Assembly (NCBI RefSeq): GCF_018139625.1
Contig: NZ_JAGSOH010000037.1
Span: 1-57,668, forward strand
Length of the DNA stretch: 57,668 nt
Direction of reading: 5' to 3'
Source: Actinospica acidithermotolerans
Lineage (GTDB): Bacteria; Actinomycetota; Actinomycetes; Streptomycetales; Catenulisporaceae
The position numbers were made by a program, and so were the translations under genes. This document shows, one piece after another, positions 1-57,668 of this stretch; within the stretch, counting starts at the first letter, position 1, and each line of letters begins with the position of its first letter. The notes beneath the pieces were generated by a model. That model worked only from the letters and a program-made list of their open reading frames with translations. It was not told the DNA's origin and did no database searches.

Positions 1-89
1 GCCCGCAACGCCCGATCCGCCGCCCACTGCCGCCGACCACCAGCTCGCCCCTCCGGCACGTCCTTCGCCTCACGACCCACCGCACACCT

Positions 90-240
90 CCAGAATCGAG
101 GTGTTGCGACGACCGATTGAATCCGCCTTGGGCACCGTTGTCGCTGTGGAAGATCGCACCGGTCAGGTTCCCGCTGCGGGTGGCCGCGGCGGCCTCGAGT
201 GCGTCGTCACGCCGGGCCTTCCGTGCCCACCAGGCCGCAG
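90..240 (-). pseudogene. Remnant of an IS3-type transposase (rve integrase core)
   Basis: Read on the minus strand, this stretch gives a short block with DALEAAAATR followed by AIFHSDNGAQ. This resembles the integrase-core segment of IS3-like transposases (ALemAl..R...HSDrGsQY), including the second catalytic aspartate in HSD. Frames on both sides are broken and there is no start or complete domain, so it is a relic and not a working transposase. The sequence continues to the window edge without a clear inverted repeat. The family assignment rests on this single motif. Confidence 0.5.
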
Positions 241-483
241 CGGACACGATTCCGCATCAACGGATGCTGATACAGCATAGTCGATCGGGCGATGCCATAC
301 CGTGTCCCCATGACGACGCTGCCTGGGCTTCAAGCGAAGATCGCCGATTTCGATCGCAGCGCGATGAAAGGTCACTTCGTGGCCGTTGACACGATAGGAT
401 CTGCCAGTGGCAACTGACCTGGACTAACTGCACCAAAGGCGAGAGCGCTGCACGGCGCGGGAGAGGCAGCCCTACGCCGGGGT

Positions 484-881
484 GTGCGTGCCCAGACGGT
501 GCTGATGCTCATTCCTGACGCGGGCGAGGCCACAGTGATGGTCCTGCCCACTGGGAACGCACCAACCATTGAGCGCGCGCATCAATTAATGAAAGAACGG
601 TCCGCGACCGGCTTAGAGTCTTGGACCGCGGAGGTTTCGCTGGGTCAACGCGGCGCGGCTGAGCTGTCGATGGGCGACCTGCCGAAACCGAGCGATCTGT
701 TTGAGAAGCGTGAAGAGGCACTCGTCACGACGGCGATGACGAAGGACTCCGACAAGGTGGTCCGCCTAATGACTGGCAGCTACTCGTCCGCAACCTCAAG
801 GAGCGTCTCAGTGGTCCAGTCATCCTTGAACAGGGGCGCCGAACATCCGAGCTACTCAGATTATTGGACATCCCACGGTAG
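484..881 (+). pseudogene. Degenerate, probably frameshifted coding remnant
   Basis: The first frame, from a GTG at 484, reads plausibly as protein to about 715 and then becomes low quality. The next frame reads protein-like (DWQLLVRNLKERLSGPVI) and stops at 879-881. A frame change around 710-740 would join them into a product of roughly 130 residues. No family is recognised. The end overlaps the convergent Imm1 gene by 21 bases. It could be noise in a decayed region; together with the neighbouring transposase relic it suggests eroded mobile DNA. Confidence 0.25.
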
Positions 882-1250
882 CGAGGTGTCGTGGTCGCCG
901 CTTTCCAGGAATCGGGTGAGCACGCGGGTGGCTGCTTCGCGGTCGACGAGGTCGTGGCGTGCGAAGTCGGCGAGTTGGCCGCCGCACACGAGGGGCACGG
1001 TCTCGTCGCCGGCACCGGGGTCGGTGAGCTGGAGGATTTCCTCGTCGGCGGTTTCACCGGTGACGAGGTAGAGCTCGGGGCCGCCGCCGACGGTGAAGTA
1101 GGCGAAGGGGTCTTCTCGGGTCAGCGTCACCTCGCTGGTCGCAGCTCCGTCCAGGCGGGCGATCGCGGTCTGGATGTCGGCTGCGGTGGGGGCGCTGTTT
1201 TCGTCGCTGTGGACGATGGGGCCGTCCCAGGTGTTGACGGTCAGGTTCAC
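861..1250 (-). CDS. Imm1-family immunity protein
   Basis: This 129-residue acidic protein has the look of the Imm1 family: a short beta-rich start (NLTVNTWDG), a central YFTVGGGPELYLVTG segment, and the C-terminal ending ESGDHDTSLPW. Imm1 proteins neutralise SCP1.201-type deaminase toxins; DddI, which protects against DddA, belongs to this family (known). Here the gene lies immediately downstream of the Rhs toxin. Its AGGAG ribosome site overlaps the toxin stop codon and its GTG start is at 1250, so the two should be translationally coupled. The inferred role is cytoplasmic protection against the C-terminal deaminase domain of the preceding gene. Confidence 0.75.
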   Translation of the reverse strand: MNLTVNTWDGPIVHSDENSAPTAADIQTAIARLDGAATSEVTLTREDPFAYFTVGGGPELYLVTGETADEEILQLTDPGAGDETVPLVCGGQLADFARHDLVDREAATRVLTRFLESGDHDTSLPWDVQ

Positions 1251-1258
1251 GGCAGCTC

Positions 1259-4200
1259 CTAGGGTGTGGGGACGGGCACCGGTATCGAGGGTCGTTTGGT
1301 GGCGTCGATGATGAACGTTCCCGATGGGGAGTGTACCGTCAGCCGGTCGATGCCCAGGCCGCGCATGAGCGAGCCGACGCCGCCGTTCGGGCCGCAGGAC
1401 TTGCAGAAGTCGCGGTCGACGTAGAGGGTTGCCTCCTTCGCGGGTGCGTTGCCGCCGAAGAAGTTCTTGGCGCGTTGGAACGACTGTCCCTCGGCGTGGG
1501 TCTTCGTTTGTGCGTTGACCTTGATGTCGGTGGGCATGCCGTGGCCGTTGCGGCCGTAGAAGGACTGCCCGTCGACGTCGAGCCGGGACGCGGTGTGCTG
1601 GTCGAGTGGAGAACCCTGGGCGGGCATGCCCTGCTTGGCGCGGTAGGTGGCGAGGTCATCCCAGGGGTCCCCGTCCGGGGTGGCGCCGTTGCCGGTCTGA
1701 TAGCGGCAGCCTGCGAGGCCGAGGGGGTCGAGGTAGCCGAGCGGGTTGTCGACGTAGGTCTGCGGGTTCGGGGATGGTTGCAGGCCGAGGGGGTCTGGGC
1801 TGAGGTAGGCGCCGGTCTCGGGGTCGTAGTAGCGGTGGTAGTTGTAGTGCAGCCCGCTCTCGGCGTCCTGGTACTGGCCGGGGAAGCGCAGCGGGCACTC
1901 AGCCGTACTGTCGGGTGCCGTGATCGTTCGGCCCCAGATGCTGCTGGTGGTGTGCCAGGCGACGCGGCCTTCGGGGTCGACGAGTTCTGTCGGTGTGCCG
2001 ACGAGGTCGGTGACGATCGCGTGGAACTCGGCGTCGATCTCGTCCTGGGGAGCGTCATCGGCCCAGGTGCGGCGGACCTGGGCGACGGGCGTGTAGGTGC
2101 CGGGCTGGTAGTCCCAGGTCAGGGCACGGATGGTGCCGTTGGGGTTGGTGGTTATGGCTTCGGCCAGGCGGTCGCCGTCCCAGCTGAAGGTCACCGTCTC
2201 GCCGGGCGTGCCGTCCGCGGCGGTGGCGTGCTTCGCGGTGCGGCGGCCGAGCGGGTCGTAGGAGTAGCGCCAGGTCGTGCCGTCGGGCGTGGTCAGTTGC
2301 CGGAGCCGGTTTTCGGCATCCCAGGCGTAGACCCATTCCTTGACGACGCCGGACAGGGTGCGGCGACGTTTGCGGATCAGCCGACCGGCCGCGTCGTAGT
2401 CGTAGCTGGTAGGTCCGACCTGGCGTATCAGCGTGCCGTCGATCGCGCGCCGGGCGCTGTCGGTCTCGCTGTCCGCCGCGGGCGTGGCGGCGGGCTCGGC
2501 AGTCGCAGTGGCGAGGTTGCCGAGTTCGTCGTAGGCGTAGGTCTCGGACCAGTTCGCGCCGGTCACGGCGGTGACCCGGCCGCGCGGATCGAGGGCGAGG
2601 GATCGGTTTCCGCGCAACGCGTCGTCGATCTCGGTCGGCAGTCTGTCGGCGCGGTAGCTGTACGTGCGGGTCTGCACCGCCCGCCAGCTCGCAGCCCCGC
2701 CCTGGGGGCCGGGTTGCTCGTAGGCCCAAATCGCTTGGCCGGTGAGCTGGCCGAGGGCGTCGAAGCTCTGCGTCAGGCTCGCGGCCGGGCCGAGAGAGCG
2801 CGTGGTCTCGCGTCCGGCCGCGTCGTAGTCGAAGCCAAGTCGTCCGGCAGACGACTCGAGCGCCGCGGGCTTGCCGGCGGCGTCGTAGGTCCAGCTCGCC
2901 AGGATTCCGCTCGGGGTGGTGCGGGTGACGCGTTGTCCGTTGGCGTCGTACGTGTTCGCGGTCACCCGCCCGTCGATGCTCTCGGTCAGGATCCGGCCGA
3001 GCACGTCACGCGTGAATTCCAGCAGCGCACCCGGTCCCTCGGCGCGAGTGATGGCCCCGGCGGCGTCGTAGGTGAAGCGGTATCGCGCGGCGCCGACCTG
3101 CCGCTCGATGACCCGTCCGAGCGCGTCGCGAGTGTAGGTGATCTGCTGTCCTACAGGGTTGGTCTGCCGCACGAGACGACCCGCAGCGTCGAGCTCGTAG
3201 GTCTGGGTGGCGCCGTTGAAGTCGGTCTCGGAGATCAGGTTCCCGGCCGCGTCGTACTCATAGCGCCAGGTTCGGCCGGTCGGCCCGGTCACCTCGGTCA
3301 GACGAAGCTGGCCGTCATAAGCGAACTGGTAGCGTGCACCGTCCGGCTCGATGCGGGCGACGACCTGTTCGAAGGGCCCGTATTCGTAGCGGGTTACCGC
3401 GCCGTGCGGACCAGTGTGCGCGAGAAGACTGCCTTCGGGGTCGTACTCCCACCGTTCGGAAGACCCGTCCGGGTAGCGTCTCTCAGCCAGCTGCCCATCC
3501 ACCGTCCAGGACAGCGTCGTGGTAGCCCCGGTCGGGTCCGTCACTGCGGCAATCCGACCAAACGCATCCCGCTGGATCTCGATCGCCGCGCCGAGCGGAT
3601 CCTGGGCGCGGAGCGGAAGCCCTGCGGCGTTGCATGCGATGGTGCTCACTGCGCCGAGCGGGTCGGTGACCGAGGTCAGCCGCCCTTGCTCGTCGCGGGA
3701 GTACCGGGCGACGGCGCCGGTCGGGTCGGTGACCGCGACCAGGGCGCCGGACGCTGCGTACTCATAGCGCCAGAGCGCGCCATCGGATCCAACCACCTCG
3801 GCCGGCTGCCGGTGCGCGGTGTAGGCGATGGCGAGCCCGGTCCCGTCCGGACGGGTGATGCGCACCGGGTCGCCGAACCCGTCGCGCTCGATCCGGGTGA
3901 TCTGCCCGAGTTGGTCGGTGGTCTGCGTGACGCGGCCGAACGCGTCCTTCTCTATCAGCTGCTCGTGTCCGAGCGCGTCGACGGCCTTGACGGTCTGCTG
4001 ACGCTGGTTCCAGTGGTGGACGGTGGCGTGCCCGAGCGCGTCGGTGACCGTGGTTGTCCGGGCGACGAGGTCGTAGTCGAGCGCGACATCGAGGTACCCG
4101 CCGCTGCCCGAGCCGCGCACGACGCGACCGTCGCTTCGGTAGGTGTAGCGGTACTCGAACCCGTTCCGGTCCACCCAGCGGGTGATCCGGTCGTGCTCGT

Positions 4201-5197
4201 CATAGTCGAATGCGAGCGGGAGGCCTGAGCCGTTGACCACACCGGTCAGCCGTCCGGCGTGGTCATAGCGGAAGGCGCGAACCAGCGTTTCGGCCCCGCC
4301 CGACGGATCGGCCAGCTTCAGGGCACTGATGCGCACCCCGCCGCGGGTCTCGATCGCATCGAGCCGCACGTGGTAGCCGCCCGAGTGGTAGACATCAGTC
4401 GGGATCCCGTCCGCATCGTGCACGAACGTGATCCGGTTGCCCCCGCGATCGGCGATCGCGGCGAGCGGGCGGCAGATCTGCGGCGTCGAGCCAGGCGGAA
4501 ACTGCAGTATCCAGCCGCGATCACCGAGTTCCACAGTGATCATGTCGTCCTTGCGGTCCCACTTCAGCGGCCAGCGCGGCCCGTGCGACGGCATGACCTG
4601 CTGGCCGTGCACCGTCGGGACCGGGTAGTGCAGTACCCGCCCGTCCTCGAGTGCCAGGTGGATCCCGTCGTCATCGATCTCGACACGCTGATCGAGCGTG
4701 GAGGCCCACGTAGCCCCGAAACAGCGCCCGTAGCCGTACGCCGAACCATGCCGACGCTCCAGAGACAGCGGCAGGACCCCGGGCAGCACGATGTCCTGTT
4801 GCGGCAGGAACATCTCTCCGGTCACCAGGTCGATCGGGTCGTCGGTCGCGCCGCCCTCCCCGTCCAGGTGCGCGCCCTCCTGAGCCTCCTGATCCGTCTC
4901 GGCCGCCAAGTTCTTCGCCTCGGACTCCGCCTGCGACGTCACCCCCTGGCCCTTGAACGGATCCCCGCTCTGGGCCGGCGAATGGACCGAAGTCGCCTCT
5001 GGCGGATGCTCGCCGATCTTCGTCATGTCCCGGCCGAGCTGCGCGTCACCGTCCAGATGCGCGGTAACGCCCTGGTCCACCGTTCGGGACGTGTCCTCGG
5101 CGAACTGCGCCGCCTTATGCGCTGCCTGCGGCAGGTACTCCTGCGCGTCGTTCTTCAGGCCGACGAATACGGCCTTCTCCTCGCCCCCGGCCGCCAT
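1259..5197 (-). CDS. Rhs/YD-repeat polymorphic toxin with C-terminal SCP1.201 (DddA-like) deaminase domain
   Basis: This 1312-residue protein has an N-terminal region of about 110 residues, then a DUF6531-like segment (DPIDLVTGEMFLP, about 117-200), many RHS/YD repeats (about 330-1000), and the Rhs core (YHRYYDPETGAYLSPDPLGL) ending near residue 1163. The last 149 residues form the toxin tip. There THAEGQS places H1234 and E1236, and DFCKSCG places C1265 and C1268, matching the HxE...CxxC zinc site of SCP1.201 deaminases such as DddA. The tip should deaminate cytosine in nucleic acid; dsDNA specificity is inference from the family. No signal peptide is seen. The start is ATG at 5197, right after the stop of the WXG100-like gene, which points to export by a type VII system encoded elsewhere. 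Confidence 0.85.
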   Translation of the reverse strand: MAAGGEEKAVFVGLKNDAQEYLPQAAHKAAQFAEDTSRTVDQGVTAHLDGDAQLGRDMTKIGEHPPEATSVHSPAQSGDPFKGQGVTSQAESEAKNLAAETDQEAQEGAHLDGEGGATDDPIDLVTGEMFLPQQDIVLPGVLPLSLERRHGSAYGYGRCFGATWASTLDQRVEIDDDGIHLALEDGRVLHYPVPTVHGQQVMPSHGPRWPLKWDRKDDMITVELGDRGWILQFPPGSTPQICRPLAAIADRGGNRITFVHDADGIPTDVYHSGGYHVRLDAIETRGGVRISALKLADPSGGAETLVRAFRYDHAGRLTGVVNGSGLPLAFDYDEHDRITRWVDRNGFEYRYTYRSDGRVVRGSGSGGYLDVALDYDLVARTTTVTDALGHATVHHWNQRQQTVKAVDALGHEQLIEKDAFGRVTQTTDQLGQITRIERDGFGDPVRITRPDGTGLAIAYTAHRQPAEVVGSDGALWRYEYAASGALVAVTDPTGAVARYSRDEQGRLTSVTDPLGAVSTIACNAAGLPLRAQDPLGAAIEIQRDAFGRIAAVTDPTGATTTLSWTVDGQLAERRYPDGSSERWEYDPEGSLLAHTGPHGAVTRYEYGPFEQVVARIEPDGARYQFAYDGQLRLTEVTGPTGRTWRYEYDAAGNLISETDFNGATQTYELDAAGRLVRQTNPVGQQITYTRDALGRVIERQVGAARYRFTYDAAGAITRAEGPGALLEFTRDVLGRILTESIDGRVTANTYDANGQRVTRTTPSGILASWTYDAAGKPAALESSAGRLGFDYDAAGRETTRSLGPAASLTQSFDALGQLTGQAIWAYEQPGPQGGAASWRAVQTRTYSYRADRLPTEIDDALRGNRSLALDPRGRVTAVTGANWSETYAYDELGNLATATAEPAATPAADSETDSARRAIDGTLIRQVGPTSYDYDAAGRLIRKRRRTLSGVVKEWVYAWDAENRLRQLTTPDGTTWRYSYDPLGRRTAKHATAADGTPGETVTFSWDGDRLAEAITTNPNGTIRALTWDYQPGTYTPVAQVRRTWADDAPQDEIDAEFHAIVTDLVGTPTELVDPEGRVAWHTTSSIWGRTITAPDSTAECPLRFPGQYQDAESGLHYNYHRYYDPETGAYLSPDPLGLQPSPNPQTYVDNPLGYLDPLGLAGCRYQTGNGATPDGDPWDDLATYRAKQGMPAQGSPLDQHTASRLDVDGQSFYGRNGHGMPTDIKVNAQTKTHAEGQSFQRAKNFFGGNAPAKEATLYVDRDFCKSCGPNGGVGSLMRGLGIDRLTVHSPSGTFIIDATKRPSIPVPVPTP

Positions 5198-5198
5198 A

Positions 5199-5909
5199 TT
5201 AGAAGCTCAACCCTCCCAGCCCCGAGTGCAGCCGCTCGGCGTGCCCCCGCATCGTCTCCGCATGTCCACGCAACACCGCTGTATGCTGCGCCACGGCACC
5301 CGGGTCAATCGAGAACCCCTCGCCCATCCCGGACTCTCCACCGGGAGCGTTCGACCAGTCCAGCCCGGCCAGCGCCTTTTCGACCTTCGCGAACAGCGGC
5401 TTGGCCGCCGCCTCCACGATCTCGCCGACGATGTACTGGATGATCTGCTGCTTCAGCGTCTCCAGCAGCATCTTCGCACCTTCGATGATCAGCGGCGCCC
5501 CGGCCTCCGCGAGCCCGAACGTCGCCGCCGCGGCAGCCTGATCCGCCACGAACGCCGCAGCCATACCAATCAGTTCGCCAACCGCCTCAAGCTTCTGCGC
5601 GACCACGTAGTCCGCCCCCAGATCCAGTGCCTCCGCCAGGATCCGACACCCCTCCACGATTTCATCCACGTGCTGCGCCGATAGGTGGGACCAGCCCGAG
5701 TTCAGTTGTCGCGTCGAAGCCCCTTGGTACGCCTCACCAATGTTCTTTATTGCTGCCGTTGCATCCTGGTGGGTCTGCTCGACCGCCTGCCCGAACTCCC
5801 GCACCATCGAAGCGAACTCGCGCACCTGGTCTTCGTTCAGGTACGGCCAGGGCACGCCGATGACGTTCAAGAACGTCACGACCGGACCCGGCAGATCATC
5901 CGCGGCCAC
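5199..5909 (-). CDS. WXG100-like / CpnT-N-type secretion partner of the Rhs toxin
   Basis: This protein of about 236 residues is largely helical and Ala-rich. The segment from NVIGVPWPYLNEDQVREF through AYQGASTRQLNSGW resembles WXG100-type / CpnT N-terminal domains that mark substrates for type VII (ESX) secretion. A GTG at 5909 preceded by GGGAGG is preferred; a longer reading to 6020 runs back through the promoter and has an atypical N-terminus. The stop is separated by one base from the ATG of the Rhs gene (TAA-T-ATG), so the two are co-translated. Likely role: guide or chaperone for export of the toxin. No ESX machinery is present in the window. Confidence 0.7.
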   Translation of the reverse strand: MAADDLPGPVVTFLNVIGVPWPYLNEDQVREFASMVREFGQAVEQTHQDATAAIKNIGEAYQGASTRQLNSGWSHLSAQHVDEIVEGCRILAEALDLGADYVVAQKLEAVGELIGMAAAFVADQAAAAATFGLAEAGAPLIIEGAKMLLETLKQQIIQYIVGEIVEAAAKPLFAKVEKALAGLDWSNAPGGESGMGEGFSIDPGAVAQHTAVLRGHAETMRGHAERLHSGLGGLSF

Positions 5910-5991
5910 CAGCGACCACCCTCCCCATGCCAGTCCTGTCACAAGCGGTCCGCAACACCCCCGTTGCGTACCGTCCCGTACTGCCCGGGTG

Positions 5992-6020
5992 AGATTACCA
6001 GCACAGCGAATCGGCGGCAA
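5992..6020 (-). promoter_or_regulatory. Putative sigma-70-type promoter of the toxin operon
   Basis: On the minus strand TTGCCG (6015-6020) and TAATCT (5992-5997) are separated by 17 bases, the optimal spacing. It lies about 80 bases before the GTG at 5909. Predicted from the sequence only. Confidence 0.45.
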
Positions 6021-6078
6021 CGACTGTCAGGGAATGATGGCATCGCAGGTGTCGCGCGCCCATCGCAATCGCCGCAGC

Positions 6079-7077
6079 TCATGTGACATGGCGCATCGCA
6101 ACAATAGAATTCAGCCATTGATTTATCGGGCTGATTTTTACGCGCTGCCCCGTCTCGGGCGCCTGTATCAGAAGGTTGTCTCCGAGATACATGCCGACAT
6201 GACCGGGTGCCGAAGCGGTTCCGTCGGAGCCGGGGATGAACAGCAGGTCTCCCGGCTGGAGCTGGCTCACGTTGTAGATCGGGCTGCCGACCTTGACCTG
6301 CTCGAAGGTCGTGCGCGGGAGCTCCACTCCGATCCGCGCGTATGCGGCCTGGATCAGGCCGGAGCAGTCGTAGGCGTTCGGGCCGGTGGCGCCATAGACG
6401 TACGGCTTGCCGAGCTGGGCGAGCGCGAACGTGATGACCGCGGCGATTGGCGCGGGAGTGCCGGCAGGGATGCTGTAGCCGGCGGCGTTGACGGCCGCGG
6501 CGGCGACGGTGTTGTCGCCGGAGTCCGTGGGTGTGCACGTGGCGGCGTTGCCGGTGAACTCGGTTGCCAGGGCCGATGCCTCCGCGGACCACTTCTCGTA
6601 TGCGTCGGGGAATGCGCTGTGTTGGACCGCCTGGGCGGCCGCCGTGGTGGACATCGAGCGCCAGCCGGGGACCTGCAGCAGTTGCTTGTAGAACTGCTGG
6701 GCCGCGTAGGTCGGGTTCATGATCTCGGCTGCGGTCCCCCAGCCTTGGGACGGGCGCTGTTGGAAAAGGCCGAGGGAGTCGCGGTCGCCGTAGTCGAGGT
6801 TCTGCAGGCCGGATTCCTGCAGTGCGGTGGCGATGGCGATGGTCTCGCCGGGCATCGGCACGCCCATACTGACCCCGACGTCGGCGATGATCTTCGCGTT
6901 GGCTAGCTGCGCGGTGGTCAGGTTCTTCGTATCGGCCGGGCCTGTTGCGCCGGTGCTGCATATGGAGCTGGTGGTCGAGTCGGAATCGGCGCCGACAGCG
7001 CCTGCGATGGCGGCGAGGGTGGCGACGGCGAGCAGCGGGGCGGATATGGCGGCGGCTACGGCGGTCTTGACGGGCAT
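6079..7077 (-). CDS. NlpC/P60 cell-wall hydrolase with lysozyme-like N-terminal module
   Basis: This 332-residue protein starts with an export signal or membrane anchor (MPVKTAVAAAISAPLLAVAT). Residues about 55-155 resemble the lysozyme-like module common in actinomycete hydrolases (ALQESGLQNL, GDRDSLGLFQQRPSQGWGT). An NlpC/P60 domain follows, with the catalytic cysteine in NAYDCSGLIQAAY and the histidine in APGHVGMYLG. It should cleave peptidoglycan stem peptides outside the membrane. The SD (GAGGAG) overlaps the stop of the P450 gene and the ATG is 10 bases downstream, so it is the last gene of the XRE-to-P450 operon. In a conjugative element it could act as the VirB1-like wall-opening enzyme; its unusual operon leaves another role possible. 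Confidence 0.85.
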   Translation of the reverse strand: MPVKTAVAAAISAPLLAVATLAAIAGAVGADSDSTTSSICSTGATGPADTKNLTTAQLANAKIIADVGVSMGVPMPGETIAIATALQESGLQNLDYGDRDSLGLFQQRPSQGWGTAAEIMNPTYAAQQFYKQLLQVPGWRSMSTTAAAQAVQHSAFPDAYEKWSAEASALATEFTGNAATCTPTDSGDNTVAAAAVNAAGYSIPAGTPAPIAAVITFALAQLGKPYVYGATGPNAYDCSGLIQAAYARIGVELPRTTFEQVKVGSPIYNVSQLQPGDLLFIPGSDGTASAPGHVGMYLGDNLLIQAPETGQRVKISPINQWLNSIVAMRHVT

Positions 7078-7087
7078 CTGCTTCTCC

Positions 7088-8317
7088 TCATCGAGTGGAC
7101 TGGGCGGTGAAGGCGACAGGCAGGGCGGTCAGGGCGTGCTGGCGGTGGTCGATCTTCCACGGGAGCTCGTCGGCCGAGACCGCCAATGCGAGGTCCGGGA
7201 GGCGGTGGATCGCGCTCCACAGCGCGACGCGGACTTCCATGCGGGCGAGGGGGGCGCCGAGGCAGTAGTGGGGTCCGTGGCCGAAGCCGACGTGGCCGTT
7301 GCCCACCCGCTCAAGGTCGATCTCGTCGGGGTTGGGGATCTGCTGCGGGTCGCGGTTGGCGGAGGCGAGCGCGAACAGGACGGTGTCGCCGGCGGGCACG
7401 GTGCGTTCGCCGATTTTGAGGTCCTCGGTGGGGAAGCGGCGGATGGCGGTGAGCATCGGCCCGTCGCGGCGCAGCAGCTCCTCGACGAGGGCTGCCATGG
7501 TCGGGGTGTGCGGGTCGGGTTGCTCGCGCACGATCTCGGCGAGGTGCGGCTCGGCCAGCAGAGCGGCGATGCCGTTGGCGATCAGGTGCACGGTGGTCTC
7601 GAACCCGGCCCACAGGATCAGGAAAGCGAGCGAGGTCAGCTCGTTCTCGCTCAGCCGGTCGTCGCCGTCCCGGGCGGTGATCATCGCGGTGAGCAGGTCG
7701 TCGGCCGGTTCGGTGCGCTTGCGCTCGATCAGCCCGATCAGGCAGGCGGTCATGCCGGCCACCAGATCGCGGGTGGAGGGCCGGTTCGGGTCGTTCGGAT
7801 CCATTAGCGACCGGGTGAAGCTCTGGAACGCGGCGCCGTCCTCCTCGGGGATGCCGAGCAGGTCGCAGATGACGACCACCGGGATCGGCGCCGCGTACTC
7901 GGCCACCAGGTCGGCCCGGCCGTTCGGCGCCATCGCGTTGATCAGCTGGTCGACCGCAGCCTTGATCCGCTCGCGCTGGGCTTCGACGCGGCGTGGCGTG
8001 AACGCGGAGGAGACCAGGCGACGCAGTCGCGCGTGGGCTTCGTCGTCGACGTTCATCAGGTGTGCGTCCAGCGCCGGGGGTAGGCCGAAGCCGACGTAGC
8101 CGTTGCGGGAGTTGCGCGTCTCGATCGACAGGCGCGGGTCGGACAGCAGGGCTTTGACGTCGGCGTACCGGCTGATCACCCAGACCTCTCCGCCGCTGGG
8201 CTTGACCGCCTGGTGGGCGCCGCCGTCCTCGCGCAATGCCGCGTATGCCTCGTAAGGACAGCCGGACAGATGCGGGACCATCTCGATCGGTTCGGTGAAG
8301 GGGTGGGCGGGGTTCAC
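7088..8317 (-). CDS. Cytochrome P450
   Basis: This 409-residue protein has the normal length for soluble bacterial P450s. It contains the I-helix motif AGFETT, a K-helix ExxR (EELLR), and the haem-binding loop GFGHGPHYCLGAPLA with Cys352 as axial ligand. It should be a haem monooxygenase using external ferredoxin and reductase, for which no genes are nearby. Its ATG overlaps the stop of the MAB_1171c gene by four bases and its stop is fused to the SD of the NlpC/P60 gene, so it is mid-operon. Genes of this type co-occur with MAB_1171c-type membrane proteins and XRE/ImmA pairs in actinobacteria. The substrate is unknown. Confidence 0.93.
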   Translation of the reverse strand: MNPAHPFTEPIEMVPHLSGCPYEAYAALREDGGAHQAVKPSGGEVWVISRYADVKALLSDPRLSIETRNSRNGYVGFGLPPALDAHLMNVDDEAHARLRRLVSSAFTPRRVEAQRERIKAAVDQLINAMAPNGRADLVAEYAAPIPVVVICDLLGIPEEDGAAFQSFTRSLMDPNDPNRPSTRDLVAGMTACLIGLIERKRTEPADDLLTAMITARDGDDRLSENELTSLAFLILWAGFETTVHLIANGIAALLAEPHLAEIVREQPDPHTPTMAALVEELLRRDGPMLTAIRRFPTEDLKIGERTVPAGDTVLFALASANRDPQQIPNPDEIDLERVGNGHVGFGHGPHYCLGAPLARMEVRVALWSAIHRLPDLALAVSADELPWKIDHRQHALTALPVAFTAQSTR

Positions 8318-9567
8318 GAGGTACCTCCGGTCGGGGTCGGGTCAGGGTCGGGATCGGTGAGCTCGTTCGACGCGGTGGACCGTTTACTGAAGTGCTCGGT
8401 CACCTTCAACAGCCACGCCAGCTCGGCGTCGAGGTCGGCTGGGACGTTTCCCGCGGCGGACGAATCGGCTTGGTCGAGGGGTGGTGCAGCCTCGCGCGCA
8501 TCGAGCGCGGCGTGGATTCCTGCGGCGGTGACCGCGGCGTCGAGGTCGTCGCCGACCAGGCCGTGGCGGTTGTAGAAGACGCGGGCGCGCTGGGCGAAGC
8601 CGGGGTCTTGGTACGGGCGAAGAGTGAGGATCCCATCTCGGATCTCAACGACGCGGCGGCCGGCGTGATACTCCGGGTCCTTCAACACGCGTGTCGCTGC
8701 GCGCACCCTGCCGAGGGCTCCCGTGGAACTCGAACTGCGGGGATCGTCGAACGCGATCGAGGGATCGAGCTCGTAAAAGCGTGCCCAGAGCGGCCGCAGC
8801 CGCGCATAGGCGATGAGGCGTCGAACTCGGCGAGCAGGGACGGAGATGCGCGGGCCCCACGTGTGCGCCGTGAGTCCGGCCATCACGAGCAGGGCGCCGA
8901 GTCCGGCCCCTACTTCGGCCACGTTCTCGAGGCTGGAGATGTCGACGCCTGCGCGGGCGGCGATGATGTCGGCCACGCGCATCAGTGCGTAGAGCAGACC
9001 GATTGCGGCGCCGATGGCTGTCGTGACCAGTCCGGTGCGGAGCCAGCTGCGGGTCGTCAGCCTCGCGTAGCGGCGGCACAGACGGATGAGCTCGATCTCG
9101 GCCGCGGTGTAGGTGAGCAGGTAGATCAGGAGGTATACCTCGTACTCGACTGATCCGCCGTACCACGCCTTGAACGCCTGCTGTTGGTGGTGTGCCGCAG
9201 CGCTTCGCAGGAAGAGCACGATCATCGCAGTGAGGACGAGAGCCGCGGCAACGATCGTGTTTCTGACTCGCCGGCGTGCCCAATCAAGCGGGTAGGACCA
9301 CACCTGCAGCAAAGCGAGGGCGCTCGCGCTGTAACAGACGACCAGGCACATCGCGATGAGTGTGTTCGACTCGGGCAGCCCGGTCCAGGAATCGAGCCTG
9401 TTCCAGACCGCTTCCCAGCCCACTGTGAAGATCAGGGCGAAGAACAGGTAGAGCGACCAAGTGGCTAGGCGTGCCGGGTGATTGCGCATCGCCGGAACCT
9501 GCCTAGTCCGGCTGAGCACGACAACCCAGGCGAACAACGCGGCCAGTGGGTAGAGGGTGTCGTTCAC
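8314..9567 (-). CDS. MAB_1171c-family (DUF6545-type) integral membrane protein
   Basis: This 417-residue protein begins with about seven hydrophobic segments in residues 1-245 (for example TLYPLAALFAWVVVL and WSLYLFFALIFTVGW). A soluble C-terminal part follows, with RPLWARFYELDPSIAF and later LAWLLKVTEHFSKR. This matches the MAB_1171c/DUF6545 proteins, annotated as putative transporters but without an established substrate. It overlaps its neighbours by four bases on both sides, lying between the ImmA protease gene and the P450 gene. A sensor or transport role at the membrane is inferred only from topology and context. Confidence 0.8.
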   Translation of the reverse strand: MNDTLYPLAALFAWVVVLSRTRQVPAMRNHPARLATWSLYLFFALIFTVGWEAVWNRLDSWTGLPESNTLIAMCLVVCYSASALALLQVWSYPLDWARRRVRNTIVAAALVLTAMIVLFLRSAAAHHQQQAFKAWYGGSVEYEVYLLIYLLTYTAAEIELIRLCRRYARLTTRSWLRTGLVTTAIGAAIGLLYALMRVADIIAARAGVDISSLENVAEVGAGLGALLVMAGLTAHTWGPRISVPARRVRRLIAYARLRPLWARFYELDPSIAFDDPRSSSSTGALGRVRAATRVLKDPEYHAGRRVVEIRDGILTLRPYQDPGFAQRARVFYNRHGLVGDDLDAAVTAAGIHAALDAREAAPPLDQADSSAAGNVPADLDAELAWLLKVTEHFSKRSTASNELTDPDPDPTPTGGTS

Positions 9568-10088
9568 TGGTCACCTCGCGACAGAGAGTTGGTGATGCGA
9601 GCGATGATCTCTTCAGCGGTCGGGTTCGTGGCTTTCGGCGCTTCACGCGTTTTCTGACGGCCGATTCGGCGCAGGATCAACGTGGCGATGAGTTCGGCTT
9701 CGAACTCGTCGTCGTCGTTGTAGGAGTCGCGCCCAAGTACGCGGAAGACGTCGCTGGCCCTTATCCCGGGCGCGATGGTGCGTACGAGATCCTTGCTGAG
9801 TTCACTGCCTGGTACATGACGGCGCAGGATGTGGGCGAGCTCGTGGAGGACGATGTGCGTCTGGTGCAGCTTCGAAGTGCTCGCTTCGTAGAAGACGTAG
9901 TCGGCCTGAGCCGTCCTCATCCACGTGCCGCAGAGGCCGCCGACGGCCATCGCGTGCGAGAGCAGGACGACGTCGCGGCCCTGCTGGCGACCGAACCACG
10001 AGCAGAATTCGGCCAATTCAAAAGGGTCGGGCAGCCATAGACCCTCGGCGAGCGCCGTGCACTCCTTACGCGACTGCTCGCGGTTCAT
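9564..10088 (-). CDS. ImmA/IrrE-family metallo-endopeptidase
   Basis: This 174-residue protein has the zinc-protease motif in HIVLHELAHILRRH. In other mobile elements ImmA/IrrE proteases inactivate a paired XRE repressor, as in ICEBs1 ImmR/ImmA and DdrO/IrrE (known). The gene follows the XRE gene by 64 bases and overlaps the membrane-protein gene downstream. The natural inference is that it relieves repression by the upstream regulator. The trigger is unknown; the membrane protein encoded next to it is a candidate source. Confidence 0.85.
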   Translation of the reverse strand: MNREQSRKECTALAEGLWLPDPFELAEFCSWFGRQQGRDVVLLSHAMAVGGLCGTWMRTAQADYVFYEASTSKLHQTHIVLHELAHILRRHVPGSELSKDLVRTIAPGIRASDVFRVLGRDSYNDDDEFEAELIATLILRRIGRQKTREAPKATNPTAEEIIARITNSLSRGDQ

Positions 10089-10152
10089 CGCGGTTCACCC
10101 GACCCACGAAAGCACCCACGTTCGTACAGCCGGGTGAACCTGCGGGGTTGGG

Positions 10153-10683
10153 CTACTCGGTCGTGCCCGGGTCCTCGGCTGGGGGCAGTCCTTCGCGTTC
10201 GCGCACCATGTCGATCATCCCCAGCACGAGCTTGACGCTCTCGGGCGGCAGGCCGACGGTGCGCATCGCAACGTCCTGAACTCCGGCGTGCTGGAGCGCT
10301 GCCACGAGCTTGAGCTGCGCGTTGGTCTCCTCGGTGTTCTCGTGCGCGTCGAAGTATGACAACGGCACGTCGAAGAACTTCGCCAGCGCTTGGATCGCGT
10401 CCATCATCGGGTTCGTTCGTACGCCCGTGACCAGCTGGGAAAGGTAGCCGACCGACATCGACGGTCCACCGGCGGCATCGATCTCCCTGAGCACTTCCCG
10501 GTACGAGTACTTCTTGCCGTCCGGCTTGCGCTTGTTGTCGAACAGGAACTGGAGCCGCTGCGCGATGACGCTCGGCTCGACATTGTCGGGCGGGAGCGTC
10601 TGCTGCTCGTCGGACGGAGCCGATGCCGCAGGCCCAGCAGGAATCGGCGGCTCCTCGCCTGCGCCCGCGGACTGCTTGCTCAT
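10153..10683 (-). CDS. XRE-type helix-turn-helix regulator
   Basis: This 176-residue protein has a disordered Pro/Ala-rich N-terminus (about 1-35) and a helix-turn-helix domain at about 37-100 (YREVLREIDAAGG, MSVGYLSQLVTGVRTNP, ALAKFFDVPLSYF). A short helical tail follows. The ATG is preceded by AGAAGGG at good spacing. It heads the five-gene minus-strand operon and is divergent from the conjugation operon across 10684-10926, so it may control both. The following ImmA-type protease is its likely antagonist. The exact DNA site is not evident. Confidence 0.85.
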   Translation of the reverse strand: MSKQSAGAGEEPPIPAGPAASAPSDEQQTLPPDNVEPSVIAQRLQFLFDNKRKPDGKKYSYREVLREIDAAGGPSMSVGYLSQLVTGVRTNPMMDAIQALAKFFDVPLSYFDAHENTEETNAQLKLVAALQHAGVQDVAMRTVGLPPESVKLVLGMIDMVREREGLPPAEDPGTTE

Positions 10684-10774
10684 CGTGCGTCCCTTCTCCG
10701 TGTGCCAACTGCAGGAACGCCGTTGGCTGCCGTGAACACTTCTGGGCCATTTCAGTTTACCTCGTTCGCTCCGG

Positions 10775-10805
10775 TTGACAGGTCCGCCTTGGGTGATCTT
10801 ATGGT
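10775..10805 (+). promoter_or_regulatory. Putative promoter of the conjugation operon
   Basis: A perfect TTGACA lies at 10775-10780. The -10 is less clear: TATGGT at 10800 leaves 19 bases, TTATGG leaves 18. It is in the intergenic region between the divergent XRE operon and the T4SS operon, where an XRE repressor would be expected to act. Confidence 0.35.
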
Positions 10806-10926
10806 GGTTTCATCCTGTTTGCATAGATGAACAGTTGGCCCGGTTCCGAGAAGTAGCGAAGCGCCACAGCTAGCACCTCGGGCTTACCGAACATCGCCAA
10901 ACCAGCCAAAGGAGCAGGTGAAAGCA

Positions 10927-11238
10927 ATGATCTCGATCGCTCTCCAGCACGTGGCCGCGAAGATGCTCATCCATCTCGGGGTGATCCCCGACCCGGCTCC
11001 GGCCGCGCCCGACGGGGCCTCCGCCATCAGCACGTTGCTCAGCTGGCTTAAGTACGGCTCGCTGGCGTGCTGCCTCGGCGCCATCGTGATCGCGGGCGGC
11101 ATGATCGCCCTGGGGAACACCTCGCGCCGCGCCGAGATGGCCGAGCGCGGGAAGGTCACGCTGATCTGCGCCGTCATCGGAACGATCGTCATCGGGGTCG
11201 GCGGCACATTGGTCACCTCGTCGTACCACATGGTCTAG
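10927..11238 (+). CDS. Small two-helix membrane protein, VirB2/pilin-like
   Basis: This protein of about 103 residues has two hydrophobic segments, about 40-62 (YGSLACCLGAIVIAGGMIAL) and 79-98 (VTLICAVIGTIVIGVGGTLV), joined by a short polar loop. That is the layout of VirB2-like pilins and of the small membrane proteins that open actinobacterial T4SS operons. An AGGAG at 10910-10914 serves either a GTG at 10918 or the ATG at 10927; spacing is suboptimal for both. First gene of the conjugation operon. The assignment rests on size, topology and position. Confidence 0.6.
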   Translation: MISIALQHVAAKMLIHLGVIPDPAPAAPDGASAISTLLSWLKYGSLACCLGAIVIAGGMIALGNTSRRAEMAERGKVTLICAVIGTIVIGVGGTLVTSSYHMV

Positions 11239-11283
11239 CCCCGCCCCTTACACCTTGGCGTTTCGCCACCCCGAGGAGTCACG

Positions 11284-12003
11284 ATGCGTAACCCTATCGG
11301 CACCAAGCGATTTCTCCCGGCAGCTCTCGCCGCGAGTTCGATCTTGGTCGCCGCGCTGATCGTCGTACCGCTGATTGCGAGCTCGCACGGCCGGAGCAGC
11401 GCGAATCCGGCTCGCAACTCCCCCACCCCGTCGAACTTGCCGGTACCTGTTCCGTCCGGGGCGATCACCCTCGTCCAGGGCGCTCGGCTCGCCGACGGCA
11501 TCCAGATCGGCTACCCGCACACCGCGGTGGGCGCGGTCAGCGCGGCGGTCGAATACCTCGACGCCGTCGCGTCGACACTCGACCCCGACTACGCCGCGTC
11601 CGTGGTGCGCGTGGCCGCAGCACCGGCGGCGAGCGCGCTCCCGGCCGCACTCGCGCAGAGCACGGTCACGTTGCGCAGCGACCTGCAGTTGCCGACGAGC
11701 GGGCCGTTGGCCTCGACGGTCTCCTTCGAAACAACCGCCGAGATGTACCAGCTTCGCGACGCAACGTCCGCCGAGGCGCTGGTTCTGCTTCTGACCTCGA
11801 GCACCTTCGTCAACGCCCACGGCGGTATCGCGCAGACGACCGGCGTCTTCCCGGTACACGTGGAGTGGGCCGGCGGAGACTGGAAACTCGCGGCGATCGG
11901 CGGGGCAGGGAACTACTCCAGCCTTGAGGCGACGCCGGATACTCAGACCGCGGTGGACCGAGGCTGGCTGGGCCTGGTCGCGACGACGGGCGGTGCGCCG
12001 TGA
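11284..12003 (+). CDS. Membrane-anchored T4SS accessory protein (unassigned)
   Basis: This 239-residue protein has one N-terminal transmembrane segment (about 10-32, FLPAALAASSILVAALIVVP), a Ser/Pro-rich linker, and an extracytoplasmic domain ending VEWAGGDWKLAAIGGAG. The final part resembles NTF2/VirB8-like folds seen in conjugation proteins, but the similarity is only in general layout. It overlaps the next gene by four bases (GTGA) and sits between the pilin-like and VirB6-like genes. A structural role in the channel outside the membrane is inferred. Confidence 0.55.
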   Translation: MRNPIGTKRFLPAALAASSILVAALIVVPLIASSHGRSSANPARNSPTPSNLPVPVPSGAITLVQGARLADGIQIGYPHTAVGAVSAAVEYLDAVASTLDPDYAASVVRVAAAPAASALPAALAQSTVTLRSDLQLPTSGPLASTVSFETTAEMYQLRDATSAEALVLLLTSSTFVNAHGGIAQTTGVFPVHVEWAGGDWKLAAIGGAGNYSSLEATPDTQTAVDRGWLGLVATTGGAP

Positions 12004-13520
12004 TCGCCGAGGCCGTCGGCTTCACCGCGACCGGTTCGAGCAGCGCCGGCTCGAACAGCGGATGCTCTTCCGGAGATCTGGGCCAGTGCCTGTCCGACGT
12101 GCAGAACCTGCCGAGCGACGCGCTGCACTGGGTGGCCTCGAAGGCCGGCGGCGCAGTCGCGGATGTTGCCGGCTCAGCATGGGACTCGATCTGCCGATCC
12201 TTCGTCGACGCGTTCACCACAGTCCTTCAATGGTTCGGCGGCGTTTTCGCCTCAATGCCCGACCCCGACATCGGCTCGATCCGCGGCGTTTACGCCATCA
12301 GCCTGACACTCGGCATGATCGTCGCCTTGATCCTGCTGATCATCCAGGCCGGCGCGGTTGTCTGGACCCGCTCCGGAGCGCCTCTGGCTCAGGCTTTGAC
12401 CGGGCTGGTCAAGGCGGGACTCGCTGCGATGTTCACGCTCGCGGTGGCGCAGCAGATCATGAGGGCATCCGACTCGCTCGCGCACTGGATCGTGGCTGCG
12501 AGCGGGACCAGCATGGACGGCTTCAGCAAGCGGCTGATCGTGCTGTTCACGCTGAGCTCCGGAAACGGCCCAGAGATTCCGTCGGTGATGCTGCTGATCT
12601 TCGGACTGCTCGGCATCGCCATCGTACTGACGCTCTGGTTCGAGCTCGTGCTGCGCAACGCGGTGTTCTGCGTCCTGGTGGCCACTGCGCCGATCAGCGC
12701 GGCCGGTCAAGTCGGCTCGGTCACACAGGAGTGGTGGCGAAAGCTCGTCAAGGCCGGCGTGCAGCTTGCGCTACTCAAGCCCGTGGTCGCGCTCGTGTTC
12801 GTGATCGGACTCGACATGGAAGGCCATTCCGATGGCATCACCAGCCTGGTCTCCGGGTTCTGTGTCCTGTTCATGGCCGTATTCGCGTGGCCCGCCGTGG
12901 CACGGTTCTTCACCTTCGCCGGAACTGCGATGGGCGGCGCGATGGGCGTCGGCGCACTTGTCGGTGCGGTCGCAAACCGGTCCGCGGGCGGAGGCCCGGG
13001 GATCGACCCGGGTGGATTCGGCAAGTTCTCCGAGCGCCAAGCGATGTCCGCCAACGCCGCACGCGGCGGCGGAGGCGGCGCCGATGGCGGTGCGGCTAGC
13101 GGCGGTATCGCTGGTGGTGCGGGCAGTAGCAGCGCGGCCGGGGCGAAGGCAGCAGGTGGCGGTGGCGCAAGTGCCGCTGCGGGCGGGGGCGGTGGCGCGG
13201 CTGCCGGGGCTGCGACAGCAGCTGGAGCCGCAGCCGGTCCCGCTGGAATCGCGATGGCCGCGCTCCAGACGCTGCACAAGTCGATCAACGCGGTGGCTTC
13301 CCGGATGGAGCAGCAGGCCGGTCACGCCGGGCTGGACGGTTCCAACCCGACGGCATACCCCGGTGGCTACCCGTCCTACGGCTCGGTCCGCGTGCCCAAG
13401 TCAGGCTCGGGCCAGTCCCCGCAGCCTTCGGGGCAGGCCAACGGCCCTGAACCCCGGGGCGGCGCCTCGGCAACTCAGGCCACGTCGAAAGCCAGCGCTA
13501 CGACTCGAACAGGGGCGTGA
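12000..13520 (+). CDS. VirB6/TrbL-like polytopic membrane protein
   Basis: This 506-residue protein has about six hydrophobic segments between residues 95 and 330 (for example ISLTLGMIVALILLIIQAGA and LLIFGLLGIAIVLTLWFELV). A Gly/Ala-rich low-complexity region follows (about 350-420), then a polar tail. This is the usual plan of TrbL/VirB6-type inner-membrane channel proteins in actinobacterial T4SS. The GTG start overlaps the preceding stop. The Gly-rich tail resembles those of related plasmid proteins and is of unknown purpose. Confidence 0.75.
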   Translation: MIAEAVGFTATGSSSAGSNSGCSSGDLGQCLSDVQNLPSDALHWVASKAGGAVADVAGSAWDSICRSFVDAFTTVLQWFGGVFASMPDPDIGSIRGVYAISLTLGMIVALILLIIQAGAVVWTRSGAPLAQALTGLVKAGLAAMFTLAVAQQIMRASDSLAHWIVAASGTSMDGFSKRLIVLFTLSSGNGPEIPSVMLLIFGLLGIAIVLTLWFELVLRNAVFCVLVATAPISAAGQVGSVTQEWWRKLVKAGVQLALLKPVVALVFVIGLDMEGHSDGITSLVSGFCVLFMAVFAWPAVARFFTFAGTAMGGAMGVGALVGAVANRSAGGGPGIDPGGFGKFSERQAMSANAARGGGGGADGGAASGGIAGGAGSSSAAGAKAAGGGGASAAAGGGGGAAAGAATAAGAAAGPAGIAMAALQTLHKSINAVASRMEQQAGHAGLDGSNPTAYPGGYPSYGSVRVPKSGSGQSPQPSGQANGPEPRGGASATQATSKASATTRTGA

Positions 13521-13525
13521 TCTCG

Positions 13526-15052
13526 ATGGCCACAAAATCCAATGCTCGAACGTACTCCGGGTGGCAGAGCGAGCGCGTGCATTTCCTACTCGGGCTCTCC
13601 GGACGTCGCGCCGCACTCGTCGGCGCCGCCACCTTCCTCGGTCTCGAACCTGTCGCGAGCGGCCACATCGCTCGCCTCGCGCTGGTCGGACCCATCGCCG
13701 CACTCCTCGCCGCGTGCGCCTACACGCGCGTGGCCGGGCGCACCCTCGACGAATGGATGATCACAGTGGTCTCCTACAACCTGCTCAGGCTCCGCCACAA
13801 GACGACGTTCCTGTCCGGCGCGTTCGCACCGGGCCGCGGTACCGAGCCGCCGCGACTCGATCTTCCGGGCGTGCTCGCTCCGCTTCGAATCCTGACTGCG
13901 CAGGACGGCACCGACCTCGAGTTCGCCGTACTGCATCACCCGCACAACCGCACGTATACCGCGGTCGCCACCGTCGAGTCGATCGGACTGGGCCTGGTCG
14001 ACCCGGACCGCGCGGAGTCGATGGTCGCCGCATGGGGCGAAGTCCTCGCTTCACTGTGTATCGAAGACCAGCCGATCGCACGCGTACAGTTCGTCTCCCG
14101 AACGATGCCGCAGACCGTCGGCGCGCTGCGCTCTTGGCATACCGAGCATCTCGACCCGGCGGCTCCGCTCGCTTCGGTCATGGCGAACGAGGCGCTACTG
14201 ACCACCGCGGCCCCGGCAACGTGCCGACGTCAGACCTGGGTTGCGATCAGCCTCGACGCGCGGCGAACCGCCACCACGATACGCGCGGCCGGCGGCGGCG
14301 AGTCCGGAGCGTGTCGCGTCCTGGAGCAGCAAGTGCGGGCACTGCGTCCGTTGCTTGCAAGCGCGGGTATCAGCGTGACCGGCTGGGTGGATACGCGCGA
14401 GCTCGCCGAGATCATCCGTGTCGGGTTCGACCCGCACGTCGCCGAGATGCTGGACCACCGTCGCGCAGAGGCCGTCGAGCAGACATTCAGCGGCGGCGTC
14501 CCGGCGATTCCGGCGGGTCTCGACACCTCGCTGGCGGGACCTGCTGCAGCGCGCGCATCGTGGTCGTCGTACCAGCACGACGGCGCGGTCTCAGTCACGT
14601 ACGCGGTACACGCCTGGCCGATCTCGCCGGTGTTCGCAACGTCGCTGGCCGCGCTGCTCGCGGACACCGTCCACCGACGCTCGTTCTCCTTCGTGATCGA
14701 GCCGCTCGGGCCGCGCGCCGCACAGAAGGCTGTGATGGTCGAGAAGACCAAGCGCGAAGTAAGCCTGCGGCTTCGCTCGCGGACGGGGCAGGCGGCTTCG
14801 GCGACCGAGCAGGTCGAGCTGTATCGCGCAGACGCCCAGGACCTCGCGCACGCCACCGGATCGGGTCTCGCCCGCTTCACCGGCTACCTCACGGTCACCG
14901 TCGTCGACCCCACCGAGCTCGCGGACGCGTGCGCTCAAGCCGAAGCCGGCGCCGCGCTCGTCGGCATCGAGCTGCGTCGGATGTACGGCGCCCAGGACAC
15001 CGGATTCGCGATGACCCTTCCTGTCGGGCTCGGCCTTCCGGTCCGGCGGTGA
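13526..15052 (+). CDS. SCO6880-family T4SS protein (VirB3/VirB4 N-terminal-like)
   Basis: This protein of about 508 residues has two hydrophobic segments near the N-terminus (about 25-70, ending LLAACAYTRVAGRTLDEWM), a PrgI/VirB3-like arrangement. A long soluble region without a Walker motif follows. It matches the SCO6880 family, which in actinobacteria precedes the separate VirB4-type ATPase gene. ATG at 13526 is preferred over an overlapping GTG at 13517 because of the AGGGG at 13511. The inferred role is the membrane-bound half of a split VirB3-VirB4 unit. Confidence 0.8.
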   Translation: MATKSNARTYSGWQSERVHFLLGLSGRRAALVGAATFLGLEPVASGHIARLALVGPIAALLAACAYTRVAGRTLDEWMITVVSYNLLRLRHKTTFLSGAFAPGRGTEPPRLDLPGVLAPLRILTAQDGTDLEFAVLHHPHNRTYTAVATVESIGLGLVDPDRAESMVAAWGEVLASLCIEDQPIARVQFVSRTMPQTVGALRSWHTEHLDPAAPLASVMANEALLTTAAPATCRRQTWVAISLDARRTATTIRAAGGGESGACRVLEQQVRALRPLLASAGISVTGWVDTRELAEIIRVGFDPHVAEMLDHRRAEAVEQTFSGGVPAIPAGLDTSLAGPAAARASWSSYQHDGAVSVTYAVHAWPISPVFATSLAALLADTVHRRSFSFVIEPLGPRAAQKAVMVEKTKREVSLRLRSRTGQAASATEQVELYRADAQDLAHATGSGLARFTGYLTVTVVDPTELADACAQAEAGAALVGIELRRMYGAQDTGFAMTLPVGLGLPVRR

Positions 15053-15058
15053 TTCTCG

Positions 15059-16561
15059 ATGCGCACTCCCATGTCTCGTCGCCGCCAGCTCGCGCTGGCC
15101 ACCAGTCTCCCGTCCGTCGATGTCGCGCAGCTTCGTCCACTCGCTCCGGACGCACCGGTGCCCGCCACCCCGCGCGAACGCACCGAGCGGCCGGCTGCGG
15201 CAGCTCCTCGGCGCGGGACCAATCGCCCGTACGCCGGACGTGCCGCCGTCGCCCCCGCACCCCGCGTCTACAGGGCGGCGACCGCGCAACTCGCTGGCCT
15301 CTACCCGTTCCTCTACGGCGAGTCCGTCCCACCGCTCGGCGCGTACATCGGCACGAATCTGCTGACCGGCGCGGCGTTCTCCTGCCATCCGATCGCGTGG
15401 CTGCACCGCGGATTGATCACCAATCCGAACATTCTGGTAACCGGCATCCCCGGAGCGGGGAAGTCGGCCCACATCAAGGCTCTCTCGCTCCGGTTGATGT
15501 CCTACGGGGTCAAGACTCTGATCCTCGGTGACCTGAAGAACGAGTACAAAGAGCTGTCCGCCGCGCTCGGCGTCACACCGGTCGAACTCGGCCCGGGACT
15601 CCCGGCCCGGCTCAACCCGCTCGATGCCGGCCCGCTCGGCGAGGATTTGCCATCCGACCCGGTCGAGCTGGACGAACGGCTCGCCGAGATCCACCGCCGT
15701 CGGCTGATGCTGCTCGACGCGCTGCTCTCGACCAAGCTCGGTCGACCGCTCACGCCCACCGAGGAAGCGGCGATCTCCCAGGCCATCGACCAGACCACTG
15801 GCCGGGCCTCGGGAGGCAGAACACTGACGGATCCGACCCTTCCGCAGGTGTGGTCATTCCTGCGCGATCCGACCGAGGAGATGGTTCGAGAGCTTCGGCT
15901 GCGGGACGTCGACGAACTGCGCGAGGTCGTTCGGCCGGTTGCCGACGCCCTGCGCGCGATGGTCACCGGTTCTCTCTCGGGCGTGTTCGACGGACCGACC
16001 AGCGTGGGCCTGGATTTCACCGCGCCGATTCAGAGCGTGGACATCAGCCGCTTCGACGGCCGCGGCGACACGACGATCGCGATGATCCTCGCCTGTGTCT
16101 CCTCCTGGGGCCAGGCTGCGATCGACGACCCGGCAGGTCCGGTCAGGCTCGTGGTCCGCGACGAGCTGTGGCGGGCGATGCGTATTCCGGCGCTGGTCCG
16201 CAAGCTCGACGGCGACCTGCGCTTGTCGCGCGCGACCGGCACGATCCAGATCCTCGCCACGCACCGGCTCGCCGACTTCGAGACCGTCGGCGCGGCTGGC
16301 AGCCCCGAGGCCGCGATCGCCGCGAACCTGATCGCCAGCTGCGACGTGCGCATCTGCCTGGCCCAGGACACCGCGCCGCTCGCGATGACCCGCGATGCGA
16401 TCGGCCTGACCGACCCGGAGTGCGCGCAGATCGCCTCGTGGGGCGGCGCTCACATCGGCCACGCCCTCTGGAAGGCCGGCCGCCACCACTCCGCCGCAGT
16501 CCGGCTCGAGCTCACCGAATCCGAGCGCGCCTGGTTCTACACGAACCAGCGGATGATCTAG
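15059..16561 (+). CDS. VirB4-like conjugation ATPase
   Basis: This 500-residue protein has a Pro-rich N-terminus, then a Walker A motif in TGIPGAGKSAH (about 125-135) and a Walker B-like VVRDELWR (about 364-371). C-terminal blocks include ILATHRLADFE and ADCs typical of VirB4/TraC, such as ARDTAPLAMTRD-like segments. It is the cytoplasmic motor that energises the channel. It lies six bases after the SCO6880-type gene and before the coupling-protein gene, the standard actinobacterial order. Confidence 0.85.
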   Translation: MRTPMSRRRQLALATSLPSVDVAQLRPLAPDAPVPATPRERTERPAAAAPRRGTNRPYAGRAAVAPAPRVYRAATAQLAGLYPFLYGESVPPLGAYIGTNLLTGAAFSCHPIAWLHRGLITNPNILVTGIPGAGKSAHIKALSLRLMSYGVKTLILGDLKNEYKELSAALGVTPVELGPGLPARLNPLDAGPLGEDLPSDPVELDERLAEIHRRRLMLLDALLSTKLGRPLTPTEEAAISQAIDQTTGRASGGRTLTDPTLPQVWSFLRDPTEEMVRELRLRDVDELREVVRPVADALRAMVTGSLSGVFDGPTSVGLDFTAPIQSVDISRFDGRGDTTIAMILACVSSWGQAAIDDPAGPVRLVVRDELWRAMRIPALVRKLDGDLRLSRATGTIQILATHRLADFETVGAAGSPEAAIAANLIASCDVRICLAQDTAPLAMTRDAIGLTDPECAQIASWGGAHIGHALWKAGRHHSAAVRLELTESERAWFYTNQRMI

Positions 16562-16582
16562 TCCACAGGGAGCTGATACAGC

Positions 16583-18421
16583 ATGGCTTCACGCTCTGAC
16601 GGCCCTTCGCTTGCCAGGCACTTGGTGCACGACGGCAAGGACATGGTCCTCGCGGTCGGTCTAGGCCTGTTAACAGTTGCTGGGATCGGCGCCTGGTTCT
16701 GGGGCGAGGCCGCCGGCCTCCTCGCGTACGGCACGCTGCCCCAGGTCTCGATCTCCCAGAGCACGGCGATCGCGCTCCGAGTGGCTCGGCACCTCTCCGA
16801 TCCGCGGGCGGCGTGGCCCGGTACCGTGGCCCCGTCGCTGCCGGGACCGGTCATGTTCTACACCGCCGGACTGCTGCTCCTGCTGGTGATCGCGGGCGTT
16901 GCCTTCACGGCGTCCCGCGTCTGGTTACGGTTCAAGCGGCGCGACGACGGCTTTGCTACTCGGAAGGACCTCGCCGCTCACCTTGCCGAGCGCGCCGTGC
17001 TCGCTCGCGGAACGGTGGTGCGGCCGAGTCTGTCGAAGGGAGCATTCAACCTTCGCGACGTCGGCGTGCCGCTCGGCCCGTCGGTCCCGGACGGGGTGCG
17101 ACTGGCAGTCTCCGCTGAGCTCTCCGTCGCCGTCTATGCGCCGCCTCGGCAAGGTAAGAGCAGCCAGATCGTCATTCCATGGGTACATCGGTGGCCAGGC
17201 GCCGCCTTCGTAACGTCGATACGTCTCGATGTGCTCCTGACCACCGCAACGCTGCGCGCCGACCGCGGCCCAGTCGCGGTCATGGCCCCGACGGGGATGA
17301 CGTCCTGGCCCTCGATGGTGCACTGGTCGCCGACGGACGGGTGCAGCAACCTGGACAAGGCCCGGCAGCGCGCCGAGGTCATGGTCACAGTCGGACGCAG
17401 CGAGAAGCAGGACTCGTCGAACGCCGCCTACTTCGGCGCGAACGCCACCAACCTGCTCACCCTCTGGCTGCACGCCGCCGCACTCGCGAATCGCTCGATG
17501 CGCGACGTCCTCGCGTGGTCGCTCAACGACCGCGACGACACCCCCGTCAAGCTCCTCCGCGACCGGGAAGGCGCCGCGCCGGGCACCGCGCAGCTCCTCG
17601 ACGGCCTCTACCGCACGCCTCCCGAGACCAAGTCCGGTCTGTGGACGACCGTGCAGACCGCGCTCGCCCCGCTGCTCTCCCCCACAGCCCAGGTGACGTT
17701 CTGCCCGGACGACGGCGCCGGCTTCGACATGGAGTCCTTCCTTCGGGAGCGCGGCACGATCTACCTGCTCGTCGCCGAGAAGCAGGCCACCGCGCTGGCC
17801 CCACTGATCGCTGCGTTCGCAGACGAGCTGATCGAGACCGCGAAGCGCCTGGCGGACACGATGCCCGGCGGCCGGCTCGACCCTCCGCTCGGTCTTTTCC
17901 TCGACGAGATCGCGAACGTCGTCCCGCTGCCGAGTCTTCCGGCGCTGATGAGCTTCGCGGGCGGATCCGGGATCTTCGTTGTACCGATCTTCCAGTCCCG
18001 CGCCCAAGCCGAAGCCCGCTGGGGCAACGAGCAGGCCGCGATGCTCTGGGGCGCCGCCACGGTGAAGGTGATCCTCGGCGGACTCACTGGAGCCGAACTG
18101 CGCGACCTGTCGGACCTGGTCGGCGAGTACGACCGGCATATGACCACGTACCAGTACTCGGACGACGGCGCAGTCTCGACCGGCACCTCCATCCAACGGC
18201 ACAAGACCATGACCGCCGAGGAGATCCGCACGCTGAGCTCTGAAGAGCGCGAGGCCCTCGTCATCCACGCCACGACGCCGGCAGTCAAGATCTGGATGAC
18301 GCGGCACTACGAGGGCTCCGACGCGCAGCTCTACGCCGAGGCGGAGAAGCAAGCCCGCGCGGTCCTCGACGGCCTCGCGCGGCAGGACTCGTGCTCCGAG
18401 GGCCTGGAGGCGGTCTCATGA
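16583..18421 (+). CDS. VirD4/TraG-like type IV coupling protein
   Basis: This 612-residue protein has two N-terminal transmembrane segments (about 20-45 and 92-115). The Walker A is in YAPPRQGKSSQ (about 183-190), Walker B in LFLDEIANV (about 432-440), and FAGGSGIFVVPIFQSRAQAE is typical of the TraG/TraD C-terminal nucleotide-binding fold. It couples relaxase-bound DNA to the channel. It is preceded by GGGAG at good spacing, and its TGA overlaps the ATG of the DUF4913 gene. The likely partner is the MobF relaxase at 42.4-46.8 kb. Confidence 0.88.
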   Translation: MASRSDGPSLARHLVHDGKDMVLAVGLGLLTVAGIGAWFWGEAAGLLAYGTLPQVSISQSTAIALRVARHLSDPRAAWPGTVAPSLPGPVMFYTAGLLLLLVIAGVAFTASRVWLRFKRRDDGFATRKDLAAHLAERAVLARGTVVRPSLSKGAFNLRDVGVPLGPSVPDGVRLAVSAELSVAVYAPPRQGKSSQIVIPWVHRWPGAAFVTSIRLDVLLTTATLRADRGPVAVMAPTGMTSWPSMVHWSPTDGCSNLDKARQRAEVMVTVGRSEKQDSSNAAYFGANATNLLTLWLHAAALANRSMRDVLAWSLNDRDDTPVKLLRDREGAAPGTAQLLDGLYRTPPETKSGLWTTVQTALAPLLSPTAQVTFCPDDGAGFDMESFLRERGTIYLLVAEKQATALAPLIAAFADELIETAKRLADTMPGGRLDPPLGLFLDEIANVVPLPSLPALMSFAGGSGIFVVPIFQSRAQAEARWGNEQAAMLWGAATVKVILGGLTGAELRDLSDLVGEYDRHMTTYQYSDDGAVSTGTSIQRHKTMTAEEIRTLSSEEREALVIHATTPAVKIWMTRHYEGSDAQLYAEAEKQARAVLDGLARQDSCSEGLEAVS

Positions 18422-19269
18422 CCGGCTTCGACGACCGACACGCCGCGCCGCCGACCGTCGGATTCAGTGCCGGCCGACGCGTGCGCGGTCGACCCGGCAC
18501 CAGCCCAAGCCGCCTGACCAGGCAGCCGCGCGTCACGGCCGACGCCATTCCGTCCGATCAGCCGGTCCCGACCGAAGCGAATGCCACGCCGTTCATCGAG
18601 TGGCACGCGATGAACGAGCCCGAATACGTCCTCGCTTGGCAGCAGCTCCGCGAATGGACGACGTGGCTCGCCAACCGCTACCGCCTCAGCATTGAAGACC
18701 GGCTGCCGAACTGCTGGCCGCGCCACCCCGAGCTGATCGAGGAGCTCTGGGCGCTGCGCGCATGGCGAAGCGAGGCGTACGGCACCGAGGGCTCCGGCCA
18801 GTCAGCCACGTACTGGCACCAGGCGCTCGTCACGTTCCTCAGCCACGTCTCTGGCTGGTGGGCCGGCGGCTGCCGAGCGGGCCACGACGGCTCCAACACC
18901 GACATCACATCCGAGACCGTGCGCGCATGGGCGGAGTCCGACCCGATGGTCGGCATCCCCACACCACTGCGCCCGAAAGCCTCCACCCCCGACAACACCG
19001 AAACCGAAGGAGAGATCACCATGCCGAACGTCAACACACTGACCGGAGCACAGATGCAGGCCCTGACCACCGCCGGCCTCGCCCATCCCCAGCACGAGAC
19101 CATCGTCGCCTTCACCTACTACGACGGCTCTTGGTGGGCCTACGGATCGCCCAACGAGCACGACCCGGCCGCCCCTCCCGCCGATGAGACCGGCACGTGG
19201 TTCCGCGCAGACGACCTCGACCTCGCCTCAGACCACACCTTCTACCCGCAGCGGTCCGCCACCGACTGA
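18418..19269 (+). CDS. DUF4913 protein fused in frame to an extra C-terminal domain
   Basis: This 283-residue reading starts at the ATG overlapping the coupling-protein stop. Residues about 55-160 (FIEWHAMNEPEYVLAWQQL, LPNCWPRHPELIEELWALR, GWWAGGCRAGHDG) match DUF4913, a family of unknown function found beside TraD-type genes on actinobacterial elements. From residue 202 on, a second block (MPNVNTLTGAQMQAL...YYDGSWWAYGSP) looks like an independent small protein. It has its own ATG at 19021 and SD (GAAGGAG). No stop separates the two, so both a fusion and a separate internal product are possible. Confidence 0.75.
   Translation: MTGFDDRHAAPPTVGFSAGRRVRGRPGTSPSRLTRQPRVTADAIPSDQPVPTEANATPFIEWHAMNEPEYVLAWQQLREWTTWLANRYRLSIEDRLPNCWPRHPELIEELWALRAWRSEAYGTEGSGQSATYWHQALVTFLSHVSGWWAGGCRAGHDGSNTDITSETVRAWAESDPMVGIPTPLRPKASTPDNTETEGEITMPNVNTLTGAQMQALTTAGLAHPQHETIVAFTYYDGSWWAYGSPNEHDPAAPPADETGTWFRADDLDLASDHTFYPQRSATD
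19006..19023 (+). promoter_or_regulatory. Internal in-frame ribosome site and start (ATG 19021)
   Basis: GAAGGAG at 19006-19012 sits eight bases before an in-frame ATG, giving a possible separate product of 82 residues from the end of the DUF4913 gene. Confidence 0.5.
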
Positions 19270-19308
19270 CTGCCCGACCGATCAACCCCAACGGAGACAT
19301 CGCACCCA

Positions 19309-19751
19309 TGAACACGCCATCGAACACGAAGTCAGACCACCAGCCCTACATCGAACTCGTACGGCTCGCCCTGCAGCTCAAGGACATCCACCCCGGCGCC
19401 ACCGTGCCCAGCCTCGGCGGACTCCGCGCAGCCGCTATTACCGTGCTCCCGCCTGACGCAGACTTCGAGGACGCTTGGCACCCGACCTTCGCCGACGCCT
19501 CGCGCGTCGAACTGCGCTGGAACGAAGAGGACGGCTGGACGCTCGCCGCCTTCCCCCAGGACCTGTCGAACGGCCCGACGATCTGGCGCCGCGGCTTTGG
19601 CGTGCTGCTCACGCCGGAGGAGGTCGCCACGTGGCTCGACCTGCTGCTGACCATGCCCAGCGCGTCAGCCAGCCGCGACGACGGCCCGTACCGCTCGCAC
19701 CAGCAGACCGACCGCGCCTTCGAAGCCGACCTCGCCGTCTACAGCCGCTGA
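19309..19751 (+). CDS. DUF6292-like small protein
   Basis: This 147-residue acidic protein includes VELRWNEEDGWTLAAFPQDL, RRGFGVLLTPEEVATWLDLL and a Ser-rich end. The pattern (strand, W.EE.GW, then V.PP..VA) resembles DUF6292 proteins of actinobacterial mobile elements, whose function is unknown. ATG 19309 is preceded by ACGGAG. It lies between the DUF4913 gene and the giant methylase-helicase gene in the same operon. Confidence 0.6.
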
Positions 19752-19813
19752 CCAGCCCGCACCGCCCGCACAACCTCGGCCTTCGGGCCGGGCCGCGCCA
19801 CCTGGAGGCCAGC

Positions 19814-22800
19814 ATGGCCGAATTTCCCACCGAAGCCACCACCAAAAGCGGTGCGATCAGCCGCGCCCACGCCAACCTCGCCGCCCTCGAGACCCTCGAG
19901 CGGCTGCGTCGGGCCCCGAACACCACACCGACGCCTGACGACCTGGCGACGCTGCGCGGCTGGTCCGGCTGGGGACCGCTCGCCGCTGCCCTGGACTCAT
20001 CCCGCTCCGGGACATGGGCGAAGATCGGCGAACGCATCAACTTCCTGCTGCCGCCCGAGCACTACAACGAAGGCATCCAGGCGACCTACAACGCCTTCTA
20101 CACCCCTCCCGAAGTCACCAGAGCCTGCTGGCAGCTGCTGACCGACCTCGGGTTCACCGGCGGGAGCGTCCTGGAGCCAGGCTGCGGTGCCGGCGCATTC
20201 ATGTCCTCAGCCCCGGACGACGTAGACGTGCGCTGGACCGGAGTCGAGCGAGATCCGACCACCGCGGCCATCGCAGCCCTCCTCAATCCGAACGCGACGA
20301 TCCGCAACCAGCGCTTCGAGGAGACGAGCCTTCCGAGCGGCAGCGTCGACGCCGTCATCGGGAACGTCCCTTTCGGCGACGTCCACGTGTACGACCCCAC
20401 AGCACCTCTGCAAGCCCGAGCGAACCTGCACAACTACTTCATCTGGCGTTCGGTCCAGGCGCTCAAGCCCGGCGGCATCGCCCTGCTCATCACCTCGCGT
20501 TACACCCTCGACGCCTTCGGCGAGAACGCGCAGTACGCACGGAGCACGATCGCTTGGGACGCGGACCTGCTCGGCGCCATCCGCATGCCGAACAATGCAC
20601 TCGCGTCCGGTGGAACCGAAGCGCTGACGGACATCCTCGTGCTACGAAAGCGCCGACCGGACGAAGCGCGCGACGAGACCGACATGCCCAACTGGATCAA
20701 GACCGGCGTCACCGTCGGCAACCAGCCCATCAACGAGTATTTCCTCGCGAACCCGCACATGGTGCTCGGTGAGCTGGCCGAGGACCGCGCCCCACGATAC
20801 GGGCGCACCCTGCGTGTCGATGCCCGGCCCGACGACCCGCCCTTCGAGCTCGCACTCGCGGAAGCCGGCCGGCAGATCGTGGATCAGGCGGCCGAACGCG
20901 GCCGTTCGTGGCGGGTGATATCCGGAGTTTCTGCGGTCAGTGCAGAGACCGCTCCCTTCGAACTGCGCGGGGACGGAAAGAAGGAAGGCTCGTTCCATCT
21001 CGTCGACGGCGCCGTGCACGAGGTCGTCGACGCCAAGCTCGTTCCTGTCCCCCGCGCGGGCAAGGAACTGCCGAAGCTCGTCGCCCTCCGCGATGCCGTA
21101 GTCGACCTGCTCAACGCCGAAGCCGACCACTCCCGTACCGACGCAGACCTCAAGCCACTGCGCGCAGAGACAAACCGGCACTACGACGCGTACGTCGCGG
21201 AACACGGCTACCTCAACCGGTACACCGTCGTCGAAGGCAAGCCCGACGAGGACGGCGTCGTGCAGGCTTCGCGCCGGCGGCCGACGATGGGCGGGTTCCG
21301 CCGCGATCCGGACTACGTCACTGTGCTCGCGCTGGAGGACTTCGACGATGACACGCGGACCGCGTCCAAGGCCGCGCTGCTCACCCGTCGCGTCAACCGC
21401 CCCCGCGAACGCGCGACGCACGCTGAGAGCCCGACCGAAGCCATCGCGCTGTGCCGCGATGAGCTCGGCCGGATTGACCCCGAGAGGATTGCCGAGCTGC
21501 TTGATGCCGACGTCGCGGAAACCGAGACCATGCTCTCTGAGATCGCTTTCCGCGACCCGGCGAGCGACACGTGGGTTCCCGAAGACGAGTACCTGACCGG
21601 CAACGTCCGAAAGAAGCTGGACGAGGCGAAGTCCGCAACAGCTGGCAACCCCGAGCTCTACCGGCGCAACGTCCTCGCCCTGGAGGTCGCGCAGCCCGCC
21701 GATCTCGAACCCGAGCAGATCCACGCGAACCTCGGCGCCCCTTGGATCTCAGCGGCCGACGTCCAGAAGTTCGCCGAGGAACTTCTTGAGTTCCCCGTGA
21801 CCGTCTGGAGCGAGCCTCGTACCTCCACCTGGAGTGTTTCCACCTACCGGCGCGCGGAGGAGTCCGCAGCCGCAACCAGCGAATGGGGCACGGAGCGCCT
21901 GAACGCGTACCGCCTGCTGGAGGCGGGTCTGAACGGCAAGGCCCCGGTTATCTACGACGTGATCGACGAAGTGCGGGTCCGCAACCAGGACGAGACTATT
22001 GCGGCGAACGATCGCCTTGACGCGATCGCCGCACGATTCTCCACGTGGGTCTGGGAAGACCCCGACCGCGCCGACCGGCTCGCCGCCGCGTACAACAAGA
22101 CCTTCAACGCCGTCGTGCCCCGCAAGTTCGACGGCGCCCACCTCACGTTCCCCGGCGTCGACCCCGACTTCGAACCGTACGCCCACCAGCGCGACATGGT
22201 CGCCCGAATGATCACAGGGTCGGACGCACTTTGCCCGTTCCCGGTTGGCACCGGCAAGACCGCGACGATGTTCATGGCCGCGACCAAGCTCAAGCAGCTG
22301 GGGCTCGCCCAGAAGCCACTGATCATCGTCGTTCCCTCGACGCTGGAGCAGATCGCACGCGACGGCAAGCGGCTGCTGCCCAACGCACGCATCCTCATGG
22401 CCGGCAAGGAAGACCTCCGCGACGCCCGCGCCCGCAAGCTGTTCGCAGCGCGCTGCGCGATGGAGGACTGGGACGCGGTGGTCATGTCCCACCCATCCTT
22501 CACCTCACTGCCAGTGCACGCCACGGCCCAGGCCGCCTACGTCGCGAACCTCGCCGACAACTACCGCACCGCCCTGACCGCTGCGAAAGCGGCAGACGGT
22601 AGCGACCGCAAAATCAAGCAGATCGCGAAGATGGTCGACCGGCTCGAATCCGAAGCCAAGACACTGATGAACCACGCAACTGACGACGGCGTGTTCTTCG
22701 AGCACCTGGGCGTGGACTACCTGCTCGTCGACGAGCTGCACTACTTCAAGAACCTCGGCGTGCCAGTCCACACCGACGGCTTCGCGATCCAGGGGTCGAA

Positions 22801-25800
22801 GCGCGCGCAAGACCTCGACATGAAGATCGGCTGGCTGCGGCAGCAACACCCCGAGCACGCGGTCATCACCGGCTTCACGGGAACCCCGGTCTCCAACACA
22901 CTCCTCGAAGCATTCGTCATCCAGCACTATCTCCAGCCGCAGCGCCTGGAGGAACTCGGCATCGCCTCCGCCGACGCATGGGCGGCGAACTTCGCGAGCT
23001 TCAAGACAGCCGTGGAACTCAGCCCCGACGGCAGCTTCCGGCTCAACCGCCGCCCGGCCGCGATCGTGAACATCCCCGAGTTGATGCACACCCTCGGCGA
23101 GGTATCCGAGATGCGACCGCCCGAGGCGTTCGCGGTCCAGCGGCCCGACGTTCAGCGGCACACCGTCGCCGTCGAAGCCTCCGAGACCGTGCTCGATTTC
23201 GTGCAATCGCTCGCCGAGCGGGCGGATGCCATCCACTCCGGCGGCGTCTCGCCGCAAGAAGACAACATGCTGGCCATCTGCTCGGACGGACGCAAAGTCG
23301 CCCTCCACGAATCCCTCGTCGGCCTCGAAACCGATGGCCCCGGCAAAGTCGGGGAGATCGTCGACAACGTCGCGCGCATCTACGAGCAGACCAAAAACCT
23401 CGATCTGCCTGATGGGCTCGACCCGGGCATCCGCGGCCGACTTCAGCTCGTCTTCTGCGACCTCGGAACGCCGAACAAGGACAAGGGCGGCCAGGTCTAT
23501 GGGCTGATACGCCAGGGACTCATACGCGCCGGAGTGCCGGCCGAGAAGATCCGCTTCATCCACGAAGCGACCACCGACGCCCGCCGCCTGGTGCTGTTCG
23601 ACCAGTGCAACAAGGGCGAGGTCGCCGTCCTGCTCGGCTCCACCGACAAACTCGGCGTCGGGGTCAACATCCAGCGTCGCGCCATCGCGCTCCACCACGT
23701 TGACGCGCCGTGGCGACCCGACCAGGTCGAGCAGCGCGACGGCCGCATCGTGCGGCCGAAGAACCTGAACCCCGCCGTGGAGGTCTACCGCTACGTCACC
23801 GAGGGCTCGTTCGATGCCTACATGTGGCAGGCCCTCGAACGCAAGGAGAAGGCCCTGCGCCCTATCCTCTCCGGCCAAGCCACAAGCCGGTCTGTCGAGG
23901 ACATCGGCGATGTCGCCCTCGACTACGGCCAGATCAAGGCGATCTCCACCGGAAACCCACTGCTCGCCGAGGTCTCGCTGGTCAGCGCTGAGGTCAAGCG
24001 GCTCGCCAGCCTAGCCGCCAGCCACCAGCGCGCCCAACGTCGGCTCCGCAACGACATCCAGACCTTCACAATGCAGGCCACTCATGCGGCGCAGACCGCG
24101 GACGCCCTCGATGCAGTCGCCAAGGTCTCTGCCTCCACGGCCGAGACTTCATCTTGGACTGACCGGCACGGCAACACGATCCCGAGGGACGATGAGGCCA
24201 CGTCACTCGCTACGCTGGCCGAGTCCACCATGACCAGAGGCTTCTGCGACGGGTCCATGCGCTGGCGGTCGCTTGAGATCGACTTCACCCGCGACCGCTC
24301 AAACGGCAACAACGAACTCGCAGCTCGAATCACGACGGACGGACACCGAATCACCGTCCCGCTCAAGGCCGGCTGGACGGCCAAGGGACAGCACTGGCGA
24401 ATCCTCGACGCCATTGCTGGGGCCGTAAGCGACGCAGGCCAAACGGCCGCAGCCACATGCGAGAACATCGCGGACCTACAGAGGCGAATCGCCGAGAACC
24501 GGGCCGCGCTGGGCACGCCGTTCCCCGAGGCCGAAGCTCTCGAAGCAGCCCGCTTACAACGCGCATCCCTCGACGCTGCAATCCGGGAGCAAGCCACGAA
24601 GGACGAGGCAGCGAGGCGCGAGCGAAAGGCCCGCGCTGCCGCGAACGTCGGCCTGTCCGCCAACCTCGCCGACAGGCGACGGGAAATGCTTACGCGCATG
24701 CACACCGCGATGGCGGCGGTTGTCGACCGAGCCAGGGCCGAACAGGATGGAGAGCCGCAACGCCTCGTCGTGCCGACTCCTGCCGGGGCGAAACCTGCAA
24801 AAACCGCCGTCCCGAATCCCGAGCAGAGCACCGATAGTCGACACATCACCGAACTCGATGCTGCGCCGGAATCTCAGACGGGTGAGGGCACCGCATCGGA
24901 GAACCCCACTGCCCGCACAGACGACGCAGATGCGCAGAAGCCGGAACCGCCGAAGGGTCCGGACAACGCTCCGGTTAGGCCAGCCTTGAGCGCCGAACCA
25001 TTCCAATCACCCGAACTGCACGTGATACCGGACAACCGGAACTCCGTGGAACCGACGTCCGCCGAACCCGACACGCTACACAACCACGTCGAACCGCAGA
25101 GCAATCCTGTCTCTAATGCGAGCGACTCACCCGAGACGAGCATCGGCAGTGCCGATGGCACCTCCACCCCAAGCGCCCCACGCGACACGGTCGCCAAGCC
25201 CAATGGATCTGTCCTCAAGCCGAGATCGGCCGTTGGCCCACATGCCTCCAGTTCTTCGGCACGTCGCCGCGCATCTGCTGTCCCGAAAGCCGATAGGCCG
25301 CCCGCGCCAATCGAATCTGGTCGGCGCCAGCCGCGCCCGACGCCGGAGCCAGCCCGGCGCCCCGACGCCAACCAGCGGCCGACGATGTACGAGTACGCCA
25401 TCGATTTGGCTATGCAAGGCCTCGCGGTCTTTCCATTGCGTCCCGGCACGAAGCTGCCGCTATTGGAAGATTGGGAAGGGCGGGCCACCACCGATATCGA
25501 GCAGATCACCGCCTGGTGGGCCAACAGCCCGCGGGCCAACATCGGCATCGCCTGCGGTCCATCCAACCTGCTCGTGATCGACCTCGACGCCGACAAAAAG
25601 CCGGGCAGCACCATGCATGGTCAGCGCTCGCTGATAGACCTCGCACGCGGCCGCGGAATTCCGGCGACGTACACCGTGGCCAGTGCCCGCGGCGGTCGCC
25701 ATCTCTACTACCGTCAGCCTGACGGTGCCAAGTTCAGTAGCACCGTCGGCAGCCTCGGCCCTCTGATCGACACTCGCGGGCACGGCGGCTACATCGTCGG

Positions 25801-27595
25801 CCCCGGCTCGACATTCGAACGCAGCACCTACCGTGTCGAGCGGGAAGCCACTATCGCGCAGCTCCCTCCGTGGATCAAAGACGAGCTCGAGCAACGACGG
25901 AAGAACGCCACGCCCGAGCTTCCCGACGCTCCGAAGCCCAGGTTCGGACCTGTATCTGATCGGCGCCGCATGGCCTACGGCACAGCCGCACTCCGCGGGG
26001 CTGCCAGCTCCGTCGCCTCAGCGCGCGAAGGCACCCGCAACGACACCCTCAACAGGGAGTCTTTCCGCATCGGACGGCTTGTCGGCGGCGGCGTCATCGA
26101 TCGCGACGCCGCATACGCGACGCTCTTTCGCGCAGCCAGGAGGGCTGGACTCCCACCGGACGAAAGCGCTCGGACCATCACGTCGGGCCTCGCCGCCGGC
26201 ATCGGCCGCCCCCGTTTCATCCCTGACCACGATCACACCGCACTTAGGAAGACCAGCACCACGATGGAGGAGACCTCAATGAGCCCGACTGCCGAAAATG
26301 CACGTACCGCTTCTCCCGCAGCCACATCGATCGAAGAGCACGAGGACCGCACAACTTCGCCGGGAACCGGCCGGCCCACGCACGCGGCGTCCGAAGACCC
26401 GGCGCGCGTGGAGAGTGCCGAAGCGCACGGACCGGTCGACGTCAGCGAGATTTTCGCCGACACGCTCGCCCGAGTGAAGCGGGCTCAAGAAGTCCATCCT
26501 GACGTCGACGATGTCGCCGACCGTGCCACGCTCAGAAGCGCCCTCGATGATCTGAGCGCAGCTCTGGCAAAGGACCCGGCCGCGATGGCCGGGGCGTCCC
26601 AGCCTGCGAACACCCGTGCCAGCCGCATCGATCGTGACCGTGACGCTCCAGGGCACGGCTCGGACGACGAACTCGGTCAGATGCCCGAGGATCCAGCTGA
26701 GGACCTCGACGACTACCTCGCAGCTGTGGACGCCGCATACGCCGACGAAGCCGACGCGAACCGTATCGCCACCGACAGCGCAGAATGGGCAGGGATCCGC
26801 GCTATCCACAGCGCCGTCCACAATCTGTGGGATACGCTCAAGGCTTCCGCCGGAACATATTGGGCCGAGCTCGCCGCCGATTCCCGAACCCACAGCTGGC
26901 TCGCAACACTCGCCGGCCGAGCCACGCGCGCCATCGCGAACCTGGCAACGGCCGCCGCCGACCGCATCCAGCAGCAAGCCGCACCGCCGACCCCTGCCGC
27001 CGCCAATCACGAACTCGGCCTACGCGAAGCATTCATCAACGCCCGCAACAACATCCGCACCCATGCCGTCACCCACGAATGGCAGCGCATCGCCGCGCTG
27101 TGGGGAACTGTCAACACGCTGAGCCGGCAAGCCGATGACCCCGGCATCCGCGCGGTCGCCGCCCGAAGCGCCGACGCCATCTCCGACTTCGCCGACGCCC
27201 TCGCCCGCAAGGTGTCGATTTACGGCAGCCCGGGCAACGCCCCCGCGGCTCTCGAAGACCTCGCACGCGCGGCGGAACGGCACGCGGCCTTGCTCCGCGG
27301 AGACTCAACTCGGCCACGCGTAGCGACGGCAACTACCCTCGCCGCGCCTGCCACTGCGCAGCCCCCGAAGGTTACTGGGCGATCAGCCACCCGCGAGTTG
27401 GATGCGCTTGCAGTACAAGAGGCGGCGCGACGCGTCGCAGAAAGGGCTCAACGACGGCTCGGCGTGCCCGCTCGAGCCCAGGGCGGCAACGCGCTGCGTG
27501 CGCCCGGCAGGAACCGAGCAAGCCAGCACGCTCACCTCCAGTCTCGCGCTGCGGAGCGGCAGAGCTCGGCCCCAGGCGTGACGCCCCCTCTCTAA
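19814..27595 (+). CDS. Giant fusion: N6-adenine DNA methylase, SNF2-like helicase and bifunctional primase-polymerase
   Basis: This 2593-residue protein has three recognisable parts. First, an adenine-type DNA methyltransferase: motif I VLEPGCGAGAF at about 119 and catalytic-loop variant GNVPFG at 183-188, as in COG4646 methylase-helicases and phage P1 DarB. Second, a superfamily-2 helicase: GTGKT at 812-816, DELH at 973-976, with C-terminal helicase motifs around 1290-1320 (DQVEQRDGRIVRP). Third, after a long disordered linker (about 1640-1850), a Prim-Pol domain from about 1858 with DLDAD at 1923-1927 and His1963. Prim-Pol proteins serve as replication initiators on some AICEs; DarB-like proteins protect incoming DNA. 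Their union suggests replication plus protection during transfer (inference). ATG 19814 follows a CTGGAGG SD. Confidence 0.85.
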   Translation: MAEFPTEATTKSGAISRAHANLAALETLERLRRAPNTTPTPDDLATLRGWSGWGPLAAALDSSRSGTWAKIGERINFLLPPEHYNEGIQATYNAFYTPPEVTRACWQLLTDLGFTGGSVLEPGCGAGAFMSSAPDDVDVRWTGVERDPTTAAIAALLNPNATIRNQRFEETSLPSGSVDAVIGNVPFGDVHVYDPTAPLQARANLHNYFIWRSVQALKPGGIALLITSRYTLDAFGENAQYARSTIAWDADLLGAIRMPNNALASGGTEALTDILVLRKRRPDEARDETDMPNWIKTGVTVGNQPINEYFLANPHMVLGELAEDRAPRYGRTLRVDARPDDPPFELALAEAGRQIVDQAAERGRSWRVISGVSAVSAETAPFELRGDGKKEGSFHLVDGAVHEVVDAKLVPVPRAGKELPKLVALRDAVVDLLNAEADHSRTDADLKPLRAETNRHYDAYVAEHGYLNRYTVVEGKPDEDGVVQASRRRPTMGGFRRDPDYVTVLALEDFDDDTRTASKAALLTRRVNRPRERATHAESPTEAIALCRDELGRIDPERIAELLDADVAETETMLSEIAFRDPASDTWVPEDEYLTGNVRKKLDEAKSATAGNPELYRRNVLALEVAQPADLEPEQIHANLGAPWISAADVQKFAEELLEFPVTVWSEPRTSTWSVSTYRRAEESAAATSEWGTERLNAYRLLEAGLNGKAPVIYDVIDEVRVRNQDETIAANDRLDAIAARFSTWVWEDPDRADRLAAAYNKTFNAVVPRKFDGAHLTFPGVDPDFEPYAHQRDMVARMITGSDALCPFPVGTGKTATMFMAATKLKQLGLAQKPLIIVVPSTLEQIARDGKRLLPNARILMAGKEDLRDARARKLFAARCAMEDWDAVVMSHPSFTSLPVHATAQAAYVANLADNYRTALTAAKAADGSDRKIKQIAKMVDRLESEAKTLMNHATDDGVFFEHLGVDYLLVDELHYFKNLGVPVHTDGFAIQGSKRAQDLDMKIGWLRQQHPEHAVITGFTGTPVSNTLLEAFVIQHYLQPQRLEELGIASADAWAANFASFKTAVELSPDGSFRLNRRPAAIVNIPELMHTLGEVSEMRPPEAFAVQRPDVQRHTVAVEASETVLDFVQSLAERADAIHSGGVSPQEDNMLAICSDGRKVALHESLVGLETDGPGKVGEIVDNVARIYEQTKNLDLPDGLDPGIRGRLQLVFCDLGTPNKDKGGQVYGLIRQGLIRAGVPAEKIRFIHEATTDARRLVLFDQCNKGEVAVLLGSTDKLGVGVNIQRRAIALHHVDAPWRPDQVEQRDGRIVRPKNLNPAVEVYRYVTEGSFDAYMWQALERKEKALRPILSGQATSRSVEDIGDVALDYGQIKAISTGNPLLAEVSLVSAEVKRLASLAASHQRAQRRLRNDIQTFTMQATHAAQTADALDAVAKVSASTAETSSWTDRHGNTIPRDDEATSLATLAESTMTRGFCDGSMRWRSLEIDFTRDRSNGNNELAARITTDGHRITVPLKAGWTAKGQHWRILDAIAGAVSDAGQTAAATCENIADLQRRIAENRAALGTPFPEAEALEAARLQRASLDAAIREQATKDEAARRERKARAAANVGLSANLADRRREMLTRMHTAMAAVVDRARAEQDGEPQRLVVPTPAGAKPAKTAVPNPEQSTDSRHITELDAAPESQTGEGTASENPTARTDDADAQKPEPPKGPDNAPVRPALSAEPFQSPELHVIPDNRNSVEPTSAEPDTLHNHVEPQSNPVSNASDSPETSIGSADGTSTPSAPRDTVAKPNGSVLKPRSAVGPHASSSSARRRASAVPKADRPPAPIESGRRQPRPTPEPARRPDANQRPTMYEYAIDLAMQGLAVFPLRPGTKLPLLEDWEGRATTDIEQITAWWANSPRANIGIACGPSNLLVIDLDADKKPGSTMHGQRSLIDLARGRGIPATYTVASARGGRHLYYRQPDGAKFSSTVGSLGPLIDTRGHGGYIVGPGSTFERSTYRVEREATIAQLPPWIKDELEQRRKNATPELPDAPKPRFGPVSDRRRMAYGTAALRGAASSVASAREGTRNDTLNRESFRIGRLVGGGVIDRDAAYATLFRAARRAGLPPDESARTITSGLAAGIGRPRFIPDHDHTALRKTSTTMEETSMSPTAENARTASPAATSIEEHEDRTTSPGTGRPTHAASEDPARVESAEAHGPVDVSEIFADTLARVKRAQEVHPDVDDVADRATLRSALDDLSAALAKDPAAMAGASQPANTRASRIDRDRDAPGHGSDDELGQMPEDPAEDLDDYLAAVDAAYADEADANRIATDSAEWAGIRAIHSAVHNLWDTLKASAGTYWAELAADSRTHSWLATLAGRATRAIANLATAAADRIQQQAAPPTPAAANHELGLREAFINARNNIRTHAVTHEWQRIAALWGTVNTLSRQADDPGIRAVAARSADAISDFADALARKVSIYGSPGNAPAALEDLARAAERHAALLRGDSTRPRVATATTLAAPATAQPPKVTGRSATRELDALAVQEAARRVAERAQRRLGVPARAQGGNALRAPGRNRASQHAHLQSRAAERQSSAPGVTPPL
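26266..26281 (+). promoter_or_regulatory. Internal in-frame ribosome site and start (ATG 26279)
   Basis: GGAGGAG followed eight bases later by an in-frame ATG inside the giant gene. Use of this start would give a separate C-terminal product of 438 residues beginning MSPTAENARTAS, lacking all enzyme domains and mostly helical. Confidence 0.5.
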
Positions 27596-27608
27596 TCGGA
27601 AGTAGAAG

Positions 27609-28196
27609 GTGACGCATGGCACGCCAGCATCGGTGTTGGCACGCACTGCAGTGCAGCAGGGCGCGGTGTGGCGTCGGGCCATCGCCGTCGGCCAGGATGA
27701 GCGTGTGGTGGAGAACGAAGCTGATCTGCTGGCGTTATTGCGTGAGCTTGATGATCCGGAGTGGTTGGAGTGGCCGAGGTCTTATGATCGACGGGCGGCT
27801 GCTGACCAGCTCGCGCGTGTCACGGCCCGGCTCGAAGCCGACTTCGCGACATCCTGCGCGACGGAGCGGGACGCTCAGGACTCCAGCGAGTACGGGCGTA
27901 TCCTCGTGCCGGCCGAGGCCACCCGCGGTACGGCCCGGATTGTGGTGTGCGTCAGCAAATTCGGGTCACTGGCCGTGATCTGCGCCGAGAACCCCGGAGC
28001 GTACTTCGGAACGCAAGACGCCTTCACAGAAGGCGCGCTGGACCCGGCCGACCTGGCCAAAGTCGAGAAGGCGTTGATCAAGTTCGGCTGCACCGTCGTG
28101 CCCGAGGAGTTGTTAAAGTGCGACTACGACGGCCCAAGCCTCCCGTACTTGCGTGGACGGCCCATCTGGGCAGATCGCTTCTTCGGCGTTTTCTAG
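27609..28196 (+). CDS. Hypothetical protein, possibly immunity-type
   Basis: The longest reading, from GTG 27609, is 195 residues. The start is uncertain because residues 1-33 look less protein-like and in-frame GTGs at 27705 and 27708 could be used. The body contains ARIVVCVSKFGSLAVICAEN and ends RGRPIWADRFFGVF, a compact alpha/beta pattern with an aromatic C-terminus. No family is recognised. It sits just after the conjugation operon, in a patch with SUKH-type and other small genes, which is why an immunity role is considered. Confidence 0.55.
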   Translation: MTHGTPASVLARTAVQQGAVWRRAIAVGQDERVVENEADLLALLRELDDPEWLEWPRSYDRRAAADQLARVTARLEADFATSCATERDAQDSSEYGRILVPAEATRGTARIVVCVSKFGSLAVICAENPGAYFGTQDAFTEGALDPADLAKVEKALIKFGCTVVPEELLKCDYDGPSLPYLRGRPIWADRFFGVF

Positions 28197-28295
28197 GATC
28201 GCTCCTCAAGCGTGAGGCTGGTGCCTGCGACGGCGCCGTCAAGGTTGCCGATGTCTCGCTTGACCAGGGACCAGGCGCCCAGGCCCCCTCTCCTG

Positions 28296-28778
28296 CTACC
28301 ACCCAGCAGCGGTCTCGATCAGACGTTGCTGATGGGCGATCACTTCGCGGCAGCGGGCGACGGCTTCCTCTTCCTCGATGGTCTCCGGTTCCGGGACTTC
28401 GCGCTGCTGGGAGAAGACGTAGCAGGCAAAGAGGGTTCCTTCGAGTGCCTTGCTGGTGAAGCTGTCGAACTCGTAGACGTTGGCAACGCCCATCAGAAGC
28501 TGGGAGACGCCGGTCTCGTCGGCGTCCTCATCGACCTCGTCGAACTGCTCGGCCAGGTCCTCGGAGAGGTCTACGTGGCCGGCCTGCTCGGCGACGGCTG
28601 CGCGGGCCTCGGTCATGACCTCCTCGATCCAGTCGGCAGCGGCCTGGTACCGAATCGGGGTGGTCGAGGTCCGCAGGGTCCAGTCGATCGCCTCCACGGC
28701 GATGCGCAGGCGGGTCGGGGCGGTGAGCTGGTCGAGTTCGTCGTGGCGGGGGAAGATATCCCGCTCCCACAGGTTCAT
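28296..28778 (-). CDS. Hypothetical acidic helical protein
   Basis: This 160-residue, strongly acidic protein is predicted helical throughout (LRIAVEAIDWTLRTSTTPIRY, LAEQFDEVDEDADE, EAVARCREVIAHQQRL). No family is recognised. No Shine-Dalgarno site precedes ATG 28778; instead a TAnnnT -10 element lies six bases upstream, consistent with a leaderless transcript. It is flanked by the hypothetical gene at 27.6 kb (convergent) and the IS701 element. Small acidic proteins in such patches are often immunity proteins, but this is only context. Confidence 0.55.
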   Translation of the reverse strand: MNLWERDIFPRHDELDQLTAPTRLRIAVEAIDWTLRTSTTPIRYQAAADWIEEVMTEARAAVAEQAGHVDLSEDLAEQFDEVDEDADETGVSQLLMGVANVYEFDSFTSKALEGTLFACYVFSQQREVPEPETIEEEEAVARCREVIAHQQRLIETAAGW

Positions 28779-28784
28779 CCCGAG

Positions 28785-28790
28785 AGCCTA
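28785..28790 (-). promoter_or_regulatory. Putative -10 element of a leaderless gene
   Basis: TAGGCT on the minus strand ends six bases before ATG 28778, the spacing expected when transcription starts at the initiation codon. Confidence 0.35.
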
Positions 28791-28863
28791 CTGTCGTTAT
28801 CGCGCGAATCTGCCCACCAATCGTATCCCGACGTATTTGGCGATACGGGCGGCGCAGTTCTAG

Positions 28864-30376
28864 TACGGCAGTCGGACTTCGTGGGCTGATACGTTTCGTC
28901 ATGCTGTGAGTGCGAGGCGTGCGCGGTAGTGGTGCCAGCGGGCACGGGCCTGGTGGCGTCGGCGCCAGTCTGACCAGCGTAGATGGAATGCAATGTTCTG
29001 GTTCGCCGATGTTCGCTGGACGCTGGTCATGGTCAGCAGTCGCTGGATTTCGGGGACGGTCAGCGCGGTCATGCCGCAGTCGGCGGGTGCTGCTCTGCGG
29101 TCGGGGTCGTCGGGCAGGACGGGTGCCGGGTGGGCGGCTTTGGCCAGGATCGATGCGACGGCCAGCAGCGCGTAGGCGGCCAGGGCGAGGGCGGTGTGCC
29201 GTTTCCAGGCCCGGTAACAGCGCACCTGGGTCTCATCGAGGCCGACGGACTGCTTGGCGTCCTGAAAGTCGTCCTCGATCGCCCAACGAGCACCGGCGAC
29301 CTTGATCAGGTCGGTCAGGGAACAGACGTAGTGTTCCGGCACGTAGGCGATGTAGTAGGCCAGTTCGCTGGGGTTGCTGATCTTCCGGCGGATCAGCAGG
29401 TGGTGGCGCTTCGATGCGGTGGCGATCCACGCCCAGTCGTACAGGCGCCGACCCTTGGACCCGTTTCCGCACGAGCGGCGGTTCCAGCCAGGCGGCTCGA
29501 CCAGGCCGATCGCCTGGTCGGCGCGCATCTTCTGGTGCCCGGAGGTGGTGATGCGGAAGTCGGCGCCGACCGCGAAGACGTAGCCGACGCCGCGCTGCTC
29601 GAACTCCTCGCGCAGCTCGCTGCTGCGTCCGTAGACCTCGTCTCCTGCGCCCCACGCCGGAGCCAGCCCGCCGTCTAGCGCGCGCCTGGCCTGGTCCCGG
29701 GCGAGCTGGCCCTTCGTCGCGAACGCGTGCTCGTCCGGGAACCCGGCGGCGCGCATGCGCTCGGGGTCGGCGAACCACTCGGCCTGCACGTACAGCTCCC
29801 GGTCGACCAGGGCGTGCCCGTGGGCTGTGGCGTAGCCGGCGTAGACCGCGACGATCGCGTTCTCGATCCGGCCGGCGGTGCCGGTGTACTGCCGGCCGGT
29901 CCCTGCGGTGGCCTGCCCCTTTTTCAGGTCGCCGGTCTCATCGAAGATCAGCACACCGCCCTCTCCCAGGTGACGGGCGACGAAGCCGCGCACCGCATCG
30001 CGCACCGCGTCCTCGTCCCACACCGCACCCGAAAGCAGATGCTGAAACCGGTAGGGACGCTCGTGCCCGACCGCCTGCGCCAGTGCCCAACAGTTCCCGG
30101 ACACGCCCGGCATCAACAGTGCACGGAGATAGGCCATCGCGTTCGAGCGCAGGTCACGCCTAGAGAAGACGGGCGCGAGCAGTCCGGCGAGCTCCGCAAA
30201 GCGCGCCTCGAACCCTCCCGCTATAGTGGCCGAGCAGGCCGCTTCTTGATCAGAGTGCGTCACACCATGATGATCACGGAGCGGCCCGCACTCGTTCCGC
30301 CGCCCCCGGCTGAGCCGAGAATCCCTGCAGATCAACAGTACTGACGTCACGTCAGCCGCGAAGCCCGACTGCCGTA
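28864..30376 (-). mobile_element. Complete IS701-family insertion sequence
   Basis: The ends are imperfect inverted repeats of about 25 bases: 28864-28889 (TACGGCAGTCGGACTTCG) and the complement of 30352-30376 (TACGGCAGTCGGGCTTCG). Both ends are flanked by CTAG (28860-28863 and 30377-30380), the 4-bp YTAR-type target duplication known for the IS701 family. The single transposase gene fills the element. It inserted immediately upstream of the SUKH-type gene at 30396. Confidence 0.88.
28899..30263 (-). CDS. IS701-family DDE transposase
   Basis: Read from GTG 30263 the protein is 454 residues, close to family size; the frame stays open to 30350 but the extra N-terminus is unlike transposases. 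DDE landmarks: first Asp in GVLIFDETGDLKKG, second in WGAGDEVYGRS, and Glu in the WAIEDDFQDAKQSVGLDETQ block. LLMPGVSGNCWALAQAVGHE is the typical IS701 N-terminal segment. The frame is intact, so the element may be active. The N-terminal coding end is repeated in a partial copy at 30937-31175. Confidence 0.88.
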   Translation of the reverse strand: MTHSDQEAACSATIAGGFEARFAELAGLLAPVFSRRDLRSNAMAYLRALLMPGVSGNCWALAQAVGHERPYRFQHLLSGAVWDEDAVRDAVRGFVARHLGEGGVLIFDETGDLKKGQATAGTGRQYTGTAGRIENAIVAVYAGYATAHGHALVDRELYVQAEWFADPERMRAAGFPDEHAFATKGQLARDQARRALDGGLAPAWGAGDEVYGRSSELREEFEQRGVGYVFAVGADFRITTSGHQKMRADQAIGLVEPPGWNRRSCGNGSKGRRLYDWAWIATASKRHHLLIRRKISNPSELAYYIAYVPEHYVCSLTDLIKVAGARWAIEDDFQDAKQSVGLDETQVRCYRAWKRHTALALAAYALLAVASILAKAAHPAPVLPDDPDRRAAPADCGMTALTVPEIQRLLTMTSVQRTSANQNIAFHLRWSDWRRRHQARARWHHYRARLALTA

Positions 30377-30395
30377 CTAGGGAGTACGTTTAGAA

Positions 30396-30920
30396 ATGAA
30401 GCGCCTCGGTGATTTCCTCCCGCAGCTTGGGCCGCCACTGAGGGATCTCGACACGGGACCGCTCGAGCGTGTTGCGGCGAGTTGGGGAGTGACCTTCCCA
30501 TCGGATCTCCTGGAGGTGCTGACCGCGTACGGCGATGCGGTAGTCTCCGGTCAGATCCGCCTTCTCGGGCCCCGGACTCTCGAGCGGGCAGGCGTATATT
30601 TCGGTCCGGCGATGCTGCCAAGCCTGGGTGAGGAGCTGATTCCTGAACTGCTGCCGGTCACAGGTGGCCTGCTCCTGTGGGCGACCACGCCGGACGGGGA
30701 TTACCTCTGTCTCAGGCAGGACGGCTCGGTTTGGCTGGTGAGCACCTATGACGGCCAGAACCTTCAGTGGACTCATACACAGGATGAGTTCTCTGACTGG
30801 CTTCACGCGGGGCTGGTAGGCGAGCCCAAGTATGCGATCTTCCCGCCGTGGCCGGCAGCGCGGCCTCATGCTCTGGGCGAAGTTGGCCCTCACCCCTTCG
30901 GTGCTTCCGCCCGAGCTTGA
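30396..30920 (+). CDS. SUKH (SMI1/KNR4)-family protein, probable immunity protein
   Basis: This 174-residue protein has the SUKH signature pattern: VAASWGVTFPSDLLEVLTAYG near residues 25-45, then LLLWATTPDGDYLCL and the FSDWLHAGL ending. SUKH proteins are common immunity proteins against polymorphic toxins (known). No cognate intact toxin gene is adjacent. The start ATG lies only 16 bases from the CTAG duplication of the IS701 element. TACGTT at 30385-30390 could serve as a -10 for a near-leaderless transcript, with a distant GGAG at 30381. The gene lies between the complete IS and a partial copy in the same orientation. Confidence 0.72.
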   Translation: MKRLGDFLPQLGPPLRDLDTGPLERVAASWGVTFPSDLLEVLTAYGDAVVSGQIRLLGPRTLERAGVYFGPAMLPSLGEELIPELLPVTGGLLLWATTPDGDYLCLRQDGSVWLVSTYDGQNLQWTHTQDEFSDWLHAGLVGEPKYAIFPPWPAARPHALGEVGPHPFGASARA

Positions 30921-30936
30921 GATTTGAGAGGGGCTT

Positions 30937-31175
30937 TCGCGTTCGATCGCAGGTCACACCGGGCAAGGACAGGCGCGAGCAGTCCGGTCAGCTCCGCGAA
31001 GCGCGCCTCGAACCCTCCCGCTAAAGTGGCCGAGCGGGCCGTTCCTTGATCAGACTGAGTCACACCACGATGATCACGGAGCGGCCCGCACTCGTTCCCG
31101 CACCCGAACGATCCGGGAATCCCTGCAGGTCAACGGCACTGACCTCGCGTCGGCCCGCGAAGTCCGACTGCCGTA
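30937..31175 (-). mobile_element. Truncated second copy of the IS701-family element (transposase 5' end plus terminal repeat)
   Basis: This stretch of about 240 bases closely repeats 30139-30376, including CCTCGAACCCTCCCGCT, GATGATCACGGAGCGG and the terminal GACTGCCGTA. The identity is high but not complete, so it is an older copy. It begins abruptly within the transposase coding sequence. With the complete element it forms direct repeats around the SUKH gene. Confidence 0.8.
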
Positions 31176-31530
31176 CAAGGCGGGTTTGCCGTTGTTGCGG
31201 AACTCCTCGCAGGGCTTGCGGGAGGTGGTAATACGTGCGGCGTTCGGTACGAAGCCCTTGTCTAGCGCGGTGAGCATGATCTGTTCAGCGTCGGTCTGCT
31301 CCGGCCCTGTGCGCTTGGTACCGAATCTGCGCGTGTGTCCGAGGCTCTTGGCGACGTCGTCCATGCCCGGGTACGACTTGCTGCGATTGACCGTGTAGTA
31401 CAGGCTGCCGTCCTCGCCTTGGAACGCCGTGGTGCGCACGGTCAGCAGCGATCCCGCGGCCGTCGCCGAAGACGAGGGCTGGTGGCCGAACTTCCTCGTT
31501 GAGCTCGAATTCACGCTGCCGCGCATGGTT
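31176..31530 (-). pseudogene. Decayed C-terminal fragment of a deaminase-like polymorphic toxin
   Basis: The minus-strand reading contains GEDGSLYYTVNRSKSYPG, DDVAKSLGHTRRFG, then TDAEQIMLTALDKG and ITTSRKPCEEFRNN. The order of an (H/D)AEQ block followed by an S-R-x-PC block resembles the active site of toxin deaminases. Here the expected His is Asp and the second Cys of PCxxC is Phe. The frame upstream is broken near 31530, and the downstream end is cut by the partial IS701 copy. It is interpreted as a dead toxin tip; the assignment is tentative. Confidence 0.4.
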
Positions 31531-31841
31531 ACCGGGGACGCCCGTCTCTACCAACTTGTCCGCCAGACGGAATCCGGGTGCTTGATCACCTCACTCCGGC
31601 TTCGGCAACGAGGACTCGGGCTGGGGCCCGAGCAAGGCGATGCGCGCCAGCGATCTGCGTCTCGAAGAAGAACATTCTGATCGGCCAGTTGGCCGAAAGT
31701 ATCGAACGCATGAGCCAAGGTCCGGGCGCGTTGAGGAGAACACCAGCACGATCGGGCTCGACGACGGGACGGCGCTGCGCGGTAAGTTCCCCGAGCTAGA
31801 CGACGAGCACCGCGCAACGGCCGTGCGGGACGCACCGCGGC

Positions 31842-31847
31842 TAAGGT
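31842..31847 (+). promoter_or_regulatory. Putative -10 element of a leaderless HAD gene
   Basis: TAAGGT ends six bases before ATG 31854 and no Shine-Dalgarno sequence is visible, which fits a leaderless transcript. Confidence 0.4.
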
Positions 31848-31853
31848 AGATCT

Positions 31854-32477
31854 ATGCCGACACGTCGCTACTCCGGGTTGATCATGGATTTCGCCGGCGT
31901 GCTTACCAGCAACCTGGTCCAGGTCTACGACTATTTCGAACTCGTCGAGGGCCTGAAGCAGTTCACGGTCCTGCGCGGCTGGGCTGATCCGCGCGGTAAG
32001 GACCTCTACCGACGCCTGGAACTCGGCGAGATCTCACAGGAGCAGTGGAACGACGAGTTCGGCGCACTGATCGGAGTACCCGCGGACAACCTGATGGGGC
32101 GGCTCCTTGAGGACCTGACCCCTGCTCGCTCTGTGCTGCGGGCGGTCAAGGACGCCCGGGCAGCTGGAGTCCGGACCGCGGTATTGAGCAACAGCCTCGG
32201 TCGCCACCCCCACGACCCATACGCCGCCTACGATCTTGAGGCCCACTTCGACGTCGTCGTGCTGTCGGACGAGGTCGGCCTCCGCAAGCCGGACCCGCGA
32301 ATCTTCCAGCTCACCGCCGACCGGCTTGGTTTATCTACGGCCGAATGCCTGTTCGCCGACGACACCGAAGAGAACCTGCCTCCCGCTGAGGCATTGGGCA
32401 TGGGAGTGGTCCACGCCGTGGACGAGCAGGAAATCGCGCTGCGACTTAGATCGCTACTCGGCCTCGGCGCGGAGTGA
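31854..32477 (+). CDS. HAD-superfamily hydrolase (subclass IA)
   Basis: This 207-residue protein has all four HAD motifs: nucleophile Asp12 in MDFAGVLT, LSNS (motif II), Lys in GLRKPDPRIF (motif III) and FADDTEENL (motif IV). A helical cap lies between motifs I and II. The residue two after the nucleophile is Ala instead of the phosphatase Asp, as in DFGGVLT-type HAD proteins, so a simple phosphatase function should not be assumed. The gene is monocistronic, has no visible SD, and ends two bases before the convergent XRE-TPR gene. Confidence 0.88.
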   Translation: MPTRRYSGLIMDFAGVLTSNLVQVYDYFELVEGLKQFTVLRGWADPRGKDLYRRLELGEISQEQWNDEFGALIGVPADNLMGRLLEDLTPARSVLRAVKDARAAGVRTAVLSNSLGRHPHDPYAAYDLEAHFDVVVLSDEVGLRKPDPRIFQLTADRLGLSTAECLFADDTEENLPPAEALGMGVVHAVDEQEIALRLRSLLGLGAE

Positions 32478-32479
32478 GC

Positions 32480-33784
32480 TCACGCGTACTCCTCCAGAAA
32501 CGTGCCGACCACGGGCGATGCCGTGTGCGAAGCCAGCTTCGTACGTAGACCCGCCAGTGTAGAGCTCGAACGGGCCGAGTCCACCGACTCAAGGCAACGC
32601 ACCGCCTGCCGGGCCCGAAAGACCGCTGCCTCCAGATCGTGCTGGGCGAGGTGTGCTTCGGCCGCTCGCGCCAGATAGATCGCTGCGCTACGCGGGTACT
32701 GATCATCGCCACGGTAGTCGGCAGCCAACGCGGCTTCGAACCGGCGCAACGCTTCACCCGAATCCCCGAGCTCCAACGCGCACGATCCGGCAATCATCTC
32801 GATCTCAGCCTCAGTCACCCAGTACAAGACCGCAGGGTCGTCTTGGTGCGGTCCACGGTCGAGGTGCACGCGCGCCGCAGCAAGATCGCGGATGCACGCC
32901 GTCCTCTCGCCTGCTTTGGACTGGGCGCGTGCCGATCGAGCGGCCAGCATCGCGGACATTCGCGGCGTCGCGCTGCCCGACAGCGCACTTTGCGCTGTGT
33001 CGATCATGTCGACCGCCGCTCGAGCCTGGCCGGTCGAGTAACAGTGCACGGCGAAGAACGACAGGGCGTATGCGCCTGCGACGCCGTCGCGCGCGTTGGC
33101 CGAGGCGCGCAGCGCGCCGTCGAAGTACGCCAGCGCGGCGCCGTGCTTGCCCTGGTCGAAGCTGCTCCACGCCGCCTGTCTGCTGGCCTCACTCGCCAAC
33201 GAGTAGAGACGTTCGCCTGACCGTTGCGAATATGAGCCGGTCTTCAGCAACTGGACGACGAATGCGAGTTCATTGCGGGCGATCACGGCGTGCTCTCCAC
33301 TGCCGAGTTCGTCGTCGAGGTGGCGGAGGAGGCCGAGCCGTTGGTCGACGTTATCGATCACTGCCTTCCCAACCTGGCGTGAGGTACTGCCCGACTCAGC
33401 GCTCCTCACAGCGCGAAGAGCGGATACCCATCGCACGGCCGCTCCGCCGAGCGCGACGCCGGCCGCCGCGACGATGCTGCGGCGATCCAGCTCCACGTCG
33501 TTCCGATCCAGCAGCTGGACAATCGCTGCAATATTCCCGGCCTGATCCCAAGGCTCTGATTCCTTGCTGGCAAGAGCGTCACGGAATCTGCCGCCTGTTG
33601 CCAGTACTCGATCATATGCATCCGCCAGCTCTGCGGTCACCGCGCGGCTCCCGCCCTCAACGTTTCGGACGTAGGAGGCGCTATAGCCGATGGTCTGGAC
33701 AAAGTCGACGAAGCGCAGGCCAGAGGCACGTCTGACCTCGCGCATCTGATTTCCAAGCAGGTTATCCACAGCAAACGACCCCAC
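32480..33784 (-). CDS. XRE-type regulator with TPR-like C-terminal domain
   Basis: A protein of about 434 residues (440 if ATG 33802 is used). GTG 33784 is preferred because CAAGGG lies about seven bases upstream. Residues about 10-65 form a helix-turn-helix (MREVRRASGLRFVDFVQTIG, SASYVRNVEGGSRAV). The remainder is Ala-rich TPR-like helical repeats (YLARAAEAHLAQHDLEAAVF). Such actinomycete regulators are thought to sense a ligand or peptide through the repeats. It is divergent from the 33884-37563 operon and convergent with the HAD gene, and may regulate the operon. Confidence 0.8.
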   Translation of the reverse strand: MGSFAVDNLLGNQMREVRRASGLRFVDFVQTIGYSASYVRNVEGGSRAVTAELADAYDRVLATGGRFRDALASKESEPWDQAGNIAAIVQLLDRNDVELDRRSIVAAAGVALGGAAVRWVSALRAVRSAESGSTSRQVGKAVIDNVDQRLGLLRHLDDELGSGEHAVIARNELAFVVQLLKTGSYSQRSGERLYSLASEASRQAAWSSFDQGKHGAALAYFDGALRASANARDGVAGAYALSFFAVHCYSTGQARAAVDMIDTAQSALSGSATPRMSAMLAARSARAQSKAGERTACIRDLAAARVHLDRGPHQDDPAVLYWVTEAEIEMIAGSCALELGDSGEALRRFEAALAADYRGDDQYPRSAAIYLARAAEAHLAQHDLEAAVFRARQAVRCLESVDSARSSSTLAGLRTKLASHTASPVVGTFLEEYA

Positions 33785-33883
33785 ACTGCATCGCCCTTGC
33801 ATCGCTCGAACTCATTGTTCCCCATTCTCGCCGGGTGTGTGATCGATTGCGGAAACAGTGTGGCGCGATATTAGGAGACCTCG

Positions 33884-34300
33884 GTGGACCGCACATCGAC
33901 TGGCACGACGCCAAAAACTGACGTCCACGTCGGCCGAACGCGCGCGTCGGCTCCTCGGTCGACGTGGGTCCAGCCGCAAGTCTCCCCGTATACCGTGCGC
34001 TACATGTGGAGCGTTCCCACCGGGATGATCCACCCGACATACAGCTATGAACACTGTGATACGGCCGAGCTCGCCGAGCAGACCGCACGGTGGGCAATGC
34101 AGAACCTTCCAGCATCCAACGGGCTTTTGGTCATCGAGGTGGCCGTACGCGAAGGCTCCGGAGTGTGGCGAATCAGCGCGGCTCGCGGACAGGCGGGCGT
34201 TCGCCTTGAGCCCGGCTGCTCAGGTCGTGACTCCTCGGTGCCCCGTCCGGCCGGTGACGTGCAAATCCCTCGCCCGCTCGCGGAAACGGAGGGGCGTTGA
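33884..34300 (+). CDS. Hypothetical protein
   Basis: This 138-residue protein starts at GTG 33884 with AGGAG six bases upstream. A polar N-terminus of about 35 residues is followed by a compact region (YTVRYMWSVPTGMIHPTYSY, LLVIEVAVREGSGVWRISA) and a Pro-rich tail. No family is recognised. It overlaps the GPP34 gene by one base (TGATG), so it belongs to the same operon. Confidence 0.55.
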   Translation: MDRTSTGTTPKTDVHVGRTRASAPRSTWVQPQVSPYTVRYMWSVPTGMIHPTYSYEHCDTAELAEQTARWAMQNLPASNGLLVIEVAVREGSGVWRISAARGQAGVRLEPGCSGRDSSVPRPAGDVQIPRPLAETEGR

Positions 34301-35418
34301 TGCTGGTAACCGTCGCAGGGCCGCGGAGCACGAAGGAGCTGCGGGATCTGGTGAAGGCTCTGCTGGACCGCTGCCAGCTCTACGCCTACCCCGACCTCTC
34401 GTCCGTGGTGAAGGCCGTCTCGTCCCAGCACGGCATCGAGGTTCCGCCGGTGCAGGAGGAGCAGGTGCTGAGTGCAATGGCTGCGGCACAACCCGCCGAC
34501 GGCCCGATCCCGTCTCCGGAGCAGGTGTTCCTCGAGACGATGGACCGCCCTGTACGGCTGGCGGAAGTGCTGGAATGTGCGTGGATGCAGCTGGCGGCGG
34601 AGGCGAGCGCCGAGCTCGAAGCCACTGATCAGGCGCGTGCGTTCGAGACTCGGTTTGAGCGGCTTACGTTGCCGGGCTGGTGCTGCCTTCTGCTCCATGA
34701 TGCGGTCTCTGGCCGGCCGGTTCTGCCGGAGCGGGTGATCGGTGCGGTTCTTGCCGCGTGCATCGTTGCCGAGTTACTCCTTGCCTGGCGCGTCGATGCC
34801 GACGAGGAAGGCCGCCGCCTGCGCGCGTACGCGGAGGCGGACTACCTCGAGGCTGAGCGGGTCACTTGGTTGATCTCTCGCATGCCCGAGGGGTCGGTGG
34901 ATCCGGAGATGCTGCGCAGGGCCGACACGCTGCCGCCTTCTCGTGCGCGTCTGCCGGAGCTTTCGGCTGCCGCGGCGGGCGTGCTCTCCGAGATCGAGCG
35001 GTCGGGCGCACCGGCGCGGCTGGACCACTGGTTTCAGCAGCTGTCGCCGGTGGCGGCCGATCTGGTGCGCGGGGAGCTGGCGAAGGCCGAGGTGATCAAG
35101 CCGCGTCGAGGCAAGTGGATGCTGAGCGAGCGCGCCACTTACCTACCGACCGACCCGATGCAGGTTGCGTTGCTACGCGGGTCGGTCATCGGGCCGCTCG
35201 CCTCAAAGGGGAGTCTTCCGCGGTCTGCTGCGGCCGCGGTGCTGATGGAGATGGTGCGCGCCTGCGGGCTCTCCCGTGCGCGCGCCGAGGACTGGTTCAC
35301 GGTCAACACCCTGCCTAAGCGGGCGGGTTTGGCCGCTGTGCCGCATCGCCGCGCGTTCGCGCGGCTGCTCGATCTGGTCGAGGAGGCCGCGGACGCCGCG
35401 GTCTGCAGCCCGGCCTGA
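34300..35418 (+). CDS. GPP34 (GOLPH3/Vps74-like) family protein
   Basis: This 372-residue protein carries the GPP34 pattern LPGWCCLLLHDAVSGRPVLP followed by VIGAVLAACIVAELLLAWRV (about 125-170), then helical segments to the C-terminus (LDHWFQQLSPVAADLVRGEL). Eukaryotic GOLPH3 proteins bind phosphoinositides and glycosyltransferases at the Golgi. Bacterial members are abundant in actinomycetes and their function is unsettled. It is upstream of an APC permease and a GNAT acetyltransferase. The first 120 residues do not match the domain and may be a separate module. Confidence 0.65.
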   Translation: MLVTVAGPRSTKELRDLVKALLDRCQLYAYPDLSSVVKAVSSQHGIEVPPVQEEQVLSAMAAAQPADGPIPSPEQVFLETMDRPVRLAEVLECAWMQLAAEASAELEATDQARAFETRFERLTLPGWCCLLLHDAVSGRPVLPERVIGAVLAACIVAELLLAWRVDADEEGRRLRAYAEADYLEAERVTWLISRMPEGSVDPEMLRRADTLPPSRARLPELSAAAAGVLSEIERSGAPARLDHWFQQLSPVAADLVRGELAKAEVIKPRRGKWMLSERATYLPTDPMQVALLRGSVIGPLASKGSLPRSAAAAVLMEMVRACGLSRARAEDWFTVNTLPKRAGLAAVPHRRAFARLLDLVEEAADAAVCSPA

Positions 35419-35465
35419 ACAGAACCACCCACACGCACTTCGTCGAACAAGGGGATGCAAGGACG

Positions 35466-36947
35466 ATGAGAAAAACAGTGAGACCGGCGGCTTCGGCCGC
35501 CGCGCGCGGGCAGGAGATCGGGGCGGGCGAGGTGTTGTACTTCGCCCTCGCTTCCGTGGGGGTGCTGCTGGTGGTCTCCGGGGTAGTGCCCACCGCGTAC
35601 CGGGCGACGGGATTGACGAGCCTGCCGCTGGCGTTCCTGATCGTCGGGGCGGTGCTGGCGGTGTTCATCCCGGGGTACGTGCGCATGACCCGGCACACCC
35701 CGTACGGCGGGGCGATGTACGCGATCGTCGCCCTCGGGCTCGGCCGGCTGATCGGAGTGCCGGTCGCCTGGCTCGCCCTGGCCGCCTACCTGCTGCTCGG
35801 GGTCGCGCTCTACGGGCTGTTCGGCGTCGAGATGCAGGGCTACGCCCAGGCCCATTGGGGCATCGACCACTCGTGGTGGGTGTGGGCGCTCGCGGTGTGG
35901 CTGCTGGTCACGGTCCTCGGCCAGTTCAAGACCCGCGACATCGGCAGACTCCTCGGAGTGCTGTCGATCGCGGAGATCGCGATCAGCCTGGTAATCTCCG
36001 CGACCGGCCTGCAGCACCCGGCGCCGGGACCGATCCTGCACGCGTTCAGCGGCTCCGGGATGACGTGGGCCTCGCTCGGTCCGGCGTTCGCGATCTGCGT
36101 GCTCGGGTTCATCGGCTTCGAGACCACCGCGGTCTACCGGCGCGAGGTGCGCAACCCGCGGCGCACCATCACGAGCGCGACCATCGCCAGCCTGGCGATC
36201 TCGGCGCTGGTCTACACCGTCGCGTCCTGGGCCCTGGATGCGCACTACGGCGCCCAGACCGTCGCGGTCTCGACCGCACAAGGTCCCGGGGCGTTCTTCG
36301 CGATGGGCACCAGCAGCGAGGCGCTGATCGGCAACAGCCTGCTGCTGACCTCCCTGCTGGCCGCGCTGCTCGGCTACCACAACGGCTGGGTCCGCTACGT
36401 CTACACCGGCGCCCGCCACGGCATGCTGCCCGGCGTGTTCGCCAAGGTCGGACGCAGTGGGGTGGCACGGTCGGCGAGCCTGCTGCAGTCCGGGTTCGGG
36501 CTCGCCACGATCGCGGCGACGGCGGCGTTCGGCTGGAACCCGCAAACCCAGCTGTTCTACATCGGCGGCACCACAGGCGGCCTGGCGATCCTCGCACTGA
36601 TGACGACCACCAGCGCCGCCGAGGTCCGCTACTTCCTAGGCCACCGACAGGCCGGCTCGACTGCAGCCTTGGTTCTCCTGCCCGCGCTCGCCGCGGTACT
36701 GCTGGCGGGGATGACAGTGTTGGCCGCCACGCACTTCTCGCTGCTGCTCGGCATCGCCCCGGACGACCCGACCGCGGGCAGGATCCTGATCGGATTCTCG
36801 ATCGTGGCACTGCTCGGCCTCAGCTGGGCACTGGCGACCAGAAAGCTCGCCCCCGAGCGGTATCAGGCCCTGAAACCGGCCGCGGCCTCCCCTGCGCTCT
36901 CCGACACGGGCGCGCACGACGCGGTGACCGCCGGGGAGGCGGCCTGA
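35466..36947 (+). CDS. APC-superfamily amino-acid permease
   Basis: This 493-residue protein has about twelve hydrophobic segments, from VLYFALASVGVLLVVSGVVP to the last near residue 455. The conserved APC-type region FIGFETTAVYRREVRNPRRT follows the sixth to seventh segment. It should import an amino acid or polyamine through the cytoplasmic membrane; the substrate cannot be told. ATG 35466 is preceded by CAAGGACG. It is followed after one base by the GNAT gene, so transport and acetylation may be linked. Confidence 0.85.
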   Translation: MRKTVRPAASAAARGQEIGAGEVLYFALASVGVLLVVSGVVPTAYRATGLTSLPLAFLIVGAVLAVFIPGYVRMTRHTPYGGAMYAIVALGLGRLIGVPVAWLALAAYLLLGVALYGLFGVEMQGYAQAHWGIDHSWWVWALAVWLLVTVLGQFKTRDIGRLLGVLSIAEIAISLVISATGLQHPAPGPILHAFSGSGMTWASLGPAFAICVLGFIGFETTAVYRREVRNPRRTITSATIASLAISALVYTVASWALDAHYGAQTVAVSTAQGPGAFFAMGTSSEALIGNSLLLTSLLAALLGYHNGWVRYVYTGARHGMLPGVFAKVGRSGVARSASLLQSGFGLATIAATAAFGWNPQTQLFYIGGTTGGLAILALMTTTSAAEVRYFLGHRQAGSTAALVLLPALAAVLLAGMTVLAATHFSLLLGIAPDDPTAGRILIGFSIVALLGLSWALATRKLAPERYQALKPAAASPALSDTGAHDAVTAGEAA

Positions 36948-36948
36948 G

Positions 36949-37563
36949 ATGCACCGCGACTCGATAGCGGTCACCGCGACCCACCAGGACGAGCAGGCGC
37001 TGGCCGCGATGATTGCGCACGCGTTCGCCGACCTCCCGCCCTCGCGCTACCTGGTCCCCGAGGACGACCAGCGCAAGACGGTGCTCGCCCGGACGTTCGA
37101 GCTCGACCTGCAGGATGCACGCGAGTCCGGCGGCCCGATCCGCACCCTCGCCGGCCACGAGGCCGTAGCGGTCTGGGCCTACCACTCCGGGCTGCCGGAA
37201 CCCGAACCCGAACTCGACGCCCGCCTGAAGAAGGCCGCGGGCGCGGCGGCACCCCGGTTCGCCGCGTTCTACACCGCACTCGACACCCGGCGGCGCGAAC
37301 TGCTCGGCGACCGCGCGCACTGGCATCTGTGGATCCTGGCGGTGGCACCCGAGCACCAGGGCCAGGGCTACGCCAGCCTCCTGGTGCGAGACCAACTCGC
37401 CCGCATCGACCCGATCGGCGAACCGACCTACCTCGAAGCCGCCACCAAAGAACTCTGCGAGGTCTACCGACACCTCGGCTTCCAGAACACCGGCGACCCG
37501 ATCACGCTCGACGACGGCTGCACACGGATGTACCCGATGCTGCACGAACCCACCCACTTCTAG
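36949..37563 (+). CDS. GNAT-family N-acetyltransferase
   Basis: This 204-residue protein has the acetyl-CoA pyrophosphate-binding motif in LAVAPEHQGQGYASLLV (Q/R-x-x-G-x-G/A) at about 129-145. The C-terminal CEVYRHLGFQNTGDPI block is usual for GNATs. It transfers an acetyl group to an unknown amine. The ATG starts just after the permease stop with GGGGAGG upstream. Coupling to the permease suggests modification of an imported or exported small molecule. Confidence 0.85.
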   Translation: MHRDSIAVTATHQDEQALAAMIAHAFADLPPSRYLVPEDDQRKTVLARTFELDLQDARESGGPIRTLAGHEAVAVWAYHSGLPEPEPELDARLKKAAGAAAPRFAAFYTALDTRRRELLGDRAHWHLWILAVAPEHQGQGYASLLVRDQLARIDPIGEPTYLEAATKELCEVYRHLGFQNTGDPITLDDGCTRMYPMLHEPTHF

Positions 37564-37711
37564 CAGCACCCAGACTCCCGGGCCGCGCTGAAAGACCGCC
37601 AAGCGCGACCCGGGGCCAAACCTCCCGTAGCTGCAACCGCACGCACGCGACCTCAGGGCTGACAGCTAACCGACACCCGGACACATGAAATCAAGGAATG
37701 GAGTCGTTCAG

Positions 37712-38215
37712 ATGGGCACGCATGTCACCCGGCGTTCCGCCCGCGCCATCCTGATCGACGGCACGGACCTGCTGCTGATCAAGCGGACCCGGCCGGGGCA
37801 GATGCCGTACAAGGTCACAATCGGCGGCGGGATCGAGCCGGAGGACGCGTCGGTCGAGGACGCACTGCGCCGCGAGGTCCTCGAAGAGATCGGCGCGCAG
37901 ATCGACGACGTCACCCAGGTGCTCGTCATCCAGGACCCGGTCGAGGAAGGCATCGCCATCCAGCACATCTGCCTGGCACGCGTGGCACCTGTCGGCTTCG
38001 TCGAACCGACCGGCGAGCAACTCGACGCGCCGGGTCGAGGCGGCTACGAACTCGTGCGCGTTCCCTTCACATCCGAAGGCCTGCGCGGCATCGACCTGAA
38101 GCCGGCGGCGTTGGCCGAGTACCTGAGCGCGAACTGCGACGCCCTCTTGGCGACGCTCGGATACCCGACCGCGAGCCCGCGGGCGTGTATCGAACGCGAA
38201 GACAGTCCCGCCTGA
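37712..38215 (+). CDS. Nudix hydrolase
   Basis: A 167-residue protein from ATG 37712; AAGGAATGGAG lies upstream, and an alternative ATG at 37685 would add nine residues. The Nudix box is recognisable from GGGIEPEDAS to RREVLEEIGAQ, ending in the metal-binding REVLEEIG, although the first conserved Glu is offset from the strict consensus. It would hydrolyse a nucleoside diphosphate derivative. It is 148 bases after the GNAT gene and on the same strand. Confidence 0.85.
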   Translation: MGTHVTRRSARAILIDGTDLLLIKRTRPGQMPYKVTIGGGIEPEDASVEDALRREVLEEIGAQIDDVTQVLVIQDPVEEGIAIQHICLARVAPVGFVEPTGEQLDAPGRGGYELVRVPFTSEGLRGIDLKPAALAEYLSANCDALLATLGYPTASPRACIEREDSPA

Positions 38216-38339
38216 ATGTCGAGTCCAGCACTCGCCACGGTGACCGAAACCGACAGATTTCCGCGCGGCCAGCCAGGCCACACGGGTTGTCAATACTCGA
38301 ACGAATGCCCAGTGCATTCCCTGCCGATCTGAGGAGATC

Positions 38340-38807
38340 ATGACCATCGTTGACATCGAGACCGTCAAGGCGAGGACCGGGCGGAGCCTGGTCGATCCCG
38401 TCCTGTTCGACCGCCTGTCCGCATGCATTTCGTTCGAGCGCGGCATGGACCGGCCGACCGCTGAGCGGGTCATGGACCAGGCGTTGGCGTTCCTCGGCAC
38501 CTGCGCCGTGCATCCCGTCTCGCTCGCTCCGTCCAAGGCCGTGGACATCGGCTGGCACACGTTCGTCCTGCACACCCTGGACTACGCGGCCTTCTGCAAC
38601 CGCGTCGCGGGCCGGTTCATCCACCACATCCCCACCGACGACGAGAACGAGGCCGCCGAGCGGACCGCTCCGTGCAAGACCACCGCCGCCATCGTCGCCG
38701 CCGGGTACGTCGTGGACGCCCCGCTCTGGGAGGGTGCCGCCAACTGCTCGCAGTGCAAGGACGGCTGCCACGACGACCCGCCACCGGACCCCAAGAACGC
38801 GAACTAG
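38340..38807 (+). CDS. GRDP-like protein with Cys-rich C-terminal tail
   Basis: This 155-residue protein has VDIGWHTFVLHTLDYAAFC and FIHHIPTDDEN in the middle (about 66-102), resembling the D-x-x-W-H-x-x-x-L-H...HH pattern of glycine-rich-domain (DUF1399-type) proteins. Its last residues, CSQCKDGCHDDPPPDPKNAN, hold three cysteines and a His next to a proline-rich end, a small metal-binding or modification-prone tail. The ATG has TGAGGAG upstream. The APH-type kinase gene follows after a strong hairpin. Function unknown. Confidence 0.6.
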   Translation: MTIVDIETVKARTGRSLVDPVLFDRLSACISFERGMDRPTAERVMDQALAFLGTCAVHPVSLAPSKAVDIGWHTFVLHTLDYAAFCNRVAGRFIHHIPTDDENEAAERTAPCKTTAAIVAAGYVVDAPLWEGAANCSQCKDGCHDDPPPDPKNAN

Positions 38808-38831
38808 CGCCCACTACAGTGAACTGACCGA

Positions 38832-38868
38832 GTGCCCCTGCCTCACCACGGAGGATAGGCAGGGGCAC
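38832..38868 (+). promoter_or_regulatory. Perfect 12-bp hairpin before the APH-type kinase gene
   Basis: Arms GTGCCCCTGCCT (38832-38843) and AGGCAGGGGCAC (38857-38868) enclose a 13-base loop containing GGAGG. It ends 26 bases before the TTG start at 38895. There is no T-tract, so it may be a leader element or a weak terminator for the preceding gene. Confidence 0.6.
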
Positions 38869-38894
38869 CTGGTCCCGATCGATCGAGGCCACTT

Positions 38895-39704
38895 TTGCGT
38901 ATCGACTACGACGATCTGCCCGAGCCGGTGCGGATGGACATGAAATCACGCTTCGGCGTGATCCGCACAGCCCGTACCGTCGAGGCGGGCACGAACTGTG
39001 ACATCGCCGCAGTGTTGGAGACCGACTCGGCCGGACGCGTGTTCCTCAAGGGCCTGCCCGAGGACCACGACTCGGTCCGAGACCAGCAGCGCGAGGCGCG
39101 CGTGAACCCGTACATCGAGGAAATCGGCCCGCGCCTGCTCGGCAGTTGGTCGATCGCCGGATGGGATCTGATCGCGTTCGACGCCGTCGAGGACGCCCGG
39201 CACGCCGACTACACGCCCGGCTCACCCGACCTGCCGAAGCTCGCCACCGTCATGAAGCAGCTCGCCGAGACGCCGTGCCCGAGCGTGCCGATGATGACCG
39301 CCGGGCGGCGCTGGGGCGCCTACCTCGACAACACCGAAGGCGTCGCGCTACTCGAAGGGTCAAGCCTCCTCCACACCGACTACCACGGCGGCAACGTGCT
39401 CATCACCAACGAACGCGCATGGCTGGTCGACTGGGCCTGGGCTACCCGAGGGGCCGCGTTCATCGACCTCGCCCTCCTCCTCCCACGCCTGATCGCCGCC
39501 GGCCACAGCCCGGATCAGGCCGAGGCCTGGGCAGCGAAGCACACCGTATGGCAGGACGCGAACCCCGCGGCCATCACCGCGTTCGCAGCCGCCATCTCGC
39601 GACTGTGGGGTCAGCTCGCCGAGCGCCATGCGGACAGGAAGGCCCGGCAACCCATCGTGGACGCCGCAATTATCTGGGCCGACCACCGCGGCACCACGGC
39701 CTGA
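38895..39704 (+). CDS. Aminoglycoside-phosphotransferase-like (APH) kinase
   Basis: This 269-residue protein has the catalytic loop LLHTDYHGGNVLI (HxDxxxxN) at about 154-166 and the metal-binding Asp in LVDWAWATRG. The N-terminal lobe has VFLKGL. TTG 38895 with GAGG six bases upstream gives the N-terminus (RIDYDDLPEPV) expected for this actinomycete subgroup; the next in-frame ATG would remove it. Members phosphorylate small molecules, mostly unidentified, and need not give antibiotic resistance. Confidence 0.85.
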   Translation: MRIDYDDLPEPVRMDMKSRFGVIRTARTVEAGTNCDIAAVLETDSAGRVFLKGLPEDHDSVRDQQREARVNPYIEEIGPRLLGSWSIAGWDLIAFDAVEDARHADYTPGSPDLPKLATVMKQLAETPCPSVPMMTAGRRWGAYLDNTEGVALLEGSSLLHTDYHGGNVLITNERAWLVDWAWATRGAAFIDLALLLPRLIAAGHSPDQAEAWAAKHTVWQDANPAAITAFAAAISRLWGQLAERHADRKARQPIVDAAIIWADHRGTTA

Positions 39705-39897
39705 CAATCACGACCGGCTCCGGTTAGGCACACGCGAAGACACCTCGCGCACACGACGCACGAGGCAGAGCCACGCTGCGCCCAACCTCACCGACGAGTA
39801 CGCCGATGAACGAGCCCCACCCGGCCGACGCCCGCCACAAAATCCACGTAACCCGGCTCGCTGGTGAGCCGGACGACGCCGTTAGAGAGAGATCGCC

Positions 39898-41259
39898 GTG
39901 ACTTCGGCTCTGCGCCAACGTGTCCCAAATCAGTCACTTCGCCGCGCCCGACACTCGATGAAACTCAGTCAGTCCGCTTTCGCAGACGCCGTTCGCGCAG
40001 CCGGAACGGCGGTCGGAGAGCCGAACCACTGCACCAAGCGCCTGGTCCAGAAGTGGGAGAGCGGCGAGCACGCGTCCTGCATCCCTGAATACTTCAAGGC
40101 CCTGCAGGTCGTCACCGGCCTCCCCGCCCACGAACTCGGCTTCAACTCGACGCTCAACACGGCGGGAAATGTCCCCGCCACCGATGGGCGCGCGTCGGGC
40201 GTGACAGCCCGCGATCCGTCAACCGCGTTGCCCGCTGTCGCCGACTCGCTGGATACGCTGATCGACAGCTCCATGCGCCAACTGCGGCACGCGCTGAACC
40301 ACCCCGCCACCGTCGACATGCGCACCGCCGACCTGGTCGGGACAGCCATCGACCGACTCTTCGACCTGGAACACCACAGCCCGGCCCGGCTTATGGAGCC
40401 GACCCTCAACCGGCGCCTTGCGACCGTCGCCGGCCAACTCACCGCCGCCCAGCACGCAGCCGTGCGACACAAGCTGACCACATCGATTGGCCGCGGCGCG
40501 CTTCTGGCCGGGTGGCTCGCCTTCGACCGCGGCGACGAACACGCCGCACACCGCCTATGGGACGAGGCAATCAGCGCAGCCGAAGGCACTAAGGACGACG
40601 GACTGTTCGCCGCCTGCCTCATCTACCAGTCCTACGCGGCGGCACGACGCAACGATCCGGAGACCGCGTGGCGGCTTGCGCACACCGCCAGCGAGCTCAC
40701 ACCCGACGACCCTCGCGCAACAGCCTGGGCCACCACCCGCGTCGCCCGCCACGCCGCACACGTCCACGACTACGACGCAGCCGAAACGGCGATGCAGCAA
40801 GCGCTGGAACTCGGCCACGGCCTGGCAAGCCCGACGCCCGGAGACGGCAGCATGCCCTGGACCCGCTCATTCGACCCAGCCATGCTGCTCGCCACCACCG
40901 CACACACCGCAGCTTTGCTGGGTGATCCGAGAGCCACCGACTACGCGACGCAGGCGGTCGACGTGCTGGGCACAGCCAAAGTCAAAGCCCGCGCGATCGT
41001 GCTCGCCGAGGCTGCCTTCACAGCCGGCTACACCGGCGAGCTCAAGCTATGCCTGGAATACGGCAGCGCAGCCGCCGCGCTCACCCGCACGCTGGCCGTC
41101 AGCATCGCGGCAGACCTACTCCACGAACTCGTACCCCTCATTCTGCCCGAGGCCCACAGCCCCGCGATCAGGGAACTGTTGCCACAGCTGGCAATCGTTC
41201 CGCGGTCTGCGGACCTGGCTGGTCAGGTCGAGGGCGGTCCACGAAGCACAATCAAATAG
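39898..41259 (+). CDS. XRE-type regulator with TPR-like C-terminal domain
   Basis: This 453-residue protein has a helix-turn-helix at about 15-75 (RRARHSMKLSQSAFADAVRA, LVQKWESGEHASCIPEY). TPR-like repeats follow (GWLAFDRGDEHAAHRLWDEA, ACLIYQSYAAARRNDPETAW). The GTG start has a weak GAGAG upstream. It is the second regulator of this architecture in the cargo region (the other is at 32.5-33.8 kb). It may control the preceding GRDP-like and kinase genes or the conjugation genes downstream. Confidence 0.82.
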   Translation: MTSALRQRVPNQSLRRARHSMKLSQSAFADAVRAAGTAVGEPNHCTKRLVQKWESGEHASCIPEYFKALQVVTGLPAHELGFNSTLNTAGNVPATDGRASGVTARDPSTALPAVADSLDTLIDSSMRQLRHALNHPATVDMRTADLVGTAIDRLFDLEHHSPARLMEPTLNRRLATVAGQLTAAQHAAVRHKLTTSIGRGALLAGWLAFDRGDEHAAHRLWDEAISAAEGTKDDGLFAACLIYQSYAAARRNDPETAWRLAHTASELTPDDPRATAWATTRVARHAAHVHDYDAAETAMQQALELGHGLASPTPGDGSMPWTRSFDPAMLLATTAHTAALLGDPRATDYATQAVDVLGTAKVKARAIVLAEAAFTAGYTGELKLCLEYGSAAAALTRTLAVSIAADLLHELVPLILPEAHSPAIRELLPQLAIVPRSADLAGQVEGGPRSTIK

Positions 41260-41457
41260 CCGCTTAACTAGGACGAGCGTGAAGGCATGCGCGTGGGCGT
41301 ATCCGCCGGGCCGGGGCGCTCGCGCCGATTTCCACTCACCTGCACTGGTGCGTTTCAACTCGCGGCAGTATCCGCGAAAATCGCGCCGGTACGGCGATTC
41401 ACCCACTTATCGCACACTGCTGGCGTATGATCAGCCACACAGCTAAATAGCAAAAGA

Positions 41458-41486
41458 CCCCGGCCGGTGCTGGAACACCGCCGGGG
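41458..41486 (+). promoter_or_regulatory. Leader hairpin before the winged-helix gene
   Basis: CCCCGGCCGGTG and CACCGCCGGGG pair with a single-base bulge around a six-base loop. The hairpin ends 28 bases before ATG 41515. The rest of the gap 41260-41514 shows no gene. Confidence 0.5.
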
Positions 41487-41514
41487 CGTGGCACTAGGAG
41501 AATAAGGCTCCCGA

Positions 41515-42408
41515 ATGCGCATCCATCGTACCGCGCGCACGCGCTATTTCACGACCTTGGGCAACGAGGTTCTTCGCGACAGCCGCTTGAGCTACTGCGC
41601 TCGCGGGGTTCTCGGCCACCTGCTCTCCCTCCCCGACGGCCAGCGCGCCGACATCCGGACGCTCACCGAACGCACGCCGGAGGGGCGCGAGCGCGTGGCA
41701 TCCGCGCTCCGCGAACTGGAGCGATTCGGCTACCTCAGGCGGGCGACCATGCGCTCGCCGGAGGGCCACCTCTACACCGAAGTCGACGTTTTCGACACGC
41801 CAGGCAGCTCGTCGTCCCAGGTGGTGCCGAAGGCCGGGTTCCCGGGCTCCGGCGCAGCGGAGTCCGATCCAGACGGCGATCACCCCGTGAAGGAACGGGA
41901 CGAAGAACCCAAACTCCCCGCTCCACCGGCCGCCGACACCGAGGGCGGCCGGGCGGAACGCGGCTCCGTAGACACCCAGGCAAGCGTGGACGTGCTGACG
42001 CGCATCGCCCGATCAGAGCCGAAGCTGTCTCTGGGATGGTCTGAAGCGCTGCAATTGGCTCCGCTGGTGGCCGAATGGCGACGGCGCGGAGCTTCCGATT
42101 TGCATATCATCAGCTCGTTGACGGCAGGTCTGCCGCGTAATGGCGTTCACCACCCGCTCCGTTTCCTCGAGACGCGACTGCGCTCAAAAATGCCTGTGGA
42201 ACGCAGCGCAATTCGGCCCCAACTGGAATGCGACGAATGCGGAGTGCCGGTCAGCTCTCCGGGTCTTTGCGCGGGTTGCAGGGGTATCGAGCCAAGCTGT
42301 GCCCGACCCGACGGCGAGTTCGCCCGGGCCCGGTCACGCGGTGCCGCGTTGGCACGAGCAGCGTTGCGCGGCCTCTCTATCGAGGACGCTCTGCCATCAC
42401 CAGCATGA
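41515..42408 (+). CDS. Winged-helix DNA-binding protein with C-terminal zinc ribbon
   Basis: This 297-residue protein has a winged helix-turn-helix at about 15-80 (LSYCARGVLGHLLSLPDGQ, RTLTERTPEGRERVASALREL, FGYLRR). A polar linker follows, then a helical part, then a CxxC...CxxC pair (CDECGVPVSSPGLCAGC, about 239-255). Such proteins are frequent on actinobacterial plasmids and ICEs, where they may act in replication or control. It ends four bases before the convergent relaxase gene. Confidence 0.72.
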   Translation: MRIHRTARTRYFTTLGNEVLRDSRLSYCARGVLGHLLSLPDGQRADIRTLTERTPEGRERVASALRELERFGYLRRATMRSPEGHLYTEVDVFDTPGSSSSQVVPKAGFPGSGAAESDPDGDHPVKERDEEPKLPAPPAADTEGGRAERGSVDTQASVDVLTRIARSEPKLSLGWSEALQLAPLVAEWRRRGASDLHIISSLTAGLPRNGVHHPLRFLETRLRSKMPVERSAIRPQLECDECGVPVSSPGLCAGCRGIEPSCARPDGEFARARSRGAALARAALRGLSIEDALPSPA

Positions 42409-42412
42409 GACT

Positions 42413-45400
42413 TCACTGGTGCGGCCGCGGACCGCGTGGCTGCGTCGATGGCGCTTGCGGGGGACGCTGGATCGGCTCAGCGACTTGCCGCTGCGGCGCC
42501 TCGGTGCGAGTAGATGTGCGCGGCATCCCTGCGCGGGGCTGCTGCGTACGACGGTGACGGCCTTGCTGCTGCCGTCCACGCATGGGGCCGTTCCGGCTAC
42601 CGGCCTGCTGGTCGACGGCTGGCCAGGCACCGGAAGCGTCGAGGTGACCGTGTGCGACAAGAGCAGCTTCGAGCGCTTCACCGTAGACCGGCTGATCGGC
42701 GTCCGCGGCGGGCTCACGGACGTCGCCGAACCAGTCATCATCAAGCTGCGCAACGAGCTCGGCGGCAATGCGCTCCTGATCAGCGCGCTCAAGAGTGCGG
42801 TACCGATCCGCTGCCAACCGTGCGCGGCTCCCGTCGTTCACTGTCTGCGAACCGCGCAGTGCAAGAAGGGACTCGGCGGCGATCCAGTAGGCGCGGTGAC
42901 CGGTTCGACCGCGCTCTGGATACGGTCCAAGCGGGTGAGCGGGGTCATCCTCAGACACGCGGTATTGATCGCGGTAGGCAGCGATCGTCGAGACGTGATG
43001 CAGCCACTGCCCACGCTCGTCCAAGTCCTCCGGTTCTTCGCCAAGGCAGGCAGCCCACGCCGAACGACGAGAGACTGCGGCTTCGACAAGACCGTCGATG
43101 CGGCGGCGGATCAGACCTGCACGAGCATCAAGGTACGACTGCCATTCCGCGTCGACGGTCGGTGGAGCGCTGCGAAGCCATGCGGGGAGGCGCGGCTCGA
43201 ATGGCACCGCATGAGCGTGAGAGTCGAGATGGCGGTGGACATCAAGAGCGAGGCTCTCGCTAAGCGACGACGCCTCTCGTAACGCACGGCGATCGATCGC
43301 AGCGTTCACCAGTGAAGCCGGATCGTAGCCAAGGTCGTCCGCGCGACGCATCGCAAGCACCAATGCCGGCCACGCGGGTTCGAGGCGAGCACGGTTCACC
43401 CGCGCGGTACCCAGGGCCCGATGCAGCGCACCCAGCCATTCGCGTGCCAGATCTCGATCGGAGGCCGCCCGCGTCCGCACTGGAGCAAGCCCAGATGGCA
43501 CCGCTACCGGCTCTTCACTCTCGATGACCCGCTGCAGGCGCCACGAGATGACCTGCGCCACGGACTCGGCACTGCCAAGTTCACGTCGCCGAGTCGTATT
43601 CGCCAGGAGCGATAGTACATCCCAACCGCGGGCCTCCGCCTCGCGCAGAGCGCGAACGACAGCGTGCCACGCGGGGTCGATGACGATCTCTTCACCCAGG
43701 TCGGGCAACACGACCTCGACCAGCTTTCGATAGTGACCGTCCATGGCAACGTCGAGAGCGTGGGAGTAGCGCGGAACGAGAGTGGCGAGCGATTCAGCTT
43801 CGGCGTACGCCGTGCGGATCTGCTCGGTCGCAGACAGCTCGGCAGTCTCGCGGGCCACGACTTGCTCGAGTATCTCGCGCGCGACGTACGCGCCCTCATC
43901 GAAGCGTGTCGCATCTACGTGCTCGTCGGTATCTACGCTGGCGAGTTCGTGCGTGGCGACGTACAAGATGGTGCCGGACCTGCCGCGGGAGGCGAGAACG
44001 TAGAAGTTCTCACGTCCCATTTCGTCGGTCACGAGAGCGTGGCAGGCATCAACGGTGGTGCCCTGCGCGCGGTGGGCAGTCGTCGCGTAGAGCAGTTCGA
44101 CGTTCGCCGCGACGTACTCCGACGGGAGCAGAACCCGACCGTGATGCTCCAGGTGCTCCACCACCAGTGCGCCGCTTTCGTGGCGCTCGACGACGGTCCA
44201 GGCGTCGCCGTTCTTAACGAAGTCCCGAGCACCGGAGCGCAGGAGCCGGTTGTTGTCGCGGGTGACGATCCAGTCCCCGATACCCGCCGTGTTTCCGTCG
44301 TGGAGTTGTACCCCGTCTTCCTCAACCTGCTTTGCCACGACACGATCAGCGCGCGCTCGGCCGCAGAGCCGCACGACGTCAGCGTTCGTTGCCGCAGCCA
44401 TCAGGGCGGTTCGCCCTGCAAGCACGTCGGCCTTCCAGCCGTCGTACGCCCGCTCGGTCATGGCCTGCCTGGAGCCATGCCTGATCCGGTCGGCATCCTG
44501 ATAGAAGTCGAGTCCCGTGGTGTCTCCGACCCGGATCTTGAGGGTCGCTTCCGCCTCGGCAGGGTCGGCGAACCGATAGAGGGTCGTCAGCTCGACGGCA
44601 CCGGACTCGTTCGCAATCAGCCGTAGAGCGCCGCCCGATTCCACCGCGCCGAGCTGCCGGTAGTCGCCGAGCAGCCGCACGACGGCACCGCGCTTGGCCG
44701 CGATCTGAACGAGGCGGTCTAGATTGAGCGTGCCGGCCATGCCGGCCTCGTCGACGAGGACGACGTCTCCGGCGTTGAGCGTGAAGAATCCCAACTCCGC
44801 CGGCACGTCGTGGCCCGCGTTGAGGGCGTCGGCGTGTTTGCCGTTCGACCACTCCCACAAAAACTTGTGCAGGTTCTCGGCTCCGGTGCCGAGTTCGTCT
44901 ACGAGCACACCAGCCGCTGACGCTGACGTGGCCAGCGGCACGAGTCGGCCTGACCCTCCAGCATCGATCACGTCCGCGAGCGCCTTCATCGCCGTGGTCT
45001 TGCCTGCGCCAGCCGGTCCTATCCCGGCCATCAGGAGGCGGCCGTCGCACGCGAAGGCCTTCGCGAGTGCGTGCTGTCCAGCGTCGAGCGGGCGCCCGGT
45101 TCGCAGCTCGTGGTCGGCCAGGGCGATGGCTGCGGTCTCGCCGCTCACGCCCACCGTCGTCGCGTATCGCGCCGCATCCACCAGTCTGGCCTCGGCATCG
45201 AGAATGGCCTGACTCGTATACCTTTCAGCTCCATGCTGAGCGAAGACCGACGAACCATCTGACCGGCGTAGGGCCGCCGGCTCGGCCACAAGCTCTGGCG
45301 GCTCGGTCGACAGAGACCACCGTGCCAGCGCCTCCTCCACCACCAGTTCGACTGCTCGACCCTGCTCTTCGACGCTCGCGAACCGTACTGCTCGAAGCTC

Positions 45401-46753
45401 CCGTTCAGCCTGAGCGAGCACGCTCCAGCGGGTCCACGTTGCGTGACGCTCCTGCACTGCAGCCACCACCCTGGCCGCGACATCCGACACCTCCACCTGC
45501 GCGCTAGCGATAAGCGCATCACTGCTGGCCCGCCGCCCCGGCACGACCGCCATCACGCTGTTGAGCGCATCCGGTCCGAACGCTTCGGCCAGCCCCGCGC
45601 CCCACTCGGTCCGCAGCGTCGACCAAGCCCGCGGCGGCTTCTTCCCCTTTCGCGTCGCCAGCGTCGCTCGCTGGGCCAACTCGTGGGCCGCGGCGAGCGA
45701 CGGATCGCGCCCGTGGGCGGTCCGAAAATCAGCGACCAGCCGTTGGTATTCAGCTTCGATTTCCGCCCTCCGCCGAGTGAAGTGCGCCAGCACCGGGGCA
45801 GGGAAGCCCTTGATCTCGCGCACCGGTTCGCGCTTGCCCGCAGTATCAGGGCGCGCTTCGAACTCAAGGCCGAGCCGCGCATGCAGCTCGGCCTCCATCC
45901 GCGTGTTGTAGAGCTCGGAGGCGGCCACCGTCATGCGGTACAGGCCACGCGCATCCAGCGCCCGCCACTTCCCGTCAACACCCAGGACCTTGCTGGAAAC
46001 CGCGAGATGGGAGTGGAGATTCGGCTCTCCTAGCCTGTTGTCCGCGTGCTCGAACACCGCCGCGATCAAGCCGTGAGTCTCAATCTGAGCCTGGCCGGAC
46101 GAACCGGTGCGCGTGTGCGCCGCGTGCTCCTCGAGCACCGCCAGCGCTGCATCACGGGCTGCCTGGTGCGCCTGCTCGATTGCTTCCTGTACCCAAGCTC
46201 GCGGGTCCAAGCCCCACAGTCGAGAGACGGACGCGACCGGGGTAAAGACTAGGTCGAACCCGGCCACCGCCCTCCGCTGCCGCCGCGCCTCCTCGCGCTT
46301 GACCTTCTTCTCCTCCGTCGCTGTCGGGGCTCGTCCCGTCTCCCGCTGGATCGCCTCCAAGCGCGCCGATACCCGGTCATCGAACGGCCCCAGGTCCTTG
46401 TATTCGGCGTACGGGCGGCCCAATGACGCCGCCTTGCGCGCCTCCGCGTTGACGGTCGCCAGTTGCTTCTCGGTCATCCCGGCCTCGACGTGCTCGCGCC
46501 GGTAGGCGGACATGATCGCCCCGGCATCTGGGTGCAGCCCGAGGCCGAACAGCGCCGTCATCTGCTCCTCGGACACCGCGCCCGAGATGCCAAGGGCGCT
46601 CAACCCGTGCCCGATCCACCGGCCCGGCGGATTGCCACTCTGGGTGTAGTACTCCGCAGCAGACCTGCCGCGCTCCGGGCTAGTGTCTCCCGCAGCGACC
46701 TGCCTGGTCAGGTACGTATAACCGTCACCTGCGGTGATCTTGTGGACCGTCAT
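42413..46753 (-). CDS. MobF-family relaxase-helicase (TraA-like)
   Basis: From ATG 46753 the protein has 1446 residues; a GTG at 46771 is possible. The relaxase part has tyrosines near the N-terminus (GYTYL, AEYYTQSG), the PPGRWIGHG block, and the metal-binding His in EPNLHSHLAVSSKV (His247, His249), typical of MobF. A superfamily-1 helicase follows with Walker A GIGPAGAGKTTA and DEAGMAG in the centre, and HRAQGTTVDACHA further on. It nicks oriT, stays covalently attached and unwinds the strand. It is unlinked in orientation from the T4SS operon. The C-terminus is Gln/Pro-rich. Confidence 0.9.
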   Translation of the reverse strand: MTVHKITAGDGYTYLTRQVAAGDTSPERGRSAAEYYTQSGNPPGRWIGHGLSALGISGAVSEEQMTALFGLGLHPDAGAIMSAYRREHVEAGMTEKQLATVNAEARKAASLGRPYAEYKDLGPFDDRVSARLEAIQRETGRAPTATEEKKVKREEARRQRRAVAGFDLVFTPVASVSRLWGLDPRAWVQEAIEQAHQAARDAALAVLEEHAAHTRTGSSGQAQIETHGLIAAVFEHADNRLGEPNLHSHLAVSSKVLGVDGKWRALDARGLYRMTVAASELYNTRMEAELHARLGLEFEARPDTAGKREPVREIKGFPAPVLAHFTRRRAEIEAEYQRLVADFRTAHGRDPSLAAAHELAQRATLATRKGKKPPRAWSTLRTEWGAGLAEAFGPDALNSVMAVVPGRRASSDALIASAQVEVSDVAARVVAAVQERHATWTRWSVLAQAERELRAVRFASVEEQGRAVELVVEEALARWSLSTEPPELVAEPAALRRSDGSSVFAQHGAERYTSQAILDAEARLVDAARYATTVGVSGETAAIALADHELRTGRPLDAGQHALAKAFACDGRLLMAGIGPAGAGKTTAMKALADVIDAGGSGRLVPLATSASAAGVLVDELGTGAENLHKFLWEWSNGKHADALNAGHDVPAELGFFTLNAGDVVLVDEAGMAGTLNLDRLVQIAAKRGAVVRLLGDYRQLGAVESGGALRLIANESGAVELTTLYRFADPAEAEATLKIRVGDTTGLDFYQDADRIRHGSRQAMTERAYDGWKADVLAGRTALMAAATNADVVRLCGRARADRVVAKQVEEDGVQLHDGNTAGIGDWIVTRDNNRLLRSGARDFVKNGDAWTVVERHESGALVVEHLEHHGRVLLPSEYVAANVELLYATTAHRAQGTTVDACHALVTDEMGRENFYVLASRGRSGTILYVATHELASVDTDEHVDATRFDEGAYVAREILEQVVARETAELSATEQIRTAYAEAESLATLVPRYSHALDVAMDGHYRKLVEVVLPDLGEEIVIDPAWHAVVRALREAEARGWDVLSLLANTTRRRELGSAESVAQVISWRLQRVIESEEPVAVPSGLAPVRTRAASDRDLAREWLGALHRALGTARVNRARLEPAWPALVLAMRRADDLGYDPASLVNAAIDRRALREASSLSESLALDVHRHLDSHAHAVPFEPRLPAWLRSAPPTVDAEWQSYLDARAGLIRRRIDGLVEAAVSRRSAWAACLGEEPEDLDERGQWLHHVSTIAAYRDQYRVSEDDPAHPLGPYPERGRTGHRAYWIAAESLLALRGSQTVNDGSRARLAADRYRTLERADQERIAAELVAQLDDDWFGDVREPAADADQPVYGEALEAALVAHGHLDASGAWPAVDQQAGSRNGPMRGRQQQGRHRRTQQPRAGMPRTSTRTEAPQRQVAEPIQRPPQAPSTQPRGPRPHQ

Positions 46754-47228
46754 CACGAGCCTGATCACCACCTCGGCTGGGCGAACTGCACCGCCGCGCC
46801 CGTCGCGGCGCCCATGATCAGATTAACTGCAAAAGGTGTGTTCATGCCATTTGAGCTGTTTTGTTCAGGAGGGCGAGCAGCGTGCTCCCGTCGGCAGGCT
46901 ATGAGCTGGCCTCTTGCGTACGAGGACGGCCTGGACCGCGGAGTCTTGTCATTTGAAGTGGCACGCTCCAGCCTGCCCTCTCCAACGACAGCGCGCCTGC
47001 TCAAAATCCTCTGGCGGAAGAGTCAGACGACTTCTGCCAAAGCTTCTACACTGCACCGAAGCCAGACGGCGCATACGGGCCCGGTCACCGCAACACGTCG
47101 CTGCTCAGCAACGGTCACGGCGGCATGATCTTGCTCGACGTCGTCCACGGCCGCATCATGTTCGTCGAGGTCCTCTTCTACCCACCCGCATCCGTGCTCT
47201 ACAGGGATGTGACGCGCGGCCGCCAGGA
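46754..47228 (+). other. Gap upstream of the relaxase: decayed coding sequence and candidate oriT region
   Basis: No intact gene is supported over these 475 bases. Broken plus-strand protein-like pieces occur: MSWPLAYEDGLDRGVLSFEV near 46901 and, in another frame, GMILLDVVHGRIMFVEVL near 47125-47180. They may be parts of one frameshifted small gene. The segment at 46820-46870 is AT-richer than its surroundings. MobF oriT sites commonly lie next to the relaxase gene, so this is the first place to look, but no clear nic-type inverted repeat was recognised. Confidence 0.3.
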
Positions 47229-47633
47229 TCACGGCCTTGAAAGGACCGGTCGACCGCGCTCTTGAGGCCAGCTCGGTCGCCATCGTGCCAGATACGCGGC
47301 GAAGTCTTCACGCACGTACTGAGGATCTACTGGCAACAGCCGGATCTGCACCCGCTCATCGGCCCACCAGACCTCGAAATCCGTCTCGGTCCCGTCCACC
47401 GGCCACCGCCCCGCTTCAGCAGGCAGCAGAAGCGCGTCGACGAACCCTCCGACTGGAAGTGCGACCTCGACGAACACTCCGATGCCACCGGGCCGCGGCA
47501 CATGAACAACCCGCCCAGGGAGCCGTTGCCCGAAACGCAGCCCGGCACGAATCCTCATCCACTGCCCCGCCGTGACCACCGCGCCATCCTCCCACCACAC
47601 CGGCAGTACCCGGCGGCATACCCTAAAGCGCAT
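47229..47633 (-). CDS. Small protein with S1-like beta-barrel pattern
   Basis: This 134-residue protein has LRFGQRLPGRVVHVPRPGGI followed by GVFVEVALPVGGFVDALLLP, the G-x-V...G-V-F-V-x-x...G-F-V pattern of S1/OB-fold nucleic-acid-binding domains. It ends YLARWRPSWPQER. No further assignment. The start codon ATG (47633) shares bases with the ATG of the divergent HEAT-like gene in a single CATG, so there is no room for separate leaders. Confidence 0.5.
   Translation of the reverse strand: MRFRVCRRVLPVWWEDGAVVTAGQWMRIRAGLRFGQRLPGRVVHVPRPGGIGVFVEVALPVGGFVDALLLPAEAGRWPVDGTETDFEVWWADERVQIRLLPVDPQYVREDFAAYLARWRPSWPQERGRPVLSRP
47619..47624 (+). promoter_or_regulatory. Putative -10 element of a leaderless HEAT-like gene
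   Basis: TACCCT lies seven bases before ATG 47632 and no SD is present. It would lie inside the coding sequence of the divergent gene. Confidence 0.4.
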
Positions 47634-48375
47634 GACGACACCGGAGACAGTCGGTTCACCCGGTACCCCGAGCCCGCTGCCGCCGGCCGCCCAGCTCTAC
47701 ACGCACACGGACTGGGCTTCGCTGGGCCACGCGAACCCGTTCGACTTCGACCTGGCCAGCACGCTCACACTGCTCCTGCACGACGACGCCGCGACGCGAG
47801 CCAACGCGCTCCACGATCTCCAGTCGGCCGTACACCACCAAAACACGATCTACCCCTCCACCACGCCCGTGGCACTGTATATCGCCGCTTTGCTCTTCGA
47901 CCCACGAACGGATGGCGTCGGTGTTTACGGTCGGAACGACGTCCCTCGAACGCTGCGGGCTGCGCTGCTCGACTGGCTCGGAGAACTAGCCGATGACGTG
48001 GGCGAACAGTCCGCCGCAATCGCCCAGCGCTTCGGCTATGCAACCACCGCCGAGGAAACAGCGCTGCGCGCACTACGCCCGACGCTCCTGAACGCCGCAA
48101 CGGCATTCGCCGACTCCCAAGACTCCGATGTCCGGCACGCCGCCGTAACCACGACGCTGCTGCTGCTCGACACCATCGAGGAGCGCCGACGCCACGAAAC
48201 CGCGTACGCCCAACTCGTCGAGGAGATCCTGGCAACCAGCTCAAACCGTTACCACCGTGCCAGGGCACTCGACAGCCTCGACGCATGGGGACACGACACC
48301 ACGATGCTCCGACGAACCGAACCCGGCACAGCCGACAACACCATGATCGCCTGGGCCGACGAACCGCCGTTCTAA
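47632..48375 (+). CDS. HEAT-repeat-like protein
   Basis: This 247-residue protein is helical throughout. ANALHDLQSAVHHQNTIYPS followed by TPVALYIAALLFDP matches the repeat pattern of actinomycete HEAT-like proteins (Al..L...v.HQ.t.y.at...p.l). Several of these are encoded next to toxin genes, so an immunity or protein-binding role is possible, but no toxin is adjacent. Start: ATG 47632, overlapping the divergent start at CATG. Confidence 0.6.
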   Translation: MTTPETVGSPGTPSPLPPAAQLYTHTDWASLGHANPFDFDLASTLTLLLHDDAATRANALHDLQSAVHHQNTIYPSTTPVALYIAALLFDPRTDGVGVYGRNDVPRTLRAALLDWLGELADDVGEQSAAIAQRFGYATTAEETALRALRPTLLNAATAFADSQDSDVRHAAVTTTLLLLDTIEERRRHETAYAQLVEEILATSSNRYHRARALDSLDAWGHDTTMLRRTEPGTADNTMIAWADEPPF

Positions 48376-48586
48376 CGAGGTCGCGGACCCGACCGGACGC
48401 CTTCATCCGAACAACAACCACCACGGTTGGGCGCGAGCGGCGCCTGCGATCGAAACACCATCATGGTGACGCACCGACGAACGTTCGGGACTCCGGCACC
48501 CTACGATCAACGCGCTGACCTGGCCCGCGAAGTTCAAAGACAAGTTGAGACTCTAGCCGCGTACATGTGGTGATCGACTCACGGTC

Positions 48587-49213
48587 TCAGCTCGCCGAAC
48601 TGCGGTCAATACGAGCCAGCCACCTTCGAATTGTCTGCGTGGTGACGTTGTACCGAACAGCGAGATCACTGGTCCGAGGCCGCGGCTGCCCCTCATCGGC
48701 AAGCTGGTCCAGGTAGGAAGCGAGGACGTCGATCCGCGCTTCCGCATCGGCGGCGATTCGCGGTGGCGTTCCCCGTCGTCGTCTCGGTGCCAGGTCCTTC
48801 GCTCCAGCCGGCTTGCCGACTCTACCTGGCGCCGCCTCGTGGCGACGTACAAGATCACCACGACGCCAATACCGTAAGCTGTGGGTCTCGATGGACCGCG
48901 GTCGCGCGGGCAACTGCTGAACCTGCTGGACGAATGTCTCCACCGAAACTCCAACGACCTCCGCGGCCTCAGAATCGTCGAGTAGGTCGTCGTCGGAAGG
49001 TTCCTGGCGGGGCGCGCGAGGCTGTCCAGACGCGTACGCCGCTACCTCGGCCCGATTCCACACTCGGTCTCGTGCTCGATGCGGATTGAGCGGAGGCGGG
49101 AATCCGGGCCGGTCAACGATCTTCTGGAGTCGGAGCTTGCTCAGGCTCACCCCGAGGATCCGGGCGACTTCGGGGGCATCGACAGGGTCGGCATCCGCAG
49201 GAATCACCGTCAT
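48587..49213 (-). CDS. Multi-helix-turn-helix DNA-binding protein
   Basis: This 208-residue protein has three HTH-like segments: DAPEVARILGVSLSKLRLQK (about 11-30), DSEAAEVVGVSVETFVQQVQ (about 77-96) and TSDLAVRYNVTTQTIRRWLA (about 183-202). The last resembles a DeoR- or Xis-like fold. ATG 49213 has GAGGTGG just upstream. A 30-bp near-perfect palindrome lies 23 bases before the start and is a likely operator, suggesting autoregulation. No known family is identified. Confidence 0.68.
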   Translation of the reverse strand: MTVIPADADPVDAPEVARILGVSLSKLRLQKIVDRPGFPPPLNPHRARDRVWNRAEVAAYASGQPRAPRQEPSDDDLLDDSEAAEVVGVSVETFVQQVQQLPARPRSIETHSLRYWRRGDLVRRHEAAPGRVGKPAGAKDLAPRRRRGTPPRIAADAEARIDVLASYLDQLADEGQPRPRTSDLAVRYNVTTQTIRRWLARIDRSSAS

Positions 49214-49235
49214 CCTCCACCTCACGTGACCGAAA

Positions 49236-49265
49236 CGGGTCGTTCCGGCATGCCCGAACGACCCG
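49236..49265. promoter_or_regulatory. 30-bp palindrome, probable operator
   Basis: CGGGTCGTTC and GAACGACCCG flank CGGCATGCCC; 28 of 30 positions obey two-fold symmetry, with GGCATGCC at the centre. It lies 23-52 bases upstream of the multi-HTH gene start, where a promoter would be. The remaining gap (49266-49488) shows no gene. Confidence 0.65.
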
Positions 49266-49488
49266 AGCCTACGGCTTAGACTCTGAGGTTGCAGGCACCT
49301 TCGTAGCCTGCGTTGGTGATGGGCCGGCGAGGCTTCCACCCGCTTGAGCGGCCACCTCGTCGGCCCGCGCCGCGCCTTCACGCGCGCAACTCCACGACGA
49401 CGTCGCCGACAGGGGCGAATGCGCCGACCACTCCGCTCAACCGCGGTGGGCATGCATGGCGACGTTCGCGTCGCGTCCCGGGCAAAAG

Positions 49489-49520
49489 CTGTGGGCCGGG
49501 GCAGTCGCCCCGGCCCACAG
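49489..49520 (-). terminator. Hairpin terminator of the DUF4192-like gene
   Basis: CTGTGGGCCGGGGC (49489-49502) pairs perfectly with GCCCCGGCCCACAG (49507-49520) over a four-base loop. On the minus strand it is followed by TTTT, just downstream of the stop at 49535. Confidence 0.7.
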
Positions 49521-49534
49521 TCAAGCCATGCCCG

Positions 49535-50083
49535 CTAGTTCACGTGGAGGTGCGCTCGCGGCTCGGTGAGCCTCCGCAGCACCTTGGCGGAGCACCAGCG
49601 AACCTGCGCCTGAGTGACGTTGGACTCGATGCCGAGAAGGTCTGACGACCATCGCTCGGCAATGAGCTGACGGATCAGGTGACCCAGCGAGTACGTGTCG
49701 CACGCCTTGAGGCTCCAGATGCCGAGCAGGTCCGCGGACTCCCATCGGCCGAGCGAGAGGGCGCACCACCCGGCGACCGCCAGCGGGGCGGCTCCGGTGA
49801 GGTCCGCCTTGCCCGCCATCCGCGAGAGACCGAGAGCCACGCCGAGTACGCGGCGCGCGCCCTCCCCGGTGTGCGCGAACGTGCAGAGGTAGTCACGGAC
49901 CACGACGTCCTCGGCGATCCGGCGCAGCAACGTCGCCGCCCACGGGTCACCCGCGATCTTGTGGGCGACCGTGACACCGAGGACCACGCGGTCCACCAGG
50001 GTGCGGTCCTCCTGGCTGAGCTTCGAAACCAGCTCGACCTTCTGCTCCCTGTCGAGGTTGGCGCTGTTGTCCCACATCTTCAT
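49535..50083 (-). CDS. DUF4192-like protein
   Basis: This 182-residue protein from ATG 50083 (AAGGAG six bases upstream; a longer reading to 50137 is possible) is helical, with AGDPWAATLLRRIAEDVVVRD, LAVAGWCALSLGRWESADLL and CDTYSLGHLIRQLIAERW. The latter two blocks resemble the C-terminal part of DUF4192 proteins, which are common on actinobacterial chromosomes and elements and have no known function. A promoter is visible upstream and a strong terminator downstream, so it is monocistronic. Confidence 0.6.
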   Translation of the reverse strand: MKMWDNSANLDREQKVELVSKLSQEDRTLVDRVVLGVTVAHKIAGDPWAATLLRRIAEDVVVRDYLCTFAHTGEGARRVLGVALGLSRMAGKADLTGAAPLAVAGWCALSLGRWESADLLGIWSLKACDTYSLGHLIRQLIAERWSSDLLGIESNVTQAQVRWCSAKVLRRLTEPRAHLHVN

Positions 50084-50152
50084 CTCAAGCTCCTTCATGC
50101 ATTGCCGTTGCGTTGGTGTCGTTGCTGCGGCTTCCACTCCGCTGCAACATCT

Positions 50153-50180
50153 CTAATATACCGCTCTTAAATTTGTTCAA
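50153..50180 (-). promoter_or_regulatory. Putative promoter of the DUF4192-like gene
   Basis: Minus-strand TTGAAC (50175-50180) and TATTAG (50153-50158) are separated by 16 bases, in an AT-rich patch unlike its surroundings. Confidence 0.5.
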
Positions 50181-50292
50181 TGCGTGATCGCTCCGAAGAA
50201 ACAGGAACTTTCACTCGATTGGGGGACGCCCGAACGTAAGCTCAGGGCGGCAGCAGTGGCAGATTTACAGCCATCTGCTTACGGTGGTGAAC

Positions 50293-50619
50293 ATGGCTCG
50301 ACGAACCGGAGCGTCAGCGAAAGCACTAGCGCTGACCAAAGCGACCGAAGCAGTGGCCCGCCGCGACGCGGAGCGCATCGAACGGGAGAAACGCCTCGCA
50401 GCCACCTTGGCGGAGTACTTCCACGCCCAGGGCGAAGCGGACCGCATCCGGGCCGCCGCCGACGAGGCCGCCGCGCCGTTCGACGCGGCAATGTGCGCCG
50501 CCATACACGGCCTCGAAGCCCTCGGCGAAACCCGGAGAGGTATAGCGAGCCTCACGGGCTTGCCGCTATGCCGTGTTCGCGAGCAACTCGCCGAGCACGC
50601 CGCACAAGGCTCACAGTAA
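50293..50619 (+). CDS. Small helical protein with C-terminal HTH-like segment
   Basis: This 108-residue protein is largely a charged helix (RRDAERIEREKRLAATLAEY) followed by ALGETRRGIASLTGLPLCRV, a possible helix-turn-helix. Small proteins of this type recur on actinobacterial ICEs. ATG 50293 is preferred over two GTGs just upstream. No SD is clear. Function unknown; DNA binding is inferred. Confidence 0.5.
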   Translation: MARRTGASAKALALTKATEAVARRDAERIEREKRLAATLAEYFHAQGEADRIRAAADEAAAPFDAAMCAAIHGLEALGETRRGIASLTGLPLCRVREQLAEHAAQGSQ

Positions 50620-50884
50620 CCGCGCAGTGCACCGGCGAGTCACTCGGACTCTGGCGAGCGCGCGGCTTGAGGAGAAGCGGTGGGGCCACCGTGATAATCC
50701 CGGCGCAACGCGGCACGTGACCCATGTCCACCGCGAGCTCAACTGCTTGCGCCAGCCGGCAACGCCGTGAGGTGCGCCTGTCCGGTCGCCACGCGCATCG
50801 TCTGCGGCACTATGAGGAACGTAATCTTCCTAATGGCCGCCTAGCGTGAAGAGGTAGACAGCGAGGACACAAGGAGGCAAGTCA

Positions 50885-51262
50885 ATGGTGGACATGAAGC
50901 TTGAACTGGTGGCCGTCCCGGTTTCTGACGTGGACCTTGCCAAGGCGTTCTACACCGACAAGGTTGGCTTCAACGCCGACCACGACCACACGGTCAGCGA
51001 TGAGATCCGTTTCGTGCAACTGACTCCGCCCGGGTCGGCGTGCTCGATCGCGATCGGCAAAGGCATCGTCGAGGGCGAGCCGGGGAGCGTGCGCGGCCTG
51101 CAAATGGTGGTCACCGACATCGAGGCCGCACACGCGGAGCTTGCCAAGCGCGGCGTGGCGGTCAGCGACATCCAGGACCTCGACTGGGGCCGGTTCGTCT
51201 TCTTCGCCGACCCGGACGGCAACAAGTGGGCGCTTCAGCAGCTGCCACAGTGGCGTGACTGA
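50885..51262 (+). CDS. VOC-superfamily (glyoxalase/dioxygenase fold) protein
   Basis: This 125-residue protein has a typical VOC beginning (LELVAVPVSDVDLAKAFYTD), central LQMVVTDIEAAHAELAKRGV and ending FFADPDGNKWALQQLP. VOC proteins include glyoxalases, dioxygenases and drug-binding proteins; the metal ligands are not complete enough to choose. ATG 50885 has AGGAGG upstream. It seems to be a single-gene cargo unit. Confidence 0.88.
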   Translation: MVDMKLELVAVPVSDVDLAKAFYTDKVGFNADHDHTVSDEIRFVQLTPPGSACSIAIGKGIVEGEPGSVRGLQMVVTDIEAAHAELAKRGVAVSDIQDLDWGRFVFFADPDGNKWALQQLPQWRD

Positions 51263-51352
51263 GCGTCCGACGCTGAGCCGGCGCGCTCAACCGTGCCGCG
51301 TCGGACCGTCTACTACTGCTGCGCCGACGCCCGCTGTCAGCGCAGCAGCGCG

Positions 51353-52375
51353 CTATTCGATGAGAGAGCTTTCGGCCCGGCACTCCGGCGGATGCGCGAG
51401 GAGAGCGTCAGCATCCGCGCGCCTGTTCGCTGCGCGATTGGCTCCGAGGCGCGGAAGCGCCTGCACCACATAACGTCGCGCCGTGCCGCGGGAGAGCGGC
51501 GCAGGAAGTGACGCAGCGGCGTCGTATGCAGCGGCATTGCGTTCTCGCTCATCTACCGAGAAGAGGCGCAGATCGCCGAGAGCCACCTGCTGCGCCAGTG
51601 CGGATTCGAACGCGACGCGCTTCGGCCCAGGGCCACGGCCGCGCCCCTGGCACGGAAATCCGTCTGCACGCTTGCCAAGGTTCTTGCGCGGCGCGTCTGT
51701 CTGCGCCGGTTCCTCATCCGCCGCCTGGGCCGGAGCGGCGCACAATGCGCCATTGGTATCCTCCTGCTCCTCTTCCACTCGCTCAGGGCGCGGCGGTTCT
51801 GCTGCGTGGCGCAGCACCGCACGCCATGTGCGCCACATCATCGAAGGGAAGTTGAGCCAGAGCACGAAGGTGCGCCATGTACCGCGCCGCATCTCTTCCT
51901 TGGTCAACAGATTGCGCAGGTTGGCCAGAAGGTGCTCCAGAAAGACGGCGTACATCAACGGCGGAATGGCAGCGACGAGGTAGCCGCCAGGGTTATGAGA
52001 CGGCGTATGAAGCACGTTCATCGCCACGCTCGCGCCGATGCAGCTGGCGAGCGTGAGGCACGTTGAGGCTCCGCGCCGTCGGCGCAGCGCCTCGTACAGG
52101 CGCAGCATCGAGACGCCAGCCGTGCCCGCATCCAGCAGCAGAGCCCAGACCCTGGCTTCGGGCGCCTTGTTGCCGTTGTGGGCCAGGACGTAGTCGACCT
52201 GAGCGTGGTACGAAAGCCACGCGGAAGCGCCGGCGAGCACGAGCAATACGACGCTCGCCAGAATCAGCAGGCCGTTGACCACCCACGTGGGCAGCTCCGC
52301 AGCATCGGAGGACTGCTCGTGTCGGCGGGCGGATGTGGCCGTGCGTGCGTGTAAAGCCATAGTCTGGTCGTACAT
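51353..52375 (-). CDS. DUF2637 membrane protein, spread (Spd)-type
   Basis: This 340-residue protein has about four transmembrane segments in residues 28-160 (VVNGLLILASVVLLVLAGAS, VWALLLDAGTAGVSMLRLY, YLVAAIPPLMYAVFLEHLLA), the DUF2637 layout. A polar C-terminal region ends with a helix-turn-helix-like part (LSRGTARRYVVQALPRLGAN). DUF2637/Spd proteins are linked to intramycelial plasmid spreading in actinomycetes (known). GAGGAG precedes the ATG, and a strong hairpin lies in the leader. Confidence 0.75.
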   Translation of the reverse strand: MYDQTMALHARTATSARRHEQSSDAAELPTWVVNGLLILASVVLLVLAGASAWLSYHAQVDYVLAHNGNKAPEARVWALLLDAGTAGVSMLRLYEALRRRRGASTCLTLASCIGASVAMNVLHTPSHNPGGYLVAAIPPLMYAVFLEHLLANLRNLLTKEEMRRGTWRTFVLWLNFPSMMWRTWRAVLRHAAEPPRPERVEEEQEDTNGALCAAPAQAADEEPAQTDAPRKNLGKRADGFPCQGRGRGPGPKRVAFESALAQQVALGDLRLFSVDERERNAAAYDAAASLPAPLSRGTARRYVVQALPRLGANRAANRRADADALLAHPPECRAESSLIE

Positions 52376-52398
52376 CAGGGGTTCGCTCCTCTGATCAG

Positions 52399-52434
52399 GC
52401 CCCGGTGGCCATCGGCCAAGATCTCCACCGGGGC
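52399..52434 (-). promoter_or_regulatory. Leader hairpin before the DUF2637 gene
   Basis: GCCCCGGTGG (52399-52408) pairs perfectly with CCACCGGGGC (52425-52434) over 16 bases. It ends 23 bases before the minus-strand ATG at 52375. It could also terminate the upstream RHH-like gene, but there is no T-tract. Confidence 0.55.
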
Positions 52435-52449
52435 TGCCTTACATCGAGC

Positions 52450-52740
52450 TCAGCGGTTTTGAGTCATCTCCCGCTCTTCGAGAAACAGCAGCCACGAAGC
52501 CAGGAGTTGCTCCTCGGTGTCGCCGTGCAGTCGGCCGCGGTGCCGAAGCATGCCGTCGACAGCGACGCGGATCAGCGTGTTGGACGTGATGCGCTCGACT
52601 TTGGTGCTCCGCGCGTCGTGAAGGTTGCGAGCGAAGTCATCCAGGCTGGTCCACTGATCCGGCCTGATCCGCGCCGTCTTTGGACGTGTGGACGCCATCG
52701 CTGTCGACTCGCTGAGTTCGACGTCTTCGGAGGGGGTCAT
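52450..52740 (-). CDS. Small ribbon-helix-helix-like DNA-binding protein
   Basis: This 96-residue protein from ATG 52740 (GAAAGG five bases upstream) has a disordered N-terminus and a core TARIRPDQWTSLDDFARNLH followed by RITSNTLIRVAVDGMLRHRG. The strand-helix-helix pattern resembles RHH proteins used in plasmid partition and repression. It is upstream of the DUF2637 gene on the same strand. GAACTTTC direct repeats in its promoter region may be its operator. Confidence 0.55.
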   Translation of the reverse strand: MTPSEDVELSESTAMASTRPKTARIRPDQWTSLDDFARNLHDARSTKVERITSNTLIRVAVDGMLRHRGRLHGDTEEQLLASWLLFLEEREMTQNR

Positions 52741-52822
52741 GGTGACCTTTCTCGGGCTGGGTCGCACGTGGCACGTAGCGAGTGCTCAGTCCATTTCTAG
52801 CCCGTCGGAGTTCGGTTTCCCA

Positions 52823-52862
52823 GAACTTTCACCCTTTTGGAGTCTCTGAACTTTCGAACTTC
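52823..52862. repeat. Direct repeats GAACTTTC / GAACTTTC / GAACTTC
   Basis: Copies at 52823-52830, 52848-52855 and 52856-52862 lie in the divergent region between the RHH-like gene and the first structured leader. Short tandem direct repeats are the usual target form for RHH repressors. Confidence 0.45.
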
Positions 52863-52888
52863 GGAAGTACGATGTTTATGGAAGCACA

Positions 52889-52985
52889 AGAGGGGGCCGG
52901 GTTGCCGCCCGACCCCCTCAACAGATGCCCGCCTCGGTGTTCGAGCACCGGTCGGGCCAGGACACCCTGTATAGGAGGGAATCCA
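52889..52985 (+). ncRNA. Structured 5' leader A (two hairpins plus SD)
   Basis: Hairpin 1: GAGGGGG (52890-52896) and CGGG (52898-52901) pair with CCCG (52908-52911) and CCCCCTC (52913-52919) around TTGCCG. Hairpin 2: CGGTG (52935-52939), loop TTCGAG, CACCG (52946-52950). Then CCTGTATAGGAGGG carries the SD ahead of ATG 52986. The whole arrangement recurs at 53590-53691 with compensatory changes, which supports a real RNA structure. Confidence 0.6.
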
Positions 52986-53186
52986 ATGTTCCATTTTGCC
53001 ACCCCCGGCGACTCTCCCTCGCCCGCGGAGGACGAGCTCTTCCGCCTCCTCAGCGACGGCGCCGACGCCCCCCTCGACCCGCTGGGGCGCCTCAGTATGC
53101 TGCTGATGGACGCCAGCCCGCACCTGATCGCCGTGGTCCTCGCGGCGATCATCGGCTTCGGGTCGGATGAGAGGTGGGCCTGGTGA
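52986..53186 (+). CDS. Small hypothetical protein
   Basis: This 66-residue acidic protein has an excellent SD (AGGAGGG) and a hydrophobic C-terminal segment (SPHLIAVVLAAIIGFG, about 44-59) that could be a membrane helix or amphipathic anchor. No family recognised. Its stop overlaps the GTG of the following frameshifted gene (GTGA), implying coupling. Expression is likely controlled by leader A. Confidence 0.6.
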   Translation: MFHFATPGDSPSPAEDELFRLLSDGADAPLDPLGRLSMLLMDASPHLIAVVLAAIIGFGSDERWAW

Positions 53187-53576
53187 GCGGGCAAACGGCG
53201 ATCCTCATCGAAAGCGACGGTGCGATCACCACCCCGCCGTTCGCCGGAATCGCAGAACCCGATCACCCGGGAGGACGGCTCTGGCACGTCCGCAGCCTCC
53301 TCGACGCGGCTTATCCGCAAGGCGCCAAGATCCCGGGAAACCATCGAATTGGTTGCCTGGGTCGACGGGTACGGCCGACGCCGCATGCGGGACGCGAACG
53401 TGGTGGTCAGCCACATCCTCGCCAGCACGGTCGGCACACCGTTGCAGATCATCTGCGGACCCGTGCTGATCACCGGCGGCTCGCCTGAAGGGCCGTTAGG
53501 GCTGGGATCCACGCAAGTCGTCGAGGCGTTCGAGCGCCTCGGACTGGAAGTTGGCGACGAGCCCTCCGCGGGCTAG
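53183..53576 (+). pseudogene. Frameshifted gene, weakly DUF3846-like
   Basis: From GTG 53183 the frame reads QTAILIESDGAITTPPFAGI to LLDAAYPQGAKIPG and then loses protein character. From about 53335 the frame one base further reads ETIELVAWVDGYGRRRMRDA and continues to the stop at 53576 (LQIICGPVLITGGSPEG). Joined, they give a protein of about 130 residues with a VNE-like/gp-type ending that vaguely resembles DUF3846. A one-base indel, sequencing error or programmed +1 shift are all possible. Confidence 0.5.
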
Positions 53577-53589
53577 CGGAGCGCGCCCG

Positions 53590-53691
53590 AATCCGTGGGG
53601 CTGGGTTGCCACCCAGCCTCACGTCTCACCCACCTGGCTCGGCGTTCGAGCGCCGAGCCAGGCCACGACGTCCCTGTATAGGAGGGCTTCA
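53590..53691 (+). ncRNA. Structured 5' leader B (two hairpins plus SD)
   Basis: Hairpin 1: CTGGG (53601-53605), loop TTGCCA, CCCAG (53612-53616). Hairpin 2: CCTGGCTCGGCG (53633-53644), loop TTCGAG, CGCCGAGCCAGG (53651-53662), a perfect 12-bp stem. CCTGTATAGGAGGG follows, before ATG 53692. It is homologous to leader A in order, loop sequences and SD block, with paired substitutions in both stems. Confidence 0.65.
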
Positions 53692-53886
53692 ATGCCTCAG
53701 CTCACCATGTCCCGGCGCAAGTTCGCCGGAGTACCAGTCATCATGACCACCGCCGCCGCTCCCCCGCCTGGCGTGCGGAGCGAGTCGCGTCAACTCGTCG
53801 CGCTCGGCTGGCTCTCGCGGACCGCCGGCCAAGTCACCGTCTTCGGCCAGTTGGCCGACCGCAACTCGCCTCCGACCGGTCGGTGA
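53692..53886 (+). CDS. Small hypothetical protein
   Basis: This 64-residue basic protein has AGGAGGG seven bases before the ATG. The sequence (VRSESRQLVALGWLSRTAGQ) shows one helix of moderate hydrophobicity. No family and no clear similarity to the product behind leader A, although the leaders are related. It lies just before another small gene. Confidence 0.5.
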   Translation: MPQLTMSRRKFAGVPVIMTTAAAPPPGVRSESRQLVALGWLSRTAGQVTVFGQLADRNSPPTGR

Positions 53887-53891
53887 TTGCC

Positions 53892-54176
53892 ATGTCCGAC
53901 CTCAACGAGAGCTACGTTGCGAAAGCGCTGATCGCCGACGCGCTGTTCTGCTCCGACCTCAGGACCGGCGCTTCACCCAATGACAGCGAGTTGGCTGACG
54001 CGATCCGTTCCGCATTGCAGCGGCGTCGTGGCTGGAACGGCTGCACCCGCGCGGTTGCCACGGCGTTCGTCGAGTCGCCCATCAGCGCTGCCGAGCGTGA
54101 AGCGTGGTGCCACCAACTCGCCGTCCACGCACTGACCGCTGCCGAAGTCCGCGCAGTGCTCAGCCGAATGGAGTAG
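53892..54176 (+). CDS. Small hypothetical helical protein
   Basis: This 94-residue protein is helical (SYVAKALIADALFCSDLRTG, SELADAIRSALQRRRGWNGC, LAVHALTAAEVRAVLSRME). ATG 53892 is preferred over GTG 53883. It follows the previous small gene after five bases and is probably translated with it. It precedes the xis-int pair, a position often held by small regulators; no family recognised. Confidence 0.55.
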   Translation: MSDLNESYVAKALIADALFCSDLRTGASPNDSELADAIRSALQRRRGWNGCTRAVATAFVESPISAAEREAWCHQLAVHALTAAEVRAVLSRME

Positions 54177-54350
54177 TGCCCAGCGACCGGGCAGGCGCTT
54201 GAGCGGCAGGTAAAAGGGCTTCCGGGTGTTCATTCCCGCATAAGCAGCCAATGCCCGTTAGCTTGCGCGAACGATAACCGTAATCCAGCATGAACAGTAA
54301 GCCCAGTCGGACGCGATCGTTCAGCTGGAGCGAACAGTGGACATAGAAAG

Positions 54351-54390
54351 CGGCCCCGGCGCTCAGTCGCCAAACAGTCCGCCGGGGCCG
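54351..54390 (+). promoter_or_regulatory. Leader hairpin before the excisionase gene
   Basis: CGGCCCCGGC (54351-54360) pairs perfectly with GCCGGGGCCG (54381-54390) over a 20-base loop. It ends 24 bases before ATG 54415, just upstream of the AAGGAGG SD. Confidence 0.55.
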
Positions 54391-54414
54391 CACCCCCTGC
54401 AAGGAGGCGATCCC

Positions 54415-54771
54415 ATGATGCCCCAACCCCCCAGTCGTACTCCCGCTCCCGACACTGGAGCGTTCGTCGGCCCGTTCGCGGTCGGCGCATCTGGCGTGGA
54501 CAGTGAGTCCGCGCTCCATCCCACCAACGTCGCGAACGCCGCGTGGGCTGGTGACGCCGACGGCCTGCTGAGCACCGAGGAGGTCGCTGCCCTGCTCGGC
54601 GTTGACCCCTCGACGCTTCGCCGCTGGCGGAACGCGAAGCCGCCCGAGGGGCCGACTTTCGTGCCGATCTCCGAGCGAGTCACGAAGTACTGGAGGAGCG
54701 ACGTTCTCGGCTGGCTCAGCCGGATGCGCGTCGTCACCGCGGCCCCGGCGACCAAGAAGGCGGGCCACTGA
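54415..54771 (+). CDS. xis: Excisionase-like MerR/HTH protein
   Basis: A 118-residue protein from ATG 54415 (AAGGAGG upstream). After a disordered half, LLSTEEVAALLGVDPSTLRR (about 51-70) and FVPISERVTKYWRSDVLGWL form a winged-helix excisionase fold. Xis proteins bind att DNA and direct the integrase toward excision. Its stop overlaps the integrase start by one base (TGATG), the standard xis-int arrangement of actinobacterial ICEs. Confidence 0.85.
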   Translation: MMPQPPSRTPAPDTGAFVGPFAVGASGVDSESALHPTNVANAAWAGDADGLLSTEEVAALLGVDPSTLRRWRNAKPPEGPTFVPISERVTKYWRSDVLGWLSRMRVVTAAPATKKAGH

Positions 54772-56018
54772 TGGTCGACAAGATTGAAATCCCGCTCGGC
54801 GTCAAGGTTTCAACAGACATCGAGTATCGCGGCCCCTACCCCAGCCCGTACCGCGCCCGCGCTCGCTGGTGGGATCCGGCGGAGAAGCGCCGTCGGTCCG
54901 CCTCCGACTCGTTCAGCACCGAGGACGAGGCCAAGGCTTGGCTCGACGGACTCGTCCAGCAGGCGTCCGTCGGAGTCGATCCCGACAAGGCGAACATGAC
55001 GCTCAAGGAGTACGGAGAATCCGTGTGGACCCTGGCGTTTCGCGGGCTCGAGCCGAAAACGCTTGACCCGTATGGCTTGGGATGGCGAAAGCTCGTCGTG
55101 CCGTCGATCGGTCACATCGATGTCCGCAAGCAGTCCATCGGGATCACCGACCGCGCTGTCCACGCATGGATCGCGGAAGGGATTGGCAAGTCGATGGTGA
55201 AGAACGCGCTCGCCGCCGTGGGCCGCGTGGGAGACCAGGCAATCCGCGATGGCCTGATCAGCACCAACCCGTTCCGCATCACCGGGTGGCAAAGCGCGTA
55301 CGCGAAGGCCGTGGCAGAGCTCGAAGACCCCCGCGCTCTCGCCCTGGCCGACTACGCGGCGCTCAAGAAGCTCTCGAACGCTCTCGTCGCGGCCTCGGCG
55401 GACAAGCGCTACAAGGACCGTCGCGGGTATGACGGGTGGGGCGACGTCGTCGAGTTCATGGCGTGTACGGCCAGCCGCATCGGCGAGGTCTCCGGCGTGC
55501 GCGCGGCTGACATCGACCTGGAGACCTGGATCTGGACGCTCACGCGGCAGACGACACCGAGCCCTGGCGGACTTCAGGACAAGCGCCCGAAGAGCAAGCG
55601 AGCCAGGCACGTGCCGATCATGCCCGAGATCCGTCCCATGGTGCGGCGCCGTGTCGAACTCGCGATGGCGAACGGCGGCAAGATGGCGCGGGTCTTCGCC
55701 GGCCCGCGCGGTGGCCGCATCACGACCGCTGTCCTGCGTGACGCCACCGACTGGGACAACGTGGTGACCCAGCTCGGATACGAATACCTTCGGCGGCACG
55801 ATCTCCGGCACACGGGCTTGACGTGGATGGCCGATGCCGGAGTGCCGCTGCACGTGCTTCGGGAGATCGCCGGGCACGGAGATCTCGCGACGACCCAGCG
55901 CTACCTTCACGCGAGTCACGACAAGATCCACAGCGCGGGCCACGCCCTCCAGACCTACCTTGTGGGCCCCTGGTCCCAAACTGGTCCCAAAGACCCTCTG
56001 GGAGGCTCCCATCCTTAG
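54771..56018 (+). CDS. int: Tyrosine site-specific integrase
   Basis: This 415-residue protein has an N-terminal Arm-binding part, a SAM-like core-binding domain (about 68-165) and a catalytic domain. The catalytic residues are Arg236 (ACTASRIGEV), His343 and Arg346 (RRHDLRHTGL), His369 (IAGHGDLATT) and nucleophile Tyr378 (QRYLH). It would recombine the element's attP with the 3' part of the tRNA-Pro gene 69 bases downstream. The gene appears intact, so the element may be mobile. Confidence 0.95.
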   Translation: MVDKIEIPLGVKVSTDIEYRGPYPSPYRARARWWDPAEKRRRSASDSFSTEDEAKAWLDGLVQQASVGVDPDKANMTLKEYGESVWTLAFRGLEPKTLDPYGLGWRKLVVPSIGHIDVRKQSIGITDRAVHAWIAEGIGKSMVKNALAAVGRVGDQAIRDGLISTNPFRITGWQSAYAKAVAELEDPRALALADYAALKKLSNALVAASADKRYKDRRGYDGWGDVVEFMACTASRIGEVSGVRAADIDLETWIWTLTRQTTPSPGGLQDKRPKSKRARHVPIMPEIRPMVRRRVELAMANGGKMARVFAGPRGGRITTAVLRDATDWDNVVTQLGYEYLRRHDLRHTGLTWMADAGVPLHVLREIAGHGDLATTQRYLHASHDKIHSAGHALQTYLVGPWSQTGPKDPLGGSHP

Positions 56019-56039
56019 AAAGGCATTGCCATAAGCAAA

Positions 56040-56080
56040 GGCCGCTGGCCTGGGATTTCTCCCGGCCCAGCGGCCTTTTT
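56040..56080 (+). terminator. Rho-independent terminator after int
   Basis: GGCCGCTGG (56040-56048) pairs with CCAGCGGCC (56067-56075), extended by further pairs, and is followed by TTTTT. On the minus strand it is followed by TTT, so it may also end the tRNA transcript. Confidence 0.8.
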
Positions 56081-56086
56081 CTCTGG

Positions 56087-56130
56087 TCGGGCTGACAGGA
56101 TTTGAACCTGCGACCCCCTGACCCCCAGTC
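56087..56130. other. Probable attachment junction in the tRNA-Pro 3' half
   Basis: Int/Xis genes lie directly beside the 3' half of the tRNA, the usual target of actinobacterial ICE integrases (pSAM2 also uses a tRNA-Pro). A second copy of this segment marking the left end was not seen in the window, so the core cannot be delimited. Confidence 0.55.
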
Positions 56131-56160
56131 AGGTGCGCTACCAAACTGCGCTACAGCCCG
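56087..56160 (-). tRNA. tRNA-Pro (anticodon GGG)
   Basis: The minus strand folds as a 74-base cloverleaf: acceptor CGGGCTG/CAGCCCG with discriminator A, D stem GCGC/GCGC, anticodon stem CCTGA/TCAGG with loop CTGGGGG giving anticodon GGG, and T arm GCAGG-TTCAAAT-CCTGT. CCA is not encoded. Its 3' end faces the integrase gene, as expected for an intact tRNA restored at the att junction. Confidence 0.95.
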
Positions 56161-56289
56161 GAACTACTGTGGTCGCGGCTTGCGCCGCTGTAACCAGGAA
56201 GAACCATACCGCATCCGTGGCGGGAATCTCACCTCGGTAGATCGTGTTGGATCACGGCGGGGCACCCGTAGCTAGCGCGGAGGTATGAG

Positions 56290-56745
56290 ATGAGTGGCAC
56301 GGCGTATGACGAGGGCGCGGTCGTCGACAGCCCGACGGAGTGGGTCAACTCGCACATTCAGCAGTACGTGGCCTCGGACGGCGCCGAGGGGCACGAGTTC
56401 CGGAACGGGGCGCCGATCTTGCTGCTGAGCGTGCTGGGGCGCAAGTCGGGGGTGTGGCGGCGGAGCGCGTTGATCTATGGGCGGTCGGGGGATGCGTACG
56501 TGGTGGTGGCGTCCAAGGGCGGGGCGCCGGCGCACCCGGCCTGGTTTACGAACCTGGTGGCGGAGCCTATGGTGCACGTGCAGGTCAAGGGCGAGGAGTT
56601 CGCGGCGCGGGCTCGGGTGGCCGAGGGGGACGAGCGGGCTCGGCTCTGGGATTTGATGGCGGAGATCTGGCCGGATTACAACCAGTACCAGACGAAGACG
56701 GATCGGGAGATTCCGGTGGTCGTCCTGGACCCGGTGGAGGGCTAA
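56290..56745 (+). CDS. F420-type nitroreductase-family (deazaflavin-dependent) oxidoreductase
   Basis: This 151-residue protein has the family blocks ILLLSVLGRKSGVWRRSALI, YVVVASKGGAPAHPAWFTNL and WDLMAEIWPDYNQYQTKTDR, as in Ddn-like deazaflavin (F420)-dependent enzymes. It would reduce an unknown substrate. ATG 56290 has GCGGAGG upstream. It lies beyond the tRNA and is taken as the first chromosomal gene outside the element. Confidence 0.88.
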   Translation: MSGTAYDEGAVVDSPTEWVNSHIQQYVASDGAEGHEFRNGAPILLLSVLGRKSGVWRRSALIYGRSGDAYVVVASKGGAPAHPAWFTNLVAEPMVHVQVKGEEFAARARVAEGDERARLWDLMAEIWPDYNQYQTKTDREIPVVVLDPVEG

Positions 56746-56850
56746 GGGCTAGCAGGGACTCGTCGGAGGAGATCCGTGGGTGCGCGGATTCGGGCGCGGC
56801 GCGCGCTCGGTCAGCTAGCGCGGATCCGGGTGCGATGGGCTCTCGGTGGG

Positions 56851-56957
56851 GCGAGCGCGGGTGGCGGGGACGACAGGTGCCCTCGTCGAGCAGAAGCGGC
56901 CGCGGCGAGCTCGGATGGCGGGTACGACACGCGCGCTCGTCGAGCGGAAGCGGCCGG
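56851..56957. repeat. Tandem duplication, unit about 54 bp
   Basis: 56851-56904 and 56905-56957 are imperfect copies; both contain GCGAGC, GGCGGG, GACGACA/TACGACA, CTCGTCGAGC and GAAGCGGCCG. No gene is supported between 56746 and 57332. Confidence 0.6.
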
Positions 56958-57054
56958 CCGGGGCTGGGCGACGGCGACGGCGACGCGCACGCTCGGCTGC
57001 GGGCGGACCCATGACCGGCCGGGCGACGGCGACGCGCACCCTCAAGCTGGCAGG

Positions 57055-57285
57055 CGGCCCACTGGACGACAGGACGACGCACCGGGACGGCAGCGCGAGG
57101 CGCGGGACGACAGGACGACGCGCGGTACAACAGGACGACGCGCAGGACGACAGGACGAGGCGCTGGACGACAGGACGACGCGCAGGACGACAGCACGACG
57201 CGCGGGACGGCAGCACGAGGCGTGGTACGGCAGGACGACGAGCAGGACGGCAGCACGACGCGCGGGAACGCCGGAGCGAGACCCA
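57055..57285. repeat. GC-rich irregular tandem repeats
   Basis: Many variants of GGACGACAGGACGACGCGC follow one another, with units of about 18-25 bases and substitutions. All reading frames become low-complexity Arg/Asp/Thr strings, so this is non-coding satellite-like DNA. Confidence 0.7.
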
Positions 57286-57332
57286 CTGGCCGCCGGAGCG
57301 CAAGCGCAAGCGCAACCCGCCGCCCCGCGGCG

Positions 57333-57668
57333 TTAGACGACCAGGCGGAGGGTGCGGGTCGCCGGGGTGATGGTGACGGTCTGGCCCCAGGCGAGCTGGA
57401 TGCGGTCGGCTTCCATGCCGTCGCCGAAGATGACCAGCGAATCGCTGCGGACCAGCACCGTCAGGGCCTGGTCGCCCTTGATCACGCCTTCGGTGAGGTC
57501 GGCGCCGGTGGTCGGGGACGGCCAGGCTTCGCGGACGAACCAGGCTAGGTCGCGGGCCTCGGGGGTGGGGAGCGCTAGGTCGGTGCGGCGCTCCTTGGCG
57601 ACGGAGCGGAGCCAGCCGGTGGCGCCGGTGCCGGTGCCGGCTAGCAGGCCGGAGGAGGATTGGGGCTC
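57333..57668 (-). CDS. NAD-kinase-like protein, C-terminal part (partial)
   Basis: The reading enters from the right edge and ends at 57333-57335 (TAA). It contains SSSGLLAGTGTGATGWLRSV and later SDSLVIFGDGMEADRIQLAW, a pattern of the ATP-NAD kinase/diacylglycerol kinase-like fold, with a substrate loop (TGTGATGW) in place of the usual STPTGSTAY. It ends RTLRLVV. About 111 residues are visible; the N-terminal part with the GGDG motif would lie outside. Confidence 0.6.
   Translation of the reverse strand, partial: EPQSSSGLLAGTGTGATGWLRSVAKERRTDLALPTPEARDLAWFVREAWPSPTTGADLTEGVIKGDQALTVLVRSDSLVIFGDGMEADRIQLAWGQTVTITPATRTLRLVV

Follow-up and report, generated by a model that had tools for sequence, protein, structure and literature searches.

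Two structured RNA leaders of a single operon in a conjugative element of Actinospica acidithermotolerans are probably the target sites of one antisense RNA encoded by the element, which would work in the manner of FinP. Comparison of related loci showed that in conjugative elements of Streptomyces and of the Catenulispora group a conserved leader of two hairpins, ending in the ribosome site at its 3' side, stands ahead of the leading gene of an operon that diverges from a regulator gene. In the Catenulispora group a further copy (B) stands before a gene farther down that operon. What we propose as new is the evidence for a putative antisense RNA opposite the promoter-proximal leader, leader A.

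Two leaders in a conjugative element and their relatives

The right end of the window (the whole stretch of 57,668 nucleotides analysed) is a conjugative element. Its marker is a TrwC-type relaxase/helicase (42413..46771, minus strand), and it further encodes a DUF2637 protein (51353..52375, minus), a helix-turn-helix protein (54337..54771, plus) that is excisionase-like, with an NCBIfam excisionase match below the cut-off, and a tyrosine integrase (54771..56018, plus), which adjoins a tRNA-Pro gene (56084-56160, minus). The left attachment site of the element was not found within the contig. A nine-copy repeat with a 20-base period lies beyond the tRNA and the integrase (57065-57284). The lead operon diverges from a small regulator-like gene adjoining leader A (52450..52767, minus; no Pfam match) and runs orfA, orfB, orfC towards the helix-turn-helix and integrase genes. 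orfA (52986..53186, plus) encodes a 66-aa protein that has a membrane-type C-terminal stretch, as judged by eye, and no match in Pfam or NCBIfam; an alignment of it has 10 members. orfB (53692..53886, plus) encodes 64 aa and orfC (53883..54176, plus) a conserved 97-aa protein of the same operon. The orfB stop overlaps the GTG start of orfC (GTGA, 53883-53886), as it does in several relatives, suggesting translational coupling. A gene at 53174-53576 (plus), between orfA and leader B, seems to be frameshifted, with its halves in two frames; its relative in locus L038 (8116-8517) is a single open frame throughout.

Leader A consists of hairpin 1 (52890..52919, plus; 30 nt, hexaloop TTGCCG, one sense-strand C.A mismatch), hairpin 2 (52927..52957, plus; loop TTCGAG) and the 15-base block CCCTGTATAGGAGGG (52965..52979, plus), which contains the Shine-Dalgarno (SD) sequence and ends 6 bases before the ATG at 52986. 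Leader B repeats this arrangement, with hairpin 1 at 53594..53623 (plus; loop TTGCCA), hairpin 2 at 53633..53662 (plus; a 12-bp stem with a TTCGAG loop identical to that of leader A) and the same block with its SD (53672..53686, plus), 5 bases before the ATG at 53692. Folding z-scores against dinucleotide shuffles were -3.3 for leader A and -5.3 for leader B. The two leaders lie where an earlier note on this DNA had placed them and fold as it described. The paired substitutions that it named, from C-G to T-A in hairpin 1 and from T-A to C-G in hairpin 2, are present too; covariation from two copies alone proves little. Its term 5' leader is apt for leader A, which follows a promoter-like region, and not for leader B, which is intercistronic, starts 17 bases past the stop of the upstream reading frame (stop at 53576) and has no promoter visible by eye in the sequence ahead of it. 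The sense promoter region of leader A (52820..52880, plus) carries upstream palindromic sequences, A-type upstream regions being compared by eye, and a -10-like TACGAT (52868-52873, plus), with the sense start expected about 10 nt before hairpin 1.

A 14-base form of the block occurs without mismatch at exactly two sites in the window, leaders A and B; with up to three mismatches there are five matches in the window, a total within chance expectation, as 8 of 100 shuffles contain at least as many. Hairpin 1 of leader A is near-invariant across the 10 A-type copies, and CCC and AGGAGG of the CCCTGTATAGGAGGG block are invariant in all 21 Catenulispora-group copies. Two other readings of the leader were rejected by eye: an upstream leader peptide, as the ATG within leader A is not conserved among relatives, and loop-loop or loop-to-start-codon pseudoknots, which had no covarying complementarity.

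The covariance search that the earlier note had suggested returned further structured copies. A model built from the two window copies found full-length copies in relatives, where paired A and B leaders lie 325-704 bases apart. A second model was built from 21 copies and a third (R3) from 41, these 41 being 21 Catenulispora-group copies, mostly A/B pairs, and 20 Streptomyces loci (16 of them plasmids). The 21-copy model found two copies only in the window's genome, leaders A and B, and matched 8 of the 14 genomes of the window's family, the same eight in which the regulator-like gene is present; named records among these relatives are Catenulispora and Actinocrinis. Homologues of the regulator, which led to the Streptomyces loci, were found outside the family at nine loci (L061-L063, L072-L077), five of which (L061, L062, L072, L073, L076) carry the leader in the same place and four of which lack it; the 41 copies do not include L073, a duplicate of L061. 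DNA searches matched 22 plasmid records. All 16 that were fetched, from Streptomyces, scored with the Catenulispora-trained model (E<=0.005); of the others, three repeated fetched values, two matched in the promoter part only, and one, from Comamonadaceae, was dropped as its match spans 37 bases only. The window region 52780-54200 used as a query against plasmids gave no match.

The earlier note had proposed a search of actinobacterial genomes; in the samples searched the leader was confined to one order. R3 matched 13 of 293 genomes of the order, eight in the family and five others. Two of its matches, G012 and G211, were outside the training set, and both adjoin a gene like the regulator of L124 and L125. 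Among 394 genomes of the class R3 matched the window and G012 only, and among 396 genomes of the phylum the 21-copy model matched the window and, weakly, two loci of family f20. Both weak matches were taken for chance, L054 (29.6 bits) on surroundings unlike such an element and L055 (27.1 bits) on score alone. These large-set searches (relatives, order, class and phylum) used stricter filters, so weak copies may be missed. A loose DNA pattern had matches in 103 of the 293 genomes; the best of 29 loci checked with R3 reached 18.4 bits (E 0.03), and these were taken for chance. Exact matches to this pattern were G012, G170 and G242, all R3 hits, and G073 (L097), which R3 did not match. Viral contigs held no relative of the first-gene protein and no match to the DNA pattern, and phage records gave no match. 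An antisense-strand match in L037 (E 0.006) was excluded by a tighter threshold before the 41-copy model was made. At the Rfam gathering score the window and 19 loci returned only tRNAs and no match to the leaders, in keeping with the earlier note's view of an undescribed RNA; relaxed thresholds gave scattered sub-threshold matches to unrelated families only.

That the leader itself is the conserved unit, as the note had argued, is supported on two sides. Profile comparison found no convincing homology between the downstream proteins of the A, B and Streptomyces types; for the small proteins, B against Streptomyces gave an E of 0.03 and a probability of 1.7%. The same leader also adjoins two types of regulator. 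The second type, that of L116 and L123-L125, has sub-threshold RHH matches. It is matched in the flanks of L127 and L129, where the regulators of the window and of L112 have no match, and at the two loci compared by tblastn neither type matched the other. L116, L123-L125, L127 and L129 differ from L110, L112 and the window in their divergent regulators and promoter regions and have the same leader.

Covariation and the strand that folds

In the 41-copy alignment 92.6% of stem cells pair, compared to 72.5% in shuffles and at most 68.5% in 25 simulated alignments. The covariation score was 0.497, against 0.164 for shuffles and <=0.105 for slid partners, and 16 of the 20 pairs changed on both sides. 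Under a tree-aware null, 6 of the 20 pairs were significant (E<0.05), and all six belong to hairpin 1. Among 4712 column pairs the four that ranked highest were predicted pairs; the alignment was fitted to the structure, so this test favours the structure. Hairpin 2 has two-sided changes in 8 of its 11 pairs, none individually significant. Covariation beyond phylogeny is borne out on the 41 copies and was weak on 21, where the earlier tree-aware test had found only 2 of 21 pairs significant.

In most Streptomyces leaders P1 and P3 are separated by an additional hairpin, P2, whose loop is of the same kind; where P2 exists the model aligns it as hairpin 1. UU-hexaloops are kept on dissimilar stems in these leaders. 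The P1 and P2 loops share a core triplet in all 13 leaders in which both were called (22 examined), and the P1 and P3 loops agree in 2 of 4. A second strong hairpin with other loops lies between annotated genes 2 and 3 of Streptomyces lead operons (L112 2286-2381 and L110 3658-3751, and likewise in the corresponding gaps of further Streptomyces plasmids).

The antisense strand folds better than the sense strand in 9 of 10 A leaders and all 20 Streptomyces leaders, whereas among the 11 B and C leaders the sense strand has the better fold in nine. With the loops masked, the antisense strand was still better in 6 of 10 A and 19 of 20 Streptomyces leaders, and the sense strand in 9 of 11 B and C leaders. 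A C.A mismatch on the sense strand is a U.G pair on the antisense strand. The non-canonical cells follow the same division, with 18 C.A and 7 G.U in A leaders, 24 C.A and 1 G.U in Streptomyces leaders, and 8 C.A and 22 G.U in the B leaders and the single C copy; the A-type C.A cells fall mostly in two column pairs, of which 50-82 may be an alignment matter. The pooled sense-strand count was 30 G.U to 50 C.A, and the split by copy type was chosen after this result was seen. The wobbles and mismatches say that the strand selected to fold is apparently the antisense strand, in the main, at promoter-proximal copies, and that the sense strand appears to be favoured in B copies. An antisense RNA paired with its target is a better reading of the leaders than a self-contained leader switch.

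Loop concordance within elements

The A and B copies are old paralogues: A copies resemble A copies and B copies resemble B copies. Nevertheless, in all 10 elements leaders A and B carry one and the same hairpin-2 loop, and six types of this loop occur among the elements (permutation p=0.0001), although five of the ten have one common loop type and many copies are closely related, so that the counts overstate independent events. The five bases before AGGAGG behave similarly, agreeing more closely inside elements (0.90) than across them (0.63; p=0.0003), with full identity in 5 of 10. Both results held without L037, a largely converted pair (hairpin-2 loop p=0.0005, pre-SD bases p=0.0015), and in the eight Catenulispora-type elements alone (p=0.0035 and p=0.0175, respectively). 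For the hairpin-1 loop, A and B have the same sequence in 8 of 10 elements (p 0.012), which is not significant without L037 (p=0.11). No within-element excess of A/B identity was found in the stems of hairpins 1 and 2 or the linker (p 0.58-1.00), and hence shared ancestry and plain gene conversion both fail to explain the loop match. As old paralogues whose stems have diverged, A and B must have changed together at unpaired bases. The loop match inside elements suggests that the loops are recognised by a partner specific to each element.

Two genomes illustrate this. G015 carries two elements with the loops TAACAG (L043) and TTACCG (L044), and G009 two with TTAAGAG (L037) and TTACCG (L038), each loop being matched between its own A and B. 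One genome can carry two or three leader sites with different loops (contigs C17 and C24 of G015; C17, C49 and C74 of G009). In L037, from Actinocrinis (4867-4969, 5285-5388), most of leader B is a near-copy of leader A, a recent conversion; the 5' side of hairpin 1 differs in leader B and the outer stem is lost.

The predicted duplex between the antisense loop of A and the sense loop of B has an energy of -11.3 kcal/mol within and -5.0 kcal/mol between elements, which is loop identity restated in energy terms. A YUNR U-turn is common, though not universal, in the recognition loops of antisense RNAs. It is present in 3 of 10 sense loops of hairpin 2, in 8 of 10 sense loops of hairpin 1 in leader A and in none of the 10 antisense hairpin-1 loops; in every element one of the two sense loops of leader A, that of hairpin 1 or that of hairpin 2, contains it.

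A candidate antisense RNA and its known counterparts

A candidate extended -10 element (TGG-CAAAAT; 52993..53001, minus) of an antisense promoter lies inside codons 3-6 of orfA. On the antisense strand the pattern TGN-NANNNT occurs in all 32 promoter-proximal genes, that is in 10 of 10 A, 20 of 20 Streptomyces and 2 of 2 further copies, and as it was noticed in the same 30 sequences before it was counted, only the two further copies, the B and C genes and the controls test it. The pattern is found in 0 of 10 B genes, 0 of 1 C gene and 0 of 27 hand-picked neighbouring control genes. At the third position of codon 4 all 32 promoter-proximal genes have T, whatever the amino acid, compared to 58 of 573 (A) and 48 of 1784 (Streptomyces) third bases elsewhere in the same genes. 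No -35 box for this promoter was recognisable by eye, and a scan for consensus (sigma-70-like) promoters at three loci (the window, L041 and L112) found nothing on either strand. The sole terminator-like site in 52700-53300 is on the minus strand, exactly at hairpin 1 (0.5 expected by chance); none was called on the minus strand in L041 and L112, and none on the sense strand at the three loci scanned. The predicted antisense RNA, of about 105 nt (52880..52986, minus), with ends that we infer, would begin at the orfA start codon and run through the ribosome site and then both hairpins of leader A, hairpin 1 being the last.

We propose that the extended -10 promoter within the first orfA codons drives this leftward RNA of about 100 nt, which would fold into complementary hairpins and terminate at hairpin 1. 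It would then kiss the loops of the sense leader and pair across the ribosome site, so that orfA, in cis, and orfB-orfC, in trans, would be translated less. Because pairing would start at the loops, the loops would have to match in A and B, and elements present together in one cell could each retain a loop code of their own. The arrangement would probably serve to hold the lead operon low until the antisense RNA disappears through transfer or copy loss. We infer antisense transcription, kissing and repression from sequence patterns.

The main rival to this antisense RNA is an RNA-binding protein encoded by the element, which would read the loops of both leaders, repress or activate translation and co-evolve with the leader. 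Concordant loops within elements would follow from it, as would the concordant pre-SD bases, the UU-hexaloops on unlike stems and the matching P1 and P2 loops of Streptomyces. We nevertheless hold such a protein to be unlikely, since it predicts neither the antisense -10 in 32 of 32 promoter-proximal genes nor the strand flip between A or Streptomyces copies and B copies, and the small first genes, a natural candidate to encode it, are not shown to be related to one another. A generic structured 5' UTR, stabilising the mRNA and partly masking the ribosome site without a trans-acting partner, seems more doubtful still: it would leave the loop concordance and the antisense-strand signals unexplained. 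Strong folding (z < -2 in 28 of 41 leaders) agrees with it, as does a predicted SD accessibility a little below that of 116 control genes (mean unpaired 0.22 vs 0.31, p=0.02; 40 of 41 leaders scored), although the leader itself masks the ribosome site only weakly.

The hairpins might instead act as single-stranded DNA in the transferred strand, as an ssDNA promoter or a leading-region priming site, given that the leaders head an operon in conjugative elements, some typed MOBF, and that the bottom strand folds better at A and Streptomyces copies. However, the transferred strand is one strand throughout, whereas A and B favour opposite strands, and the tie to the SD and start codon would have no explanation; we regard this role as very improbable. 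We give least credence of all to a ligand-sensing riboswitch or an attenuator with an intrinsic terminator, to which the 5' position and conserved structure could point. No Rfam family matches at threshold, no terminator-like site is called on the sense strand of the three loci, the two simple hairpins have element-specific loops without an evident ligand core, and the downstream genes are not shown to be related.

Returning to one antisense RNA with two target leaders, we see slightly better than even chances that it represents an undescribed antisense system, in which the promoter is hidden in the first codons, control is exerted in cis and, through a duplicated leader, in trans, and a code of a few loop bases prevents cross-regulation between elements in one cell. 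No description of this leader was recognised in titles and abstract starts among the literature matches listed, subscription journals being mostly outside their scope, and the available text of a paper on small RNAs in Streptomyces (PMC2422843) makes no mention of plasmids or conjugation. The two leaders with one presumed regulator, and with a loop code that differs even inside one genome, form a built-in natural experiment, and silent codon positions would make or break the antisense promoter. To our knowledge, little is known at the RNA level about the silencing of operons in Streptomyces conjugative elements. If the proposal is true, it would supply the engineering of Streptomyces with orthogonal RNA regulators, and the compatibility of elements with one another would have a basis that can be tested.

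Several known systems bear comparison. Anti-Q/prgQ of pCF10 is a case of antisense control on a Gram-positive conjugative plasmid (PMC6540685). Anti-Q acts there by inducing a termination structure in prgQ RNA; in the present elements, in contrast, the antisense RNA would cover the ribosome site, and no terminator-like site is called on the sense strand. The traJ-II motif (RF01760), listed as a candidate structured cis-regulatory RNA of Proteobacteria and Enterococcus faecium, is alike in being such a candidate with a name linked to a conjugation gene, and the same paper describes the STAXI motif as pseudoknot repeats near genes that handle DNA, possibly ssDNA (PMC2864571). The leaders described here do not match traJ-II at the Rfam threshold; they share repeated structured units with STAXI and differ from it in being hairpins tied to a ribosome site. 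The closest parallel in working is FinP, which has two stem-loops with plasmid-specific loops and of which five finP alleles are reportedly named in the title of a 1986 paper. FinP is a cis-encoded antisense RNA of IncF plasmids that pairs over the traJ ribosome site with a predicted kissing step (PMC9977716, PMC7555446). In the window and 19 loci the leaders matched none of the Rfam families of antisense or leader RNAs, FinP's included, at the gathering score, and we do not claim a sequence relation. The likeness to FinP/traJ lies in a conjugative element and an antisense RNA, here predicted from sequence, over the ribosome site of its target mRNA. Unlike FinP/traJ, the present elements are actinobacterial, the target genes differ from traJ when compared by description, and one candidate antisense RNA would serve two leaders.
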